Positions 1 through 64,000 of a DNA stretch of 64,000 bases are shown piece by piece (position 1 is the first letter of the stretch; every line of letters starts with the position of its first letter). A program made the position numbers and the translations under genes. The DNA is from Bacillus sp. ISL-37. Lineage in GTDB: Bacteria > Bacillota > Bacilli > Bacillales > Cytobacillaceae. Location of the stretch: contig NZ_JAGGQL010000005.1 of assembly GCF_018613315.1 (NCBI RefSeq), forward strand, positions 270,245 through 334,244. Direction: 5' to 3'. The notes below the pieces were generated by a model. It did no database searches, was not told the DNA's origin, and saw nothing but the letters and a program-made list of their open reading frames with translations.

Positions 1-24
1 AACCTGTCATGATTCCTTCGTTTT

Positions 25-62
25 CTTGACAGCTTTCAGAAGAAGATCATAAAGCTGTCAAG
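25..62. repeat. 12-bp perfect inverted repeat, 14-base loop
   Basis: Bases 25-36 (CTTGACAGCTTT) are exactly complementary to 51-62 (AAAGCTGTCAAG). No T-run follows the stem on either strand, so it does not look like an intrinsic terminator. It lies downstream of the mlpA terminator in the direction of transcription, so it may belong to the control region of the next gene beyond the window edge. Function not known. Confidence 0.6.
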
Positions 63-111
63 AATCACCCGGTTATACTAACTACTATCCGCCTAGCCCT
101 TTACTGAATGG

Positions 112-144
112 ATCAAAAACAGCAGCTTCACCTGGAAGCCGCTG
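112..144 (-). terminator. Intrinsic terminator downstream of mlpA
   Basis: On the minus strand bases 144-135 and 129-120 form a 10-bp stem (CAGCGGCTTC with GAAGCTGCTG, one G-T pair) with a 5-base loop, followed by TTTTTGAT. It starts 15 bases after the mlpA stop codon and should end the ylxY-mlpA transcript. Confidence 0.85.
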
Positions 145-158
145 TCGTTGGGATGATT

Positions 159-1391
159 TTATAAGTTTGGCAGTTCGCCATTTGGACTGATCAGCGAAAC
201 AGAGTATTTGTCTGTGAAGATCTTATTTGCCATGCCGTCGACGCTATCCTTGGTCACCTGGTCGATTTGTTCGACGATTTCATCAAGGGAGCGGTGTCTT
301 CCTAGCAGAAGTTCATTTTTTCCGTTTCTGCTCATGCGGCTGTTTGTGCTCTCAAGACTTAGCATCAGACTGCCTTTTAGCTGCTCTTTGCTGTTTTTGA
401 GTTCTTTCTCCGTAATACCGTCTGCGCGCAGCTTTCCGAGTGTATCCTGGACTGTTTCATATAAAACGCCAAGCTGATTTGCACCGGTGCCGCCATAAAT
501 AGTCACCATTCCGCTGTCGCGATAAGCGGAGTGATAGGAAAATACAGAATAAGCAAGGCCGCGTTGTTCACGTACCTCCTGGAACAATCTGCTGCTCATG
601 CTGCCTCCAAGTACATTGTTCAATACAATCAGGCTATAGACGTCTGAATGGCCAATTTGCAATCCTTCAAACCCAAGGCAAAGATGTGCTTGTTCAGTTT
701 CTTTTTTCCGGGAAGCCTGTGTTGCGTGGAACGCTGGTTTCTCATACTCCAGCTTCTCTTTGCTCGCTTCATATGAGCCAAAGAATTTTTCAGCATTATT
801 AATGAAAGATTCCGGAACGTTCCCAGCAATGGAAATGACCACGTTTTCCGGTCTGTAAGTATCATGCATATACTGCTCCAACTTTTCTCCTGTAAAGCTT
901 TGGAGCGTTTCTTCCGTACCAAGGATTGGGTACCCCAGTGGATGGTCACCATACACAGCCTGACTAAGCAAATCATGCACGATATCATCAGGTGTATCTT
1001 CATACATCTTGATTTCTTCATTTACAACGTTCTTCTCTTTATTTAGCTCCTCTGAATCAAAGGTAGAATTAAAGAACATATCGGCTAAAACTTCAAGTGC
1101 ATATTGTGCATGATTATCTAACACCTTAGCATAATAGCAGGTATATTCCTTGGAAGTGAATGCATTCACTTGGCCGCCAATGCTGTCAAAGGACTCTGCG
1201 ATTTCTCTGGCAGACCTTGTTTTGGTGCCCTTGAAGAACATATGCTCAAGGAAATGGGAAATCCCATTATTCTCTGGGTTTTCATTACGGGAGCCCGTTC
1301 CGATCCAAACTCCGATTGCGACAGAACGGACAGTTGGGATTTGTTCTAATACAATTCTTACACCGTTTTGGCATGTATATTTCTTTATCAT
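159..1391 (-). CDS. mlpA: M16-family zinc metalloprotease (MlpA/YmxG)
   Basis: This is a processing-peptidase-like member of the insulinase/pitrilysin (M16) family, 410 residues long. The inverted zinc motif HFLEH is at residues 46-50 and a conserved downstream segment NEEIKMYED supplies the third zinc-ligand glutamate; the C-terminal half has the family's RGLAYSV stretch. The ATG at 1391 is chosen because AGAGGAGG sits 6 bases upstream and the product then begins MIKKYTCQNG as in B. subtilis YmxG; an in-frame start at 1448 lacks this support. It is 83 bp downstream of ylxY and shares its terminator. The physiological substrate of the family in Bacillus is not well defined. The assignment is firm; the precise role is not. 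Confidence 0.93.
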   Translation of the reverse strand: MIKKYTCQNGVRIVLEQIPTVRSVAIGVWIGTGSRNENPENNGISHFLEHMFFKGTKTRSAREIAESFDSIGGQVNAFTSKEYTCYYAKVLDNHAQYALEVLADMFFNSTFDSEELNKEKNVVNEEIKMYEDTPDDIVHDLLSQAVYGDHPLGYPILGTEETLQSFTGEKLEQYMHDTYRPENVVISIAGNVPESFINNAEKFFGSYEASKEKLEYEKPAFHATQASRKKETEQAHLCLGFEGLQIGHSDVYSLIVLNNVLGGSMSSRLFQEVREQRGLAYSVFSYHSAYRDSGMVTIYGGTGANQLGVLYETVQDTLGKLRADGITEKELKNSKEQLKGSLMLSLESTNSRMSRNGKNELLLGRHRSLDEIVEQIDQVTKDSVDGMANKIFTDKYSVSLISPNGELPNL

Positions 1392-1474
1392 TATATTCCT
1401 CCTCTGGAACCTGCTGCTAAAACTTCTGCATTTACTTAGTATATCCATTTAACTTACTTTTTCCAAATACAATG

Positions 1475-2440
1475 CTATTCTTTCATTTTTTTTGCAGATA
1501 CTATCCGATTTTCACTCAACATATTTGATACAGTTCCAATTTGTAGATCTTTATCTTTTATTTGTGTGATTAATTGGTCGAGTGAGGCAGCCGTCGACTC
1601 TGTTGGATGCATTAAAATCATTGCACCATTATGAATCTTCCCCATCACCCTGTTGATCAGTTTTTCTGGCGATGGCTTCTGCCAGTCGATTGTATCAACA
1701 CTCCACATGACAGTCCCTAATTTATGGGCTGCGGCAATTTCAACTACCTCGTCCTTGTAATACCCGCTCGGTGGAGCGAACCATTTGGTCTTCACCCCGG
1801 TCACTGCATCAATAACTTCATTTGTCTTCCTAATCTCTTCATTTATTTTTGGAGCAGAAAGCTGCTTCATGTTTGGATGCGTAAATGAATGGTTTCCTAT
1901 CTCATGGCCTGCATCAGCAATCATTTTCGCCATACCTGGATTATTCTTTACCCATCTGCCTTCAAGAAAAAAACTTGCGGTCACATTATGCTTCTTCAAT
2001 GTCGCCAGCATCCCGGACAAATACTCATTTCCCCATGCTACATTGATAATAAAGCTGACCATTGGCTTTTCAGGATGTCCTTTGTAAATTGCCATGGGCG
2101 GCAAATCACTTAGATGGATTTCAGGAGGAACCTGTTTAAAGACCAGCTTTTCCGGGTCAAATTTCCCTTCCTTCTCCATCTTGCTAAATGATTTTTTTAC
2201 ATCTACTTTAAGACCGTTATAGCCGGGGATTACCTTCCAGACCGGATCCTTCCTGGCATCCGATGGTTCAATTTCATATTCTTTTGCTTTCATTTCGATT
2301 TCTGACATCAATGAATTCTCATTCCCTGTCACCGCAAGTGTCCCGGTTTTAAGTCCTGTTACATATGTATGAGAGAATGGATTATTCACCATGGTCCAGC
2401 CTGCAATCAACATGACAGAAATTAATATGAACTTTCTCAT
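1475..2440 (-). CDS. ylxY: YlxY-like polysaccharide deacetylase-family protein with altered active site
   Basis: 321 residues with an N-terminal hydrophobic segment (about 5-18) that looks like a signal peptide or anchor, and a NodB-homology domain from about residue 125 to 300. The metal-binding HSFTH motif is present near residue 182, and APPSGYY and MLMHPT motifs follow. However, the first NodB motif, normally TFDDG with the catalytic base and a metal-ligand Asp, reads NVAWGNEY, so both aspartates are missing. B. subtilis YlxY, as I remember it, shares this feature and sits in the same place between pnp and mlpA. It may bind rather than deacetylate a polymer, or use different chemistry. 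A strong RBS (AGAGGAGG) lies 8 bases before the ATG. Confidence 0.88.
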   Translation of the reverse strand: MRKFILISVMLIAGWTMVNNPFSHTYVTGLKTGTLAVTGNENSLMSEIEMKAKEYEIEPSDARKDPVWKVIPGYNGLKVDVKKSFSKMEKEGKFDPEKLVFKQVPPEIHLSDLPPMAIYKGHPEKPMVSFIINVAWGNEYLSGMLATLKKHNVTASFFLEGRWVKNNPGMAKMIADAGHEIGNHSFTHPNMKQLSAPKINEEIRKTNEVIDAVTGVKTKWFAPPSGYYKDEVVEIAAAHKLGTVMWSVDTIDWQKPSPEKLINRVMGKIHNGAMILMHPTESTAASLDQLITQIKDKDLQIGTVSNMLSENRIVSAKKMKE

Positions 2441-2654
2441 TTAATGTGCCTCCTCTTCTGTAAGGTCTCTTCATAAAATTGGCTTTGAGTCTAGGATGTA
2501 CAAACAAGGCCTTATTTTATTTTATGAAACAGAAGGACAAGGTAGAACGGAAGACAATTGTGAGCCATCAAAGAAAAGAGATGGGCATGAATACTGGCAT
2601 GCGTGGAACATGCTTCGGATGAGCTTGGGTTGTTAAAAATAATTTGTGAGAAAA

Positions 2655-2686
2655 TCAAAAAAAGACCGGGATTGCCCCCGGCCTTT
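2655..2686 (-). terminator. Intrinsic terminator of pnp
   Basis: Minus-strand GGCCGGG (2683-2677) pairs with CCCGGTC (2670-2664), extended by flanking A-T pairs, and is followed by a run of seven T. Confidence 0.85.
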
Positions 2687-2727
2687 AAATGATTTATAAT
2701 AAGAAACCTTTGAACTGAGATCAGTAT

Positions 2728-2761
2728 CCAGCTCCAGCGCCTAGCACCTCGAGACGCTTCC
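2728..2761. repeat. Possible fragment of a dispersed Bacillaceae intergenic repeat
   Basis: The stretch containing CAGCTCCAGCGCCTAGC followed by CTCGAGACGCTTCC is GC-richer than its surroundings. It matches a motif I recall from many intergenic regions of Bacillus-related genomes. There is no second copy in this window, so the call rests on memory and not on visible repetition. Confidence 0.35.
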
Positions 2762-2772
2762 GCATTTCTAAT

Positions 2773-4890
2773 TTATGATTGTTTTTCAGCTTTTTCACGC
2801 TGTTCTTTCAACACTGCCTTGCGTGAAAGATTGACTCTTCCTTGCTTGTCGATTTCAGTGACCTTAACCAGAAGTTCATCTCCCAGCTTAAGAACATCTT
2901 CAACTTTTCCTACCCGCTCTTCAGCAAGCTCGGAAATGTGCACCAAACCGTCTTTTCCAGGGAAGATTTCCACGAACGCACCAAACTTTTCTATGCGGCG
3001 GACTTTGCCAAGATACATCTCTCCGACTTCGACTTCACGGACGATATCTTCGATGATTTTCTTGGCCCTTTGGATCATTTCTTCGTCTACTGAACCAATA
3101 AATACCGTACCATCTTGTTCGATATCGATTTTTACGCCAGTTTCTTCAATGATTTTATTGATCTGTTTTCCGCTTGGCCCAATGACGTCGCGAATTTTAT
3201 CCGGCTTGATCCACATCGTAATGATTTTCGGAGCATATTGTGAAAGCTGCTCACGTGGTTCATTGATAGTGGCAAGCATAGATTCAAGAATATGCATACG
3301 ACCTTTTTTCGCCTGTTGTAAAGCTTCATCAAGAATCTCACGGGATAACCCATCAATCTTAATATCCATCTGCAATGCCGTAACACCTTTTGCCGTTCCG
3401 GCTACTTTGAAGTCCATGTCACCAAGGTGGTCTTCCATACCCTGGATATCAGAGAGAATAGAGTAGTGTTCTCCTGATTTGATTAGACCCATAGCAATAC
3501 CAGCTACCGGTGCTTTAATCGGCACACCAGCATCCATCAAAGCTAATGTACTTGCACAAATACTCGCCTGTGAAGTAGAACCATTTGATTCAAGAACCTC
3601 GGATACAAGGCGTACTGTATATGGGAAGTCTTTTTCATTAGGGATAACAGGTTCAAGCGCACGTTCACCAAGTGCACCGTGCCCAATTTCACGTCGGCCT
3701 GGTCCGCGAATCGGTCCAGTTTCACCTACAGAGAATAATGGGAAGTTATAATGGTGCATAAAACGTTTTTCTTCTTCGATTCCAAGGCCATCAAGGATTT
3801 GGACATCCCCCATAGCTCCAAGTGTACAGATGCTCAAAGCCTGTGTTTGTCCCCTTGTGAACAAGCCCGAACCATGAGTTCGCGGAAGCAAGCCTACTTC
3901 TGAAGAAAGTGGGCGGATTTCGTCGACTCCACGGCCATCTGGACGTACTTTTTCTTCCGTAATCAAGCGGCGCACTTCACCTTTGACGATTTTATCAAGG
4001 ATCTGTTTCACCATTTTAAGCTGGTCTGCATCCGCTTCCTGCTCTTCATATCGAGCAACAACGGAATTTTTCACTTCTTTGATTGCGTCTTCACGTGCAT
4101 GCTTTTCTTGTACCTGGATTGCAGCCAGCATGTCTTGCTCACAAATTCCGCGCACTTCTGATTCTAACTCTTTGTCTATTTCAAAGAGAGTAATTTCGCG
4201 CTTCACTTTACCAACCTGTGCCACGATTTCCTGTTGGAAAGCAATGAGACGCTTGATTTCGTCATGTCCAAACATGATTGCTTCAAGCATTACTTCTTCA
4301 GGAACCTCATCAGCACCTGCTTCAACCATGTTGATCGCATCCATTGTACCTGCAACGACAAGATGCATATCGCTCTTTTCTGTTTCTTCAACAGATGGAT
4401 TAATGACGAACTTTCCATCAATTCTTCCAACTGTCACACCAGCGATTGGCCCTTCAAACGGAATATCGGAAACACATAGCGCCAGTGATGAACCAAACAT
4501 TGCAGCCATTTCAGATGAACAATTTTGATCCACACTCATGACAATGCTGATTACCTGGACATCATTACGGAAACCATCAGCGAATAACGGACGGATTGGA
4601 CGGTCAATCAAGCGGCTGGCAAGAATAGCCTTCTCACTTGGACGTCCTTCACGCTTAATAAAACCACCTGGGATTTTACCAACAGCATATAATCTTTCTT
4701 CATAATTTACTGTTAGCGGGAAAAAGTCTAAATTCTTCGGTTCTTTTGAAGCAGTTGCAGTACTTAATACTGCTGTATCGCCGTAACGGACAAGTACAGC
4801 TCCATTTGCCTGCTTAGCAAGCTGCCCTATTTCAACTGTCAGCTTACGGCCTGCCCAGTCAAAGGAAAAACTTTGTTTTGCTTGTTCCAT
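2773..4890 (-). CDS. pnp: Polyribonucleotide nucleotidyltransferase (PNPase)
   Basis: Phosphorolytic 3'-5' exoribonuclease acting in mRNA decay and in competence and cold growth in Bacillus. The 705-residue product shows two RNase PH domains (about 10-220 and 310-540) joined by a helical linker, then a KH domain with [11 protein letters not shown] near residue 555 and a C-terminal S1 domain ([20 protein letters not shown]) from about 620. I chose the ATG at 4890, preceded by GAGAGGGG at 9 bases, giving MEQAKQSF; a longer start at 4923 would add 11 residues without family support. It follows rpsO, as in most bacteria, but the rpsO terminator separates them, so it has its own promoter or depends on readthrough. 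Confidence 0.97.
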
Positions 4891-5151
4891 ACATTTAAGC
4901 CCCTCTCTACCATGAAAATCCATCCAGATTTACTATCTGGGAAAATTATTTAAAAACAGTACCATTGCCTGTCTTATAACAAATATACCTTTATAAAAGA
5001 GATTAAAACACATAAGACGAGTCTGGTTCATCAGACATCGTTTTAAATTGCCTGTCCTGCTTCAGGAGAAGACTTTTTATGTTATAGTATGCGCCAAAAC
5101 ACAGCGCTTAATATCAATATAATGTTATGTACATCAAAAATTTTGCCTAAT
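4891..5151. other. pnp 5' region
   Basis: About 260 bases between the rpsO terminator and pnp. On the minus strand it contains small hairpins, GTCTG-ATGAAC-CAGAC and, 20-odd bases before the RBS, CCAGAT-AGTAA-ATCTGG (4922-4938 on the plus strand). A TATAAC-like -10 element is seen near 5083-5088 with no good -35. No ORF is supported. Confidence 0.4.
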
Positions 5152-5177
5152 AAAAAAGCGGGATAAATCCCGCTTTT
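5152..5177 (-). terminator. Intrinsic terminator of rpsO
   Basis: Minus strand AAAAGCGGGA-TTTA-TCCCGCTTTTTT, a compact GC stem followed by T residues, 6 bases after the rpsO stop. Confidence 0.9.
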
Positions 5178-5182
5178 ACAGA

Positions 5183-5452
5183 CTATCTACGTAGACCAAG
5201 CTTGTTGATTAACTCGCGGTAACGAGCAACATCCTTGTTACGAAGGTAAGTCAAAAGATTACGACGCTTACCTACCATTTTCAAAAGACCGCGACGTGAG
5301 TGGTGGTCCTTCTTGTGAACGCGCAAGTGGTCGTTCAATGTGTTGATTTCTGCAGTAAGGACAGCGATTTGAACTTCTGGAGATCCAGTATCACTTTCGT
5401 GAGTCTTGAATTCGTTGATAAGTTCGTTTTTACGTTCTTTTGTGATTGCCAT
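5183..5452 (-). CDS. rpsO: 30S ribosomal protein S15
   Basis: 89-residue S15, a primary 16S rRNA-binding protein of the small subunit platform. It has the expected length and family signature, including [18 protein letters not shown] in the rRNA-binding region and the C-terminal [12 protein letters not shown]. The ATG at 5452 gives MAITKERK and has GGAGGTG 6 bases upstream; the in-frame start at 5467 is rejected because it lies within the RBS region. It is expressed alone, with its own promoter overlapping the end of ribF and its own terminator, and a leader that may be the target of S15 autoregulation. Confidence 0.98.
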
Positions 5453-5537
5453 CCGTTTCACCTCCAATTAGTAATCCCCTGTTACCGAGCAAGCGTCGGT
5501 GACTCGACTTGCCAAGCAAAGGTTCTTTTTTGATACG
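5453..5537 (-). promoter_or_regulatory. rpsO 5' leader, possible S15 autoregulatory site
   Basis: The untranslated leader can fold into ACCGA-CGCTTGC-TCGGT (5484-5500) just upstream of the RBS. S15 binds and represses its own leader in several bacteria, including Geobacillus. Sequence alone does not show S15 binding here. Confidence 0.35.
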
Positions 5538-5543
5538 TTAATA

Positions 5544-5572
5544 AGAATACATCTTTTTACGACAAAAAGCAA
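5544..5572 (-). promoter_or_regulatory. Sigma-A-type promoter of rpsO
   Basis: Minus strand TTGCTT (5572-5567), 17-bp spacer, TATTCT (5549-5544). Four of six matches in each box, correct spacing, and the position fits an independently transcribed rpsO just after the ribF stop. Confidence 0.5.
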
Positions 5573-5574
5573 GT

Positions 5575-6528
5575 CTAACCCTTGTTTTTTTCAAAGTAGA
5601 GCATTGCTTCTTTCTTATCTTTTTCGATTTGGGCGACAAGCTGCTGTATTCCCTCGAATTTCCGCTCACTTCTAAGACGCATGTGCCACTCTATCGCTGC
5701 TGACTCCCGGTAGATCTCTTTGTTAAAATTGAAGATGTTAACTTCCACCGATGGTTTGTCCTTTTTCTCCTTGTGGAAGGTTGGTTTGTAGCCGACATTG
5801 CATACACCTTCATGCCATGCTCCTTCAACTTGGATCTTTACGGCGTAAACACCTGTAGGAGGAAGAATGTACTGGTCTTCCATCTGAACATTCGCCGTCG
5901 GAAAACCGATTGTGCGCCCGCGGCGTTCTCCATTTATAACTGTTCCCTTAGTGGTGTAAAATCTCCCTAGCAATGTAGGCATCTCCTCCACCTTTCCGTC
6001 CCTTAAAAGGGCACGGATCAAAGTAGAGCTAACCTTTTCTGCCTCTTGATTGGACAGCTTTGATACTACTGTAAAATCGAATTTACCTCTCGAATGGAAC
6101 TGGATTGTCTCCATATTCCCTTTCCCCATTTTGCCGTAAGAATAGTCGAAACCTGCTACAACATGGTGTACATTCAACCCGATGATATATTGATCGACAA
6201 ATTCCTGGGGCAAAAGACTTGAGAATTCGATTGAGAAGTTGACAACAAATAAGTAATCCACACCCATATCCTCGACTATTCGAATTTTCTCATCCAAGGG
6301 TGTTATATATTCCATGTGTTGGACGCTCTTGCCAAGAACTACAGAAGGATGAGGATCAAAGGTCATGACCGCACTCTTCAGGCCTTTGGCTTCAGCCTCT
6401 TTTTTTGCTTCTTTGATGACCTGCTGATGCCCTAAATGTACTCCGTCAAAATAGCCCAGTGCCATAGCCATCGCTGGAAAATCTTCTCTTCTATATTCAT
6501 GAGGGTGGTTTAGCTTAATCAATTTCAC
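5575..6528 (-). CDS. ribF: Bifunctional riboflavin kinase / FAD synthetase
   Basis: Converts riboflavin to FMN and then FAD; called RibC in B. subtilis. The N-terminal FAD-synthetase domain has the nucleotidyltransferase motif GYFDGVHLGHQ near residue 28, and the C-terminal riboflavin kinase domain (from about 180) has GRTIGFPTAN and CNVGYKPTF. I choose GTG at 6528 (317 residues, MKLIKLNHP), with AAAGGTGAG 7 bases upstream; GTG at 6540 would overlap that RBS. It follows truB by 87 bp and is followed by rpsO, the standard Bacillus order. All catalytic motifs appear intact. Confidence 0.95.
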   Translation of the reverse strand: MKLIKLNHPHEYRREDFPAMAMALGYFDGVHLGHQQVIKEAKKEAEAKGLKSAVMTFDPHPSVVLGKSVQHMEYITPLDEKIRIVEDMGVDYLFVVNFSIEFSSLLPQEFVDQYIIGLNVHHVVAGFDYSYGKMGKGNMETIQFHSRGKFDFTVVSKLSNQEAEKVSSTLIRALLRDGKVEEMPTLLGRFYTTKGTVINGERRGRTIGFPTANVQMEDQYILPPTGVYAVKIQVEGAWHEGVCNVGYKPTFHKEKKDKPSVEVNIFNFNKEIYRESAAIEWHMRLRSERKFEGIQQLVAQIEKDKKEAMLYFEKNKG

Positions 6529-6615
6529 GATATTACTCACCTTTTCTGACCCAGCTGCTCATTTATCAAGACAATTGCAATAATTGCTTACTTATAAGAA
6601 AAAGCAAAAGATAGA

Positions 6616-7533
6616 CTACTGCTCATTTCTTAGTACCTTATCAGGCTTCATCATCCCAATTTTGGTTGGGTGTGCCCTGTAGATCGCGAGCGCTTTTTCG
6701 TCTTCTGTTTCTACTACGATAGGACCGTCAATCCCCTTAAAATCCTCTGGGATCGTAAGCAGTGCCCCATTTTTCACTTTCTCTGCTACTTTATCATTAA
6801 TGCGATATTTCGGCAAATAAGAAATACCAGCTTCCAATGGGTGCAGAGCAGTATCCAGCTCGCTTTCTTGTGCCAATTCTTCAAGCTGTTCAAAAGTATA
6901 GCAGTCCTCAATAGTGAAGTCAGCGGATTGTATCCTCACAAGGGAAGACATATGTGCAGGATAGCCTAATTTTTCCCCAATCGTCACTGCCAATGTTCGA
7001 ATGTACGTGCCCTTGCTGCATGTTACCCGGAATTTAAAGCTAACCTGCTGACCTTCAAACGAATCCCTGTCATCAAGAAGCTCTATGCCATAAATAGTGA
7101 CTTTCCTGGTTGGCCTTTCGACTTCAATCCCTTGTCTCGCGTATTCGTATAATTTTTTTCCATTTACTTTTACAGCTGAATACATTGGTGGTGTCTGTTC
7201 AATTTCACCCTCCAGCGACTGGAGGACCTTTAGGATCTCGTCTCTTGTTATGACCCTGTCCACTTGTTTTTCCACGACCTTCTCACCCGAAGCATCTTCT
7301 GTAGTGGTCGTGAATCCAAGGGTGACTTCACCCTCATATGCCTTTCCTGCATCTGTAATGTATTCGGCGATTTTTGTCGCCTTTCCAATACAAATTGGCA
7401 ATACTCCAGTCACATCAGGATCAAGTGTGCCTGTATGCCCGACCTTCTTCGTTCTTAACAGTTTCCTGAGTTTAAACACACAATCATGCGAAGTCATTCC
7501 CGCTGGTTTAAAAAGAGGCAGAATCCCTTCCAT
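6616..7533 (-). CDS. truB: tRNA pseudouridine(55) synthase TruB
   Basis: Isomerises U55 to pseudouridine in the T-loop of tRNAs. 305 residues, normal family length. The catalytic aspartate lies in the motif HTGTLDPDVTGVLP near residues 33-46, after the N-terminal KPAGMTSHD; a C-terminal PUA-like tail follows. GAGG lies 9 bases before the ATG. Unlike in a continuous rbfA-truB operon, here a terminator and a repeat element separate it from rbfA, so it should have a promoter within 7534-7776; I did not find a strong one. Confidence 0.96.
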   Translation of the reverse strand: MEGILPLFKPAGMTSHDCVFKLRKLLRTKKVGHTGTLDPDVTGVLPICIGKATKIAEYITDAGKAYEGEVTLGFTTTTEDASGEKVVEKQVDRVITRDEILKVLQSLEGEIEQTPPMYSAVKVNGKKLYEYARQGIEVERPTRKVTIYGIELLDDRDSFEGQQVSFKFRVTCSKGTYIRTLAVTIGEKLGYPAHMSSLVRIQSADFTIEDCYTFEQLEELAQESELDTALHPLEAGISYLPKYRINDKVAEKVKNGALLTIPEDFKGIDGPIVVETEDEKALAIYRAHPTKIGMMKPDKVLRNEQ

Positions 7534-7564
7534 TTTCTTTTTCCTCGATTCTTTTATGTATTAG

Positions 7565-7735
7565 GCTCTTTTCTCAAACCTTGTTGCTATTGGCTACAAA
7601 ATAGGATTGAATGACCTATGTTCTTCACAAGAATAAAGCATATTATGAGAAAAGAGCTTGCAAACTTAATACCGACCTACAAAATGGCTTTTTATCACGT
7701 TAAAATCGGCTTTGGGATTTTAACAACAACCTTTA
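7565..7735 (+). repeat. Intergenic repeat element, copy A
   Basis: Fills most of the rbfA-truB gap. It carries a 12-bp inverted repeat (GCTCTTTTCTCA at 7565-7576, TGAGAAAAGAGC at 7646-7657) and then a 9-bp inverted repeat (GTTAAAATC at 7699-7707, GATTTTAAC at 7716-7724). A second copy in the opposite orientation is at 19784-19978. The two share blocks, including an identical 20-mer (7659-7678 matches the complement of 19856-19875). There is no ORF inside. It may be a small non-autonomous mobile element or a structured RNA element. Confidence 0.85.
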
Positions 7736-7776
7736 CGAAAACAGCCATGTATTAGTCGCTTTTACGACTCTTATCG

Positions 7777-7813
7777 AAAAAAATGGATAGACAAAAGTGT
7801 CTATCCATTTTTC
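7777..7813 (-). terminator. Intrinsic terminator of the rimP-rbfA operon
   Basis: AAATGGATAGAC and GTCTATCCATTT form a 12-bp perfect stem with a short loop; the minus strand continues into TTTTTTCG. It lies about 40 bases after the rbfA stop. Flanking T and A runs could allow function on both strands, but only minus-strand genes are present. Confidence 0.85.
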
Positions 7814-7852
7814 ATATCAAGATCAACGGTTCAGACAATTATGTCTATCCGT

Positions 7853-8233
7853 TTAATCATTGTCCTTTTCTTGCCCTTCTTCTCCAGGCTGCTCATCCCT
7901 GTGCAGCTCATGGATTAACGTATTGATACGATTACCGTAAGCCATCGTTTCATCAAATTCAAAGATCAGTTCAGGAGTCTTTCTCAGGCGGATTCGCTGG
8001 CCAATTTCTGTCCTGATGAAGCCCTTGGCCTTCGCTAATCCTTTAAGAGTGTCTTCCCTCTGTTGTTCGTCGCCTAAAACAGATATATACACCTTTGCCT
8101 GCTGAAGATCCCCTGTAACCTCGACATCCGTTACTGTTACGAAACCTACTCGCGGATCCTTGATTTTACGGCTGATGATATCGCCTATTTCTTTCTTCAT
8201 TTGTTCGCCAACACGATTTACTCTATGACCCAT
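7853..8233 (-). CDS. rbfA: 30S ribosome-binding factor RbfA
   Basis: Late 16S rRNA maturation and cold-shock factor that binds the 30S subunit. 126 residues with a KH-like fold; family features include [20 protein letters not shown] at the start and VYISVLGDE in the middle. The ATG at 8233 is preferred because GAGGTG is 7 bases upstream; the TTG at 8239 is too close to it. Last gene of the rimP operon, 19 bp after ylxP. Confidence 0.95.
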
Positions 8234-8252
8234 TTTCAATCACCTCGTTCTA

Positions 8253-8534
8253 TCAAAGCCATTCTATTTCGGTGATGGTACGTTCGATCTCCGGAAAAGA
8301 ATCAATCATTTTCAAGGCATTCTGAAGCTCTCTTTCTGTGGACACCTTGGATGCCGATACGGCTGCAACTGCAATTGTTGTCCGCTGCCAAACATCATGA
8401 TGGTCTACTTCAGAAACCGAAATATTGTACTTCTGCTTCAGCCTTGTAATAATCCGCTGCAAGACAGCTCTCTTTTCTTTTAGAGAATGAGCATCATAGA
8501 TGATGCACTCACAGGCTGCTAAGCCTACTACCAT
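8253..8534 (-). CDS. ylxP: DUF503 family protein YlxP
   Basis: 93-residue conserved protein of the DUF503 family, found in this operon across Firmicutes. Its start codon overlaps the infB stop by one base (TAATG), so translation is probably coupled. Visible family features are the N-terminal ACECIIYDAHSLKEKRAVLQ and the SEVDHHDVWQR segment. No enzymatic function is established; position suggests a link to ribosome maturation or translation. Confidence 0.93.
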   Translation of the reverse strand: MVVGLAACECIIYDAHSLKEKRAVLQRIITRLKQKYNISVSEVDHHDVWQRTTIAVAAVSASKVSTERELQNALKMIDSFPEIERTITEIEWL

Positions 8535-10825
8535 TAACGTTCCACTTCTTCCATGATATATGCTTCAATGACGTCGCCTTCCTTGACGTCTTTGAAGTTT
8601 TTAATGGTAATACCGCATTCATAGCCCTGAGCTACTTCTTTGGCATCATCCTTGAAACGTTTTAATGCATCGACTTCCCCTTCAAAGATGACGACTCCGT
8701 CACGAATCAAACGAACACCGCTGTCACGGGTGATTTTGCCATCAGTAACATATGAGCCGGCAATCGTTCCGATTTTCGATACCTTGAAGGTCTGGCGGAC
8801 TTCAGCCTGGCCGATGACCTTTTCGGCATAAACCGGATCAAGCATACCCTTCATCGCTGATTCGATTTCTTCGATCACTTTATAAATAATGCGGTGAAGT
8901 CGAATATCGACGCTCTCTGACTCTGCAGCGCGCTTCGCATTATTGTCCGGACGGACGTTGAAACCGATGACGATACCGTTAGAAGCTGCTGCAAGTGTGA
9001 TGTCAGACTCATTGATCGCACCAACACCAGTGTGAATGATTCTTACATTTACACCTTCCACATCCAGTTTTTGCAATGCTGCTGCAAGTGCTTCAACTGA
9101 ACCTTGGACGTCGGCTTTAATAATTAGATTTAGGTCTTTCATTTCCCCTTGTTTCATATGTTCAAACAAAGTATCGAGGCTGACGCGCGCTTTTTCGCTT
9201 CTTTGTGCCTGTACAGCCTGCTGTGAACGGATTTCTCCAACCTGGCGGGCAGTCTTTTCATCATCGAATACTACAAAACGATCGCCTGCTTGCGGAACAT
9301 CGTTCAAGCCTGTAATTTCTACAGGGGCTGAAGGGCCTGCTTCTTTAACACGGCGGCCTACATCATTTACCATTGCACGAACACGTCCATAGGTATTGCC
9401 CACTACTATTGGATCGCCAATCTTCAATGTACCGTTTTGGACAAGCAAAGTAGCAACAGATCCGCGGCCTTTATCAAGCTGCGCTTCGATTACAGTACCG
9501 ATGGCATTTCGATTAGGATCTGCTTTATATTCTTCAACTTCACCAACAAGCAAAATCATTTCAAGCAGGTTATCAAGACCTTCTCCTGTTAAGGCAGAAA
9601 TCGGAACAAACACTGTTTCGCCGCCCCATGCCTCTGGAACAAGTCCGTATTCAGTTAGCTCCTGCATAACACGATCCGGATTCGCAGTTGGTTTATCCAT
9701 TTTATTAACTGCTACGATAATAGGTACATTGGCAGCTTTAGCATGGTTCAATGCTTCCACAGTCTGTGGCTTAACACCGTCATCTGCAGCTACAACAAGG
9801 ATTGTGATATCGGTAATCTTTGCACCTCGAGCACGCATTGTTGTGAACGCTGCGTGACCAGGTGTATCAAGGAATGTGATTTTTTTGCCGTTTTCTTCTA
9901 CCTGGTATGCACCGATGTGCTGAGTGATGCCGCCTGCTTCTCCTGCAGTCACTTTCGTGTTGCGGATTGAATCAAGCAAGGTCGTTTTACCATGGTCAAC
10001 GTGACCCATAATCGTTACAACTGACGGTCTTTCAACCATAGATGCTTCATCATCTTCTGTGAAATAAACCTCAAGGTCAGTTGTGTCAATCTTGATTGTT
10101 TCTTCAACTTCTACTCCATAATCAGTTGCAATCAGTTCAATTGCATCCTTATCAAGATCCTGGTTGATCGTAGCCATTACACCAAGCATAAAGAGCTTCT
10201 TGATAATCTCAGACGGCTCACGGTTAAGCTTCTTGGCTAATTCAGCTACTGTCAAAGATTCACTGAAAGTAATCTTTGAAGGAAGCTCTTTAACCTTCTT
10301 AGGCTGTTGTGGAGCCTGCTGCTGATTCTGTCTGCCCTTATTCTGGTTTTGCTGGTTTCTATTCTTATTTTGTTTGTTCTTATTGTTTTTGTTGAAAGGC
10401 TGGGAGTTCCCAGGCTTTTTAGCAACTGCTGAAGTTTTCACTTTCTCAGGAGTTGTTGCACGACGCTCGTCGTCTGAAAAAGCGCTAGCTGTTGTCTTAA
10501 GCTGAGCTTTTGGCTGTGCCTGGTTGCTTTTTTGCTGATTTTGGGATTGATTGCGATTCTGTCCCTGGTTAGGCTTTTGGCCTTGGTTGCGATTCTGGTT
10601 CTGTCCCTGTGAAGCCTTTTGCTGGCTTTGCTGCTGAGAATTTGCCTGTGCTTGCGGCTTATCTTCTTTTTTATTATAGACAGCATCGAGTTTCTTTATG
10701 GTTTCATCTTCCATTGTAGTCATATGGTTAGAAACCTCTATATTCATTTCTTTTAATTTTATAATCACGTCTTTACTCGATAAGTTATGCTTCTTTGCAT
10801 ATTCATAAACGCGTGTTTTACTCAT
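8534..10825 (-). CDS. infB: Translation initiation factor IF-2
   Basis: GTPase that places fMet-tRNA on the 30S P site and promotes subunit joining. 763 residues: an N-terminal IF2_N helix-turn-helix unit (1-50), a Gln/Asn/Lys-rich linker (about 55-178), a second IF2_N unit (about 185-240), then the GTPase core with G1 GHVDHGKTT near residue 272, DTPGHAAF and NKMDKP, and domains II, III and the fMet-tRNA-binding domain IV at the C terminus. The low-complexity linker is longer than in B. subtilis IF2, which largely explains the greater length. Located between ylxQ (19 bp) and ylxP (1-base overlap). Confidence 0.98.
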
Positions 10826-10844
10826 ATCTTCACCCCCGCTAGAA

Positions 10845-11147
10845 TTAATCGAGCAACGTCAACAGTTTTTTTGCAAAACCCTCGTCCAACAGGGCTACTA
10901 CAACACGTGCTTCCTTGCCAATCGCCTGGCCAAGCTGGTACCGGTCCGGGACCACTTTGTAAGGCACATTATAAGATTTGCACTTGTCGGTAATCTTTTT
11001 TGTAGTATTTGCGGATGCATCCGCAGAAAGCAAAATGAGCTTCGCCTTCCCGCTTCTGATTTCTTTGACGGAAAGCTCTTCCCCTGAAATAATTTTCCGT
11101 GCTCGATTGGCTAAGCCAAGCAATGACATCCATTGATTTGAGTTCAT
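10845..11147 (-). CDS. ylxQ: L7Ae-family ribosomal protein YlxQ
   Basis: 100-residue member of the L7Ae/L30e/S12e/Gadd45 family, which binds kink-turn RNAs; YlxQ is a Bacillus kink-turn-binding protein of unclear cellular target. The family core is seen in [20 protein letters not shown] and [16 protein letters not shown]. It starts at 11147, overlapping the last base of the upstream gene, which indicates coupled translation. It has the usual place between ylxR and infB. Confidence 0.93.
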
Positions 11148-11434
11148 CAGGATAGTCTGCTCTCCTTTTCGATGAGGTCATTTAACTCATCGTATATTGC
11201 ATCGTCCACTTGTGTTTCAAGCTGTTTGGACAATATATTTCGTTTCTTTGCTAATTGCACTGCTTCTTTTTCTTTAGAAAGATAAGCGCCCCGGCCTGAT
11301 TTTTTGCCTGTCAGGTCGATGGAGACTTCCCCTTCCTTGGAGCGAACGATGCGAACTAGTTCTTTTTTCGGTCTCATTTCACCGGTAGCGACACATTTTC
11401 GCATAGGAACCTTTTTGCGGCTGTTCACGATCAT
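11147..11434 (-). CDS. rnpM: YlxR (RnpM), DUF448 RNase P modulator
   Basis: 95-residue basic protein of the YlxR/DUF448 family. The signature [22 protein letters not shown] with GRGAYLS is complete. B. subtilis YlxR was recently shown to bind RNase P RNA and modulate its activity, hence the name RnpM. The start is uncertain by two codons: ATG at 11434 has AAGG at 8 bases, GTG at 11428 has GAGGTG at 7. Located 10 bp after nusA. Confidence 0.92.
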
Positions 11435-11444
11435 TCACCTCACC

Positions 11445-12554
11445 TTAATCGATGTCTTCATCATCAAAATCGTCATCTGCAGTTAAAAGCGGTTCATTGT
11501 CACGAGGATAAATCCCGGACTCCCTTGCCTCAGTTTCTGCCTTGATGTCAATCTTCCAACCAGTCAACTTTGCGGCAAGACGCGCATTTTGCCCGCGCTT
11601 TCCGATTGCAAGCGATAGCTGGTAATCAGGAACAATAACCGTAGTCGCTTTTTCTTCTTCGTTGACAATGACATCAAGAACCTTTGATGGGCTCAACGCG
11701 TTGGCAACAAATACGACTGGGTCTTCAGACCATTTCACGATATCGATTTTTTCACCCTTAAGCTCATTGACGACAGCCTGGACACGATTTCCACGAGGTC
11801 CGACACATGAACCAACTGGATCCACTTCTTGATTGTCTGAGTGAACAGAGATCTTAGAACGGTCCCCTGCTTCACGCGCAACTGATTTAATTTCAACAGT
11901 TCCATCATAAATCTCAGGAACTTCAATCTCGAAAAGTCTCTTTAACAGTCCCGGATGGGTTCTGGAAACGAAGATTTGTGGACCTTTAGTGGTTTTTTCA
12001 ACCTTGGTGATAAATACTTTGATGCGGTCGTGAGGCTTATAATGTTCGTTCGGCATCTGTTCATTCGCTGGCAGGATCGCCTCGATTTTCCCCAGGCTTA
12101 CATAGATGAACTTAGGATCCTGACGCTGAACGATACCTGTCATGATATCTTCTTCACGATCAATGAACTCAGAATAGATAATTCCTCTTTCTGCTTCACG
12201 GACACGCTGAGTAACTACCTGCTTGGCAGTCTGCGCAGCAATCCTTCCGAAATCCTTAGGCGTGACTTCAAGTTCAACGACATCTTCAACCACGTAATTC
12301 GGATTAATTTTCTGTGCCTCTTCAAGAGAGATTTCCAAACGCGGATCGAAAACTTCATCGACTACTTCTTTCCTCGCAAAAACGCGCATGGAACCATTGC
12401 CAAGGTTTAAATCAATACGGACGTTTTGCGCCTGGTTAAAGTTACGTCGATACGCTGAAATAAGCGCCGCCTCGATTGCATCAATTAAGATGTCCCTGGA
12501 AATTCCTTTTTCTTTTTCAAGAATCGTAAGAGCATCCATCAATTCGCTGCTCAT
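11445..12554 (-). CDS. nusA: Transcription termination/antitermination factor NusA
   Basis: RNA polymerase-associated factor that modulates pausing and termination. 369 residues: N-terminal RNAP-binding domain (1-130), S1 domain (about 135-200), and KH1 and KH2 domains (about 225-345) with VGSCVGPRGNRVQAV and LAIGKRGQNARLA. It lacks the C-terminal acidic repeats of E. coli NusA, as is normal in Firmicutes, and ends in an acidic tail. The ATG at 12554 (MSSELMDAL) has AAGGGGGA upstream; an upstream in-frame start at 12632 would fall in the structured intergenic segment. In B. subtilis NusA controls its own operon by termination in the leader. Confidence 0.97.
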   Translation of the reverse strand: MSSELMDALTILEKEKGISRDILIDAIEAALISAYRRNFNQAQNVRIDLNLGNGSMRVFARKEVVDEVFDPRLEISLEEAQKINPNYVVEDVVELEVTPKDFGRIAAQTAKQVVTQRVREAERGIIYSEFIDREEDIMTGIVQRQDPKFIYVSLGKIEAILPANEQMPNEHYKPHDRIKVFITKVEKTTKGPQIFVSRTHPGLLKRLFEIEVPEIYDGTVEIKSVAREAGDRSKISVHSDNQEVDPVGSCVGPRGNRVQAVVNELKGEKIDIVKWSEDPVVFVANALSPSKVLDVIVNEEEKATTVIVPDYQLSLAIGKRGQNARLAAKLTGWKIDIKAETEARESGIYPRDNEPLLTADDDFDDEDID

Positions 12555-12626
12555 GAGATATAAATCCCCCTTTTTTACTACCCTACTTTGTAAGGTTCTT
12601 TTCGAAACTCTGCCCTCTGTCCACCA

Positions 12627-12689
12627 GCTCAAACCTTAAACGTTTTCATCTGCCACCAAGGGGAGGATAGCGTTTAAGCATGCTTGAGC
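12627..12689 (-). promoter_or_regulatory. Long hairpin in the rimP-nusA spacer
   Basis: Two stacked complementary blocks, 12627-12632 with 12684-12689 (GCTCAA/TTGAGC) and 12636-12642 with 12671-12677 (TTAAACG/CGTTTAA), separated by an asymmetric internal loop and closed by a 28-base loop. No T-run follows, so it is not a terminator. It could be an RNA-processing or stability element between two cotranscribed genes. Confidence 0.5.
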
Positions 12690-12756
12690 TTTGCCTAAAA
12701 ACAACAGGTCCGAAACGATCCTTTAATTAATTAACTTAAGACATTTTCTGGACAGA

Positions 12757-13227
12757 TTATGAAAAAGTGACAGCGAGTCTCGAGCTGGCAATTTTATCAA
12801 ATGGGATAACGACTGTTTTCTTGCGAGTTTTAATCTTCACATCAACAGTGACAGTTTCCCCATTATAATCAGTTAAGACCCCTTCAAAAGCCTTTTCCCC
12901 ATCGATTGGTTCATAGGTCTTAATGAAGACATTCTTGCCAATTGCTTTTTGATAATCTTTCTCCTTTTTCAGCGGACGTTCTGCACCTGGTGAGGAGACT
13001 TCCAAAAAGTAGTTATGCGGGATTGGATCCATGGCATCGAGCTTTTCGCTAAGGCGCTCACTGACGATGCCGCATTCTTCGATATCAATTCCGTTGTCCT
13101 TATCAATGTATACGCGCAGGAACCAGTTCTTTCCTTCTTTGACATATTCGATGTCTACCAATTCTAGTTCGTTTTCATTTAAGATGGGAGTTACTAGCTC
13201 TTCCACAACTTCGGTAACCTTGCTCAT
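12757..13227 (-). CDS. rimP: Ribosome maturation factor RimP
   Basis: 30S assembly factor (YlxS in B. subtilis), 156 residues. N-terminal alpha/beta domain with [20 protein letters not shown] and the signature [19 protein letters not shown] near residue 75; C-terminal SH3-like domain. The ATG at 13227 has AAGGAGGG 5 bases upstream. It is the first gene of the rimP-nusA-rnpM-ylxQ-infB-ylxP-rbfA operon and follows a leader with a terminator-like hairpin. Confidence 0.96.
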
Positions 13228-13295
13228 AAAATCCCTCCTTTGACACAACCTCATTACTTAATCACTATTTGGTTTTTATCCCCGTAAAAGTGCCT

Positions 13296-13328
13296 AACAA
13301 ACAAGAAAGAGCGGGTTGCCCCACTCTC
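13296..13328 (-). terminator. Leader attenuator of the rimP-nusA operon
   Basis: AGAGTGGG-GCAA-CCCGCTCT (minus strand, 13327-13308; 8 bp with one G-T pair) followed by an interrupted T-tract, TTCTTGTTTGTT. It lies between the rimP promoter (13363-13391) and the rimP start, so it would stop transcripts of the rimP operon. The imperfect T-tract is what NusA-dependent terminators show. It could also serve polC readthrough. Confidence 0.7.
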
Positions 13329-13362
13329 ATCTGCCAGAGATATCCTTAGTATTTCCAATAAA

Positions 13363-13391
13363 AATATAACATAACCAGATATTTATTGCAA
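13363..13391 (-). promoter_or_regulatory. Promoter of the rimP-nusA-infB operon
   Basis: Minus strand TTGCAA (13391-13386), exact 17-bp spacer, TATATT (13368-13363), with TGT immediately before the -10 (extended -10). It lies just after the polC stop and upstream of the leader hairpin. Confidence 0.7.
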
Positions 13392-13430
13392 ACAAACGGC
13401 AGTTATAGCTTGTCTTTCCAATAAGCTAAA

Positions 13431-16400
13431 TTAGAACAATGATAACTGGTTCTGGTCTGGCATGCCCTCAAGGCAGCCATGGTTGTCCAGGTATTCAAGA
13501 ATAGTCTTGGAGATCTTTCCTCGCTGCTGCAGGTCTTCCTTAGACAGGAATTCCCCTTCTCCACGAGCTTTAACGATATTAATCGCCGCGTTTGTTCCGA
13601 GTCCAGGTATCGCATTGAACGGCGGAATCAGCTTATCGCCCTCGATGATGAATTCTGACGCGCTCGATTTGTATAAATCGACTTTAGCAAAACCAAATCC
13701 ACGCTCGCACATTTCAAGCGCGAGTTCCATAACGGTCATCAAGTTCTTTTCTTTTGTCGAAGCTTCAAGCCCCTTAGCGTTGATTTCCTCAATCACCGCC
13801 CGGATGCTCTCTGAACCACGGACCATTGCGTCGACGTCGAAGTCATCAGCCCTGACTGTGAAGTATGCTGCATAATACATAAGCGGATGGTGCACTTTGA
13901 AATACGCAATCCTCACCGCCATTAAAACATAAGCAGCCGCGTGGGCTTTAGGGAACATGTACTTGATCTTTTTACAAGAATCGATATACCATTCCGGCAC
14001 TTTATTCTTGCGCATTTCTTCTTCCATTTCATCTGTCAGGCCTTTACCCTTACGGACCGATTCCATGATTTTGAAAGCAAATGCCGGCTCAAGTCCCTGG
14101 TAAATCAGGTATACCATGATATCATCACGGCAGCCGATTACTTCGCTGAGGTTACAGATATTGTTATGGATCAATTCCTGCGCATTCCCGAGCCATACAT
14201 CCGTACCGTGGGAAAGACCCGATATCTGTACGAGCTCCGAGAATGTCGTTGGTTTCGTATCCTCAAGCATCTGGCGAACAAAGCGCGTACCGAATTCTGG
14301 AATACCCAATGAACCAGTCTTCGATATGATTTGTTGTTCAGTCACACCGATAGATTCTGTCCCGCTGAAAATCTTCATGACTTCAGGGTCGTCAGTCGGA
14401 ATTGTCTTTGGGTCGATCCCGCTTAAATCCTGAAGCATCCTGATCACCGTGGGGTCATCATGCCCAAGAATATCCAGCTTCAACAAGTTATCGTGAATCG
14501 AGTGGAAATCAAAATGGGTTGTTTTCCATTCAGATGTGCTGCTGTCTGCTGGGAACTGGATGGGTGAAAAATCAAAAATATCCATGTAATCCGGAACAAC
14601 GATGATTCCGCCGGGGTGCTGGCCAGTCGTCCGTTTTACACCTGTACAGCCTGATGCAAGACGGTCAATTTCCGCACCGCGAAGCTGCAGGTTATTGTCA
14701 CCCTGGTAGCCTTTTACATAACCATAGGCCGTCTTATCCGCAACAGTACCAATCGTTCCCGCGCGGTAAACATAATCCTCCCCGAACAATACTTTTGTAT
14801 AGTTATGGGCACGTGGCTGATATTCGCCCGAGAAGTTCAAATCGATATCGGGAACCTTGTCCCCTTTGAAACCAAGGAAGGTCTCAAAGGGAATATCATG
14901 GCCGTCTTTTCTATATTTGATCCCGCAATCAGGACAATCCTTGTCTGGAAGGTCAAAACCTGAACCGACTGATCCATCATTAAAGAACTCTGATTTTTTG
15001 CACTTAGGGCATACATAGTGCGGTGGCAGCGGATTAACCTCGGTGATTTCCGTCATCGTCGCGACGAAAGAAGAACCAACCGAACCACGTGAACCTACAA
15101 GATAGCCGTCATCCAGTGATTTTTTAACAAGTTTATGGGAAATCAGGTAGATAACCGCAAATCCGTTGTCTATGATACTTTTCAATTCTTTTTCAAGACG
15201 CGCCTCAACGATTTCAGGAAGGTCGTCCCCGTAAATACTGCGTGCCATTCCATAGCTCATGCTGCGCATTTCTTCATCGGCGCCTTCAATTTTCGGCGTG
15301 TAAAGATCATCCTTGATCGGCTTGATGACATCGATCATGTCAGCAATCTTGATTGTATTTTCCACAACAATCTCTTTTGCCTTTTCCTCACCCAGAAATT
15401 TAAAGGCATCAAGCATTTCATTCGTTGTCCTGAAATGCACGTCAGGAAGCTCATGACGGTTCAGCGGATTGGCGCCGCCCTGGGAATTGACCAGGATTTT
15501 GCGGTATATTTTATCATTTTCATTTAAGTAGTGAACATTGCCTGTAGCAACTACTGGCAAGTCCAGCTTCTCCCCAAGCTTGACGATATTGTTAATGATA
15601 TCCTCAAGTGCCTTCTGGTCCCGGACTAGTTCCAGCTCGAGCAAGTGTGCATAAACAGCCTTGGGATGGACTTCGAGGTAGTCATAAAACTGTGCTGCTT
15701 CTTCGACCTCTTCAGGTCCCTTCTGCATCATGCCCTCAAAAACTTCACCTTTGTCACAGCCCGACCCTATCAGGATCCCTTCACGGTGTTTATTTAAAAC
15801 AGACCTCGGAATTCGTGGTACACGGTAAAAATAATCAATATGTGCTATTGATACTAATTTAAAGATATTTTTCATGCCAGCTTCATTCTGCGCCAGCAAT
15901 GTTGCATGGTAAGGACGTGCACGCTGGTAGGCTTTACCCTGTCCCATATTGTCATTCAGCTGGTCATGGTATTCAAGCCCTTTTTCAGCGGCATCCTTCA
16001 GCATACGGAGCAATAGATAACCCGTAGCCTCGGCATCATATATCGCACGGTGATGCTGTGTCAATTCAATATCGAATTTCTTGGCTAATGTATTCAATCT
16101 ATGGTTCTTCATATCCGGATAAAGGAAACGGCCAAGTTCGAGTGTATCAATAACAGGATTTGGCGCTTTGCCAAACCCTATTTTTTTGTAACCTACATTC
16201 AGGAAGCCCATATCGAATGATGCGTTGTGGGCAACCAGGACACTATCGCCTGTCCATTCTTGGAACTTTTGCAGGACTTCACTCACTTCCGGTGCATTGC
16301 GGACCATATCATCGGTAATCCCGGTAAGGTTTATGGTCGTCGCGGACAAACGGTGGTGCGGGTTTGCGAATGACTCGAACCGGTCAATGATTTCTCCGCC

Positions 16401-17756
16401 GCGTATTTTAACAGCAGCCAGCTCAATGATGGTATCGTATACAGCTGACAGACCTGTTGTTTCGACGTCGAATACGACATACGTATCGTCTGCAAGCACC
16501 CTGTGCGCGTCATTATAGGCAATCGGCACACCATCATCAACAAGGTTTATTTCCACACCGTACAGAATCTTAATATCATTTTTCTTTCCTGCCCCAAATG
16601 CTTCTGGATAGGATTGCACGACTGCATGGTCCGTGATGGCCACAGCTTTGTGACCCCACTTTGCTGCCTGGGCAACCAGTGCGCTGACAGGAGTCACCGC
16701 GTCCATCTGACTCATTGGAGAATGAAGGTGAAGTTCGACTCTTTTTTCACCTTCAGGCGCTGAATCAATTCTTCCCTTAGGTTTGATTTCATTAACGTCA
16801 TTTCCAATCATGACAAGATCGCGGACAAATGTGTCGTTCTGGATGCTTCCTCTTACCTTTAGCCACATACCTTTTGTAACACGCTGGTAAATAGCTGCGT
16901 CTTCTTTATCGCGCGAGAACATTTTTACCATGATAGAGCTTGTGTAATCAGTGATCTTAAATGTCAAAAGCGTCCTGCCGCTGCGAAGTTCTTTCGTTTC
17001 GGCAAAGAATACATATCCCTCAACGGCTACGCGGCGTTCTTCATCAACGATGTCTTCAAGCTTGCGGAAGTCAGCATCGTCTTTAATCGTAAGCCCAATA
17101 TTAACAGGCCCATCCTGCGGCGCGCCATCTCCCTTGGCTTGTTCAGCTTCCTTCTTCTGCATCTCGATCATTGCCATCAGACCGCGTTCCTGGTCTTCCT
17201 TCTCTTTTGCCTTCATGAATTTTTCATATTCATCTGAAGAACTTTCTTCACTTACGACCGTATCGATCGTCAGTAAAGGAAAACCGAAGCTTTGGTAGAT
17301 CTCAGCAATAATGCCACCATATTTACGCTTAAGCGCTAGCCCTTCGGCTTCGTTTCTTGCTGTTAATATGATTTTTGTTCCCTGGATTTGTGGAACTTGT
17401 TCATTCAGGAGTTTTAACAAAGGCGGAGCGATGCCATCTATTTCTTTAACGCACGACTTCCAGTAATCAATGATTTTTTCGTCGCTGATTGCCTGTTCAA
17501 GTACTCTTACCGAGTATGATATTTTCGCAATATGTGAGAAAGTTTGTTCCAGCTTGCCTATGAATGTGTTATACAGCTGACAAGGAATGATTCTTTCAAA
17601 CTGGAAAAAGAAATGCCATTTCCTTGCCTGTTTTTCAATCACTACCCTGTCAATTTCAGCATTTTGAAAATGAGTGACAATTGCATCTTCTGTTAGCTGC
17701 AGCTGTTGCAGCAGGAGCTGAAACCTTTCTTTTTTCCCTGAAGAAAGATCACCCAT
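13431..17756 (-). CDS. polC: DNA polymerase III alpha subunit, PolC type
   Basis: Replicative polymerase of low-GC Gram-positives with built-in proofreading, 1441 residues (B. subtilis 1437). Order seen: N-terminal domains, OB fold (about 215-320), PHP domain beginning [10 protein letters not shown] (about 337) and interrupted by the 3'-5' exonuclease, whose ExoI motif FDVETTGLS is near 425 and whose [11 protein letters not shown] is near 570. Four zinc-ligand cysteines (CPKC and CPDC, about 912-942) follow, then the palm with [11 protein letters not shown] near 970, and finally helix-hairpin-helix and beta-clamp regions with the terminal QLSLF, a clamp-binding motif. It is alone between the proS terminator and the rimP promoter. 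Confidence 0.98.
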
Positions 17757-17853
17757 GGTTATTTCTCTCCCATCTGAAAAGCTTGAATTCTATCTATCGG
17801 GCCAAATTACCCATTTGTTTAATTGTATCAAAACGTGTTTAATAGCAAAGGTT

Positions 17854-17862
17854 ATTATAACA
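17854..17862 (-). promoter_or_regulatory. Extended -10 promoter element upstream of polC
   Basis: Minus strand TGTTATAAT (17862-17854), a perfect sigma-A -10 box with the TGN extension, about 100 bases before the polC ATG. The -35 region (GTAACG at 17 bp) is poor, which an extended -10 can offset. Confidence 0.5.
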
Positions 17863-18010
17863 TAAAATGAATGTCCCGTTACCTGTGTTTGATATTACCA
17901 TTTCAGTGTTCTATTAGGAATATAATTCTTGCGGTGTCAGAAACTTTCAGCTGCGTTTTTTCGAGAACCCAACTAACCTCCACGATAAATCAGGAGAACT
18001 TCTAAACCGA

Positions 18011-18039
18011 TAAAAAGCGGACCCTATTAAAGGATCCGC
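18011..18039 (-). terminator. Intrinsic terminator of proS
   Basis: GCGGATCC-TTTAATA-GGGTCCGC stem (one G-T pair) followed by TTTTTATC on the minus strand, 8 bases after the proS stop. Confidence 0.88.
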
Positions 18040-18046
18040 CGATTGA

Positions 18047-19753
<1,707 letters not shown>

Positions 19754-19783
19754 TTACACCTCATAGGATTATTTCATGTTTTA

Positions 19784-19978
19784 TAAAGGTTGTTTTTGTA
19801 TAGATGGTTGTTAAAATCCTAAAGCCGATTTTAACGTAATATATACCAATTTTGCAGGTCGGTATTAAGTTTGCATGCTCTTTTCTCATAAGAAGCGTCA
19901 ACTTTACGAAGGAATATAGGTAATTCAATCATTCAATCCAATTTTGCATTCGAAAGCAACAAAGTTTGAGAAAAGAGC
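19784..19978 (-). repeat. Intergenic repeat element, copy B
   Basis: Inverted-orientation copy of the element at 7565-7735. It has the same 12-bp inverted repeat (19967-19978 with 19877-19888) and the same second inverted repeat (19827-19835 with 19810-19818), in the same order. It is about 24 bases longer through small insertions. It occupies the space between the rseP terminator and the proS RBS, as copy A lies between the rbfA terminator and truB. Confidence 0.85.
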
Positions 19979-19983
19979 ATTAT

Positions 19984-20020
19984 TAAAAAACGTTCCTGCC
20001 CGGTGCGGTCCGGGCAGGAA
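19984..20020 (-). terminator. Intrinsic terminator of rseP
   Basis: TTCCTGCCCGG and CCGGGCAGGAA form a perfect 11-bp stem with a 6-base loop, followed by CGTTTTTTAAT on the minus strand. Confidence 0.92.
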
Positions 20021-20047
20021 GTTAAATGTATCAGTGGATATGAACAC

Positions 20048-21310
20048 TTACAGGAAGAATCTTTGAATATCGTTCCAGGTTACCACAAGCATCAGCAGCA
20101 TTAATAATGCGAAGCCAACAAAGTGGACCATTCCTTCCTTTTGCTTGTCGATCGGTTTTCCTCTTAGCGCTTCAACCGCAAAGAAGGTCAACCTGCCGCC
20201 ATCAAGTGCCGGGAATGGAAGTAGATTCATGATTCCCAGGTTGATACTTAGGATCGCGGCCCATTTCATAAGATAGAAGATTCCGGATTTGGCAACCGTG
20301 TCAGTAGAGACATAAATGCCTACCGGTCCTGATAATGCATCTATCGAAAATTGGCCGGTCAACAATTTCCCTAGCATAGAGAATATTTCTATTGTCCAGA
20401 AATAAGTTTCTTTCACACCATAAGAAATCGATTTTAATGGCGACTTCTCAACAGGACTGTATACGCCAATCAATCCGATCTTTTCACCTTCAACGTCCTT
20501 AACTTCAGGTGTAACTGGCAGATCCATACTCTGACCTTCACGTACTATTGAGAAATCAAGCTCATTCCCTGGGTTCTTGCGGATAATTTCAACAACATCC
20601 TGCCAGCTTGAGACTTCTGATCCCTCGATGCTGTTTACAACGTCACCTTCTTGCAACCCCGCCTTAAGCGCACTTCCATCTGGAGTCAGCTTTCCTAGAA
20701 CAGGTTCATTGGAAGGAATCCCCTGGAAGATGGCTAGAATAATGAAAATAACCATCGCCAGGATAAAGTTCATCATCGGTCCAGCGAAGATTGCCAATGT
20801 TCTTTGCCCAAGCGTCTTGGAACCGAATTGCCTGTCAAATGGAGCAATCTGCGTCTCTACCCCGTTCTCGACAAGAACCGCTGTTTTACTAATTGGGAAG
20901 GTTGTCAGCTTGCTGTCGTCCTCCCCTTCTTCATAACCTTTAATAAAAAGTTCGTGTTCAATATCGGCTCTTTCCACTTCTACTATTCGTGCATCAGGAT
21001 ACTTTTCCTTATTATTCAGAATGATTTTTTGAACTTCTTCACTCTTGTTAAAAAGCAAACCTATTCTATGCCCTGGCTTGATCTCAATCATTTCAGGATC
21101 TTCGCCAGCCATTCTGACAAACCCTCCGATTGGAAGGAGGCGGATGGTATAAGTCGTTTCATTTTTCTTAAAAGAAAAGACCTTTGGACCGAATCCAATT
21201 GCAAATTCACGGCAGAGAATCCCTGCTCGTTTGGCGAAGATCAAATGCCCAAGTTCATGAAAGAATACGAGAGCGCCAAAAATGACGATAAAGGCAATAA
21301 CTGTATTCAA
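20048..21310 (-). CDS. rseP: Site-2 intramembrane zinc metalloprotease RseP/RasP
   Basis: Membrane-embedded protease that cleaves anti-sigma factors and leftover signal peptides; called RasP in B. subtilis. With the TTG start at 21310, supported by AAAAGGTGG 9 bases upstream, the protein is 420 residues and begins NTVIAFIVIF like its homologues; a GTG at 21346 would add 12 residues. The HELGH zinc motif is at residues 18-22 in the first membrane segment, a PDZ domain is about 195-270, and the third zinc ligand lies in PALDGGR near the C terminus. It follows dxr by 51 bp. Confidence 0.95.
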   Translation of the reverse strand: MNTVIAFIVIFGALVFFHELGHLIFAKRAGILCREFAIGFGPKVFSFKKNETTYTIRLLPIGGFVRMAGEDPEMIEIKPGHRIGLLFNKSEEVQKIILNNKEKYPDARIVEVERADIEHELFIKGYEEGEDDSKLTTFPISKTAVLVENGVETQIAPFDRQFGSKTLGQRTLAIFAGPMMNFILAMVIFIILAIFQGIPSNEPVLGKLTPDGSALKAGLQEGDVVNSIEGSEVSSWQDVVEIIRKNPGNELDFSIVREGQSMDLPVTPEVKDVEGEKIGLIGVYSPVEKSPLKSISYGVKETYFWTIEIFSMLGKLLTGQFSIDALSGPVGIYVSTDTVAKSGIFYLMKWAAILSINLGIMNLLPFPALDGGRLTFFAVEALRGKPIDKQKEGMVHFVGFALLMLLMLVVTWNDIQRFFL

Positions 21311-21361
21311 ATTTTCTAACCACCTTTTAATAGGATAAGAATCCACTCTTGAGACTTAAAA

Positions 21362-22504
21362 TTATAGTAGTGACTTTACATACCTTCTTGTCTCTTTGTC
21401 AACCTCTTGAATTGTTTCAAGGTCAGGATTTTCTATGATGCTATGGCTTTCCATTGCTCTCTCTATCAAGTCTTCAATTTGGAGGAAAGTGATTCTGTCG
21501 TCCAAAAAGGATGCTACCGCTGCTTCATTTGCAGCATTCATGACCGCAGGCATTGTGCCTCCTGCCCGACCAGCTTCATAAGCAAACTTCAGGCAGCGGA
21601 ACCGGTCGAAATCCATTTCTGTAAAGTGAAGCCGGCCAACTTCCGCCAGATTCAGCCTTTTTCCCGAAACTAACGGGAGCCTGTCTGGGTATGTAAGAGC
21701 GTATTGTATTGGCACTTTCATATCTGGTGTTCCCAACTGGGCCATAATACTCGTGTCATGAAATTCTACCATCGAATGAATGATGCTTTCGCGATGGAGG
21801 ATGACAGAAATATCGTCATAAGGGAGAGAGAATAGCCAATGCGCCTCAATGACCTCTAACCCTTTATTCATCATTGTTGCGGAATCAATCGTAATTTTTG
21901 CCCCCATCGACCAGTTAGGGTGGTTCAATGCATCTGCTTTTGTAACGCCTTGCAGTTCTTCCCTGGTCCGATCTCTGAAGCTTCCTCCCGATGCCGTGAG
22001 GATCAGTCTCTCAATATTTTTTTCTTTTTCACCCTGCAAGGCCTGAAAGATCGCAGAATGCTCACTATCAACTGGAAGGATGGGCACGTTATACCGCTTT
22101 GCCTCTTCCATCACGATATGGCCTGCAGTGACCAGTGTTTCCTTATTCGCGATCGCAATCGTCTTACCGGATCTGATCGCTCCCAGTGTCGGTCCGAGTC
22201 CAACACTTCCGAGTACTGCATTTACAAGTATATCTGCCTTATGAAAAACTGCAGCCTCCTCGAGACCTTCTAGTCCATACACAATCTTCACCTGTGGAAA
22301 ATCTGCCTTTAACCGTTCAGCATCGTCTTTCTCTTGCACAGAAACCAGTTCAGGCAAAAATTCAGTTATGATCTTCCTGGTAAGTTCCATGTTCCTGCCA
22401 GCAGACATCGATACTAGCTTGAACTCTTCAGGATGCTCTCTGATTACATCAAGCGTCTGGATTCCTATTGATCCTGTCGCTCCCAACAAACTGATTCTTT
22501 TCAC
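21362..22504 (-). CDS. dxr: 1-deoxy-D-xylulose 5-phosphate reductoisomerase
   Basis: NADPH-dependent enzyme of the MEP isoprenoid pathway, making 2-C-methyl-D-erythritol 4-phosphate. 380 residues. The nucleotide-binding LLGATGSIG is at residues 5-13, metal-binding residues lie in [13 protein letters not shown] near 150, and ASGGSFRD and [18 protein letters not shown] follow. The GTG at 22504 has TAGGAGTGA 5 bases upstream; the longer ATG start at 22588 adds 28 residues without family match. It clusters with uppS and cdsA, all supplying lipid precursors. Confidence 0.96.
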
Positions 22505-22613
22505 AAATTTCACTCCTAATATCTCCAACGGGAAACGGTGCCTACCCGGTATAATCAAAATTCGGTGTTTTTTGTCAGTTTTATCCAAAAGTATAACAAC
22601 CTTGGCGGCACTA

Positions 22614-23402
22614 TTATAACAAATGGAATAAGTGAATTAACGGCCAGACAAACAACAGGCTGTCAAAGCGGTCAAGCATGCCCCCATGACCTGGAAGGAT
22701 GTTTCCTGAATCTTTAACATTGTAATGTCGTTTTAGTGCTGACTCGACAAGATCCCCTACTTGGCCAAACACAGACAAAAATGCAGTCGCCATAAGAAGG
22801 ATCAAAGTTGGTACTTTCATATCTCCAAACACACTGAACAGCACGGCAACTACAAGTGCAGAAACTATTCCGCCAAAAAAGCCTTCTGTTGTCTTGTTCG
22901 GACTGATTTCAGGCCAAAGCTTGTGTTTGCCAATTGCCCGTCCGATAAAATAAGCTCCTGAATCGGTGGCCCATATAATGAATAGTGAATAAAACACATA
23001 TGTTAGGCTTGCTTCTCTAGTTTCAATGAAGAAATAAAAACCAAGTCCAACGTAAAGTGTCGACATGATTGAAAAAGCAACTTCCTCAAAAGTGAAGCGG
23101 TTTTTAGTTATGACCGTATAGGTCAGAAATAAAAGCACTCCAAGAAAGAAAAGCTCCAGTTTTGTATAATCAATTTGATTAAGAAAGCCACTATATTGGT
23201 CGGGAATCAAGAAAATCCATAATAATAACAAAGAAAGAATCCCCGGAACGGAGAAAAGCTTTAATTGCTTCATCTTGAGTGCTTCATATAAAGCTACGGA
23301 AGCGATTAGATAAACCATTGCAATAAATGGCCAGCCTCCAAAAATAACGATTGGAAGAAAAATAGCCGCTGCTATGACTGCTGTAATGATTCTTTGCTTC
23401 AT
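22614..23402 (-). CDS. cdsA: Phosphatidate cytidylyltransferase
   Basis: Integral membrane enzyme making CDP-diacylglycerol from phosphatidate and CTP for phospholipid synthesis. 262 residues, mostly hydrophobic, with about seven to eight membrane segments. The CDS signature [14 protein letters not shown] then [11 protein letters not shown] lies near the C terminus (about 220-250). It is preceded by uppS (19 bp) and followed by dxr. Confidence 0.96.
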
Positions 23403-23421
23403 TTATTTATTCACACCTTTT

Positions 23422-24198
23422 TTATACTCCTCCAAAACGCCGTTGTCGGCTCTGGAATGCTTCAATTGCTTCGACAAAATGTTCTTCATCAAAATCTGGC
23501 CACAGTACATCAGTAAACCAGAACTCTGTGTATGCCAGCTGCCAAAGCATAAAATTGCTTAAGCGGATTTCACCACTTGTCCTGATTAACAGGTCAGGAT
23601 CATCCAAATCCTTTGTCATGAGATAAGATGAGAAGACTTCCTCGTTGAGCTCACTTTCGGTAATATTACCATTTTTAACATCATCCATGACCCTTTTAAC
23701 ACCATCAATGATTTCTGCCCGACTACCATAGTTAAGGGCAAAGTTCAGGACAAGGCCGGTATTATTCTTTGTATCTTCCATCGCTTTTCCGACTGCCCTT
23801 TTCGTATGCTCTGGAAGTTTATCCATATATCCAATCATTTCGACACGGACATTTTCTTCTATTAATTCAGGAAGGAAGGTGCCAAGGAATTCTTCGGGCA
23901 GTTTCATCAGGAAATCAACTTCCATTTTGGGCCTTTTCCAGTTTTCTGTAGAAAAAGCATAAACAGTAAGTGTCTTAACACCGAGTTCATTAGCCAGCTT
24001 GGTTATTTTGCGGACAACCTTCATGCCTTCATGATGCCCAGCAACCCGGGGCAAAGCGCGTTTTTTAGCCCAACGCCCATTACCATCCATGATAATGGCA
24101 ACATGGGAAGGGACTTCATGATCTTTAATTTGAAGTACGCGATCACGGAAACTGGAAGGATTTTGATCCTTCTTCCACGGATTCATTTTATTTAACAT
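23422..24198 (-). CDS. uppS: Undecaprenyl pyrophosphate synthase
   Basis: Cis-prenyltransferase that condenses isopentenyl diphosphate onto farnesyl diphosphate to make the C55 carrier lipid of cell-wall synthesis. 258 residues. Catalytic Asp in IIMDGNGRWAKKR near residue 40, FSTENWKRP near 90, and the C-terminal DLLIRTSGEIRLSNF signature are all intact. GGGGGAG is 8 bases before the ATG. The frr terminator upstream implies its own promoter. Confidence 0.97.
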   Translation of the reverse strand: MLNKMNPWKKDQNPSSFRDRVLQIKDHEVPSHVAIIMDGNGRWAKKRALPRVAGHHEGMKVVRKITKLANELGVKTLTVYAFSTENWKRPKMEVDFLMKLPEEFLGTFLPELIEENVRVEMIGYMDKLPEHTKRAVGKAMEDTKNNTGLVLNFALNYGSRAEIIDGVKRVMDDVKNGNITESELNEEVFSSYLMTKDLDDPDLLIRTSGEIRLSNFMLWQLAYTEFWFTDVLWPDFDEEHFVEAIEAFQSRQRRFGGV

Positions 24199-24620
24199 TC
24201 GGACAGCTCCCCCAAAAGATTATCTTTAGCTCCAATGAGTCATACATCCAGGCGCTGACTATGCCTGGCATTCGTTTGGCGCTGAAGCCGGACTGCTCAT
24301 TAAAAGCAATCCTTTTCTTCTCTCTTTCAATTCCATATGCCACTATCATACCAAAAAAGAAAAAAGATATCTCTATAAACCGTTGGACTACACCTTAATA
24401 TTCTTCAATCCCAGCCTGCTCCTAAACAAAAGGAGCCTTATATACAGAATATGTTGTTTAGTAGTAAAACAGAATATAACAGCCAATATTATTATATTCT
24501 ATCATTCAGGCCGTTTTCGTAAACTCTTTGTTTTTCAAAACTTTTATTCACCCGGTATATGTATAGAGAAAAAACCCCCTGGAAAACAGAGGGTTTTCGA
24601 TGTTGACTACAATGGAAGCG
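24199..24620. other. frr-uppS intergenic region
   Basis: 422 bases. It holds the frr terminator and an AT-rich stretch with a perfect TATAAT on the minus strand near 24490 but no good -35 at 16-18 bp. Nearer uppS is a GC-richer segment with a hairpin CCAGGC/GCCTGG (24248-24253, 24263-24268) and a direct repeat GGCGCTGA (24251, 24278). No ORF is supported. The uppS promoter must be here but I cannot place it. Confidence 0.45.
24567..24594 (-). terminator. Intrinsic terminator of frr
   Basis: Minus strand ACCCTCTG-TTTTC-CAGGGGGT (8 bp, one G-T pair) followed by a T-tract TTTTT, 27 bases after the frr stop. Confidence 0.85.
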
Positions 24621-25178
24621 TTACACTTCCATGATTTCTTTTTCTTTGTCTTTTGTAATCTGATCGATTTTTGCGATATGTTCATCCGTTAGCTTTTGAA
24701 TATCGTCAGAGTATCCACGGAGGTCATCTTCTGTGATTTCTCCATTTTTCTCTAGCTTCTTCAGATCTTCATTGCCATCACGGCGAATATTGCGGATAGC
24801 GATTTTTGCTTCTTCCGCTTCCTTTTTAACCTGCTTTGCAAGCTCCTTGCGTCGCTCTTCAGTCAGCTGAGGAATCGCGATCCTGATAATTGATCCATCG
24901 TTTGAAGGATTCAATCCAAGATCAGACTTTAAGATCGCTTTTTCTATTTCACCAAGAATTGTCTTATCATATGGCTGGATAACCAAAAGACGCGCTTCCG
25001 GTACAGAAATACCAGCAAGTTGATTGACTGGAGTTGGTGCTCCATAGTAATCCACCTGTACTCTGTCTAAAAGAGAGGCGCTTGCTCTCCCTGCACGGAT
25101 GCTGGCAAGTTCGCGGGTATAAGCTTGGATCGCTTTTGACATTCTTTCTTTCGCGTTAGCAATTGCTTGTTTTGGCAT
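24621..25178 (-). CDS. frr: Ribosome recycling factor
   Basis: Splits post-termination ribosomes together with EF-G. 185 residues, normal length. Family marks are [23 protein letters not shown] split around residue 30 and the long helical bundle with [18 protein letters not shown]. The start ATG overlaps the pyrH stop by one base (TAATG), so the two are translationally coupled. Confidence 0.97.
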
Positions 25179-25903
25179 TAGTTTTTCCCCCTCACGATTG
25201 TTCCGATTGTTTCACCCATTACTGCTCGTTTAATATTACCTTTTTCCATAATAGAGAATACAATTAACGGGATATCATTGTCCATACACAGGGATGAAGC
25301 TGTTGAATCCATGACTGCTAGACCTTCCTTCAGCACATCCAGGTATGATAATTCTTCATATTTTGTTGCGTTTTTGTCAACTCGCGGATCTGCAGAATAA
25401 ACGCCATCAACGTTATTCTTCGCCATAAGGATAACATCTGCTTCAATCTCAGCAGCACGCAATGCAGCTGTTGTATCCGTTGAGAAGTACGGATTTCCTG
25501 TTCCAGCAGCAAAAATGACGACGCGCGTCTTCTCCAAATGCCTGATTGCTCTTCTTCTGATGTATGGCTCTGCCACCTGGCGCATTTCGATGGAAGTTTG
25601 AACCCTTGTCTCGATTCCCGCTTGTTCCAGGCTGTCCTGTAATGACAGTGAATTCATGACGGTAGCAAGCATGCCCATATAGTCTGCCGTCGCTCTGTCC
25701 ATTCCCATTTCTTCGCCGATTTTGCCTCTCCAGATATTTCCTCCGCCTACAACAACAGCGACCTCCACACCCAGTTCCGCAATCTCTTTCACCTGGTCTG
25801 CAACATTTTTGATTACCGACGGATTGATGCCAAATCCTTGTTCTCCGGCTAATGCTTCTCCACTTAACTTTAAAACAACTCTTTTGTATTTAGGGCTCGT
25901 CAT
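25178..25903 (-). CDS. pyrH: UMP kinase
   Basis: Hexameric amino-acid-kinase-family enzyme phosphorylating UMP to UDP, regulated by GTP and UTP. 241 residues. Seen: [13 protein letters not shown] at the N terminus, [11 protein letters not shown] near residue 50, [17 protein letters not shown] near 140 and [13 protein letters not shown] near 168. GGAGG is 6 bases before the ATG. It follows tsf past a terminator, so expression is partly independent. Confidence 0.97.
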
Positions 25904-25981
25904 AGGGTACCTCCATATGTAATTTAAGGCCTCTTAAAAGCAAGTGTATGCTTAAGTAATAGCCTCATTAAAGCTATGTCC

Positions 25982-26010
25982 AAAAACAGGGAACACTAGA
26001 GTGTTCCCTG
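25982..26010 (-). terminator. Intrinsic terminator of tsf
   Basis: A 24-base perfect palindrome (25987-26010, CAGGGAACACTC and its complement) followed by TTTTTG on the minus strand. Confidence 0.88.
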
Positions 26011-26032
26011 CAATTACATAGGCTAGTAAAAA

Positions 26033-26917
26033 TTATTTCTTGTTTACTTGGTTCATTACTTCTTCAGCAAAGTTATCTTCACGCTTTTCGATGCCTTCGC
26101 CTACCTCGTAACGAGTAAACTCACGAAGTGTTCCGCCTTTTGATTCAACAAACTGGCGTACTTTTTGATCAGGGTTCTTAACGAAAGCCTGGTCAAGAAC
26201 ACAAACATCTTCGAAATATTTGCTTAGGCGGCCTTCTACCATCTTAGCAACGATATTTTCTGGCTTGCCTTCGTTAAGAGCTTGTTGAGTAAGGATTTGA
26301 CGCTCATGCTCAACTTCTTCTTGAGATACTTCGTCACGTGATACATATTTAGGGTTCAATGCAGCGATGTGCATGGAAACATCTTTAGCAGCTGCCTCAT
26401 CAGTTGTACCTTCAAGAACTGAAAGTACGCCAATGCGTCCGCCCATATGAAGGTATGCACCAAATGCATCGCTATCAGTCTTAGTTTTTACTTCAAAACG
26501 GCGAAGTGAAAGCTTCTCACCAATTTTAGCAATTGCATTGTTGATGCGAGTTTCTACTGTTTCACCATTTTCCATTGTTTGAGCGTTAGCTTCTTCAACA
26601 GATGCTGGCTTGTTCTTTAGCAAGTGCTCAGCGATTTCTTTAACAAGAACCTGGAAGCCTTCGTTCTTTGCTACGAAGTCTGTTTCAGAGTTCACTTCAA
26701 GGAGTACAGCTTCATTGCCTTCTGCAAGGATGTAAGTTGTACCTTCTGCAGCGATGCGGTCAGCTTTCTTAGCAGCTTTAGCGATTCCTTTTTCACGTAG
26801 GAAATCGATCGCCTGGTCCATATCACCATTTGTTTCCTGAAGTGCTTTTTTGCAGTCCATCATTCCAGCGCCAGTTTTTTCGCGCAATTCTTTAACCATT
26901 TGTGCAGTAATTGCCAT
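26033..26917 (-). CDS. tsf: Elongation factor Ts
   Basis: Guanine-nucleotide exchange factor for EF-Tu, 294 residues. UBA-like N-terminal domain with [16 protein letters not shown] and the key TDFVAKN motif near residues 80-86 that contacts EF-Tu. Conserved partner of rpsB, which lies upstream; a terminator between them would lower tsf relative to rpsB. A clear RBS (AGGAGG) precedes the ATG. Confidence 0.98.
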
Positions 26918-27021
26918 AATGAAATTCCTCCTAAAATCTTGGTTATATGTAACTATACTTTATTTTAACTTGATTTCGCCAATATAAACCCCAATGGAAT
27001 TTATCTGGAATATAAGTCTTA

Positions 27022-27058
27022 AAAAAAGGTGATAAAGGGTGCTTCCCTATATCACCTT
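27022..27058 (-). terminator. Intrinsic terminator between rpsB and tsf
   Basis: AAGGTGATATAGGG and CCCTTTATCACCTT form a 14-bp near-perfect stem (one mismatch or G-T) with a 5-base loop, followed by seven T. tsf probably relies on readthrough or a promoter in the 100 bases that follow. Confidence 0.85.
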
Positions 27059-27066
27059 ATTTTAAA

Positions 27067-27887
<821 letters not shown>

Positions 27888-27891
27888 AGAT

Positions 27892-27920
27892 AATATAGCA
27901 TAAATAAAATTGACATTCAA
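27892..27920 (-). promoter_or_regulatory. Sigma-A promoter of rpsB
   Basis: Minus strand TTGAAT (27920-27915), 17-bp spacer, TATATT (27897-27892) with TGC just before the -10. It abuts the swrB stop codon. Confidence 0.72.
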
Positions 27921-27921
27921 G

Positions 27922-28506
27922 TTATTCTTGCGTTTTTTGCCGAAATTTAAGCAAAAGTTCTATTTCTGTTTTCCCTTTATCCAGGTCCTTGGCAATTTCT
28001 TCAATCGTCAAACCCTGTTTTTTCATGTACAGAACCTGGTCAATAAAACTTAACTGTTTTAATTCAACGTTATTTTCCTGTGATTCCACTGCGATTATAT
28101 CATCCTCAGGCAAATCCAAGTCGGGCGATACTTGTTCACGGTTTTGCTGGTACGCTTTCCTGGCGGCATGGTAGGCAATGCCTTTGCCAAGTCGACTCGG
28201 CTGTTTTTCCTGTGCTATATGATCGGAGCTTTTTTCCGGCTCCTTTTCTGATGCCTCGAGGGCAGCCGTTTCTTTATCACCAGATTGATTTTGAACTTTT
28301 GTTTTGGTCATTAATTCGAGGAATTTATCATTTTCCTCTTTTAATTCAAAGAGGTAAGCTGAAAATACCTCTTCAATCTCATTGATGATTTTTCCCTGCT
28401 TTTTCTCTGTCTCTACAAGCCGATTTTGACGTAAATATAATAGGATAATTGCGAAGATTGCTGCACCGTTTAATATGAGGCTTAAAAGTAGTAGAAAAGT
28501 GGTCAT
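27922..28506 (-). CDS. swrB: SwrB-like swarming motility protein (YlxL)
   Basis: 194 residues with one N-terminal membrane segment (about 3-24), a charged helical region likely to form a coiled coil (30-70), a low-complexity acidic/Gln linker and a C-terminal helix-turn-helix-like segment with MKKQGLTIEEIAKDLDKGKTEIELLLKF. This architecture and the place between sigD and rpsB match B. subtilis SwrB, which helps activate the flagellar export apparatus and raises SigD activity. Sequence similarity by eye is modest, so the assignment rests partly on synteny. Confidence 0.75.
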   Translation of the reverse strand: MTTFLLLLSLILNGAAIFAIILLYLRQNRLVETEKKQGKIINEIEEVFSAYLFELKEENDKFLELMTKTKVQNQSGDKETAALEASEKEPEKSSDHIAQEKQPSRLGKGIAYHAARKAYQQNREQVSPDLDLPEDDIIAVESQENNVELKQLSFIDQVLYMKKQGLTIEEIAKDLDKGKTEIELLLKFRQKTQE

Positions 28507-28515
28507 AACATCCCT

Positions 28516-28830
28516 CTATCCGCTGTAATCAATCACCTTCCCTTTATAAGGGTGGTGGTGCTGTGCAGGTTGGTCATTCTTGTTCCTTTTATCTTCCCTG
28601 CCATTTTGCTCCTGGTGGCCTGATTGGCCGCCCTCCTGATTTAGGCGGGCTTCTTGCTTTTGGTTATTTTTAACCACCGTCTTGCGCTTTAAATCATCTT
28701 CCTTTGTCACACTTTGTGCGGCATGCTCCTGAAGATGCTGTCCCCGCTGCTGAAGTTGTTCCTGTATCTTGCCGGCATCATGTGTCCTCGGAAGCGCAAT
28801 CTGCATTTCGATTGCTTTGAGGCTCATCAT
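28516..28830 (-). CDS. Small hydrophilic protein of unknown function in the motility operon
   Basis: 104 residues; I do not recognise it. The first 17 residues (MMSLKAIEMQIALPRTH) look ordered and may be the conserved part; the rest is extremely hydrophilic, rich in Gln, His, Lys and Asn, with HHH near the end, and is probably disordered or helical. No membrane segment or signal peptide. It starts 1 base after the fapA-like stop with GGAAGTGA upstream and ends 9 bp before swrB, so it is cotranscribed and probably translationally coupled. The placement suggests a role in motility or in SwrB/SigD control, which is inference. The coding call itself is supported by the tight spacing and RBS. Confidence 0.72.
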   Translation of the reverse strand: MMSLKAIEMQIALPRTHDAGKIQEQLQQRGQHLQEHAAQSVTKEDDLKRKTVVKNNQKQEARLNQEGGQSGHQEQNGREDKRNKNDQPAQHHHPYKGKVIDYSG

Positions 28831-28831
28831 G

Positions 28832-30214
28832 TCACTTCCTAACTAGTGGACTTTCTGTATCAACAATCGTATGAATCGAAATCTCGCTATTTTCCAGATG
28901 GAAGCTAACTTTCTTGTAAAACTGATTTGTCAGGATCGCATACTTCCCAAAAAACACCTTTGTATTTGGGAATACTTTATCAAATGCAAATAAAGAGGAG
29001 TATAGTCTGTCTTGTTTTTCAATTTGTAAAAACTCAAGTTCAGACAGCAATTCAGATAAACTGGATTCAAGATTCCGCCTCGTATTGCGCTGTTTCAAAA
29101 TCATTTGCTGCTGTTCAGGAGTAAGACCACCTGCACGGTTGCCAATTTCTGCAAGCTTCACTTCTATTTCAGTAAGTTTTTTAATATTGGCTTTTGCTGT
29201 TTCAATGGATTGGAGAGTTTCGAGCTCGGCTTTTTCCAGCAATGGATCCCAGCCAACGGCTAATTCGGTTTTGGTAAAAAGCTCATTGCCTAATTCCTTG
29301 ACGGAAATATTTCGGCCAGCAGAGATTGTCCCCCCGATGATTGTTCCAGTACGGCAGTCTACATTACTGGCAGCAGTAAGTTTACTGTGCAGTATGGAGG
29401 ACTTCACGATAATATCCTGTCCTGCTTTTACATTGACCTGGTTCAGGTAATTCGCCAGGACATTTCCCCCCGCTGAAACCTTACCCTTCATCGCTCCGGC
29501 TACACCACCCTTGATGATGATATTGCCTTCTGCATAGAGATTGGCTGCCTCAACAAGTCCATCAACTACGATGTCTCCCCCTGCTTTCAATTCATACCCG
29601 CTTGGCACATTCCCTCTAATGGCAATATTTCCCACAAAGTCAATATTGCCTGTCCTTAAATCAAGATCACCTTTGACTTCGAATACAGGATTGACCGAGA
29701 TTGATTTTTGAGTAATGCTGACCTGCCCATCACATGCTGCAAAGAATTGTTCGGATTCCAAAACCACATTATTCCCCGGCTTGATCCTGAGCGGACGGCC
29801 AGGCTTGGCGGGAATGGTCTTCCCGGTGACATCTGTCCCATGTCGTCCATTCATAGGCGGGACCACAGATGCCAATAACTGACCCTTTCTAACTGAGGGA
29901 ATATGGATGACAGAACGAAAATTAAAGACTTTATGGTCCTCAAGACTATTTTGTTGGAGTTCGTTGCGCAAATATGAATCTGCACCATCCACTTTGGATT
30001 CTCCTACAGCAATAGTGATCGGATACTCGATAGAATTAGGATCTTCTGAGATTTTTGTTACAACATCCCTCTTAACACCGAACACGATCTTTTCTTCTTT
30101 TAAAATATTCATTAATTCGTCTACGGAAAAAGCTTTGTCCTTACTTCCGATATCCAGAATCAATTCAGCTGTAAGCCTGTCATGGGATAACTTCACCTTA
30201 TATTCCGTCGCCAA
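28832..30214 (-). CDS. FapA-family (DUF342) protein
   Basis: 460 residues. The N-terminal third is an alpha/beta region; residues about 160-330 are a run of short beta-strand repeats rich in Gly-Gly and Asn-Ile (GGDIVVDGLVEAANLYAEGN, then further units) typical of the DUF342 right-handed beta-helix; a coiled coil follows (about 340-400). The family is named after Vibrio FapA, implicated in flagellar pole organisation or regulation by glucose, and the domain also resembles polymer-binding bactofilin-like folds. It is inserted between sigD and swrB, a place empty in B. subtilis. A motility-linked role is inferred from position and family. Confidence 0.85.
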   Translation of the reverse strand: MATEYKVKLSHDRLTAELILDIGSKDKAFSVDELMNILKEEKIVFGVKRDVVTKISEDPNSIEYPITIAVGESKVDGADSYLRNELQQNSLEDHKVFNFRSVIHIPSVRKGQLLASVVPPMNGRHGTDVTGKTIPAKPGRPLRIKPGNNVVLESEQFFAACDGQVSITQKSISVNPVFEVKGDLDLRTGNIDFVGNIAIRGNVPSGYELKAGGDIVVDGLVEAANLYAEGNIIIKGGVAGAMKGKVSAGGNVLANYLNQVNVKAGQDIIVKSSILHSKLTAASNVDCRTGTIIGGTISAGRNISVKELGNELFTKTELAVGWDPLLEKAELETLQSIETAKANIKKLTEIEVKLAEIGNRAGGLTPEQQQMILKQRNTRRNLESSLSELLSELEFLQIEKQDRLYSSLFAFDKVFPNTKVFFGKYAILTNQFYKKVSFHLENSEISIHTIVDTESPLVRK

Positions 30215-30233
30215 GTTGATCTCCTGCCTTCTG

Positions 30234-30995
30234 TTAAGCTGTCTCTAACCATTTTCTCAGTTTAAATATCGCTTTTGAATGAATTTGTGAGATCCTCGAT
30301 GTAGATAAATTCATGACTTGTCCAATCTCTGTTAGTGTTAATTCTTCTTTATAAAACAAGCTCAATACGAGTTGTTCTTTATCATTTAATTTTGAAACTT
30401 TTTCAGCTATCTCTTCCAACAATTCAGACTTAATGAGTTTATCTTCAGGAATTTCAGCCTTTTCATCCTTGATTACAAATGATTGGTTATCGCGTTCATC
30501 ATTTTCACTTGGATGTTCATCTATGGATAGTACATTCGCAAAAAAATGTTCATTTATAGTTGTGTAAATTTCTGTTTCATCCATGTTCAGTTCGCTGGCA
30601 ATTTCTTCGATCGTCGCATTTCTCATAAATCGCTGTTCAAGTCTCTCAATCGCTGCATCAATCTTTTTGGCTTTTTCCCGGGTACTTCTTGGCAGCCAGT
30701 CTTCCTTTCTTAATCCATCTAAAATCGCTCCGCGAATTCGAAATGAAGAATATGTATCAAATTTCAGATCCCTATTTGGATCGAATTTTTCTAGAGCATC
30801 ATATAAACCAATCATTCCAAGACTTTTTAGATCATCTCTAGACACACTTTTCGGAAGACTCACTGAAATTCTTTGCACATGGTAGGAAACAAGTGGCATA
30901 TATTTTTTTATCAGCAAATTACCTGCATCCGGATCACGGAACTGTACCCATTTATCCCATGTTACCTGTTCTTCCGAAGTGGATCCTCGTACCAT
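30234..30995 (-). CDS. sigD: RNA polymerase sigma factor SigD (FliA, sigma-28)
   Basis: Directs transcription of late flagellar, chemotaxis and autolysin genes. 253 residues with region 2 (VSRDDLKSLGMIGLYDALEKF then FDTYSSFRIRGAILD), region 3 and region 4, where LTEIGQVMNLSTSRISQIHS is the -35-binding helix-turn-helix. The ATG at 30995 has GAGGAGG 6 bases upstream. In B. subtilis its position near the end of the fla/che operon matters for the level of motile cells; here only three genes follow it before rpsB. Confidence 0.96.
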   Translation of the reverse strand: MVRGSTSEEQVTWDKWVQFRDPDAGNLLIKKYMPLVSYHVQRISVSLPKSVSRDDLKSLGMIGLYDALEKFDPNRDLKFDTYSSFRIRGAILDGLRKEDWLPRSTREKAKKIDAAIERLEQRFMRNATIEEIASELNMDETEIYTTINEHFFANVLSIDEHPSENDERDNQSFVIKDEKAEIPEDKLIKSELLEEIAEKVSKLNDKEQLVLSLFYKEELTLTEIGQVMNLSTSRISQIHSKAIFKLRKWLETA

Positions 30996-31056
30996 TGTAA
31001 TCCTCCTCACGCGCATTACGCATTATTCTTTGAAGCTATTAAATCATTAACTTCCA

Positions 31057-31554
31057 TTAAATTTCACTATTCCCTTTATTAACAGTTCTGATTTGCATCA
31101 AACCGGTTTTTGGGTCGAACTCAATTGTCCTACCGCTATTCCCGCCTACTTCCTGGGATATAATCGGAATCCTGAGTTCCTTCAATTCTTGTAAAACTGC
31201 TTCCACATTCCTAGGTCCAATTCTCATCATGTCGCTGCTTCCGGAAAACTGGAACATTTGCGCGCCGCCTGCAATCTTCGCTTTTATTCCTGAAGGTCTT
31301 GCTCCTATTTTTATCAAGGCATTTAACAGTTCCTTAATGGCCGTATTAGCGAATTTAGCTTTATTCAGCGGCTCCGCTCGAGATAATGATGAATCTGGCA
31401 GCATAATATGTGCCATACCAGCGACTTCCCTTGCCTGATCATACAAAACCACACCAACACAGGAACCAAGACCGGTAGTCCTTATTAAATCCGGAACCCT
31501 AACGATATTCATATCAGCAATGCCAACTTTGATGATTTCTGCTGTTTTATGCAT
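31057..31554 (-). CDS. cheD: Chemoreceptor glutamine deamidase CheD
   Basis: Deamidates chemoreceptor glutamines and, with CheC, forms a feedback loop on CheY-P. 165 residues. The catalytic Cys is in RTTGLGSCVGVVLYD and the His in MAHIMLPDS, followed by the conserved KAKIAGGAQMF. The ATG at 31554 overlaps the cheC 3' end by 8 bases and has GGAG 9 bases upstream; the GTG at 31560 is less likely. Confidence 0.95.
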   Translation of the reverse strand: MHKTAEIIKVGIADMNIVRVPDLIRTTGLGSCVGVVLYDQAREVAGMAHIMLPDSSLSRAEPLNKAKFANTAIKELLNALIKIGARPSGIKAKIAGGAQMFQFSGSSDMMRIGPRNVEAVLQELKELRIPIISQEVGGNSGRTIEFDPKTGLMQIRTVNKGNSEI

Positions 31555-32188
31555 CAACACTTACTCCTAGTGCAGAAAAAATGATATGGAACGAATCCGG
31601 ATCTGGCAATAGAAAGAAATGTCCATTCACACTGTCAGGCAGCTGGGCTTCTTCTTCATCCAAAGCCGTATCGATCACGATTGCATAATCACTCACTTGA
31701 GACAATTCCAGCAGTCCGAAACTGATGACTGCTCCTACCATATCTAAGCATAAAGCCGGCACTGAAGGGTACAAGCTCAGTTTCGTAAAATCCGAAAGAG
31801 AAGATAAATATGACCCTGACAAAATATTGCCTAATTCCTGGAGAGCGGACAATGCCAGTTCATTATCATGTTCTTCGGAAAACGAGAATGATTGGTTTTT
31901 TGTAAGTTGGCCGATATATTTCTCCGCCTGTGGAAGCGGAAGGATAAAGAACATGCTCCCTGGAGCATCGCCCTCTATCCGAAGAAAAACACTTGCTACC
32001 ACATTGTCGGGTCCACCGGCAAGGTCCATCACTTCGTCAAAGGATACAACCCTGACACTGGGAACTTTCATATCAATTTTTTTATTCAATAAAGTTGATA
32101 AAGCCGTTGCAGCATGTCCTGCCCCAATATTTCCTACCTCTTTTAATATATCAAGGTGAATGTCCGAAATGCTTTTTAGAAAAGTCAT
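31547..32188 (-). CDS. cheC: CheY-P phosphatase CheC
   Basis: 213 residues; removes phosphate from CheY-P in adaptation and is stimulated by CheD. Two phosphatase motifs are present: LDILKEVGNIGAGHAATALS near residue 13 and ALSALQELGNILSGSYLSSL near 112, each with the E-x-x-N core. It is adjacent to its partner cheD with overlapping ends. Confidence 0.95.
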   Translation of the reverse strand: MTFLKSISDIHLDILKEVGNIGAGHAATALSTLLNKKIDMKVPSVRVVSFDEVMDLAGGPDNVVASVFLRIEGDAPGSMFFILPLPQAEKYIGQLTKNQSFSFSEEHDNELALSALQELGNILSGSYLSSLSDFTKLSLYPSVPALCLDMVGAVISFGLLELSQVSDYAIVIDTALDEEEAQLPDSVNGHFFLLPDPDSFHIIFSALGVSVDA

Positions 32189-32205
32189 AGTTATATTCCC
32201 TTCAC

Positions 32206-32661
32206 TTACAAAGCTTTAACTTCATCGGACTCAAGGATTTTGTTCAAGTCTATTAAAATCAATAACCTCTTATCCAGATTGGCTACTCCATCAATAAAAC
32301 CTTCAGCTGCTATCCCAACGACTTCAGGCGGTGGTTCAATCACGCTTGTTGGGATATCAATGACATCATTTGCGCCATCTACAATCAAGCCTACTTCTTT
32401 ATCTTCTACAGAAACAATGATTACACGAGTACCTTCGTTGTATGCTTGTTCCCCCATGCCAAACCTGACACGCAAATCCAAAAGCGGAGTCACTACACCC
32501 CGGAGGTTCATTACCCCTTTTACAAAAGGATTTGTATGAGGGACCCTTGTGATATGCATGATTTTTTCAATAGATTTCACCTGGCTTACTGGAACACCAT
32601 ACTCTTTATCATTCAGCTGGAACACGATTACTTTCAAGTCTGAAACCAGATTTTCAGCCAT
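32206..32661 (-). CDS. cheW: Chemotaxis coupling protein CheW
   Basis: Scaffold connecting chemoreceptors to CheA, 151 residues of a single CheW domain. NLRGVVTPLLDLRVRFG and VGLIVDGANDVIDIP are characteristic. The ATG at 32661 is chosen (AGGAG 8 bases upstream); starts at 32670 or 32667 are less well spaced. It lies between cheA and cheC. Confidence 0.96.
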   Translation of the reverse strand: MAENLVSDLKVIVFQLNDKEYGVPVSQVKSIEKIMHITRVPHTNPFVKGVMNLRGVVTPLLDLRVRFGMGEQAYNEGTRVIIVSVEDKEVGLIVDGANDVIDIPTSVIEPPPEVVGIAAEGFIDGVANLDKRLLILIDLNKILESDEVKAL

Positions 32662-32706
32662 TTTCATCACTCCTAAAATATCATCGTCATTGAGTTAAGC
32701 AGGAAT

Positions 32707-34764
32707 CTATTTAATTAAGGCATTGCAATCCACAATCAAAGCTACTTGTCCATCTCCAAGGATCGTAGCTCCGGAAATCGCAAAAACATTCGTTAAATAA
32801 TTTCCTAGTGATTTAAGGACTACTTCTTGCTGGCCGATGAATGAATCTACAATCAAACCAGCCATTTTATCTCCTTTTCGAACGATAATGACAGAGTGGA
32901 ATTGATCATCAACTTGCTCTGACGGTACCTCGAAGATATCCTTTAAGAATAGCAGCGGTACGACCTTGCCTCTAAAATCAATCACCTTTTGATTATGCGC
33001 ATTCATGATGTCAGTGTCTTTGATTATGGCTGTCTCAATGATCGAAGACAAAGGAATAGCGAATTTTTCTTTCTGGATTTCGACTAACATCACAGAAATG
33101 ATCGATAATGTCAGCGGAAGCTGAATTGAGAAAATTGTTCCCTCATTTTCCTTTGAATCGATAGAGATTGATCCTCCCAATGACTCGATCGTATTCTTTA
33201 CAACATCCAATCCTACCCCGCGTCCGGAAATATCGGATATTGTTTCAGCGGTAGAGAAGCCAGATGAAAGAATTAATTCATACGCCTGTTTGTCAGTAAA
33301 GCCAGCAGCGGATTGTTCGGTAATGATTCCCTTGCTGATAGCCTTCTTTAATACCTTATCCCTGCTGATTCCAGCACCATCATCTTCAATTTCAATGAAC
33401 ACATGATTTCCGCTATGGAACGCACGAAGTACGACAGTACCCTCTTCGTTCTTACCCTTTGCCCTGCGCACTTCAGGTGATTCAATGCCATGGTCAACTG
33501 AGTTTCTCAATAAATGTACAAGCGGATCACCAATCTCATCAATTACGGTGCGATCCAATTCTGTTTCAGCACCTACGATTTCAAGGTTGATCTTTTTATT
33601 TAAGTCTCTAGCTAATTGACGAATCATTCTCGGGAACCGGTTGAATACCGTTTCTACCTGGACCATCCGCATATTCAAAATGATATTTTGCAGGTCACCA
33701 GAGATCCTGGACATCCTTTCGACCGTTTCAGTAAGCTCACCATTTTCAAGGTCTTTGGAAATTTGCTCTAGTCTGCCGCGGTCGATTACAAGCTCTTCGA
33801 ATAAATTCATTAAAATATCAAGACGTTCAATGTTTACCCTTATCGTTTTACTGCTAATACTTTGCTGTTTGACACTGCCTTTTTTATCTATAACCGGAGC
33901 AACTTCAGATGCAATGGATTGTGATTGATCAAGGGTAGGAGAATCGGATTCACCTGGAGCTTTTGAAGTATCCAAAGCTTCAATAGTTTCTTCATTAATT
34001 TTGTCATCAAATTCTAAGGATCTTAAGTCAGTTTTGACAACTTCTGACACCTTCATGATCTTGCCTTTAATATCCTCTGGATCATCTTTTGAGACAATTG
34101 TTACAGTAAATTCATGGTCAAATTGTTCTTCCTCCAGCTGCTCTACTGATGGGTTTGCTTTGATTACTTCTCCGATCTTCTCCAGTACCTCAAAAACCAT
34201 ATAGACCCGGGCAGCTTTCAGTAAGCAATCTTCGCGCAGAGCGATGGCAATTTCATAAACACCGAATCCTTGTTCTTTGGACTGCTTTAATACGGTCAAT
34301 TCAAATTCATCATAGTGGGATTCGTGATTGGCTTCTAAAACTGCTGTAGCAGCTACCTCATTCTTAGCAGAACCTGAGAGCGGTTCCCCTTTTTCAATCA
34401 ATTTCAACTTTTCGACTGTTTCAGTAACGTCCTTTTTGCCATCGCCCCCGGACGCGATCGACTGAACCATATCTTCTAGGTGGTCGACAGCCATGAAAAT
34501 AACATCGACAATTTCTGGTGTTGTTGTCAATCTGTTATTCCGTATTGCATCCAATACATTTTCCATTTGATGAGTAAGGCTTGCCAGATCCTCATAACCC
34601 ATTGTCGCTGACATTCCTTTAAGAGTATGGGCTGACCTGAAGATTTCATTTATGATCGATAAATCCTGTGGGTTCTTCTCTAATTCCAACAACTGTTCAT
34701 TGCAGGCCTGTAAATGTTCTTTACTTTCTTCAATAAAGACTTCAAGATATTGATTCAATTCCAT
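32707..34764 (-). CDS. cheA: Chemotaxis histidine kinase CheA
   Basis: 685 residues. P1 domain with phosphorylated His46 in FRSAHTLKGMSATMG; P2 CheY-binding region (about 150-255); a linker rich in Ser/Asp; P3 dimerisation (about 300-355); P4 kinase with the N box HLLRNSVDHGIESP, G1 EDDGAGIS and G2 GRGVGLDVV; and C-terminal P5 CheW-like domain. All catalytic motifs are intact. It autophosphorylates and passes phosphate to CheY and CheB, both encoded in the same operon. Confidence 0.97.
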   Translation of the reverse strand: MELNQYLEVFIEESKEHLQACNEQLLELEKNPQDLSIINEIFRSAHTLKGMSATMGYEDLASLTHQMENVLDAIRNNRLTTTPEIVDVIFMAVDHLEDMVQSIASGGDGKKDVTETVEKLKLIEKGEPLSGSAKNEVAATAVLEANHESHYDEFELTVLKQSKEQGFGVYEIAIALREDCLLKAARVYMVFEVLEKIGEVIKANPSVEQLEEEQFDHEFTVTIVSKDDPEDIKGKIMKVSEVVKTDLRSLEFDDKINEETIEALDTSKAPGESDSPTLDQSQSIASEVAPVIDKKGSVKQQSISSKTIRVNIERLDILMNLFEELVIDRGRLEQISKDLENGELTETVERMSRISGDLQNIILNMRMVQVETVFNRFPRMIRQLARDLNKKINLEIVGAETELDRTVIDEIGDPLVHLLRNSVDHGIESPEVRRAKGKNEEGTVVLRAFHSGNHVFIEIEDDGAGISRDKVLKKAISKGIITEQSAAGFTDKQAYELILSSGFSTAETISDISGRGVGLDVVKNTIESLGGSISIDSKENEGTIFSIQLPLTLSIISVMLVEIQKEKFAIPLSSIIETAIIKDTDIMNAHNQKVIDFRGKVVPLLFLKDIFEVPSEQVDDQFHSVIIVRKGDKMAGLIVDSFIGQQEVVLKSLGNYLTNVFAISGATILGDGQVALIVDCNALIK

Positions 34765-34783
34765 GTGCTCAGCACCTCCGGCC

Positions 34784-35872
34784 TCAAATATAATTCATGA
34801 TTGATTGAGCGATGTTTTCTACATTCACTACCTCATCAACCATGTTCGTTGCAATCGCTGCTTTCGGCATCCCGAAAACAATTGATGTATCCTGCGATTC
34901 GGCAATTGCTTTAACTGTGCCATTTTTTTTCATCTCAACCAGTCCTCTGGAGCCATCTGACCCCATTCCTGTCATGATAACAGCAATTTTAGAGTAGTTC
35001 TTGACGCTACTGATGGACTCGAACATCACATCCACTGAAGGTCGATGGCCATTTCGTGGCGGCGAAAGGCTAAGGCTGATTGCCAGCGTTGATCCTAAAT
35101 TCTTAACCTCCATATGAAATCCACCTGGAGCTATATAAGCCGTCCCTTTTTGTAAAAGCTCCCCATCTTCCGCTTCCTTGACTTTAATCTGGCTTAGGGA
35201 ATCTAGTCGATTGGCAAGGGACTTTGTAAAACCAGGCGGCATATGCTGGACGACAAGTACAGGTACATCAATATCTTTTGGCAATGAAGTTATAACCTGC
35301 TGCAATGCCCGTGGGCCCCCGGTAGATGTTCCGATGCAGACAATCTTTTTGGATTCACGGGTAAATCCCCTGGTTGTTACATGCCCAGCTACCTTGATCT
35401 CTGAATCTATTGAACTGTTCTGTTTCTTTCCAACAGATTTGGAGTCTTCAAGAAAGTTTATTTTGGTTAAATTGGCTTTACTGGCTGATAAAACTTTCTG
35501 GATTAACTCCGTTTTGATTTTATGTAAATCAATAGAAATGGAGCCTGATGGCTTTGCCACAAAATCCACAGCTCCGGCTTGAATCGCCTGCAGAGTCGTG
35601 TCTGCGCCTTCTTTTGTAGTGCTTGAAAGCATAACAACCGGAAGCGGCTGTTCTTTCATAATCGTCTTCAAAACTTCTAACCCGTTTAATTTCGGCATTT
35701 CGACATCAAGTGTAATAACGTCAGGACGTAATTCCCGCCATTTTTTAATGGCATCCTCTCCGTTACGAGCCGTGCCAATAACATCAATTTCTGGATGTTC
35801 TGATAGAAAGTCGTTGATCAGCTTACGCATGAAAGCCGAATCATCTACGATGAGAACTCTAATTTTTGCCAC
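34784..35872 (-). CDS. cheB: Protein-glutamate methylesterase CheB
   Basis: Receptor demethylase controlled by CheA. 362 residues: an N-terminal receiver domain with D10, D11 and phospho-acceptor D56 (TLDVEMPKLNG), a linker, and the C-terminal esterase with nucleophile Ser in CIGTSTGGPRALQ near residue 178, His in VVQHMPPGFT and the late MTGMGSDGSRG. It starts 7 bases after the flhG stop. Confidence 0.97.
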   Translation of the reverse strand: MAKIRVLIVDDSAFMRKLINDFLSEHPEIDVIGTARNGEDAIKKWRELRPDVITLDVEMPKLNGLEVLKTIMKEQPLPVVMLSSTTKEGADTTLQAIQAGAVDFVAKPSGSISIDLHKIKTELIQKVLSASKANLTKINFLEDSKSVGKKQNSSIDSEIKVAGHVTTRGFTRESKKIVCIGTSTGGPRALQQVITSLPKDIDVPVLVVQHMPPGFTKSLANRLDSLSQIKVKEAEDGELLQKGTAYIAPGGFHMEVKNLGSTLAISLSLSPPRNGHRPSVDVMFESISSVKNYSKIAVIMTGMGSDGSRGLVEMKKNGTVKAIAESQDTSIVFGMPKAAIATNMVDEVVNVENIAQSIMNYI

Positions 35873-35879
35873 TCGACCA

Positions 35880-36746
35880 CTACCTTTCGAAAAGGAATTG
35901 CTTCAATCTTGCTGTAAAACTCCTGTTATCTCTCTTTTCGGCATTGTAGCTCTCTTTATTGATATATTTTTCGATAATCGCAGCCATTCCTTTAGAAGCT
36001 TGTGACCTTTCATTGAACATTGTAAAAGGTATTTGGCGCTTCACAGCTTCCTGGACTGTTTTATCATCTGGCAGGATCCCAAGCTTGATAGGCGTCCTGC
36101 CCAGAAATTTAACAAGAACATCCTCAAGCCTTGCCATCGTGTCATTGCCCTCTTTGGCAGAACCCGCCCTGTTGACCACTAAATAGAAAGGCAATTCTGA
36201 ATCTGAAAGATGGATGTATTTCATAGTGGCGTATGCATCCATCAATGAAGTTGGTTCAGTCGTAGTAATTACGAATATTTCGTTGACAGACAGCAGGATT
36301 GATAATGTTTCTTCGTTCAATCCGGCTCCCATATCAAAAATAAGATAATCATATTTTCTTAGTACTTCACTTAAGCTGGATGTAAAATATTCGACGCTAT
36401 CACGGTCCATCCTGACCAACTGGCTTAAACCTGTACCGCCTGAAATATATTCAACTCCATGAGGCCCTTGAAAAATAACTTCCTCCATCGATGATTTGCC
36501 TGAAAGAAAATCGGCAATGGAGAGCGAAGAATTTTTACCCATTAGAATCTCGATATTCCCCATTCCGATATCAAGATCAAACAGCAATACCTTAAAGCCC
36601 TTTTTGGCCAGAGAAATGGAGAAGTTAAGTGAAAAATTCGATTTGCCGACTCCACCCTTACCGCTGACCACTGCAAGTGTTTTCGCTTCCTTCGCTGGAA
36701 TGTCCATTTTAAGACGGTTTCTTAATTTTTCTGCCTGGTCATTCAT
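35880..36746 (-). CDS. flhG: MinD-like ATPase FlhG (YlxH)
   Basis: Flagellar number and placement ATPase working with FlhF. 288 residues. The deviant Walker A VVSGKGGVGKSNFSLN is near residue 27, and an N-terminal helix (NDQAEKLRNRLK) resembles the segment that activates FlhF GTPase activity. A C-terminal amphipathic region (ARLKQFLFER) could be the membrane-targeting helix of the MinD family. The start at 36746 overlaps flhF by 8 bases and has GGAG 9 bases before it. Confidence 0.93.
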   Translation of the reverse strand: MNDQAEKLRNRLKMDIPAKEAKTLAVVSGKGGVGKSNFSLNFSISLAKKGFKVLLFDLDIGMGNIEILMGKNSSLSIADFLSGKSSMEEVIFQGPHGVEYISGGTGLSQLVRMDRDSVEYFTSSLSEVLRKYDYLIFDMGAGLNEETLSILLSVNEIFVITTTEPTSLMDAYATMKYIHLSDSELPFYLVVNRAGSAKEGNDTMARLEDVLVKFLGRTPIKLGILPDDKTVQEAVKRQIPFTMFNERSQASKGMAAIIEKYINKESYNAEKRDNRSFTARLKQFLFER

Positions 36747-37914
36747 AGGTGCTTGCTCCAAGAATAGTATTTGCAATCATTTCAGGATTTGCCTCGATCA
36801 GGTCATCTGGCACATCTTGTCCATTGGTCAGATAGGCGATTCCAGTCGAGAACTTTATTGCCATATTAAGCATCGACCCGTAAACCGCCGTTTCATCCAA
36901 TTTAGTAAAAATGAATTGATCAATATGAATCAGCGAAAATTGCTTGCGTATTTCTTCCATATCTTTTTGTTTCGCCGTCAAAGCGAGGACAAGGTAGGTT
37001 TCCATGTCCTTACCAAAATCAATCACATTTTTCAAATCGTTTACATATTTTTGATTTCTGAAATTCCGTCCAGCTGTATCAATAAAGACAAGGTCATACT
37101 CAGCGAATTTATCTGTTGCAGCCTTGAAATCATCCAGGTTGTAGCAAACTTCGATTGGGACATCGAGGATTTTTGCATATGTTTTCAACTGCTCAATTGC
37201 CGCAATTCGATAGGTGTCTGTCGTAATAAAAGCCACCTTCTTCTGGTGCTTCAATACACATTCAGCAGCAACCTTTGCCAGCGTTGTCGTTTTCCCTACT
37301 CCAGTTGGTCCAATGACATTGACGAACTTCTTTTTAAAAGAAACACCTTCAAATGAAAGTGGAGAAAGCCTGTGTCCAATAGCAGCCGTAATCCATTCGG
37401 TGATTTCCTCATCACTTGCTTTCGCTCCGCCTAGGTACCACTTTTCAAGAAGGACTACAGCCAATTCATCAATGATTTCATGGTCTACTTCCTGATCTCT
37501 CAAGTATTGGATTTGCCTGCTCACTGGTTCTGGCAAAAAGACTCCTTCGGATTTACCCGTTCCCTTTAACATTTCCTTAAGCTGTGAAATTTCTTTTAAA
37601 AGCTCCTTGTCGGCTTTAGGAGGTGTTTCTGTTATAGGATTCACCCTTACAGTTTGTGAGTCCTTTTTAGATTCGTCATCTTTTACGGACGGCTTATATT
37701 TATTTGCTTTATCCATACTGGCAGGCTTTTGACTTACTTCAGTGTCTGGGTCAATGGCGGCAATTACCTCAATGCTATTTTTCTTAAAAAATCCCATGAA
37801 CCCTCCTGTCTGGACGACACGAGAATTCAAGATTACTGCATCACTTCCCAATTCCCCTCTGACTAGTTTCATTGCTTCCGGCATGGATGAAGCTGTATAC
37901 TTTTTCACTTTCAT
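36739..37914 (-). CDS. flhF: Flagellar SRP-type GTPase FlhF
   Basis: 391 residues. N-terminal basic B domain (MKVKKYTASSMPEAMKLVRG), a helical N domain, and an SRP-like G domain from about residue 190 with P-loop [15 protein letters not shown] near 200 and DTAGRNF near 280. FlhF marks the site of new flagellar basal bodies and is regulated by FlhG, the next gene. It overlaps the flhA stop by four bases (ATGA). Confidence 0.95.
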   Translation of the reverse strand: MKVKKYTASSMPEAMKLVRGELGSDAVILNSRVVQTGGFMGFFKKNSIEVIAAIDPDTEVSQKPASMDKANKYKPSVKDDESKKDSQTVRVNPITETPPKADKELLKEISQLKEMLKGTGKSEGVFLPEPVSRQIQYLRDQEVDHEIIDELAVVLLEKWYLGGAKASDEEITEWITAAIGHRLSPLSFEGVSFKKKFVNVIGPTGVGKTTTLAKVAAECVLKHQKKVAFITTDTYRIAAIEQLKTYAKILDVPIEVCYNLDDFKAATDKFAEYDLVFIDTAGRNFRNQKYVNDLKNVIDFGKDMETYLVLALTAKQKDMEEIRKQFSLIHIDQFIFTKLDETAVYGSMLNMAIKFSTGIAYLTNGQDVPDDLIEANPEMIANTILGASTYE

Positions 37915-39947
37915 TCTACATTCACCACTCCGACACTTTGGACTTCAACATTTGCTTCAAGTTCGTTATAAGACAATACAGGAATCTGTGCAAAATACCT
38001 TTCAGTCAACTGGCGCACATACATCCTGACCGCAGGGGAGCATAATATGATTGGTGTTTGTTCCATTATGCTCAATTGCTCCACCTGGTTTGCCACAGAT
38101 TCCAAGATACCTTGAGAAACGGCGGGGTCAAGAGATAAGTAGTTACCGTGCTCTGTTTGCTGAACACCATCTGCAATTACCTTTTCTACTCGTCCTGAGA
38201 GTGTAATCACCTTTAGGGTTTCTCCGTTTCTTGAATACTGGTTCGTGATTTGCCTAGCAAGTGCCTGGCGAACGTATTCAGCAAGGATATCTGTATCTGT
38301 TGTTACTTTTCCGTAATCTGCAAGTGTTTCGAAGATAATTGGCAAATTCCTGATTGATACATTCTCTTTAAGCAGCTTGCCAAGTACTTTTTGAATTTCA
38401 CCAACTGATAATGGATTAGGTGTTGCTTCCTCGACAAGGATTGGATAGCTTTCACGAAGGTGATCGATCAGCTGCTTCGTTTCCTGTCTTCCCAGCAATT
38501 CATGTGCATTAGCCTTGATCACTTCTGTAATATGGGTCGACACCACTGAAGGAGGATCGACAACTGTGTAGCCAAAGATTTCAGCCTGCTCCTTCATTTC
38601 TTCGGTGATCCATTTAGCAGGCAATCCAAAACTTGGTTCGATTGTATCGATCCCTTCAATAGAGTCATCGTCTATTCCAGGACTCATTGCCAGATAATGA
38701 TCGAGAAGCAACTCTCCCCTCGCCATTTCGTTTCCTTTGATTTTCAGTCTGTATTCATTAGGCTGGAGCTGGATATTGTCCCGGATCCTGACCACCGGAA
38801 TGACCAGTCCCAGCTCAATGGCCAGCTGCCTTCTGATCATGACAATCCGGTCGAGCAGGTCTCCTCCCTGGTTAGCGTCTGCAAGGGGGATCAACCCATA
38901 CCCGAATTCAAACTCAATCGGATCAACATTTAATAGATTGACAACACTTTCTGGACTCTTCATCTCGTCCATCTGAATGTCTTCTTCCATTTCCTGCAGC
39001 TGCTGCTTATCAGGCTCTGGAACACGGGAGAAGGAATAGCCGCCAAATGCCATCAGTGCCGCGATTGGAATCGTAAGCATATCGTGGATTGGCGTAAACA
39101 GCCCTAATAGGAAAATCGTTGCTGCTCCGACATACAGCATTTTAGGATAAGCAAGTAACTGTGAGGTAATATCAATTCCAAGATTCCCGTCAGACGCTGC
39201 ACGAGTAACCACTATACCCGTCGCTGTCGAAATCAGCAGTGCCGGAATTTGACTGACAATCCCATCCCCTACGGTCAACAGTGAGAATTTTTCAGCTGAT
39301 TCTCCAATGCTTAACCCTAATTGAGTCATGCCGATGACAATCCCGAAGATCAAGTTGATCAGAACGATGATGATTCCCGCTATCGCATCTCCTTTTACGA
39401 ATTTACTCGCACCGTCCATCGCGCCGTAAAAATCAGCTTCACGGCTTACTTTTTCGCGTCGTTCACGCGCCTGCTGTTCAGAAATCATCCCAGCATTCAA
39501 ATCAGCATCGATACTCATTTGCTTTCCAGGCATCGCATCAAGCGTAAACCTTGCTGCAACCTCTGACACACGCTCTGAACCTTTCGTGATGACGATGAAT
39601 TGGATAATGATCAAGATCAGGAACACAACCATCCCGACAACCACATTCCCTCCGACTACGAAGGTACCGAAGGTCTCAACCACTCCGCCAGCTTCACCTT
39701 TTGACAGAATTGAACGTGTTGTCGATACATTCAGGCCAAGCCTGAATAAAGTTAACAACAGCAGCAGTGAAGGAAAAACAGAAAACTGGAGCGGCTCGGT
39801 CATATTCATTGTGTTCAATAGCACCAGAAGTGCAATCGAGATGTTAACCATGATTAGTACACTTAATAGCCATGGCGGAAAAGGAATGATCAACATGGCT
39901 ACGATTAATATGACACTAAGCAGGACGGACAGATCTCTTGCTGACAT
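37911..39947 (-). CDS. flhA: Flagellar export gate protein FlhA
   Basis: Major export-gate subunit and docking platform for export chaperones. 678 residues: an N-terminal half with about eight membrane segments including the conserved loop GMPGKQMSIDADLNAG-like segment (AMPGKQMSIDADLNAG near residue 140), and a large cytoplasmic C-terminal domain. The length is close to that of B. subtilis FlhA. It follows flhB by 34 bp. Confidence 0.97.
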   Translation of the reverse strand: MSARDLSVLLSVILIVAMLIIPFPPWLLSVLIMVNISIALLVLLNTMNMTEPLQFSVFPSLLLLLTLFRLGLNVSTTRSILSKGEAGGVVETFGTFVVGGNVVVGMVVFLILIIIQFIVITKGSERVSEVAARFTLDAMPGKQMSIDADLNAGMISEQQARERREKVSREADFYGAMDGASKFVKGDAIAGIIIVLINLIFGIVIGMTQLGLSIGESAEKFSLLTVGDGIVSQIPALLISTATGIVVTRAASDGNLGIDITSQLLAYPKMLYVGAATIFLLGLFTPIHDMLTIPIAALMAFGGYSFSRVPEPDKQQLQEMEEDIQMDEMKSPESVVNLLNVDPIEFEFGYGLIPLADANQGGDLLDRIVMIRRQLAIELGLVIPVVRIRDNIQLQPNEYRLKIKGNEMARGELLLDHYLAMSPGIDDDSIEGIDTIEPSFGLPAKWITEEMKEQAEIFGYTVVDPPSVVSTHITEVIKANAHELLGRQETKQLIDHLRESYPILVEEATPNPLSVGEIQKVLGKLLKENVSIRNLPIIFETLADYGKVTTDTDILAEYVRQALARQITNQYSRNGETLKVITLSGRVEKVIADGVQQTEHGNYLSLDPAVSQGILESVANQVEQLSIMEQTPIILCSPAVRMYVRQLTERYFAQIPVLSYNELEANVEVQSVGVVNVE

Positions 39948-39981
39948 AGTACTTCTCTCCTAAACACTGCATACCTAAGAA

Positions 39982-41067
39982 TTACAGCACTTTATTTTTT
40001 GTTTGATACACATAGGCCAGGATTTCTGCCACCACTTTGAAAAATTCTTCAGGAATGGCATCCCCGATTTCAGCCTGGCTGTATAAAGCCCTTGCCAGAG
40101 GACGGTTCTCGACAGAAATAATATCATTTTCCTTGGCAATCAATTTAATCTTCTGTGCGACAAAATCGACACCTTTTGCTACAACAATCGGGGCATCGGA
40201 CTTCTGTTCGTCATACTTTAACGCAATCGCAAAATGGGTCGGGTTTGTTATGACCACATCCGCTTTTGGCACTTCTTGCATCATCCGCCGCATTGCCATC
40301 TCTCTTTGCTTCTGCTTGATTTTCGACTTGATCAGAGGGTCACCTTCGATATTTTTATACTCATCCTTCAAGTCTTGTTTTGACATACGGATACTTTTCT
40401 CATAATCATATTTTTGGTAAAGATAGTCCAATAATGATAAAAATAGCAATGCTCCGGAAGCAAAAAGGCCCATTTGGAGCGTCAGCCCGGCAATAGTGGC
40501 AATTGCAGCACCTACACTCTTATTAGCGAGCAGCAGGACTTCGTCCAATCTCAGCCATAGAACCGAGAATGCAATCACTCCTACAAAGGTGATTTTGAGG
40601 ATTGATTTTAGCAATTCAACGATAGCCCTCATGGAAAAGATTCTCTTGAAGCCGCTGATCGGATTAATTTTTTCAAGTTTCATTTGTATTGCTTCAGTAG
40701 AAAACATATAGCCGACTTGGATGTAGTTGGCGGCCACCCCTGCAATCAACGCAACGATCATGACCGGGCCAAGGAAAATGACCAGTTCACCCAAAATTTC
40801 AATTACAATGGATTCAATGTTATTTGCTGTCAAATCCATCAACATATAATTCTGCAAGGAGTGGCGAAGAATTCCGATAAGTCTCTCCATCATCACACTG
40901 CCAAAAAACATCAAAAACAAAAACACAGCAAGGAGGACAATAGCTGTATTGACATCCTGGCTTTTGGCAACCTGTCCTTTTTTCCGTGCGTCCTGTCTCT
41001 TTTTAGGAGTCGCTTTTTCTGTCTTCTCGCCCGCAAAGAATTGCAGGTCTAACCTTAAAAATTCCAT
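39982..41067 (-). CDS. flhB: Flagellar export switch protein FlhB
   Basis: Controls the substrate-specificity switch from rod/hook to filament export, triggered by FliK. 361 residues with four membrane segments and a cytoplasmic C-terminal domain that contains the self-cleavage motif NPTH near residue 272 (VVITNPTHFAIALKYD). The N terminus FFAGEKTEKATPKKR is typical. It starts next to the fliR stop, without a gap. Confidence 0.97.
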   Translation of the reverse strand: MEFLRLDLQFFAGEKTEKATPKKRQDARKKGQVAKSQDVNTAIVLLAVFLFLMFFGSVMMERLIGILRHSLQNYMLMDLTANNIESIVIEILGELVIFLGPVMIVALIAGVAANYIQVGYMFSTEAIQMKLEKINPISGFKRIFSMRAIVELLKSILKITFVGVIAFSVLWLRLDEVLLLANKSVGAAIATIAGLTLQMGLFASGALLFLSLLDYLYQKYDYEKSIRMSKQDLKDEYKNIEGDPLIKSKIKQKQREMAMRRMMQEVPKADVVITNPTHFAIALKYDEQKSDAPIVVAKGVDFVAQKIKLIAKENDIISVENRPLARALYSQAEIGDAIPEEFFKVVAEILAYVYQTKNKVL

Positions 41068-41845
41068 TTAAGCTCCTCCGATCAATTCCATCAATCCTCT
41101 CATTGTTGCAAGAGTGGTGGAAAATAGATCCGTTATAACCATGATCAGCACGCCCATTACCGCAATAAGTACGAGAAAGCTGACAGCAATTTTAACCGGC
41201 AATCCGACAACGAATATATTCAATTGCGGGACGGTCCTCGCTACAATCCCGAGCGCAACATCAACCAGGAACAAGCTGCCGACAACCGGCAAGGACATTT
41301 GGAAGGCAATAATGAACATTTTGTTAAAAGCCAGGATGATGAACTCTGCAATATTTTCGTTCCCAAACGGAATCATCACCTGATCAATCGGGATAAAATC
41401 ATAACTGTAAAATATTCCGTCCATCAACAAATGGTGGCCATTGACTGTCAGCAGAAACAAAAGAGCAATCGTATATAAATACTGTCCCATCAGCGGGCTT
41501 TGTGCCCCTGTTTGTGGATCGATGACATTCGCAATCGCAAACCCCATCTGAAAATCAATGAAACCCCCTGCTATCTGGATGGCAGCCATCATTAACGCCG
41601 CAATGAAGCCTATGAATAACCCAACCATTGCTTCCTTGATGACCAGCATGAAATACGTGCTATCTACTGCGATTTCTGGAGCACCTATTGCGGTGAACAT
41701 GATGATAGAAAGCATGAATCCCAGCCCTACTTTATGTGATGCAGGGATCGTCCGATATGAAAAATAAAGGCATCATCAAGAAAAAGGACGTCACCCTTAC
41801 AAAAATCAGCAGGAATGCCGGAAACGATGGAATAAAATCTAGCAT
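41068..41845 (-). pseudogene. fliR: Flagellar export protein FliR, frameshifted near the N terminus
   Basis: FliR forms the export gate core with FliP and FliQ. Translation from ATG 41845 (right after fliQ) gives MLDFIPSFPAFLLIFVRVTS, FFLMMPLF and then leaves frame, stopping at TAA 41732-41734. The rest of FliR, beginning SYRTIPASHKVGLGF, continues in another frame to 41068 without a further stop. Removing one base from the A5 run at 41760-41764 joins the two parts into a 258-residue protein, the usual FliR length, reading MMPLFSYRTIP as homologues do. An internal ATG at 41715 would yield only 215 residues lacking the first membrane segment. It is either a real mutation or a homopolymer error in the sequence. 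Confidence 0.88.
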
Positions 41846-41849
41846 CTCA

Positions 41850-42119
41850 TCAGCCTACAAACCTAGTAAGATTTGAAAATATTTCACTCGCATAGCTCAG
41901 CATATAACTTAACATCCACGGACCAAAGAAAACGACTCCGACCAGGACGGCCACAATCTTTGGGACAAAAGCCAGTGTCTGTTCCTGGATTTGCGTAGTT
42001 GCCTGAAAAATACTGACGATCAAACCAACTACCAGCGCAAGTATCAGCAAAGGCCCTGAAATCATTAAAACTGTATAAATTCCTCGTTCAGCTATCGAAA
42101 TAACCGCTTCTGATGTCAT
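41850..42119 (-). CDS. fliQ: Flagellar export protein FliQ
   Basis: 89-residue export-gate subunit with two membrane segments; LMISGPLLILALVVGLIVSI and FQATTQIQEQTLAFVPK are near-universal in the family. The ATG at 42119 (MTSEAVIS) matches homologues and has AGGTG at 8 bases; an ATG at 42125 adds two residues. It lies between fliP (14 bp) and fliR, whose start is 4 bases downstream. Confidence 0.96.
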   Translation of the reverse strand: MTSEAVISIAERGIYTVLMISGPLLILALVVGLIVSIFQATTQIQEQTLAFVPKIVAVLVGVVFFGPWMLSYMLSYASEIFSNLTRFVG

Positions 42120-42133
42120 TTTCATTCACCTGC

Positions 42134-42799
42134 TTAAAAACTTTGTAATAATGATTTCACGACTAAATACCATCCATCTACCATGACAAAAAGCAAAATT
42201 TTAAATGGAAGGGAAATCATGACTGGCGGCAGCATCATCATACCCATGGACATCAGGACACTAGCCACAACCATATCGATCACCAGAAAAGGGATAAATA
42301 TCATGAACCCGATTTGGAATGCTGTTTTGATTTCACTGATGGCAAATGCCGGGACAAGGGCTGTCAGAGGGATATCCTGAACGGATTCGGGCGTCTCAGC
42401 CTTTGAATATTCAAGGAATAACGCTAAATCCTTCTGCCTCGTATGAGCGCTCATGAATTCCTTAAAAGGGATAGATGCCCTTTCATACGCTTGCTCCAAA
42501 TTGATTTCTTCATTGAATAAAGGCGTCAGAGCTTGTTCATTCACTTCATGGAAAGTAGGGGCCATGATGAAGAATGACAGGAACATCGCAAGTCCGACCA
42601 GCACTTGGTTGGGCGGCATTTGCTGTGTTGCAAGCGCCGTTCTGACAAAGGAAAGAACGATGATGATCCTTGTAAAACTTGTCATTAAAATCAGGATGCC
42701 TGGCGCAATAGAAAGTACAGTCAGCAGGAGCATCAGCTTTACGGATGTCGATACACTCTCAGGAGTACTGCTGTTGAAAAACTCCATAAACTCATTCAT
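42134..42799 (-). CDS. fliP: Flagellar export protein FliP
   Basis: 221-residue pentameric export-gate core subunit. Conserved segments: LTVLSIAPGILILMTSFTRI and VLSFVRTALATQQMPPNQVL near the N terminus, then KTAFQIGFMIFIPFLVIDMV. The length equals that of B. subtilis FliP, and as there no long signal peptide is present. The ATG at 42799 is used; an upstream GTG/ATG at 42862 would lie deep within fliO. It overlaps the fliO 3' end by 8 bases. Confidence 0.96.
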   Translation of the reverse strand: MNEFMEFFNSSTPESVSTSVKLMLLLTVLSIAPGILILMTSFTRIIIVLSFVRTALATQQMPPNQVLVGLAMFLSFFIMAPTFHEVNEQALTPLFNEEINLEQAYERASIPFKEFMSAHTRQKDLALFLEYSKAETPESVQDIPLTALVPAFAISEIKTAFQIGFMIFIPFLVIDMVVASVLMSMGMMMLPPVMISLPFKILLFVMVDGWYLVVKSLLQSF

Positions 42800-43457
42800 C
42801 TTTTTCTGACCCTTTCTTTTGTATCTCCTCAAGCATTTTCTTTCTTCCGCTCGCCATATCACTCAGTTGATTCTTCAGTAACGCGGAAAATTCTGAACGC
42901 TGATTGCCGCCATCTTTCTTCGCTCTTTTAAGCAACTTTGTCACAATATCGCTTGGCTGTACAAGCTGCTCCATTTTATTGTTATATTCCTGAATGACTT
43001 GGCTGTACTCTTCCGGGTCGTCTATTTCTTTTAAAAGCTGTATATTTTCTCCCACACCAACGATGAGCAGCTTATTGCCCGCTTTAACAATCTGGACTGA
43101 CCTGTTAGCGCCAAGGCTTGTGCCTCCGAGATTCTCAACAAGCTGGGAGCTTTTATATGACATGCTCTTCTTATTGATGAATTTGAGGAGAAAGTAAATT
43201 AATGCTGCCACAAAGGCGGTAGCAAGGATCATCCTGAGAAAATCAAGGAAACCGACCCCTACTTGGGATTTCTTATCGTCTGATTGCTTTGTTGTCTTAT
43301 CTGCCTGTCCATCATCACACGACTCAGGGTTTTTCATACAATCCTGCACGCTTTTATTAAGCTGCTCTGCGCTCGCCAAACCAATTGGACCGAACAGAGC
43401 AGCTAATAAGAAAAGAATTGTCGAGGCAGTTCGGATTAATCTTAACAATTGCCGCAC
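42792..43457 (-). CDS. fliO: Flagellar biosynthesis protein FliO (FliZ)
   Basis: Helps assemble the FliP ring. 221 residues: N-terminal signal-like segment (about 10-29) ending in LASAEQ, an acidic/Lys external region containing two Cys (DCMKNPESCDDG) that might form a disulphide, a membrane segment (about 70-90, MILATAFVAALIYFLL) and a cytoplasmic domain with LGANRSVQIVKAGNKLLIVGVG, the FliO core. Called FliZ in B. subtilis. It follows cheY. Confidence 0.9.
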   Translation of the reverse strand: MRQLLRLIRTASTILFLLAALFGPIGLASAEQLNKSVQDCMKNPESCDDGQADKTTKQSDDKKSQVGVGFLDFLRMILATAFVAALIYFLLKFINKKSMSYKSSQLVENLGGTSLGANRSVQIVKAGNKLLIVGVGENIQLLKEIDDPEEYSQVIQEYNNKMEQLVQPSDIVTKLLKRAKKDGGNQRSEFSALLKNQLSDMASGRKKMLEEIQKKGSEKDE

Positions 43458-43478
43458 CCTCTAAATGATAAAAGTTCA

Positions 43479-43841
43479 CTAACTCAGTGTTTTAGAAATC
43501 GCTTCAATAACGCGGTCTGCCTGGAATGGTTTTACAATGAAATCTTTGGCTCCTGCCTGGATTGCATCAATGACCATCGCTTGCTGGCCCATTGCTGAAC
43601 ACATGATGACCTTTGCGTTCGGATTGATCTTCTTGATTTCCTTTAAAGAAGTGATGCCGTCCATTTCCGGCATTGTGATATCCATTGTGACAAGGTCAGG
43701 CTGGAATTCTTTATATTTTTCAAGTGCCTGTGCACCGTCTGCTGCTTCTGCGACAACTTCAAAGCCGTTCTTTGTCAAAATGTCCTTAATCATCATTCTC
43801 ATGAAAGCCGCATCGTCTACGACTAAAATCTTGTTTGCCAT
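43479..43841 (-). CDS. cheY: Chemotaxis response regulator CheY
   Basis: 120-residue single receiver domain. Acidic pocket D9 and D10, phospho-acceptor D54 (TMDITMPEMDG), conserved switch residue in MCSAMGQ and Lys in DFIVKPF near 104. CheY-P binds FliM and FliY, encoded just upstream; in Bacillus this promotes counter-clockwise rotation and smooth swimming. AGGAGG lies before the ATG. Confidence 0.97.
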   Translation of the reverse strand: MANKILVVDDAAFMRMMIKDILTKNGFEVVAEAADGAQALEKYKEFQPDLVTMDITMPEMDGITSLKEIKKINPNAKVIMCSAMGQQAMVIDAIQAGAKDFIVKPFQADRVIEAISKTLS

Positions 43842-43859
43842 TGGAATTCCTCCTGTAGG

Positions 43860-45131
43860 TTATTTCAATTTTTTAATGCGATCGCTCTGGCTGATTATAT
43901 CCGTAACACGGACTCCAAAATTCTCATCAATCACAACTACTTCACCTTGTGCAATCAGGCGATTGTTAACAAGAATATCGACTGGTTCTCCAGCTAGTTT
44001 GTCTAGTTCGATAATTGAACCCGACCCCAGCTCGAGGATGTCCCTAACCGAACGTTTCGTTCTGCCAAGTTCAACTGTGACCTGCAGCGGGATATCAAGC
44101 AGCATATCCAGGTTCTTTGTCTCAGCCTGCTGTGTCTGTACTGTCTCAAAACTAGAGAATACTGCAGGTTGAACAGTTGGCTGCGCACCCGGCATCACAT
44201 TGCCAATATGCTGCGGTCCTGGCTGAATCGGCTGTGAATAGCCGTATCCTTGTTGAACGCCCTGATTGGTTTGTGGCTGATAAAAAGCCGGCTCCTGCTG
44301 CACCTGGTATTCTGGCTGCTGCATCGGCTGAGTTTGGGCGTAGTTTGGCTGTTCTTGTGATGTAATTGAATGATTAAGTTCAACCTGATTGCTTTGCGGT
44401 ATAGGTGGCGCTTGAGTTTCAGGTGCAGTTTCCGGAGCCTGTGCTCCACCGGGATTCAATAATTCATCAACCAGACTTTTAGCGAAACTGACGGGCAAAA
44501 GCTGCATAATATTCGAATCTATTAAATTGCCAATCTTTAGCGAGAATGATACCTTCACCAAAATATCGTCTTCAGGAATTGAATCAGTACCTTCACCTTC
44601 AACGACATTCAACAGATTGATATTCGGAGGTGAAATATCGACTCTTTTACTGAATACTGTCGACATCGAGGTTGCCGCAGATCCCATCATCTGGTTCATA
44701 GCCTCTTGTACGGCACTCAGCTGAATCTCATCAAGTAAATCCCTTGGGTTCAATCCATCGCCACCTAGCATTAAATCGGCGATAATCGCAGCGTCATTTT
44801 GCTGGATCACAAGCATATTGCTGCCGGTAAATCCTTCGGTATAGTATACCTGCACTGCTACATAAGGATCGGGAAAAGCTTCTTCAAGTTTTGACCTATG
44901 CACAGCTGTAACCGTAGGGGTATTAATTTCCACCTTCTGGTTCAATAAAGTTGATAGTGCGGTAGCTGAACTACCAAATGATATATTGCCAATTTCTCCT
45001 AAAGCATCTCTTTCCATAAAAGAAAAATAGTCATCTACGTTAATCGTACTTTCTGTTTCTTCCGCTTCATCAGAGCTTCCTCTTAGAAGCGCATCAATCT
45101 CATCTTGAGATAACATGTCATCGCTCACCAT
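43860..45131 (-). CDS. fliY: Flagellar motor switch phosphatase FliY
   Basis: Combines CheY-P phosphatase and FliN-type switch functions. About 423 residues: an N-terminal CheY-binding peptide LSQDEIDALLRG, a CheC-like phosphatase domain with GEIGNISFGSSATALS and SAVQEAMNQMMGSAATSMS, a Pro/Gln-rich linker (about 220-330), and a C-terminal SpoA/FliN domain (LDIPLQVTVELGRTKRSVRD). The start overlaps fliM by 14 bases; 45131 or 45134 are equally likely, with GGGGGGAG 6 bases before the former. Confidence 0.95.
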   Translation of the reverse strand: MVSDDMLSQDEIDALLRGSSDEAEETESTINVDDYFSFMERDALGEIGNISFGSSATALSTLLNQKVEINTPTVTAVHRSKLEEAFPDPYVAVQVYYTEGFTGSNMLVIQQNDAAIIADLMLGGDGLNPRDLLDEIQLSAVQEAMNQMMGSAATSMSTVFSKRVDISPPNINLLNVVEGEGTDSIPEDDILVKVSFSLKIGNLIDSNIMQLLPVSFAKSLVDELLNPGGAQAPETAPETQAPPIPQSNQVELNHSITSQEQPNYAQTQPMQQPEYQVQQEPAFYQPQTNQGVQQGYGYSQPIQPGPQHIGNVMPGAQPTVQPAVFSSFETVQTQQAETKNLDMLLDIPLQVTVELGRTKRSVRDILELGSGSIIELDKLAGEPVDILVNNRLIAQGEVVVIDENFGVRVTDIISQSDRIKKLK

Positions 45132-46119
45132 CATCGTCTCCCCCCTTAAATGTATCAAACACTTGAATGGCTAACTTCTTGTTAATTTTCCCTGGCTGTC
45201 CTACCAATTTAGGGATATCTCCGACTTTTATCAGTAATGGTTTATCAATCTGCTGATTCAATTCAATCACGTCGCCGATCTCAAGCATTAAGAAGTCCTG
45301 GATCGATATTTCAGATGAACCAATTTCAGCCGTAATTGAAACATCAGCTTTCTGGATTTCACTTTGCAATACTGAATTTTCGATTGGCAAGCTTTGTTTC
45401 TTATCGGACTGCATCCAATATTTCACTGACAACTTAGGAATGATCGGTTCAAGGACCACGTGAGGAATACAGATATTGATCATTCCGCTTGCTTCTCCGA
45501 TCGTGGTATTCAGTGAAATGACTACGACGGTTTCATTTGGCGAAACCATCTGCAAGAACTGCGGATTGATTTCGAATTCTGAAAGCTGCGGATCGATATC
45601 AGAAATCGAGCCCCATGCCTCCCGGAAATTTTCAAAAGCTTTCTCGAACATATTGGACATGATCCTGGTTTCGATTTCAGTCAAGCTATCGACTTTATTA
45701 TGACTTGTCCCTTTTCCACCAAGCAACCTGTCCATCATCGCGTATGCAATATTCGGATTAACCTCCATCAGGATTCTGCCTTCCAGAGGTTCTACATCGA
45801 ATACATTCAAGATTGTCATCTTGGGAATGGACCGGATGAATTCCTCATAAGGAATCTGATCAGCTGACGCGACACTAATATTGACATAGGTCCTTAACTG
45901 AGCTGAGAAAAAGGTCGTCAATAGCCGGGCAAAGTTTTCATGAATTCGGGTAAGGCTGCGGATCTGGTCTTTCGAGAAACGCAAAGCTCTTCTAAAATCA
46001 TATACTTTAACCCTTTTTTCTACTTGTTCTTTCTTTAATTCATCCGCATCCATTTCTCCTGTTGATAAAGCGGATAACAAAGCATCTATTTCGCTTTGCG
46101 ATAATACCTCTCCCGACAT
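45118..46119 (-). CDS. fliM: Flagellar motor switch protein FliM
   Basis: Switch-complex protein binding CheY-P. 333 residues: N-terminal CheY-binding peptide LSQSEIDALLSAL, CheC-like middle domain lacking phosphatase residues, with MMDRLLGGKG near 140, and C-terminal SpoA domain. The ATG at 46119 has GGAGGTG 6 bases upstream. It is followed by fliY with overlapping coding sequence, as in other Bacillus. Confidence 0.97.
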   Translation of the reverse strand: MSGEVLSQSEIDALLSALSTGEMDADELKKEQVEKRVKVYDFRRALRFSKDQIRSLTRIHENFARLLTTFFSAQLRTYVNISVASADQIPYEEFIRSIPKMTILNVFDVEPLEGRILMEVNPNIAYAMMDRLLGGKGTSHNKVDSLTEIETRIMSNMFEKAFENFREAWGSISDIDPQLSEFEINPQFLQMVSPNETVVVISLNTTIGEASGMINICIPHVVLEPIIPKLSVKYWMQSDKKQSLPIENSVLQSEIQKADVSITAEIGSSEISIQDFLMLEIGDVIELNQQIDKPLLIKVGDIPKLVGQPGKINKKLAIQVFDTFKGGDDDGER

Positions 46120-46163
46120 TCTCTTCACCTCCATGTGGTTACGGTAATTTAATTCATTCTGTT

Positions 46164-46592
46164 TTATGGGATGAGAGAACCCGTTATATAGACCTTATTG
46201 ATTTTTCCATCCTGCATCAGGTCATTCAGCTTTGCTTTGAGGGTTTCTTCAAGGTTCATCTTGCCTTCCTTGCCTTGCAGCTCTTCCGCCTTTTTCTCGG
46301 ATAATTCATAAATAATCAGGTTTTTCACCTGAAAATCTCTCTTTTGCAACTCTTCTTTTGCTTTTTTTCCGTCTGTTTCAATCTTAAAAGAAATCTTAAT
46401 AAAATCATTCGATGCCAAATTCGTTGTTACCTCTGGGATGTCCACCGAAGCTTCCAGTACCTCATCGATGCTTGGTTCTTTTTCGCCATCCTCAGCACTA
46501 AGCTTCATAACCGCTACAACTGCTATAGTCCCTACGAGCAATATGGCTACCAGCATGACCGACATAATCATTACCAGCTTATTATTCTTCAT
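46164..46592 (-). CDS. fliL: Flagellar basal-body protein FliL
   Basis: 142-residue single-pass membrane protein that surrounds and supports stator units. The membrane segment is about residues 5-27 (LVMIMSVMLVAILLVGTIAV), followed by a periplasmic-side stomatin-like domain with FIKISFKIETDGKKA. The ATG at 46592 has GGAGG upstream and overlaps swrD by 11 bases. Confidence 0.93.
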   Translation of the reverse strand: MKNNKLVMIMSVMLVAILLVGTIAVVAVMKLSAEDGEKEPSIDEVLEASVDIPEVTTNLASNDFIKISFKIETDGKKAKEELQKRDFQVKNLIIYELSEKKAEELQGKEGKMNLEETLKAKLNDLMQDGKINKVYITGSLIP

Positions 46593-46803
46593 GATTCTGT
46601 TCCTCCAACACTCGCCCTCCAAGAAGGCCGACACTCTGATAAAATTCCTGGATTAATTTGCTCACTTCATCTTCACTTTCCCTTACGACATACTTTCTCC
46701 CATTGGTTAATGTAATCGTTGTGTCCGGAAAAGCTTCAACCACTTCGATAAATAATGAATTAATTCTAAATGCTTTACCGTTTAATTTAGTTACTTTAAT
46801 CAC
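46582..46803 (-). CDS. swrD: Swarming/flagellar protein SwrD (FlbD family)
   Basis: 73 residues of the FlbD family: MIKVTKLNGKAFRINSLFIE then TTITLTNGRKYVVRES. In B. subtilis SwrD (YlzI) increases flagellar torque and is needed for swarming. It sits between the hook gene and fliL, the conserved place, and overlaps fliL, which suggests coupled translation with a stator-supporting protein. Confidence 0.9.
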   Translation of the reverse strand: MIKVTKLNGKAFRINSLFIEVVEAFPDTTITLTNGRKYVVRESEDEVSKLIQEFYQSVGLLGGRVLEEQNHEE

Positions 46804-46857
46804 AATAATTCACAGGGGCTAAAAGGATTACCCTTTCAGCCCTGCTCCTCTCCTAGT

Positions 46858-48060
46858 CTATCGTTTTAAGTTTACGAGCTCCTGGAGGATTTCATCAGAT
46901 GTTGTAATGATTCTGGTATTTGCCTGGAAACCACGCTGAGCCGTGATCATTTCGGTAAACTCTTCCGAAAGGTCTACATTGGACATTTCAAGTGCTCCCG
47001 CTGCGATGGAACCCCTACCTTCACCAGCAACATTGATATTAGCTGTACCAGAGTTGACTGACTCCTGGAATGTGTTATTCCCTACCTTGGAAAGTCCTGA
47101 TGTGTTACTGAATTTAGCCAGTGCAAGCTGTCCAAGAGTCAATACTAAACCATTTGAGAATACACCATTTATCTCACCCGTTGAGCCGATGTTGAAGCTT
47201 TCGAGAGCGCCCTGAGTGTTGCCGTCAGGGTAGGCGTTAGCGTCTAGGCTGCCCCCATCAATAGTCAGAGCATTTAATGGCAGGGCTACTGTGAAGGGCG
47301 TTGCTACGCCTCCTTTGTTAATCAGCAGGCCAGCACTTTCAATATCATTTGTTGGTACTTTAATATCTACTTCTACTACATTTGCGGTAGGATCGTTGGG
47401 ATCAACAGGTAATGATTTATCTACGAACGACAATTTCCAGTCACCTGTAGACGCAGTTACAGGGGAAATTTTCATGTCAATAACATGCTCTATTCCATCA
47501 TTATCGACTATTTTTAGTTGCTGAAGCAGTTCAGAAGCCCCTTTAGCATCTTTTGGCAGGTTACCTTTCATGACTAATTCAGTTGTAACCTTTGCAGGTA
47601 ATAATGCATTTACATTCACTGTTATATCCTCTAACTGGCCATTCGCATTCAGTGATTGCACTTTATTACCTTCACCAGTAACCAATGTCCCATTATCATC
47701 TAGATAGAAGTTTCCTGCACGGGTATACATTTGGGATTGTCCTTGTTTTACAACAAAATATCCATCGCCTGAAATTGCAAGGTCAAGTGCGCGTCCTGTT
47801 GTTTGCAAGCTTGATTGAGTGTCGATCATATCGATGGTCGCAATCGTGGAGCCCAACCCCACCTGCATTGGGTTCTTGCCGCCCTTGTTCTCTGTAGCAG
47901 CACTTGCGCCCGAGATTGTTTGATTCATAGTATCCTTAAAAGTAACACGGCCCTTTTTGAAGCCGTATGTATTTACATTGGCAATATTGTTTCCAATTAC
48001 ATCAAGTTTTGTTTGGAAGTTTTTCATCCCACTGATTCCTGAGTACATTGAACGAAGCAT
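46858..48060 (-). CDS. flgE: Flagellar hook protein FlgE
   Basis: 400 residues. The N-terminal rod/hook segment MLRSMYSGISGMKNFQTKLD with IGNNIANVNTYGFKK and the C-terminal helix ending EMITAQRGFQANTRIITTSD polymerise as the D0 core. Between them is a variable D1/D2 region (about 150-290). At 400 residues it is clearly longer than the 264-residue B. subtilis protein, and closer to hook proteins of other bacteria. Position after flgD and fliK supports hook, not distal rod, identity. Confidence 0.93.
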   Translation of the reverse strand: MLRSMYSGISGMKNFQTKLDVIGNNIANVNTYGFKKGRVTFKDTMNQTISGASAATENKGGKNPMQVGLGSTIATIDMIDTQSSLQTTGRALDLAISGDGYFVVKQGQSQMYTRAGNFYLDDNGTLVTGEGNKVQSLNANGQLEDITVNVNALLPAKVTTELVMKGNLPKDAKGASELLQQLKIVDNDGIEHVIDMKISPVTASTGDWKLSFVDKSLPVDPNDPTANVVEVDIKVPTNDIESAGLLINKGGVATPFTVALPLNALTIDGGSLDANAYPDGNTQGALESFNIGSTGEINGVFSNGLVLTLGQLALAKFSNTSGLSKVGNNTFQESVNSGTANINVAGEGRGSIAAGALEMSNVDLSEEFTEMITAQRGFQANTRIITTSDEILQELVNLKR

Positions 48061-48142
48061 TATTTAAAACTCCTTTCGATTTGGGGGCTGCTTCAATCGG
48101 TCCACAGCCCAGGCCTCCGTGAAGGTCCAGCCTTTTTATTTT

Positions 48143-48532
48143 TTAATTTTCCATAACGATGGTTCCATTTATATTGGTGAATATTTGTTCAGCTGCTTCC
48201 TGCCTTCCCATTGCTGTAATGACAGTGTTGTTTTTCGCACTGACTATCAACGCCGCGTCTTTCAGCAGGACAAGCGAATCACTCACGCCCTTGGCCTTAG
48301 CCTGACTAACTTTTTCCTCGATCCTGTTCCAGCGCTCCTGCGATATATTGATTCCACGCTGCTCCAGCCGTTCAGTTGCATGCTTACTTATTGTTAGTCC
48401 ATTCTTTGATTGGATAGCACTTTGCAATTGCAAGGAAAAAGGTGTTTGTGTTAATTTGTTGGCTTTTACAGGTTTATGGTGTGTCCTGTTAACAGGCAGT
48501 GAATGAATTGGATGAAAGTTTGTTTTATCCAT
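48143..48532 (-). CDS. TIGR02530-type flagellar operon protein
   Basis: 129 residues. The family core is visible from about residue 45: GLTISKHATERLEQRGI, KVSQAKAKGVSDSLVLL and ALIVSAKNNTVITAM. This family occurs between flgD and flgE in many Firmicutes and related phyla; its role is not known, although position points to hook assembly. The N-terminal 40 residues are basic and probably disordered. No membrane segment. Confidence 0.88.
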   Translation of the reverse strand: MDKTNFHPIHSLPVNRTHHKPVKANKLTQTPFSLQLQSAIQSKNGLTISKHATERLEQRGINISQERWNRIEEKVSQAKAKGVSDSLVLLKDAALIVSAKNNTVITAMGRQEAAEQIFTNINGTIVMEN

Positions 48533-48549
48533 TACATCACTTCCTTACG

Positions 48550-49179
48550 TTATTGAATTTTGGTGATCTGTGAAGAAACGATGCTTGTTTTATTCTCATC
48601 ATCTAGTAAATAAGATGTTTTGCCATTCTTAAATGAAACAGACAGGACATTAGCTGATTTTTCTTGTTTATTTTCATCAAGATAAGTAATTGTTTTCCCA
48701 ATCAGCATACTCGCCTGCAACATATGATTTTCACTGGATAACTCATTGATTTGAGAAATGTTCGCCGGTTCAAGGGTCGTGCCATCTTCAAGCACAAATG
48801 AAACGGTGTCTTCTTTGAATTGTACAGATGCTACCTTGCCATTTCCCTGTTGAACGGTTTCGGCGCCATTTGCTGTTTCAATCTTATGCCATGTGACATC
48901 TTTGCCCACAAACTGGCTATAGGAAATCATTTTATTTTGCTGTTCAGCCTGTACAAATCGATCGATTGATTTCCCCATATTCGTGATTTGCTCAAGTGTC
49001 GAAAATGTTGCCATTTGAGCTATGAAATCTTTATCCTGCATCGGATTCATAGGATCCTGATTCTGAAGCTGGGTCATCAAGATTTTTAAAAAATCATCTT
49101 TCCCAAGAATATCTGAACCAGCTTTCCTGTCCTTTTGAAGATTCGACAGCAGATAAGAAGAATTAATACTATTCACCAT
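48550..49179 (-). CDS. flgD: Flagellar hook assembly scaffold FlgD
   Basis: Hook-cap protein needed for FlgE polymerisation. 209 residues. The N-terminal signature LGKDDFLKILMTQLQNQDPM with MQDKDFIAQMATFSTLEQ is clear; the C-terminal part (120-209) is beta-rich and longer than in B. subtilis FlgD. It follows fliK by 10 bp. Confidence 0.93.
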   Translation of the reverse strand: MVNSINSSYLLSNLQKDRKAGSDILGKDDFLKILMTQLQNQDPMNPMQDKDFIAQMATFSTLEQITNMGKSIDRFVQAEQQNKMISYSQFVGKDVTWHKIETANGAETVQQGNGKVASVQFKEDTVSFVLEDGTTLEPANISQINELSSENHMLQASMLIGKTITYLDENKQEKSANVLSVSFKNGKTSYLLDDENKTSIVSSQITKIQ

Positions 49180-49189
49180 GGTCTGTCTC

Positions 49190-50416
49190 CTATACTTCAG
49201 TATTTAGCAGTGCTTCTTCGAAGGAAAGGTTAAAATCTCCTTTTTCTTCTTTCTTTTCCTGCTTCCCTCTGTCAGGCTGCCTCTCCTGTTGCTGAGAATC
49301 TCTATTCATGAATCGTTCTTGCTGGGCCTGCTGCTGAGTCACTTCAATTCTTTCTACCGAAAGGTTTTGTGCCGCAAAGGCCTGCTTGAGACCATTAATC
49401 TGGGATTCCAGCGTTTCTTTTGCCGTGCCAGATGTAGTTATGATTCTGGCCATCATCGTTTGATCCTTTTGGAAGAGCTCTATACGGATGCTGCCCAGGT
49501 GCTCAGGGAATAATTTAATGAATAGTTTTTGTGTTCCCCCACTGTTCATGAAATGCGATTTTGAAAGAATCGATTCAAATTGCTTCATTAATTGTTCAGA
49601 TGAAACCGGTCTTTCAGGGCTATTCATCGTTAACATCAATTGCTCAGCCTTTGTCATCTGTGGGAGATAAGCAACTGTTCCAGCTGGACCGTCCGTCTTT
49701 AATCCTGAGCTACTCTCTGTAAAAGTTATTTTTTTTGAGTTTGCAAGGTTTAGATCACTCGCTAACTGGGTAAATCTTTTTTGTAAATAATCTGTATGAG
49801 AATTTGGTTTACCGGTATCTAAGAGGTTCTTTAATTCTTCACCAAGGTTTTTCAGTGATTCTTTAACAGAATCAGAGCCTTTAGATTCGTTCCCATCAGC
49901 ATATCTAGTCATTAACTCCAAAAGCTTTAATGCCTTTAATGTCTGCAAATCATTTTGTTCTAACTTCACCAGTAATTGATTTCCATTTTGATTGGCGATT
50001 CCCGTTATTATTGCCGCTAAGGATGACAATAGCTCATCTTCAGAGGCACTCTCGATATCATTTTCACTGTTACCGGTCCATTTTTGGATAAAAAGCTTCA
50101 AATCTTCTTTATTGATCCCAAAATGTGCCAGCGCCTTAGTTAATAGATTTTCAGAGTCTGAATTCAATACATCCAGCAACTTCAGTCCATCTTCCAAGTC
50201 TAAAAGGTCTTTTATGTTGATCATATCCGTCAGGGCACCCAGACTTTCAAGTTTTTTTTCACAATGCGCAGATTCAGTTGATGGTATTGACTCTGTTTTT
50301 CCTGATAAGACTGTTGACATTAACCCGGCAAAGCTTCCCCCATTCCCTGCCTTATCGGACAGTTTCTGATTCCCCGTGTCAATGGTATTAAAAAATCCAA
50401 GACCTCCTATTTCCAT
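49190..50416 (-). CDS. fliK: Flagellar hook-length control protein FliK
   Basis: Secreted molecular ruler that makes FlhB switch export specificity. 408 residues, poorly conserved and Asn/Ser/Gln-rich through the first 270, with the conserved FliK C-terminal domain at about 285-375 (LFIKLFPEHLGSIRIELF) and a Gln/Arg/Lys-rich tail. The ATG at 50416 has GAGGAGGTG 5 bases before it. The gene order ylxF-fliK-flgD supports the call. Confidence 0.9.
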   Translation of the reverse strand: MEIGGLGFFNTIDTGNQKLSDKAGNGGSFAGLMSTVLSGKTESIPSTESAHCEKKLESLGALTDMINIKDLLDLEDGLKLLDVLNSDSENLLTKALAHFGINKEDLKLFIQKWTGNSENDIESASEDELLSSLAAIITGIANQNGNQLLVKLEQNDLQTLKALKLLELMTRYADGNESKGSDSVKESLKNLGEELKNLLDTGKPNSHTDYLQKRFTQLASDLNLANSKKITFTESSSGLKTDGPAGTVAYLPQMTKAEQLMLTMNSPERPVSSEQLMKQFESILSKSHFMNSGGTQKLFIKLFPEHLGSIRIELFQKDQTMMARIITTSGTAKETLESQINGLKQAFAAQNLSVERIEVTQQQAQQERFMNRDSQQQERQPDRGKQEKKEEKGDFNLSFEEALLNTEV

Positions 50417-50445
50417 TTTTTCACCTCCTCTCAAATTCTCGTCAA

Positions 50446-51033
50446 CTAATTACCGTTAGCTTCGTTCGTCAATATCTCTGTATACTTTGCTGCTTCTTCG
50501 GCAGGAAGTTTTTCCATTATGGCTGCAAGTGATTCTGGCTTAATGTTTGTCAGAATCTTCACTGCTTCCTCTGTATCCATTTTAGTAATAATTGGAGCGG
50601 CACTCTTTGCTGACATCGTTTCATAGGTTTTGACGATTTCCCGGAAGGCCCGCTTGTTTTCCTCCTGGATTGCGGTCAGTTCCTCTATTTGTGCTTGGAG
50701 CTGTGCTTTTTCCAGTTCCATTCGTTTTAGCTGAGTATCTTTGCTTTCGACTTTAGACTGCAGTTGTTCCATTTTTGCTTCGCGGTCTTTAATTTCTGCT
50801 TCAAGGCTGATGATATCTTTTTCAAATTCTTCAATGGATAGCGGCTTTTCTTCCTTTACAAACTGAGATATAAAGGGTACTTTACCACCGATGTCCTTCG
50901 CCGTGTCAAAAATATTGACACCTAGAATCGAAAGCGCAACCAAAGCTATAACAATTGCAAACAAGGTTGGAATTGCTATCACATATAAAAACCATTGAAA
51001 CTTGTTTCCATCCTGATTTTCTTTTTCCTCCAC
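50446..51033 (-). CDS. ylxF: MotE-like protein YlxF
   Basis: About 195 residues: one N-terminal membrane segment (about 14-36), a long coiled coil (70-130), and a C-terminal MgtE_N-like helical domain with EEAVKILTNIKPESLAAIME. YlxF/MotE-type proteins occur next to fliJ and are thought to support the motor or basal body. The GTG at 51033 has AGGTG 6 bases upstream; a GTG at 51042 overlaps the fliJ stop and is the alternative. Confidence 0.85.
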   Translation of the reverse strand: MEEKENQDGNKFQWFLYVIAIPTLFAIVIALVALSILGVNIFDTAKDIGGKVPFISQFVKEEKPLSIEEFEKDIISLEAEIKDREAKMEQLQSKVESKDTQLKRMELEKAQLQAQIEELTAIQEENKRAFREIVKTYETMSAKSAAPIITKMDTEEAVKILTNIKPESLAAIMEKLPAEEAAKYTEILTNEANGN

Positions 51034-51038
51034 GCTGA

Positions 51039-51485
51039 TCACCTAATTTCCCGGTTCATATATTGCTGAATCGAGACTTCGTCCATCATCCTGCTTTCTG
51101 CATACTTTTCATCTGCCAGAAATTGAAGATGGTCTTTCTCTTTGATTTTTTCATACTTTTTTACTTCCTGATTTTTTTCCATCAGCTGCACTTGTTGATA
51201 ATTCATGATGTTTCTCGCATTCATCACGACTTTCTGATAGTGGGTAATCGATTTTTCAAGATTGCCGATAAACTGTTGATGGTGTCGTATTTCCTGGACC
51301 GGCAAACCATCTAGCAGCCGGTCTGATTGAAAGCTCTCAAGATCTTCTTTTTTCTTCAGAAGATGGTAGAGTCTGTCAGCCGCCTCTTCGAACTTTTTTA
51401 CTGAATCCTGGTATACGACTTGTGCTTCGTCCACTTCTCTCGACTTGAGTGAAAGGATCTTATCAAACTTGAATTGATACCGCAT
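51039..51485 (-). CDS. fliJ: Flagellar export protein FliJ
   Basis: Export-apparatus stalk and chaperone escort, 148 residues, almost wholly a predicted antiparallel coiled coil. It begins MRYQFKFDKILSLKSREVDE, as is typical. It lies directly after fliI (7 bp) and before ylxF. Confidence 0.92.
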   Translation of the reverse strand: MRYQFKFDKILSLKSREVDEAQVVYQDSVKKFEEAADRLYHLLKKKEDLESFQSDRLLDGLPVQEIRHHQQFIGNLEKSITHYQKVVMNARNIMNYQQVQLMEKNQEVKKYEKIKEKDHLQFLADEKYAESRMMDEVSIQQYMNREIR

Positions 51486-51492
51486 TGATCTA

Positions 51493-52806
51493 TCAACCTT
51501 TCCTTACTAACTGCAATAAAGCCTGAACGCTCTCATTTATTGAGACTTTTTCATTGGTGCCTTGCTTTAAGAAATTAAGGATTTGAGGGTATCTCATAAT
51601 CGCTTCATCTATCTCCGCAGAAGTACCTTTTTTATATGCCCCGATATTAATCAAATCCTCAGCATTGATGTAGGTACTTAGTAATTCCCTCAATCTTTCA
51701 GCCGCTTTGACATGTTCATCTGCGACAATATTGTTCATGATTCGGCTTATGCTTTTTAACACGTTCACTGCAGGGTACTGGCCTTTATTGGCTAAGTCCC
51801 TGTCTAACACAAAGTGTCCATCCAGGATTCCCCTTACTGTATCAGCAATAGGTTCATTCATGTCGTCACCATCTACAAGGACGGTATAAAAGCCTGTTAT
51901 TGATCCAAATTCATTCGTCCCTGTCCTTTCTAGAAGCCTTGAAAGGATGGCGAACACTGAAGGAGTATAGCCTTTCGTGGTAGGAGGTTCTCCCACTGCG
52001 AGACCTACTTCACGCTGCGCCATAGCCACTCGTGTAACTGAATCCATCATCAGCATGACATTCAATCCTTTATCACGAAAATACTCTGCGATGGCTGTTG
52101 CTGTATAGGCTCCTTTGATCCGCATTAATGCAGGCTGGTCTGAAGTGGCAACAACTACTATCGAACGCTTTAGTCCTTCAGGCCCTAGATCACGTTCGAT
52201 GAACTCTCTGACTTCTCGACCCCGTTCTCCAATCAACCCAATAACATTCAGGTCTGCTGTAGTATTTCTCGCGATCATTCCCAGCAAAGTACTTTTCCCT
52301 ACACCACTACCGGCAAATATCCCAACACGCTGGCCGCTGCCAACTGTCAGCAGGCTGTCAATCATCCTGACTCCGACTTCTATCGGTTCCGAGATTGGCG
52401 GTCTGCTCAAAGGGTTGGGAGGGTCTTGTTCTGTAGGAACTGACGCCAATCCTTTTGGCAGGCTGGATTGATCCAATGGAACACCTAGCGAATCAACGAC
52501 TTTGCCAATCAATCCCGGGCCTGCTTTAATTTCAAGTGGTTTCATTGTCGTTTCAACGAGACTTCCTGGTGATATATCATGAAGAGATGTATACGGCATC
52601 AAAATGACGTTTTCATCTTTAAAACCGACAACCTCCGCCTGGATTTTCCGCTTTTTCTTTGTACCCACATGAATAAAGCAGACATCGCCTATTGAACTTT
52701 CAGGCCCTTGTGACTCAATCATCAAGCCAACAACTCTTTTTACACGTCCATACCGTTTAAAACTATCCAGAAAGTCGACATGTTCCAATAAATCTTTGGC
52801 CTTCAC
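51493..52806 (-). CDS. fliI: Flagellum-specific ATPase FliI
   Basis: F1-beta-like hexameric ATPase energising flagellar export. 437 residues. Walker A GIFAGSGVGKSTLLG is near residue 165, GLIGERGREVREF near 195 and Walker B NVMLMMDSVTRVA near 250. Its start overlaps the last base of fliH, which encodes its regulator. Confidence 0.97.
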   Translation of the reverse strand: MKAKDLLEHVDFLDSFKRYGRVKRVVGLMIESQGPESSIGDVCFIHVGTKKKRKIQAEVVGFKDENVILMPYTSLHDISPGSLVETTMKPLEIKAGPGLIGKVVDSLGVPLDQSSLPKGLASVPTEQDPPNPLSRPPISEPIEVGVRMIDSLLTVGSGQRVGIFAGSGVGKSTLLGMIARNTTADLNVIGLIGERGREVREFIERDLGPEGLKRSIVVVATSDQPALMRIKGAYTATAIAEYFRDKGLNVMLMMDSVTRVAMAQREVGLAVGEPPTTKGYTPSVFAILSRLLERTGTNEFGSITGFYTVLVDGDDMNEPIADTVRGILDGHFVLDRDLANKGQYPAVNVLKSISRIMNNIVADEHVKAAERLRELLSTYINAEDLINIGAYKKGTSAEIDEAIMRYPQILNFLKQGTNEKVSINESVQALLQLVRKG

Positions 52807-53567
52807 TATTGTTCACTCTCCAGCATTTCAAACAGCTTATTTTTGATTTCTTCCAATTGGCTGTCTACACTTGCGTCGACCCTGCCATTTTCAGATTCGA
52901 TGATGCACGATGTCTCCTCAAGGTCTTCATCCGGGTAAATATAGAAATCAATATCCTTTGGAAAGATGGCAATCAGTTCATCCTTTTGATTAAGCAGCTC
53001 TTGATAGTGTTTCGGATGTATATGAAGCTGAATATCCCTATAATCCCTGGAGTTTTTTAACGCCCTTTTTACCAGGGGAAGGAACGCTTCATCTGCAGCC
53101 AATTTTTCCCCGATGATCTTCCCAGCTATTTTCACCCCGAGATCAAGAATCACCTTTTCTGATGATTCAATATGATTCTCATAATCTCTTTTCGACGCAT
53201 CTACCGTTTCCTGGGCAAACATGATTGTTTGGCGGTACTCTTCATAGCCCTGGGTTCTACCCTCTTGATAGCCTTGTTCAAAGCCCAGCTGCCTGGATTC
53301 TTCAACCAATAAAGATTTTTGCTGATCCCATTCTTGCTGTTCCAGTTGGGCTTGCTGCCGAATCTGCTCTGCTTCCTCAATGGCCTTTGACACAATGTTA
53401 TCCGCCTCAGCTACAGCACCCTCGAGGATTCGCCTTCTTTCATCTTCAGTATGAGTGAAGACCTGTGGGACTTCTTGTTGTTCCGATGATTCTAACACCC
53501 GGATAGAGATGATCTTCTTTTCTGCAGGCATATTACTGGTGTAGTGGGATTTGATAAGCCTAGACAA
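52806..53567 (-). CDS. fliH: Flagellar assembly protein FliH
   Basis: Negative regulator and tether of FliI. About 253 residues: Glu/Gln-rich coiled coil (60-135) with QLGFEQGYQEGRTQGYEEY, and a C-terminal F1-delta-like domain. The TTG at 53567 is preferred because GGAGGAG stands 9 bases upstream; the ATG at 53576 directly abuts that sequence. It overlaps the fliG end by 8 bases. Confidence 0.88.
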   Translation of the reverse strand: MSRLIKSHYTSNMPAEKKIISIRVLESSEQQEVPQVFTHTEDERRRILEGAVAEADNIVSKAIEEAEQIRQQAQLEQQEWDQQKSLLVEESRQLGFEQGYQEGRTQGYEEYRQTIMFAQETVDASKRDYENHIESSEKVILDLGVKIAGKIIGEKLAADEAFLPLVKRALKNSRDYRDIQLHIHPKHYQELLNQKDELIAIFPKDIDFYIYPDEDLEETSCIIESENGRVDASVDSQLEEIKNKLFEMLESEQ

Positions 53568-54576
53568 TAATATCATCTCCTCCGCCACGGGCAATGACGA
53601 TTTCACCAGCTTCTTCCAGACGACGGATAATTGCTACAATCCTGGATTGTGCTTCTTCAACATCGCGAAGCCTTACAGGGCCCATGAATTCCATTTCATC
53701 CTGGAAGGTTTCGACCATACGCTTAGACATATTTTTAAAGACAATTTCTTTCACTTCATCACTTGAAACTTTAAGAGCAAGCATGAGATCTTCATTTTCA
53801 CAATCTCGGATAACACGCTGGATTGCACGGTTATCAAGTGTGACTATATCTTCAAACACGAACATCCGCTTTTTGATTTCCTCTGCAAGCTCAGGGTCCT
53901 GGATTTCTAGAGCATCAAGAATCGTGCGCTCGGTTGCACGGTCCACTCCGTTCAATACATCCACTACAGCCTCAATACCGCCAGTTTGCGTATAGTCTTG
54001 AGTAACAGTGGCTGAAAGCTTTCTTTCCAGGATTTGCTCGACCTCATTGATAATTTCTGGTGATGTGCTGTCCATCACTGCAATACGGCGTGCAATATCT
54101 GCCTGGACGTCTTGCGGCAGTTCAGATAAAATCTGGCCTGCTTGTGCCGAATCTAAATAAGAAAGTATAAGTGCAATTGTTTGTGGATGCTCGTTTTGAA
54201 TAAAATTGAGAATTTGCCCAGCATCCGCTTTTCGAGCGAAATCAAATGGCCTTACTTGCAGTGATGAAGTCAATCTATTGATGATCACAGCGGCCTGGTC
54301 GGTCCCTAATGCTTTTTCTAACACCGTCTTCGCATAACCGATTCCACCTTGGGTGATATAATCCTGCGCAAGCGCGATGCTGTGGAATTCTTCCAGAATT
54401 TCTTCCTTTGCCAGAGAGTCAACCTTCTTCACACCTGATATTTCAAGTGTAAGCTTCTCGATTTCTTCTTCACTTAAATGCTTATAAACAGAAGCAGAAA
54501 CATCTGGGCCAAGCGAGATCAGGAGGATTGCTGCCTTCTGTTTTCCTGTTAATTCCTTTTGGTCTTTCCTCACCAT
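53560..54576 (-). CDS. fliG: Flagellar motor switch protein FliG
   Basis: Rotor protein that meets the stators. 338 residues, the same as in B. subtilis. N-terminal FliF-binding domain, a middle domain with the EHPQTIALILSYL motif (about 125-137), and the C-terminal torque helix with charged residues (LDNRAIQRVIRDCENEDLM). RBS GGAGGAGG is 4 bases before the ATG. Confidence 0.97.
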   Translation of the reverse strand: MVRKDQKELTGKQKAAILLISLGPDVSASVYKHLSEEEIEKLTLEISGVKKVDSLAKEEILEEFHSIALAQDYITQGGIGYAKTVLEKALGTDQAAVIINRLTSSLQVRPFDFARKADAGQILNFIQNEHPQTIALILSYLDSAQAGQILSELPQDVQADIARRIAVMDSTSPEIINEVEQILERKLSATVTQDYTQTGGIEAVVDVLNGVDRATERTILDALEIQDPELAEEIKKRMFVFEDIVTLDNRAIQRVIRDCENEDLMLALKVSSDEVKEIVFKNMSKRMVETFQDEMEFMGPVRLRDVEEAQSRIVAIIRRLEEAGEIVIARGGGDDIIV

Positions 54577-54587
54577 TGTTCCTCCTC

Positions 54588-56183
54588 CTAATCCTCAGAA
54601 ATCCAAGTTCGCAATAGCTTTGCGAAATCCTCTGGCTTTTCTTTCGCCATTTTTTCCAGCTGCTTTTTCTTCATTGTGCCTTCTGTCTCAAATTCCTTGT
54701 TCACATCAGGAACACGAATTTGCTCATATTTTTCTTCCATTACATATTCTTCTTCTACTTCTTTCTTTCTCGATCTCATAAATAGAAGTAATAAGACTAC
54801 AATACCTGCTAGCAATAATCCGCCAACAAGGTATACCCACCAAGGCAGCTTCTCTACAGTATTATTATTATCGAAGGTGACTTTACCATTGAACGGCTGC
54901 ACGGATACAACGACCTTATCTTCGATGACTTCATCTGTCAGCTCTTCGCCTAACGAACCCTTATCAATGGTCGTCCTGACGATGGTACCAAGAATTTTTG
55001 TAATATCCTCTACACGTTCCTGCGGCAATGAATTACGGTCATCTGGAGTTGGCGGTTCGACCATCACCTGAATCCCAAGATCTCTCACCTTGTATGGACT
55101 CTCGGTGATTTCCTTGCGAATTCTGCTGACCTCATTATTTATTGTTTCTTCGACTCTCTCATAATCTCCGTTGCCGTTTGCGCCCTCAAGGTATTGAGCA
55201 CCAGTGGTTTCACCAGGGTTTCCTCCCTCGGGAATTCCTCCTGCCTGATCTGCATTCCCAGTGAAGGTTTCAGTAATTCGCTGGGCACTGATTGCGATTC
55301 CTTCCATATTTTCTTTATCAACAGGCTCAACGATGTTTTCTTCTCTGTTTTCCTGGGTAAAGTCTACATCGGCGGTAACGGAAACAACTACTTTATCATG
55401 CCCCATAAGAGTGCCTAGCAAATTTTGGACTTGCCTTTGCACATCTCTCTCAATTTGCTGTTTGATCTGATGCTGAGAAGCAAAGGAGGCTCCACTGGAA
55501 TTATTTTCATTTTTTAGATCAAAGTACTCAAAATATTGATTCATGATGACGATATTATCTGTAGGAAGGTTAGGAACACTTTTAGCTACTAAGTGATAGA
55601 GTGCATTTATTTGATCTTCCTTGAATTGATAACCTGGGCTTGTATTTAGCACGATGGATGCCGATGCAGGCTGCTCATTATCGCTAACAAAAATCCCTTT
55701 TTCAGGCAGGTTAATCATTACCTTCGCATCATTGACGCCATCGATTCCTTTCATCAAATCAGCAAGCTCTGTTTGCATAGCATCCAGTTTTAAAACAAAG
55801 AATTCATTATCTGTCATACCGAGGCCGGCATTCTGGCTGAAAAATGAATAATCGATACTTCCTGATTTAGGAATTCCTTCAGCTGCCAGCTCAACTTTTA
55901 AGCTATCAACCGATTCTTTCGGAACAAGGATGGTATTGCCCCCATCTGCAATTTCAGATTTTATGCCCCTTGCATCAAGGCTTTCTTTGATACTTCCAGT
56001 CTCGGCTGGAGAAAGATTGCTATAAAGCGGCTCAAGGGATGTCCTCGAGGTAAAAAAGGCTGTAAGGACGGCTACTGTCAAAACAAAGAAAATAGACGCA
56101 CCAAGACTGATTTTTTGCTTTCTGGTGCGCCCTTGCCAGAAATCCTTCATTGTATGTATATACTTTTGAACGGTTTCTTTCAT
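54588..56183 (-). CDS. fliF: Flagellar MS-ring protein FliF
   Basis: Forms the membrane ring on which the motor is built. 531 residues with two membrane segments (about 28-46 and 443-463), ring-building motifs between them (LDAMQTELADLMKGIDGV, AKVMINLPE) and a C-terminal cytoplasmic FliG-binding peptide ending FAKLLRTWISED. RBS GGGGGAT upstream. It follows fliE by 77 bp. Confidence 0.97.
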   Translation of the reverse strand: MKETVQKYIHTMKDFWQGRTRKQKISLGASIFFVLTVAVLTAFFTSRTSLEPLYSNLSPAETGSIKESLDARGIKSEIADGGNTILVPKESVDSLKVELAAEGIPKSGSIDYSFFSQNAGLGMTDNEFFVLKLDAMQTELADLMKGIDGVNDAKVMINLPEKGIFVSDNEQPASASIVLNTSPGYQFKEDQINALYHLVAKSVPNLPTDNIVIMNQYFEYFDLKNENNSSGASFASQHQIKQQIERDVQRQVQNLLGTLMGHDKVVVSVTADVDFTQENREENIVEPVDKENMEGIAISAQRITETFTGNADQAGGIPEGGNPGETTGAQYLEGANGNGDYERVEETINNEVSRIRKEITESPYKVRDLGIQVMVEPPTPDDRNSLPQERVEDITKILGTIVRTTIDKGSLGEELTDEVIEDKVVVSVQPFNGKVTFDNNNTVEKLPWWVYLVGGLLLAGIVVLLLLFMRSRKKEVEEEYVMEEKYEQIRVPDVNKEFETEGTMKKKQLEKMAKEKPEDFAKLLRTWISED

Positions 56184-56260
56184 TTCAATCCCCCGGTTAT
56201 TAAGTCTCTTCTTTTTATATAGCTAATAACCGATATAATCTTAGTTTTTAGCTCATATTA

Positions 56261-56572
56261 TTAAACTTGCATTCTCATCATTTCCTGATATGCTTCAACC
56301 ACTTTGTTTCTGACTTCCATTGTAGCCTGCAGTGTAATGCTCGCCTTTTGGCTCGCAATCATTACCTGATGGAGGTCAACGTTCTCCCCACGAGCTAGTT
56401 TTTCCGTCATTGCATCTGACTGAAGCTGTGTTTTATTTAAATTATCAATAGATTGCTTAAGTACGGACGAAAAACTCTTTTGCGCTTCGTATGGTGTAGG
56501 TGTGGGAGTAGACACTTTTGTATCAAATGGCCTGACCATTTGGCTAACAGAATTAATCCCAGCTGAGTTCAT
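56261..56572 (-). CDS. fliE: Flagellar hook-basal body protein FliE
   Basis: 103-residue adaptor between the MS ring and the rod. The C-terminal family signature HQVMIASQKASITLQATMEV followed by RNKVVEAYQEMMRMQV is complete. It lies 12 bp after flgC. Confidence 0.95.
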   Translation of the reverse strand: MNSAGINSVSQMVRPFDTKVSTPTPTPYEAQKSFSSVLKQSIDNLNKTQLQSDAMTEKLARGENVDLHQVMIASQKASITLQATMEVRNKVVEAYQEMMRMQV

Positions 56573-56584
56573 TTAGTTCTCTCC

Positions 56585-57034
56585 TTATTTTCCTATTTCG
56601 AGGGCTTTCATCATCATGCCTTTGGAAGCATTGAAAACTGTGACATTTGCTTCATAAGATCGTGTCGCGCTTATTAAATCCACCATTTCCCTTAATGGAT
56701 CGACATTGGGATACGCAACATACCCCTCTTGATTTGCATCCGGGTGTTCAGGATCATATACCATCTTAAGAGGATTTTCCCTGTCCTCTATTATTCTCGA
56801 TACTTTAACTCCATTTCCCGTCCCTGATCCGTCTGTTTTCCCCATTGCTTTATTTAGGAATGAAGAAAAATTTCCTTCCTTAGGTTGCAGGACGACCATT
56901 TTCCTGAGGTACGGCTCTCCATTTACGCCTCTTGTAGAATCTACATTCGCCATGTTGGAAGAAATGACATCCATTCTGAGGCGCTGGGCGGTTAAAGCAG
57001 ATGCTGTCGTGTTCATGCTATGAAACATGCTCAT
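56585..57034 (-). CDS. flgC: Flagellar rod protein FlgC
   Basis: 149-residue proximal rod subunit. N-terminal ASALTAQRLRMDVISSNMAN and C-terminal EMVDLISATRSYEANVTVFN are the paired rod helices. GGAGGT is 8 bases before the ATG at 57034. It is 2 bp after flgB. Confidence 0.96.
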   Translation of the reverse strand: MSMFHSMNTTASALTAQRLRMDVISSNMANVDSTRGVNGEPYLRKMVVLQPKEGNFSSFLNKAMGKTDGSGTGNGVKVSRIIEDRENPLKMVYDPEHPDANQEGYVAYPNVDPLREMVDLISATRSYEANVTVFNASKGMMMKALEIGK

Positions 57035-57036
57035 GC

Positions 57037-57432
57037 TTATTTACCTCCCCTAATGACTGTTTGGAGAGAGTTGAACTTTCCATTAATCCTCTCGGTCAGC
57101 GCATTATAGTAAATTTGGTTTGTAGCCAGATCGGCCATTTCTTTATCCAAATCAACACTATTCCCATTCTCGTTATAATTCACGTTCGGATTAGTAACGA
57201 CTCCAGGCAAACGACTCGCTTTGCTGCTGAAATCATAATGGCGGGCATCTGATCTATTCGCTTGAAAGGATTTGCCCATCACATCCTGAAATACAGCCTT
57301 GAAGGACACGTCCTTTGCTTTATAGTTCGGTGTATCAACATTCGCGATATTCTGCGAAATGACTTTTTGCTTCGCAGAAGAATAGTTCAACGCATGTTCT
57401 AGGGTTGATACAGTGTTTGAAAACAACTTCAT
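57037..57432 (-). CDS. flgB: Flagellar rod protein FlgB
   Basis: 131-residue proximal rod subunit, first gene of the fla/che operon. N-terminal HALNYSSAKQKVISQNIANV and C-terminal MADLATNQIYYNALTERING rod helices are clear. The ATG at 57432 has GAGGTG 5 bases upstream. Confidence 0.96.
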   Translation of the reverse strand: MKLFSNTVSTLEHALNYSSAKQKVISQNIANVDTPNYKAKDVSFKAVFQDVMGKSFQANRSDARHYDFSSKASRLPGVVTNPNVNYNENGNSVDLDKEMADLATNQIYYNALTERINGKFNSLQTVIRGGK

Positions 57433-57900
57433 TATAGCACCTCGCAATTGCCCTACTGGATTATTTTGGTGAATTTTGTAGTTCCTTGCTGAATTTCGTC
57501 ATTATATTCCTAATTGTAAAGAATCTGAAATAATCTGTCTATGTACTTTCAGTTAATTTTTATCATGCATTATGCTCATTTTTAAAAATGGTATAAAAGA
57601 CCTATAAGTTTGCTTTATTGATTTTTTTTACCAATTAACCTTATGTTTCTGTAAAGTTTTTTAAAAAATATAAGAAAAAAGAATCACAAAATGGTTTGTT
57701 TATTATTTTTTATTAGGTCAAAAAACCTATATAAAAAGTCATTTTTTCCATTTTTTTCTACCAAATAAGCATAACCTTTGACAGTAAAATTAGAAGCGTG
57801 TAAAAAACCCGAAACAAAATTGTAATATTTATCTGTTAAAAACCTTATTGTCCTGCCGCCACTATTTTACGGTCCTGTTAGACAAGATGTAAAAAAACAC
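57433..57900. promoter_or_regulatory. fla/che operon control region
   Basis: About 470 very AT-rich bases between the codY terminator and flgB, with no supported ORF. A TATAAT box on the minus strand (57506-57501) lies about 70 bases before the flgB start; the matching -35 (TTTCAG or TTCAGA at 17-18 bp) is weak, so an activator or upstream A-tracts may help. A CodY-box-like sequence (57544-57558, 11 of 15 matches) sits just upstream. No convincing SigD promoter was found. Confidence 0.45.
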
Positions 57901-57931
57901 AAAAAAATCCGCTGAAGATCAGCGGATTTTT
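57901..57931 (-). terminator. Intrinsic terminator of codY
   Basis: Minus strand AATCCGCTGA-T-CTTCAGCGGATT-like palindrome (57906-57928), followed by seven T; it begins 4 bases after the codY stop. Confidence 0.9.
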
Positions 57932-57934
57932 GCT

Positions 57935-58714
57935 TTAGTTACTTTTTAACTTTTCGAGTTCAAATAGGAACTTGTCATTTAATACCTTGATATAAGTTCC
58001 TTTCATTCCAAGGGAACGGGACTCGATAACACCTGCGCTTTCTAGCTTGCGTAGTGCGTTGACGATTACGGAACGTGTGATCCCTACTCTGTCAGCGATT
58101 TTGGAAGCAACTAGAAGACCTTCTTTTCCGTTAAGTTCTTCAAAGATGTGCTCGATCGCTTCAAGTTCACTGTAGGATAATGAACTGATTGCCATTTGGA
58201 CTACAGCCTTGCTTCTTGCTTCATCCTCAATCTCTTCTGCCTTTTCACGAAGGATTTCCATTCCTACAACGGTTGCGCCATATTCTCCAAGGATAAGGTC
58301 ATCGTCGTGGAATTGTTCTTCAAGACGGGCAAGGATCAATGTTCCCAGACGTTCACCACCGCCGATGATCGGCACGATTGTTGTTAAGCCGTTTTTGAAA
58401 AGTTCTTTGTTTTCAACAGGGAATGCTGTGTACTCACTCTCAACATCCAGGTTCGGTGATGTCTCCTGGATATTGAAAAGATTCTTCGTATACTCTTCAG
58501 GGAATTGGCGGTCTTCGAGCATTTTTACCATACGCTCGTTTTCAATTTGCTGATTGATTCCTAAGCCTAAAAGCTTTCCTCTGCGGCTTACCACAAAGAT
58601 GTTGGCCTCGATTACTTCACTTAGTGTTTCTGACATTTCTTTAAAGTTTACCGGTTTACCGGCAGCTTTTTGGAGCAGGGCATTAATTTTTCTAGTTTTT
58701 GATAGTAAGTCCAT
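57935..58714 (-). CDS. codY: GTP- and branched-chain-amino-acid-sensing regulator CodY
   Basis: Global repressor of nutrient-limitation genes, including motility genes in B. subtilis. 259 residues: an N-terminal GAF domain (about 1-155) binding Ile/Val/Leu, and a C-terminal winged helix with [20 protein letters not shown] followed by [16 protein letters not shown]. It is the last gene of the xerC-hslV-hslU-codY cluster, 128 bp after hslU, and lies directly upstream of the fla/che operon. Confidence 0.98.
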
Positions 58715-58842
58715 TGTTTCTTCCTCCTATTTGCTTCAACAAAAAATACATTTATTTTAATCCTGGCTAGTTTCAATACTTAAGCACAATAAGCAGTCTT
58801 TATTTGTCTACCCTATTGAGTATGCATTAAAACGAGTAACCA

Positions 58843-60249
58843 TTATAATATGAACTGGCTTAAATCTTTGTTTCTTGAGATAGCACCAAGTTTTTCTTCT
58901 ACATATTGCGGAGTAATCGCTACCTTCTCCAAATTGATATCTGGAGCTTCAAAGCTCAGGTCTTCAAGCAGCTTCTCAAGAATTGTCTGCAGTCTTCGCG
59001 CTCCGATGTTATCCGTATTCTGATTCACATCATAAGCGACTTCAGCTATCTTACGAATAGCATCGTCAGAAAATTCAATTTGTATACCTTCTGTTTCCAA
59101 TAAAGCTTCATATTGCTTTGTAAGTGCATTATCAGGCTCAACAAGAATCCTGTAAAAGTCCTCAACTGTCAGCTTAGTAAGCTCTACCCTGATTGGGAAA
59201 CGCCCTTGCAATTCAGGTATCAGATCAGAAGGCTTTGCCATATGGAAAGCACCAGCAGCGACAAATAGGATATGGTCTGTTTTGACCGGACCGTACTTCG
59301 TGTTTACAGTAGACCCTTCCACAACCGGGAGTATATCCCTCTGAACACCCTCACGAGAAACATCCGCACTGGAACCTCCGGAGTTCTTGCTTGCAATCTT
59401 GTCAATTTCATCAATGAAAATGATGCCGGCCTGCTCAGCACGGAATGTAGCTTCCTGAGTCACCTCATCCATATCAATCAGCTTATGGGCTTCCTCATTG
59501 ATTAATAACTTCCTGGCCTCACGTACAGGCAGCTTTCGTTTCTTGCGTTTCTTAGGCACCAAGCCACTCAAAGCATCCTGCATATTCATTCCCATTTGTT
59601 CCATTCCAGAACCCTGGAGCATATCAAACATGGAAGGCGTCTGCTCCTCGACTTCGACGGTTACCAACTCATCCTCAAGTTCACCTTTTTCGAGCTTTTC
59701 CTTGATGACTTTACGCTTTTCGAATAACCCTAAATCTTCTGATTGGTTTTGCTCTTGATCAGGCTGCTGCTGGCTTCCACCGAACAACATTTCAAGTGGA
59801 TTTTTGTAATTCACTGATTTTTTCGCTGAAGGGACTAACAGTTCGACAAGACGGCGGTTTGCATTTTCTTCTGCCGGTTCCTTGACACGCTCCATTTTTT
59901 CCTCTTTTACAAGCCTGATTGAGGTTTCAACAAGATCCCGAACCATGGATTCGACATCACGGCCAACATAACCGACTTCAGTGAACTTAGTCGCTTCCAC
60001 CTTTACGAAAGGAGCGCCAACTAACTTAGCCATCCTTCTGGCAATCTCAGTTTTACCTACACCAGTAGGTCCAATCATCAGGATATTCTTAGGGATGATT
60101 TCATCCCGGATATTTTCAGCGAGCAAGCCACGGCGGTATCTATTCCTGAGAGCAACTGCAACAGCTTTTTTAGCATCCTTTTGACCGATAATATACTGGT
60201 CCAGCTTTTCCACGATCTGCCTTGGAGTTAAATTTGTCGTTTGTTTCAC
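58843..60249 (-). CDS. hslU: HslU (ClpY) ATPase
   Basis: AAA+ unfoldase for the HslV peptidase. 468 residues: [16 protein letters not shown] at the N terminus, Walker [14 protein letters not shown] near residue 58, the intermediate domain (about 110-240) and Walker [11 protein letters not shown] near 262; the tail LSQFIL docks into HslV. The GTG at 60249 has AAAGGAG 8 bases upstream; the GTG-TTG codons just before it and the ATG at 60324 lie within or before the RBS. Confidence 0.96.
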
Positions 60250-60268
60250 ACTCAACACTCCTTTTCCG

Positions 60269-60811
60269 TTACAGTTCTTCCACGATAATATTGTGGTTTG
60301 TGTAAACACAAATGTCAGCAGCAATTTCCAATGAAGACTTCGCGATTTCTTTTGCTGTTAAATGGTCTCCAGCATATTGCTTTAATGCACGGCCAGCAGA
60401 CAAGGCATAATTACCACCAGAACCAATCGCCAGAATGCCATCATCAGGTTCAATGACTTCGCCTGTTCCGGAAATAAGAAGCATATCAGTCTCATTCAAT
60501 ACAATCAGCATTGCCTCGAGCTTCCTTAGGACTTTATCACTTCTCCATTGCTTTGCAAGTTCGACCGCGGCTCTTTGGAGATTTCCGTTATATTCCTCGA
60601 GCTTACCTTCGAACATCTCAAACAGGGTGAATGCATCTGCGACTGAACCGGCAAATCCTGCAATTACTTTACCATTAAACAACTTTCGGACCTTCTTTGC
60701 TGTGTGTTTCATCACTACAGCATTCCCAAAGGTCACCTGGCCATCGCCTGACATTGCGCATTGGCCTTTATGTTGAACAGCAAATATCGTTGTGGCATGG
60801 AATTCTGACAT
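60269..60811 (-). CDS. hslV: HslV (ClpQ) peptidase with N-terminal Ser
   Basis: Proteasome-like peptidase of the HslUV complex, 180 residues. Conserved segments include [32 protein letters not shown] and [19 protein letters not shown]. Most HslV proteins mature to an N-terminal Thr; here the start [12 protein letters not shown] leaves a Ser at position 2, as in B. subtilis ClpQ (CodW), described as an N-terminal serine protease. The two threonines equivalent to the usual N terminus are at 7 and 8. Confidence 0.96.
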
Positions 60812-60831
60812 ACCTTCGTCCTCCTTTTGGC

Positions 60832-61734
60832 TTAAGCCCTCGGATGATGTGACATATAAATATTGCGCAAGTGCTCTTTCGTAACATGGGTATAGACTTG
60901 CGTTGAAGACAGGAAGGCATGGCCCATTAGCTCCTGGACAGTCCTCATATCTGCTCCATTGCTCATCATATGTGTAGCAAAGGAATGGCGCAGTTTATGG
61001 GGATGGATTTTCCCAGTCAGGGCAGACTTTTCGATCAGCTTATTCAGGATTTCCCTGATTCCTCTGTCCGTGAGAGGCCCACCCCGGAAATTCAAAAACA
61101 AATGGCCATGATCATCTTTAGTCTTCAGAAGCTCTGGTCTTCCATTCTTTATGTAGTCTTCAATCGCATCCTGAGCAAAACTTCCGAAAGGCACATATCT
61201 ATCCTTTTTCCTTTTTCCATGAATTAAAACTGTGGATAGAGATAAATCTATATCCTTCATCTGGATTTTACAGCACTCACCTACACGGATTCCTGTAGCG
61301 TAAAGCAGTTCCAAAAGGGCTTTGTTCCTTTTCCCAATCGCAGTTTCGGTTTCACATGCGTTAAACAGCTGGGAAAGTTCCTCTTCATAAAAAAAATCTG
61401 GCAGTCGCTTTTCCAGTTTGGGTATGGATACCAGGGAAAAAGGATTATCTCCTACCATTTTTTCACGAAGCAAAAACTTATAAAAGCTGCGCATACATGA
61501 AATCCTGCGGGCGACAGACTTTCTGGAGAGCTGCTGGTCAAATAATTTCGTGAGGTAAATCCTTGTATCAGCATACTCAACAGCATCAAGGCTAGTCAGT
61601 CCTTGTTCAGACATGAACAAAAAAAATCCCCTAATATCATGTTGATAATGTTCAATTGTATATTGTGAGTAATTTTTTTCAATTTGTAAATATTCAATAA
61701 ATAAGTTTAAAGAATTGTTCACATTTGCATCCAT
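60832..61734 (-). CDS. xerC: Tyrosine recombinase XerC (CodV)
   Basis: Resolves chromosome dimers at dif with XerD. 300 residues. N-terminal SAM-like DNA-binding domain (about 1-95) and catalytic domain with [10 protein letters not shown] (Arg), [13 protein letters not shown] (His, Arg), [16 protein letters not shown] (His and the nucleophile Tyr). It is in the standard codV position, 60 bp after trmFO, and is not associated with any mobile element here. Confidence 0.95.
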
Positions 61735-61794
61735 CTCGTCACCTCACAAGGGCTACTAAATAGTATCATATTTATATAGCCCTCGCAATATAAA

Positions 61795-63102
61795 TTACAA
61801 ATTTTTCACAAATTTCTGAATTGTTTCCAATGCTCTGGAAGCATGCTTCTCATTACGTTCCTGCTTAGCCTTGATTTTCTCTGGAAGATCAGGGAAAAGC
61901 CCGAAGTTTGCATTCATCGGCTGGAAGTTTTTCGCGTTCGTTGTTGTAATATATCTGGCCATGCTTCCCATTGCTGTTTCATGCGGGAATTCCACCGGCT
62001 CTTCGCCTTTTACAAGACGTGCAGCATTGATTCCAGCAATCATGCCGCTCGCTGCTGATTCTACATACCCTTCGACCCCAGTCATTTGTCCTGCAAAGAA
62101 TAAATCTTCTCTATTCCTGAATTGATATGTTGCTTTTAAAACCTTAGGTGAGTTGATAAAGGTATTACGATGCATGACACCGTACCGTACAATTTCAGCG
62201 TTTTCCAAACCAGGAATCAGTTGAATGACTTCCTTTTGCGGTCCCCACTTAAGATGAGTCTGGAAGCCTACAATATTGTAAAGTGTACCAGCAGCATCAT
62301 CCTGGCGAAGCTGGACTACGGCATAAGGACGCTTTCCAGTTCTAGGATCCTCCAGGCCAACCGGCTTCATCGGTCCGAAAAGCATTGTCTTTCTTCCTCT
62401 TTGGCCCATGACCTCGATCGGCATACAACCTTCAAAAAAGATTTCTTTTTCAAATTCCTTAAGCGGAACTGTTTCAGCAGAGATCAACGCTTCATAAAAA
62501 CGGTCGAATTCTTCCTCTGTCATCGGACAGTTAAGGTATGCTGCTTCTCCTTTGTCATATCGGGATTTCAGATAGACCTTATCCATGTCGATGCTGTCTT
62601 TTTCAATAATGGGAGCTGCAGCGTCATAAAAATACAAATATTCTTCCCCTGTAAGCTCCTTTAGTTGTTGGGACAGCGTCTGGCTTGTCAAAGGCCCCGT
62701 GGCGATGATGGTCGGCCCCTGTGGTATTTCAGTGATTTCTTCATTAAATACAGTAACATTAGGATGTTCCTTCACACGGCTAGTGACATGTGCCGCAAAC
62801 TCATGGCGATCAACTGCCAAAGCTCCGCCTGCAGGCACAGCACATGCATCAGCTGCTCCAATGATGACAGAGTCAAGCTTTCTCATCTCTTCTTTTAATA
62901 CACCAACTGCATTTGTTAATGTATTTGCACGCAAAGAGTTACTGCATACCAGTTCAGCAAATTTATCTGTATGGTGAGCAGGCGTCTGCTTTACCGGTCT
63001 CATCTCATATAAGTTCACTTTGATGCCTCTTTCGGCAAGCTGCCATGCGGCTTCACTTCCGGCTAAGCCGGCACCAACTACATTTACTGTAGCTTCAGTC
63101 AT
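61795..63102 (-). CDS. trmFO: Folate-dependent tRNA (uracil-54-C5)-methyltransferase TrmFO
   Basis: Makes ribothymidine-54 in tRNA T-loops using methylene-tetrahydrofolate and FADH2; formerly Gid. 435 residues. N-terminal FAD-binding [20 protein letters not shown], conserved [10 protein letters not shown] near residue 52, and C-terminal [18 protein letters not shown]. It lies between topA and xerC, as in B. subtilis. Confidence 0.97.
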
Positions 63103-63217
63103 TTCTATTTCCTCCAGTAGCTATTAAGAGTAACGCGTTTGCTTATTCTAATCCAAGTTGCCATGTCTGATATGATCTTAACAGGCAAAAATAAGCAACT
63201 GCCTTTCCAAAAGAATT

Positions 63218-63226
63218 ATTATAACA
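63218..63226 (-). promoter_or_regulatory. Extended -10 promoter element upstream of trmFO
   Basis: Minus strand TGTTATAAT (63226-63218), about 115 bases before the trmFO ATG, with no clear -35 at 17 bp. The topA terminator upstream makes a promoter here necessary. The rest of 63103-63363 shows nothing else I can support. Confidence 0.45.
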
Positions 63227-63363
63227 TCTGCCTTGACATAAAGCTTCTATTATATACTCAATCTTACTTACTTTACCCTGATTCCTGTACCATTTTGCAC
63301 TTTACTTTACGAAAAAGAAAGAAAAAAGTTTCACAATCGGTTTAAATTCTCAATTTAACGGTA

Positions 63364-63398
63364 AACAAAATCAAAGAGTGAGCCCAAGGGCTCACTCT
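63364..63398 (-). terminator. Intrinsic terminator of topA
   Basis: AGAGTGAGCCC-TT-GGGCTCACTCT, an 11-bp perfect stem followed by TTTGATTTTG. The stem begins inside the topA stop codon, so a terminating ribosome would cover its first bases. Confidence 0.88.
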
Positions 63399-64000
63399 AG
63401 CTTTGTGGTTCCTCTTTATAGTCGCATTCTGTACACTGAACCTGGACGCCCTTTTTAAGCTTCTTTTCAACTAGCATATTTTCGCATTTAGGGCATTTCC
63501 TTGCAAGTGGTTTATCCCATGAAAGGAAATCGCATTCAGGGAAACGGTCACAGCCGTAAAAAATCCGGCGTTTCTTGCTCTTCCGCTCAATGATATTGCC
63601 TTCTTCACACTTAGGGCATTTGACCCCTATCTCCTTGACTATTGCCTTCGTGTTCCTGCAGTCAGGGAAATTGCTGCAGGCCATGAACTTGCCGTAGCGC
63701 CCCATTTTGAATACCATCGGTGAACCGCACTGATCACAATCTTCCCCAGCTGGTTCATCCTTGATTTCAATTTCTTGCATTTCTTTTTCCGCAACTTCAA
63801 GATTCTTTTCAAAATCACGGTAGAATTCGTCAATGACTTTGACCCAATTGATTTTCCCATCTTCGACATTATCGAGATTCTGTTCCATTTTGGCGGTGAA
63901 CTCAAGGTCAAGTATTTCCGGGAAAAATTCCAGCATCAGCTCATGGATTACTTCGCCAAGTTCTGTCGGCACGAATCGCTTATTATCAAGTGATACATAG
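63397..64000 (-). CDS. topA: DNA topoisomerase I, C-terminal part (partial)
   Basis: Relaxes negative supercoils. Only the last 200 residues lie in the window; the reading frame stays open to base 64000 ([20 protein letters not shown]), so the gene continues beyond the edge. The segment includes the end of the catalytic core and three four-Cys zinc-ribbon modules: CDQCG with CSNFPDC, CPKCEEG with CDRFPEC, and CPKCENM with CTECDY. These bind single-stranded DNA. It lies upstream of trmFO. Confidence 0.95.

Follow-up and report, generated by a model that had tools for sequence, protein, structure and literature searches.

FliR is reported to be one of the five membrane proteins that the flagellar export apparatus requires (PMC4526659), and a CRISPR knock-down aimed at fliR in B. 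subtilis, directed at the operon, is described as disrupting or severely repressing swimming (PMC9250202). In C. jejuni 11168mot-, one base is reported lost from an 8-base run in fliR, resulting in a stop after 39 aa of the 255-aa protein and a motility defect; the loss was shown there to be reversible and the cells to be non-motile (PMC7677240). Export genes, including fliR and flhB, have also been reported among those mutated during adaptation of root-evolved B. subtilis, likewise one of the Bacillaceae; these were experimental lines, and fliR is described as mutated only in the Bs_root_A lines (PMC10438812). Another gene relevant here is flgN (yvyG), with B. subtilis FlgN reported as essential for filament assembly and motility, and its deletion as leaving cells non-motile and devoid of filaments (PMC4054197).

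The fliR locus studied here lies in a stretch of 64,000 nucleotides (the window) from a Mesobacillus strain deposited as Bacillus sp. ISL-37. As in C. jejuni 11168mot-, an A/T run near the start of fliR is altered by one base; the stop here follows 37 aa, vs. a protein of 258 aa in near relatives (a length taken from those relatives). Unlike the C. jejuni case, the run here numbers five bases where near relatives have four, and the phenotype is predicted only. In addition, flgN of the same genome is frameshifted on another contig than fliR, a lesion that the first-pass annotation of the window did not include; in contrast to the engineered deletion in B. subtilis, it is a one-base shift with a predicted effect. 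We put at about 0.72 the probability that fliR has undergone a real and recent loss of function in this strain by a spontaneous one-base slip in its T run.

The split fliR frame

The gene order fliP-fliQ-fliR-flhB-flhA is present, with the four neighbours of fliR named by NCBIfam (Table 1). The first-pass annotation had described a one-base frameshift within fliR; we found the two pieces in different frames as claimed, and the positions that it gave for the start codon, the T run and the stop were right. Residues ~1-27 of the N-terminal piece match FliR of relatives while its final ten are out of frame; the ATG of the C-terminal piece lies 16 bases after the stop codon of the first, and its frame is open for 19 codons further upstream.

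Table 1. Coordinates of fliR, its neighbours and flgN (window positions unless a contig is given)
Feature	Position	Strand	Description
fliP, open	42134..42862	-	TIGR01103
fliQ, open	41850..42125	-	TIGR01402
fliR N-terminal piece	41732..41845	-	ATG 41845 to TAA 41734-41732; 37 codons
T5 run at frame change	41760..41764	-	A5 on plus strand
fliR C-terminal piece, other frame	41068..41715	-	ATG 41715; 215 aa
flhB, open	39982..41067	-	TIGR00328; start codon directly after fliR stop
flhA, open	37911..39947	-	TIGR01398
flgN (name presumed), split by one-base shift in A run	C26:187413-187879	-	found by comparison with closed relative

No single open frame covers the FliR N terminus, the 37-aa and 215-aa pieces being in different frames, and the N-terminal piece alone matched no NCBIfam family. 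The C-terminal piece, on the other hand, passes the NCBIfam FliR profile on its own (TIGR01400, 185.4 bits vs. a cut-off of 168.6, profile positions 38-245 of 245), and it scored 219.6 bits against PF01311 (cut-off 27.8), in a match that sets in as late as profile position 20 of 230. Residue 6 of this piece pairs with residue 49 of the best-matching solved FliR, hence ~43 N-terminal residues are absent from it. Since the C-terminal piece alone clears the FliR cut-off, automatic annotation may miss the break, a caution for the prediction of motility from gene content. A second fliR copy was ruled out by a profile search of the whole genome (a draft of 4.74 Mb in 62 contigs, 100% complete), in which the only PF01311 match was fliR itself.

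Comparison of the same locus in close relatives, a check proposed in the first-pass annotation, revealed that fliR is one uninterrupted frame, with 258-270 codons between stops, in every one of the 109 related loci read (97 distinct sequences); these comprise 29 among the matches listed in one search, in which 58 of 61 genomes matched, and the best 80 of 574 in another, with some genomes counted in both. Within the genus, 20 of 21 genomes searched had a fliR match, the exception being a relative that is 66% complete; the match in the studied genome starts late, and fliR is open in all 19 matches among the 20 relatives. Among the loci read, the disruption is thus private to the studied genome, and these comparisons confirm that the split is a real feature of the sequence rather than a chance arrangement. 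Among named records, Mesobacillus selenatarsenatis SF-1 comes closest (97.2% over 726 aligned columns). Among 13 loci taken for an alignment of run length, four T occur at the site of the frame change in each of the nine relatives' loci aligned across it, the other four being the window's own locus (L002) and L003, L006 and L008 (other strand). Longer T runs occupy the same codons in many relatives without loss of frame, so the site is no evident hot spot.

As to the age of the lesion, comparison of the C-terminal piece with SF-1 gave 21 synonymous changes and 1 non-synonymous change; the corresponding counts were 33 and 0 for the closed relative G018, 26 and 2 for ISL-55, and 58-65 and 5-8 for three further relatives. 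These data suggested that the encoded protein was constrained until recently, and hence that the lesion is either young or a sequencing error, with the test fitting both equally well. The earlier description of the lesion as recent is consistent with this constraint.

flgN and the remaining flagellar genes

Contig C26 was picked because the flagellin genes sit there, and its comparison with the closed relative uncovered a second split gene, which from its sequence and place we take to be flgN; the gene adjoining it is presumably flgK. When 21 genomes were searched with residues 1-40 of the G018 protein, flgN was open (at least 154 codons over the match) in 20 of 20 genus relatives, with a stop inside it in the studied genome alone. 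Over the first ~90 bases, flgN of the studied genome matches that of G012 except in its A run, which is 7 bases long in the former and 8 in the latter, with one state seen per genome; the pattern used to locate this context matched 4 of 13 loci (the studied genome, G018, G012 and G002).

The other flagellar genes of the window are open, most of them under presumed labels. The one MotA_ExbB protein and the five Flg_bbr_C proteins are open, as are three flagellin-type frames, one of which contains an intron. Likewise open are a small gene beside flgN, which looks like flgM, and two genes that we take to be fliW and csrA, both at first masked by an overlapping ORF. As far as it was examined, then, the flagellar system appears to be preserved apart from one-base lesions, private to this genome, in two export genes. 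Two of the 10 two-frame splits tallied over the compared stretches (see below) are flagellar, a count that does not demonstrate flagellar enrichment among the splits.

Probable recent loss of function and alternative explanations

We propose that slippage by one base within the short T run inactivates the sole fliR, with translation ending after 37 codons. Ribosomes may then restart at ATG 41715; the FliR so made would lack 43 residues at its start and with them the first hydrophobic stretch. Pairing of a 16S tail with the region before this ATG came to -10.2 kcal/mol, as compared to -10.7 for flhB and -6.9 for fliR itself; being about as good as that of flhB, it renders such a restart plausible. 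A restart there would keep flhB translated, but the truncated FliR is expected to be non-working. Given what the FliR family is known to do, a cell without full FliR should fail to assemble the export gate; rod, hook and the anti-sigma factor FlgM would be retained inside, and expression of late flagellar genes would stay low. The strain is accordingly predicted to be bald and non-swimming. We infer from sequence that the living strain carries the lesion, as well as the loss of function and the phenotype; the rise of the lesion may have been by selection or by drift, in culture or in a niche.

The first-pass annotation had judged both a real indel and a miscalled base plausible; of these, we prefer the former. 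The latter would have fliR intact in the strain and the longer T run as a consensus error of the draft assembly, which we regard as considerably less probable. It is consistent with a single assembly in 62 contigs with N stretches in the contig carrying the window (C55), with the location of both the fliR and flgN lesions in A/T homopolymers, which are usual sites of sequencing indels, and with the absence of decay downstream of the fliR shift, an observation that an error explains equally well. Also counting against a real loss, the remaining flagellar genes that were inspected have open frames, indicating no broad decay. On the other hand, T5 is a short run, and two conserved flagellar export genes are affected, which in our judgement is less expected of random errors.

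To weigh this alternative further, we compared 843 kb of the studied genome (C55 1-414000, C26 whole and C33 30001-250000) with the matching stretches of G018, which is closed in one contig; aligned blocks of C55 were 90.7% identical. The claim of intact neighbours held up, since among 58 orthologues in the window with a length of 100 aa or more, 57 were full length vs. G018, all but fliR; this test ignored internal stops, for which the 843-kb comparison looked. In the three stretches combined, 522 orthologues with at least 75% identity had no detected break and were scored as intact; 38, 40 and 44 other rows (<75% identity or partial) were excluded. Automated calls of broken genes numbered 43 (25, 6, 12) in the studied genome and 49 (27, 10, 12) in G018, many of them false calls due to upstream start codons or antisense ORFs. 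One such call in the window, flgE (C55:317105-318349), was rejected because its stop lies only before the likely start. Two-frame splits, defined as rows with two pieces in different frames and tallied by eye, amounted to 10 in each genome; some may be antisense ORFs, fliR and flgN are the two individually checked among those of the studied genome, and rows with an internal stop but no frame change were left out, of which a few mid-gene ones may be real nonsense mutations. The 522 intact orthologues contain 2,463 A/T runs of 5-9 bases (1,806 of 5, 525 of 6, 114 of 7, 17 of 8 and 1 of 9), counts that show only the rarity of breaks at such runs. Given this number of intact runs and the equal number of splits in the closed relative, a homopolymer-prone assembly appears unlikely, a verdict on the assembly at large that does not clear any single base. 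The N runs in C55 are one of 52 N at C55:270193-270244, just before window base 1, and two of 2 bases at C55:220286-220287 and C55:359536-359537.

A reversible switch, with the short A/T tracts of fliR and flgN slipping at useful rates to generate clonal swimmers and non-swimmers in Mesobacillus, seems to us distinctly improbable. Phase-variable homopolymer switches typically have long tracts, of about 7 bases or more. The fliR run is only T4 or T5 among near relatives, and the many relatives with longer runs at the same codons are in frame; the A run of flgN, by which the studied genome and G012 differ, would have the length of a switch tract. The 8-base tract of fliR in C. jejuni is a precedent, and other motility-related genes of that species are reported to have mutated in tracts of 3-5 bases (PMC7677240). 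Nevertheless, both independent lesions would need to revert, and the MutL-type (PF01119) and MutS-type (PF05192) frames of the studied genome are open, which speaks against a switch and also led us to reject mismatch-repair loss as the cause of the lesions. Programmed +1 frameshifting or transcript slippage, yielding full FliR from the split gene, is hardly credible. The downstream frame is indeed conserved as protein; however, recoding in relatives sharing the frame, as entertained in the first-pass annotation, does not agree with the finding that 0 of 109 loci read carry the shift, and the predicted fold of the 80 bases that follow the run is no more stable than that of shuffled sequences (z 0.30). 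Tracts usual for slippage are far longer than the fliR run.

In sum of probabilities, the split most likely reflects an ordinary recent loss of motility, less likely a sequencing error, and no new mechanism is indicated. If the loss is real, the strain should be without flagella despite carrying almost all of its flagellar genes in intact form. It would then be a minor instance, in a member of the Bacillaceae other than the model species, of flagella being lost recently through slips in short tracts.

Introns and other elements at the flagellar loci

A third flagellar lesion was suspected in a flagellin gene on C26, but a group I intron (RF00028) lies at the apparent break. Two such introns lie on the minus strand at C26:182094-182460 and C26:181654-182000 (91.9 and 75.2 bits, respectively). 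Mesobacillus is mesophilic, and the first of the two introns interrupts the flagellin frame of the studied genome; we did not count this gene as broken, since the intron presumably splices. One RF00028 intron each is found at the G005 and G012 loci too. Flagellin introns have been described from thermophilic Bacillus and Geobacillus (PMC3984707).

Near the late flagellar genes of relatives there are c-di-GMP-I riboswitches (RF01051, RF03167) at L216:533-616 in G008 and L176:15874-15961 in G018. The G018 locus L178, where no Rfam family scored up to its cut-off, carries at ~8681-8907 a dispersed repeat of ~200 bases that occurs in many places in the studied genome: 38 of 40 scored matches of that genome to L178:5001-20000 fall on this repeat, across many contigs.
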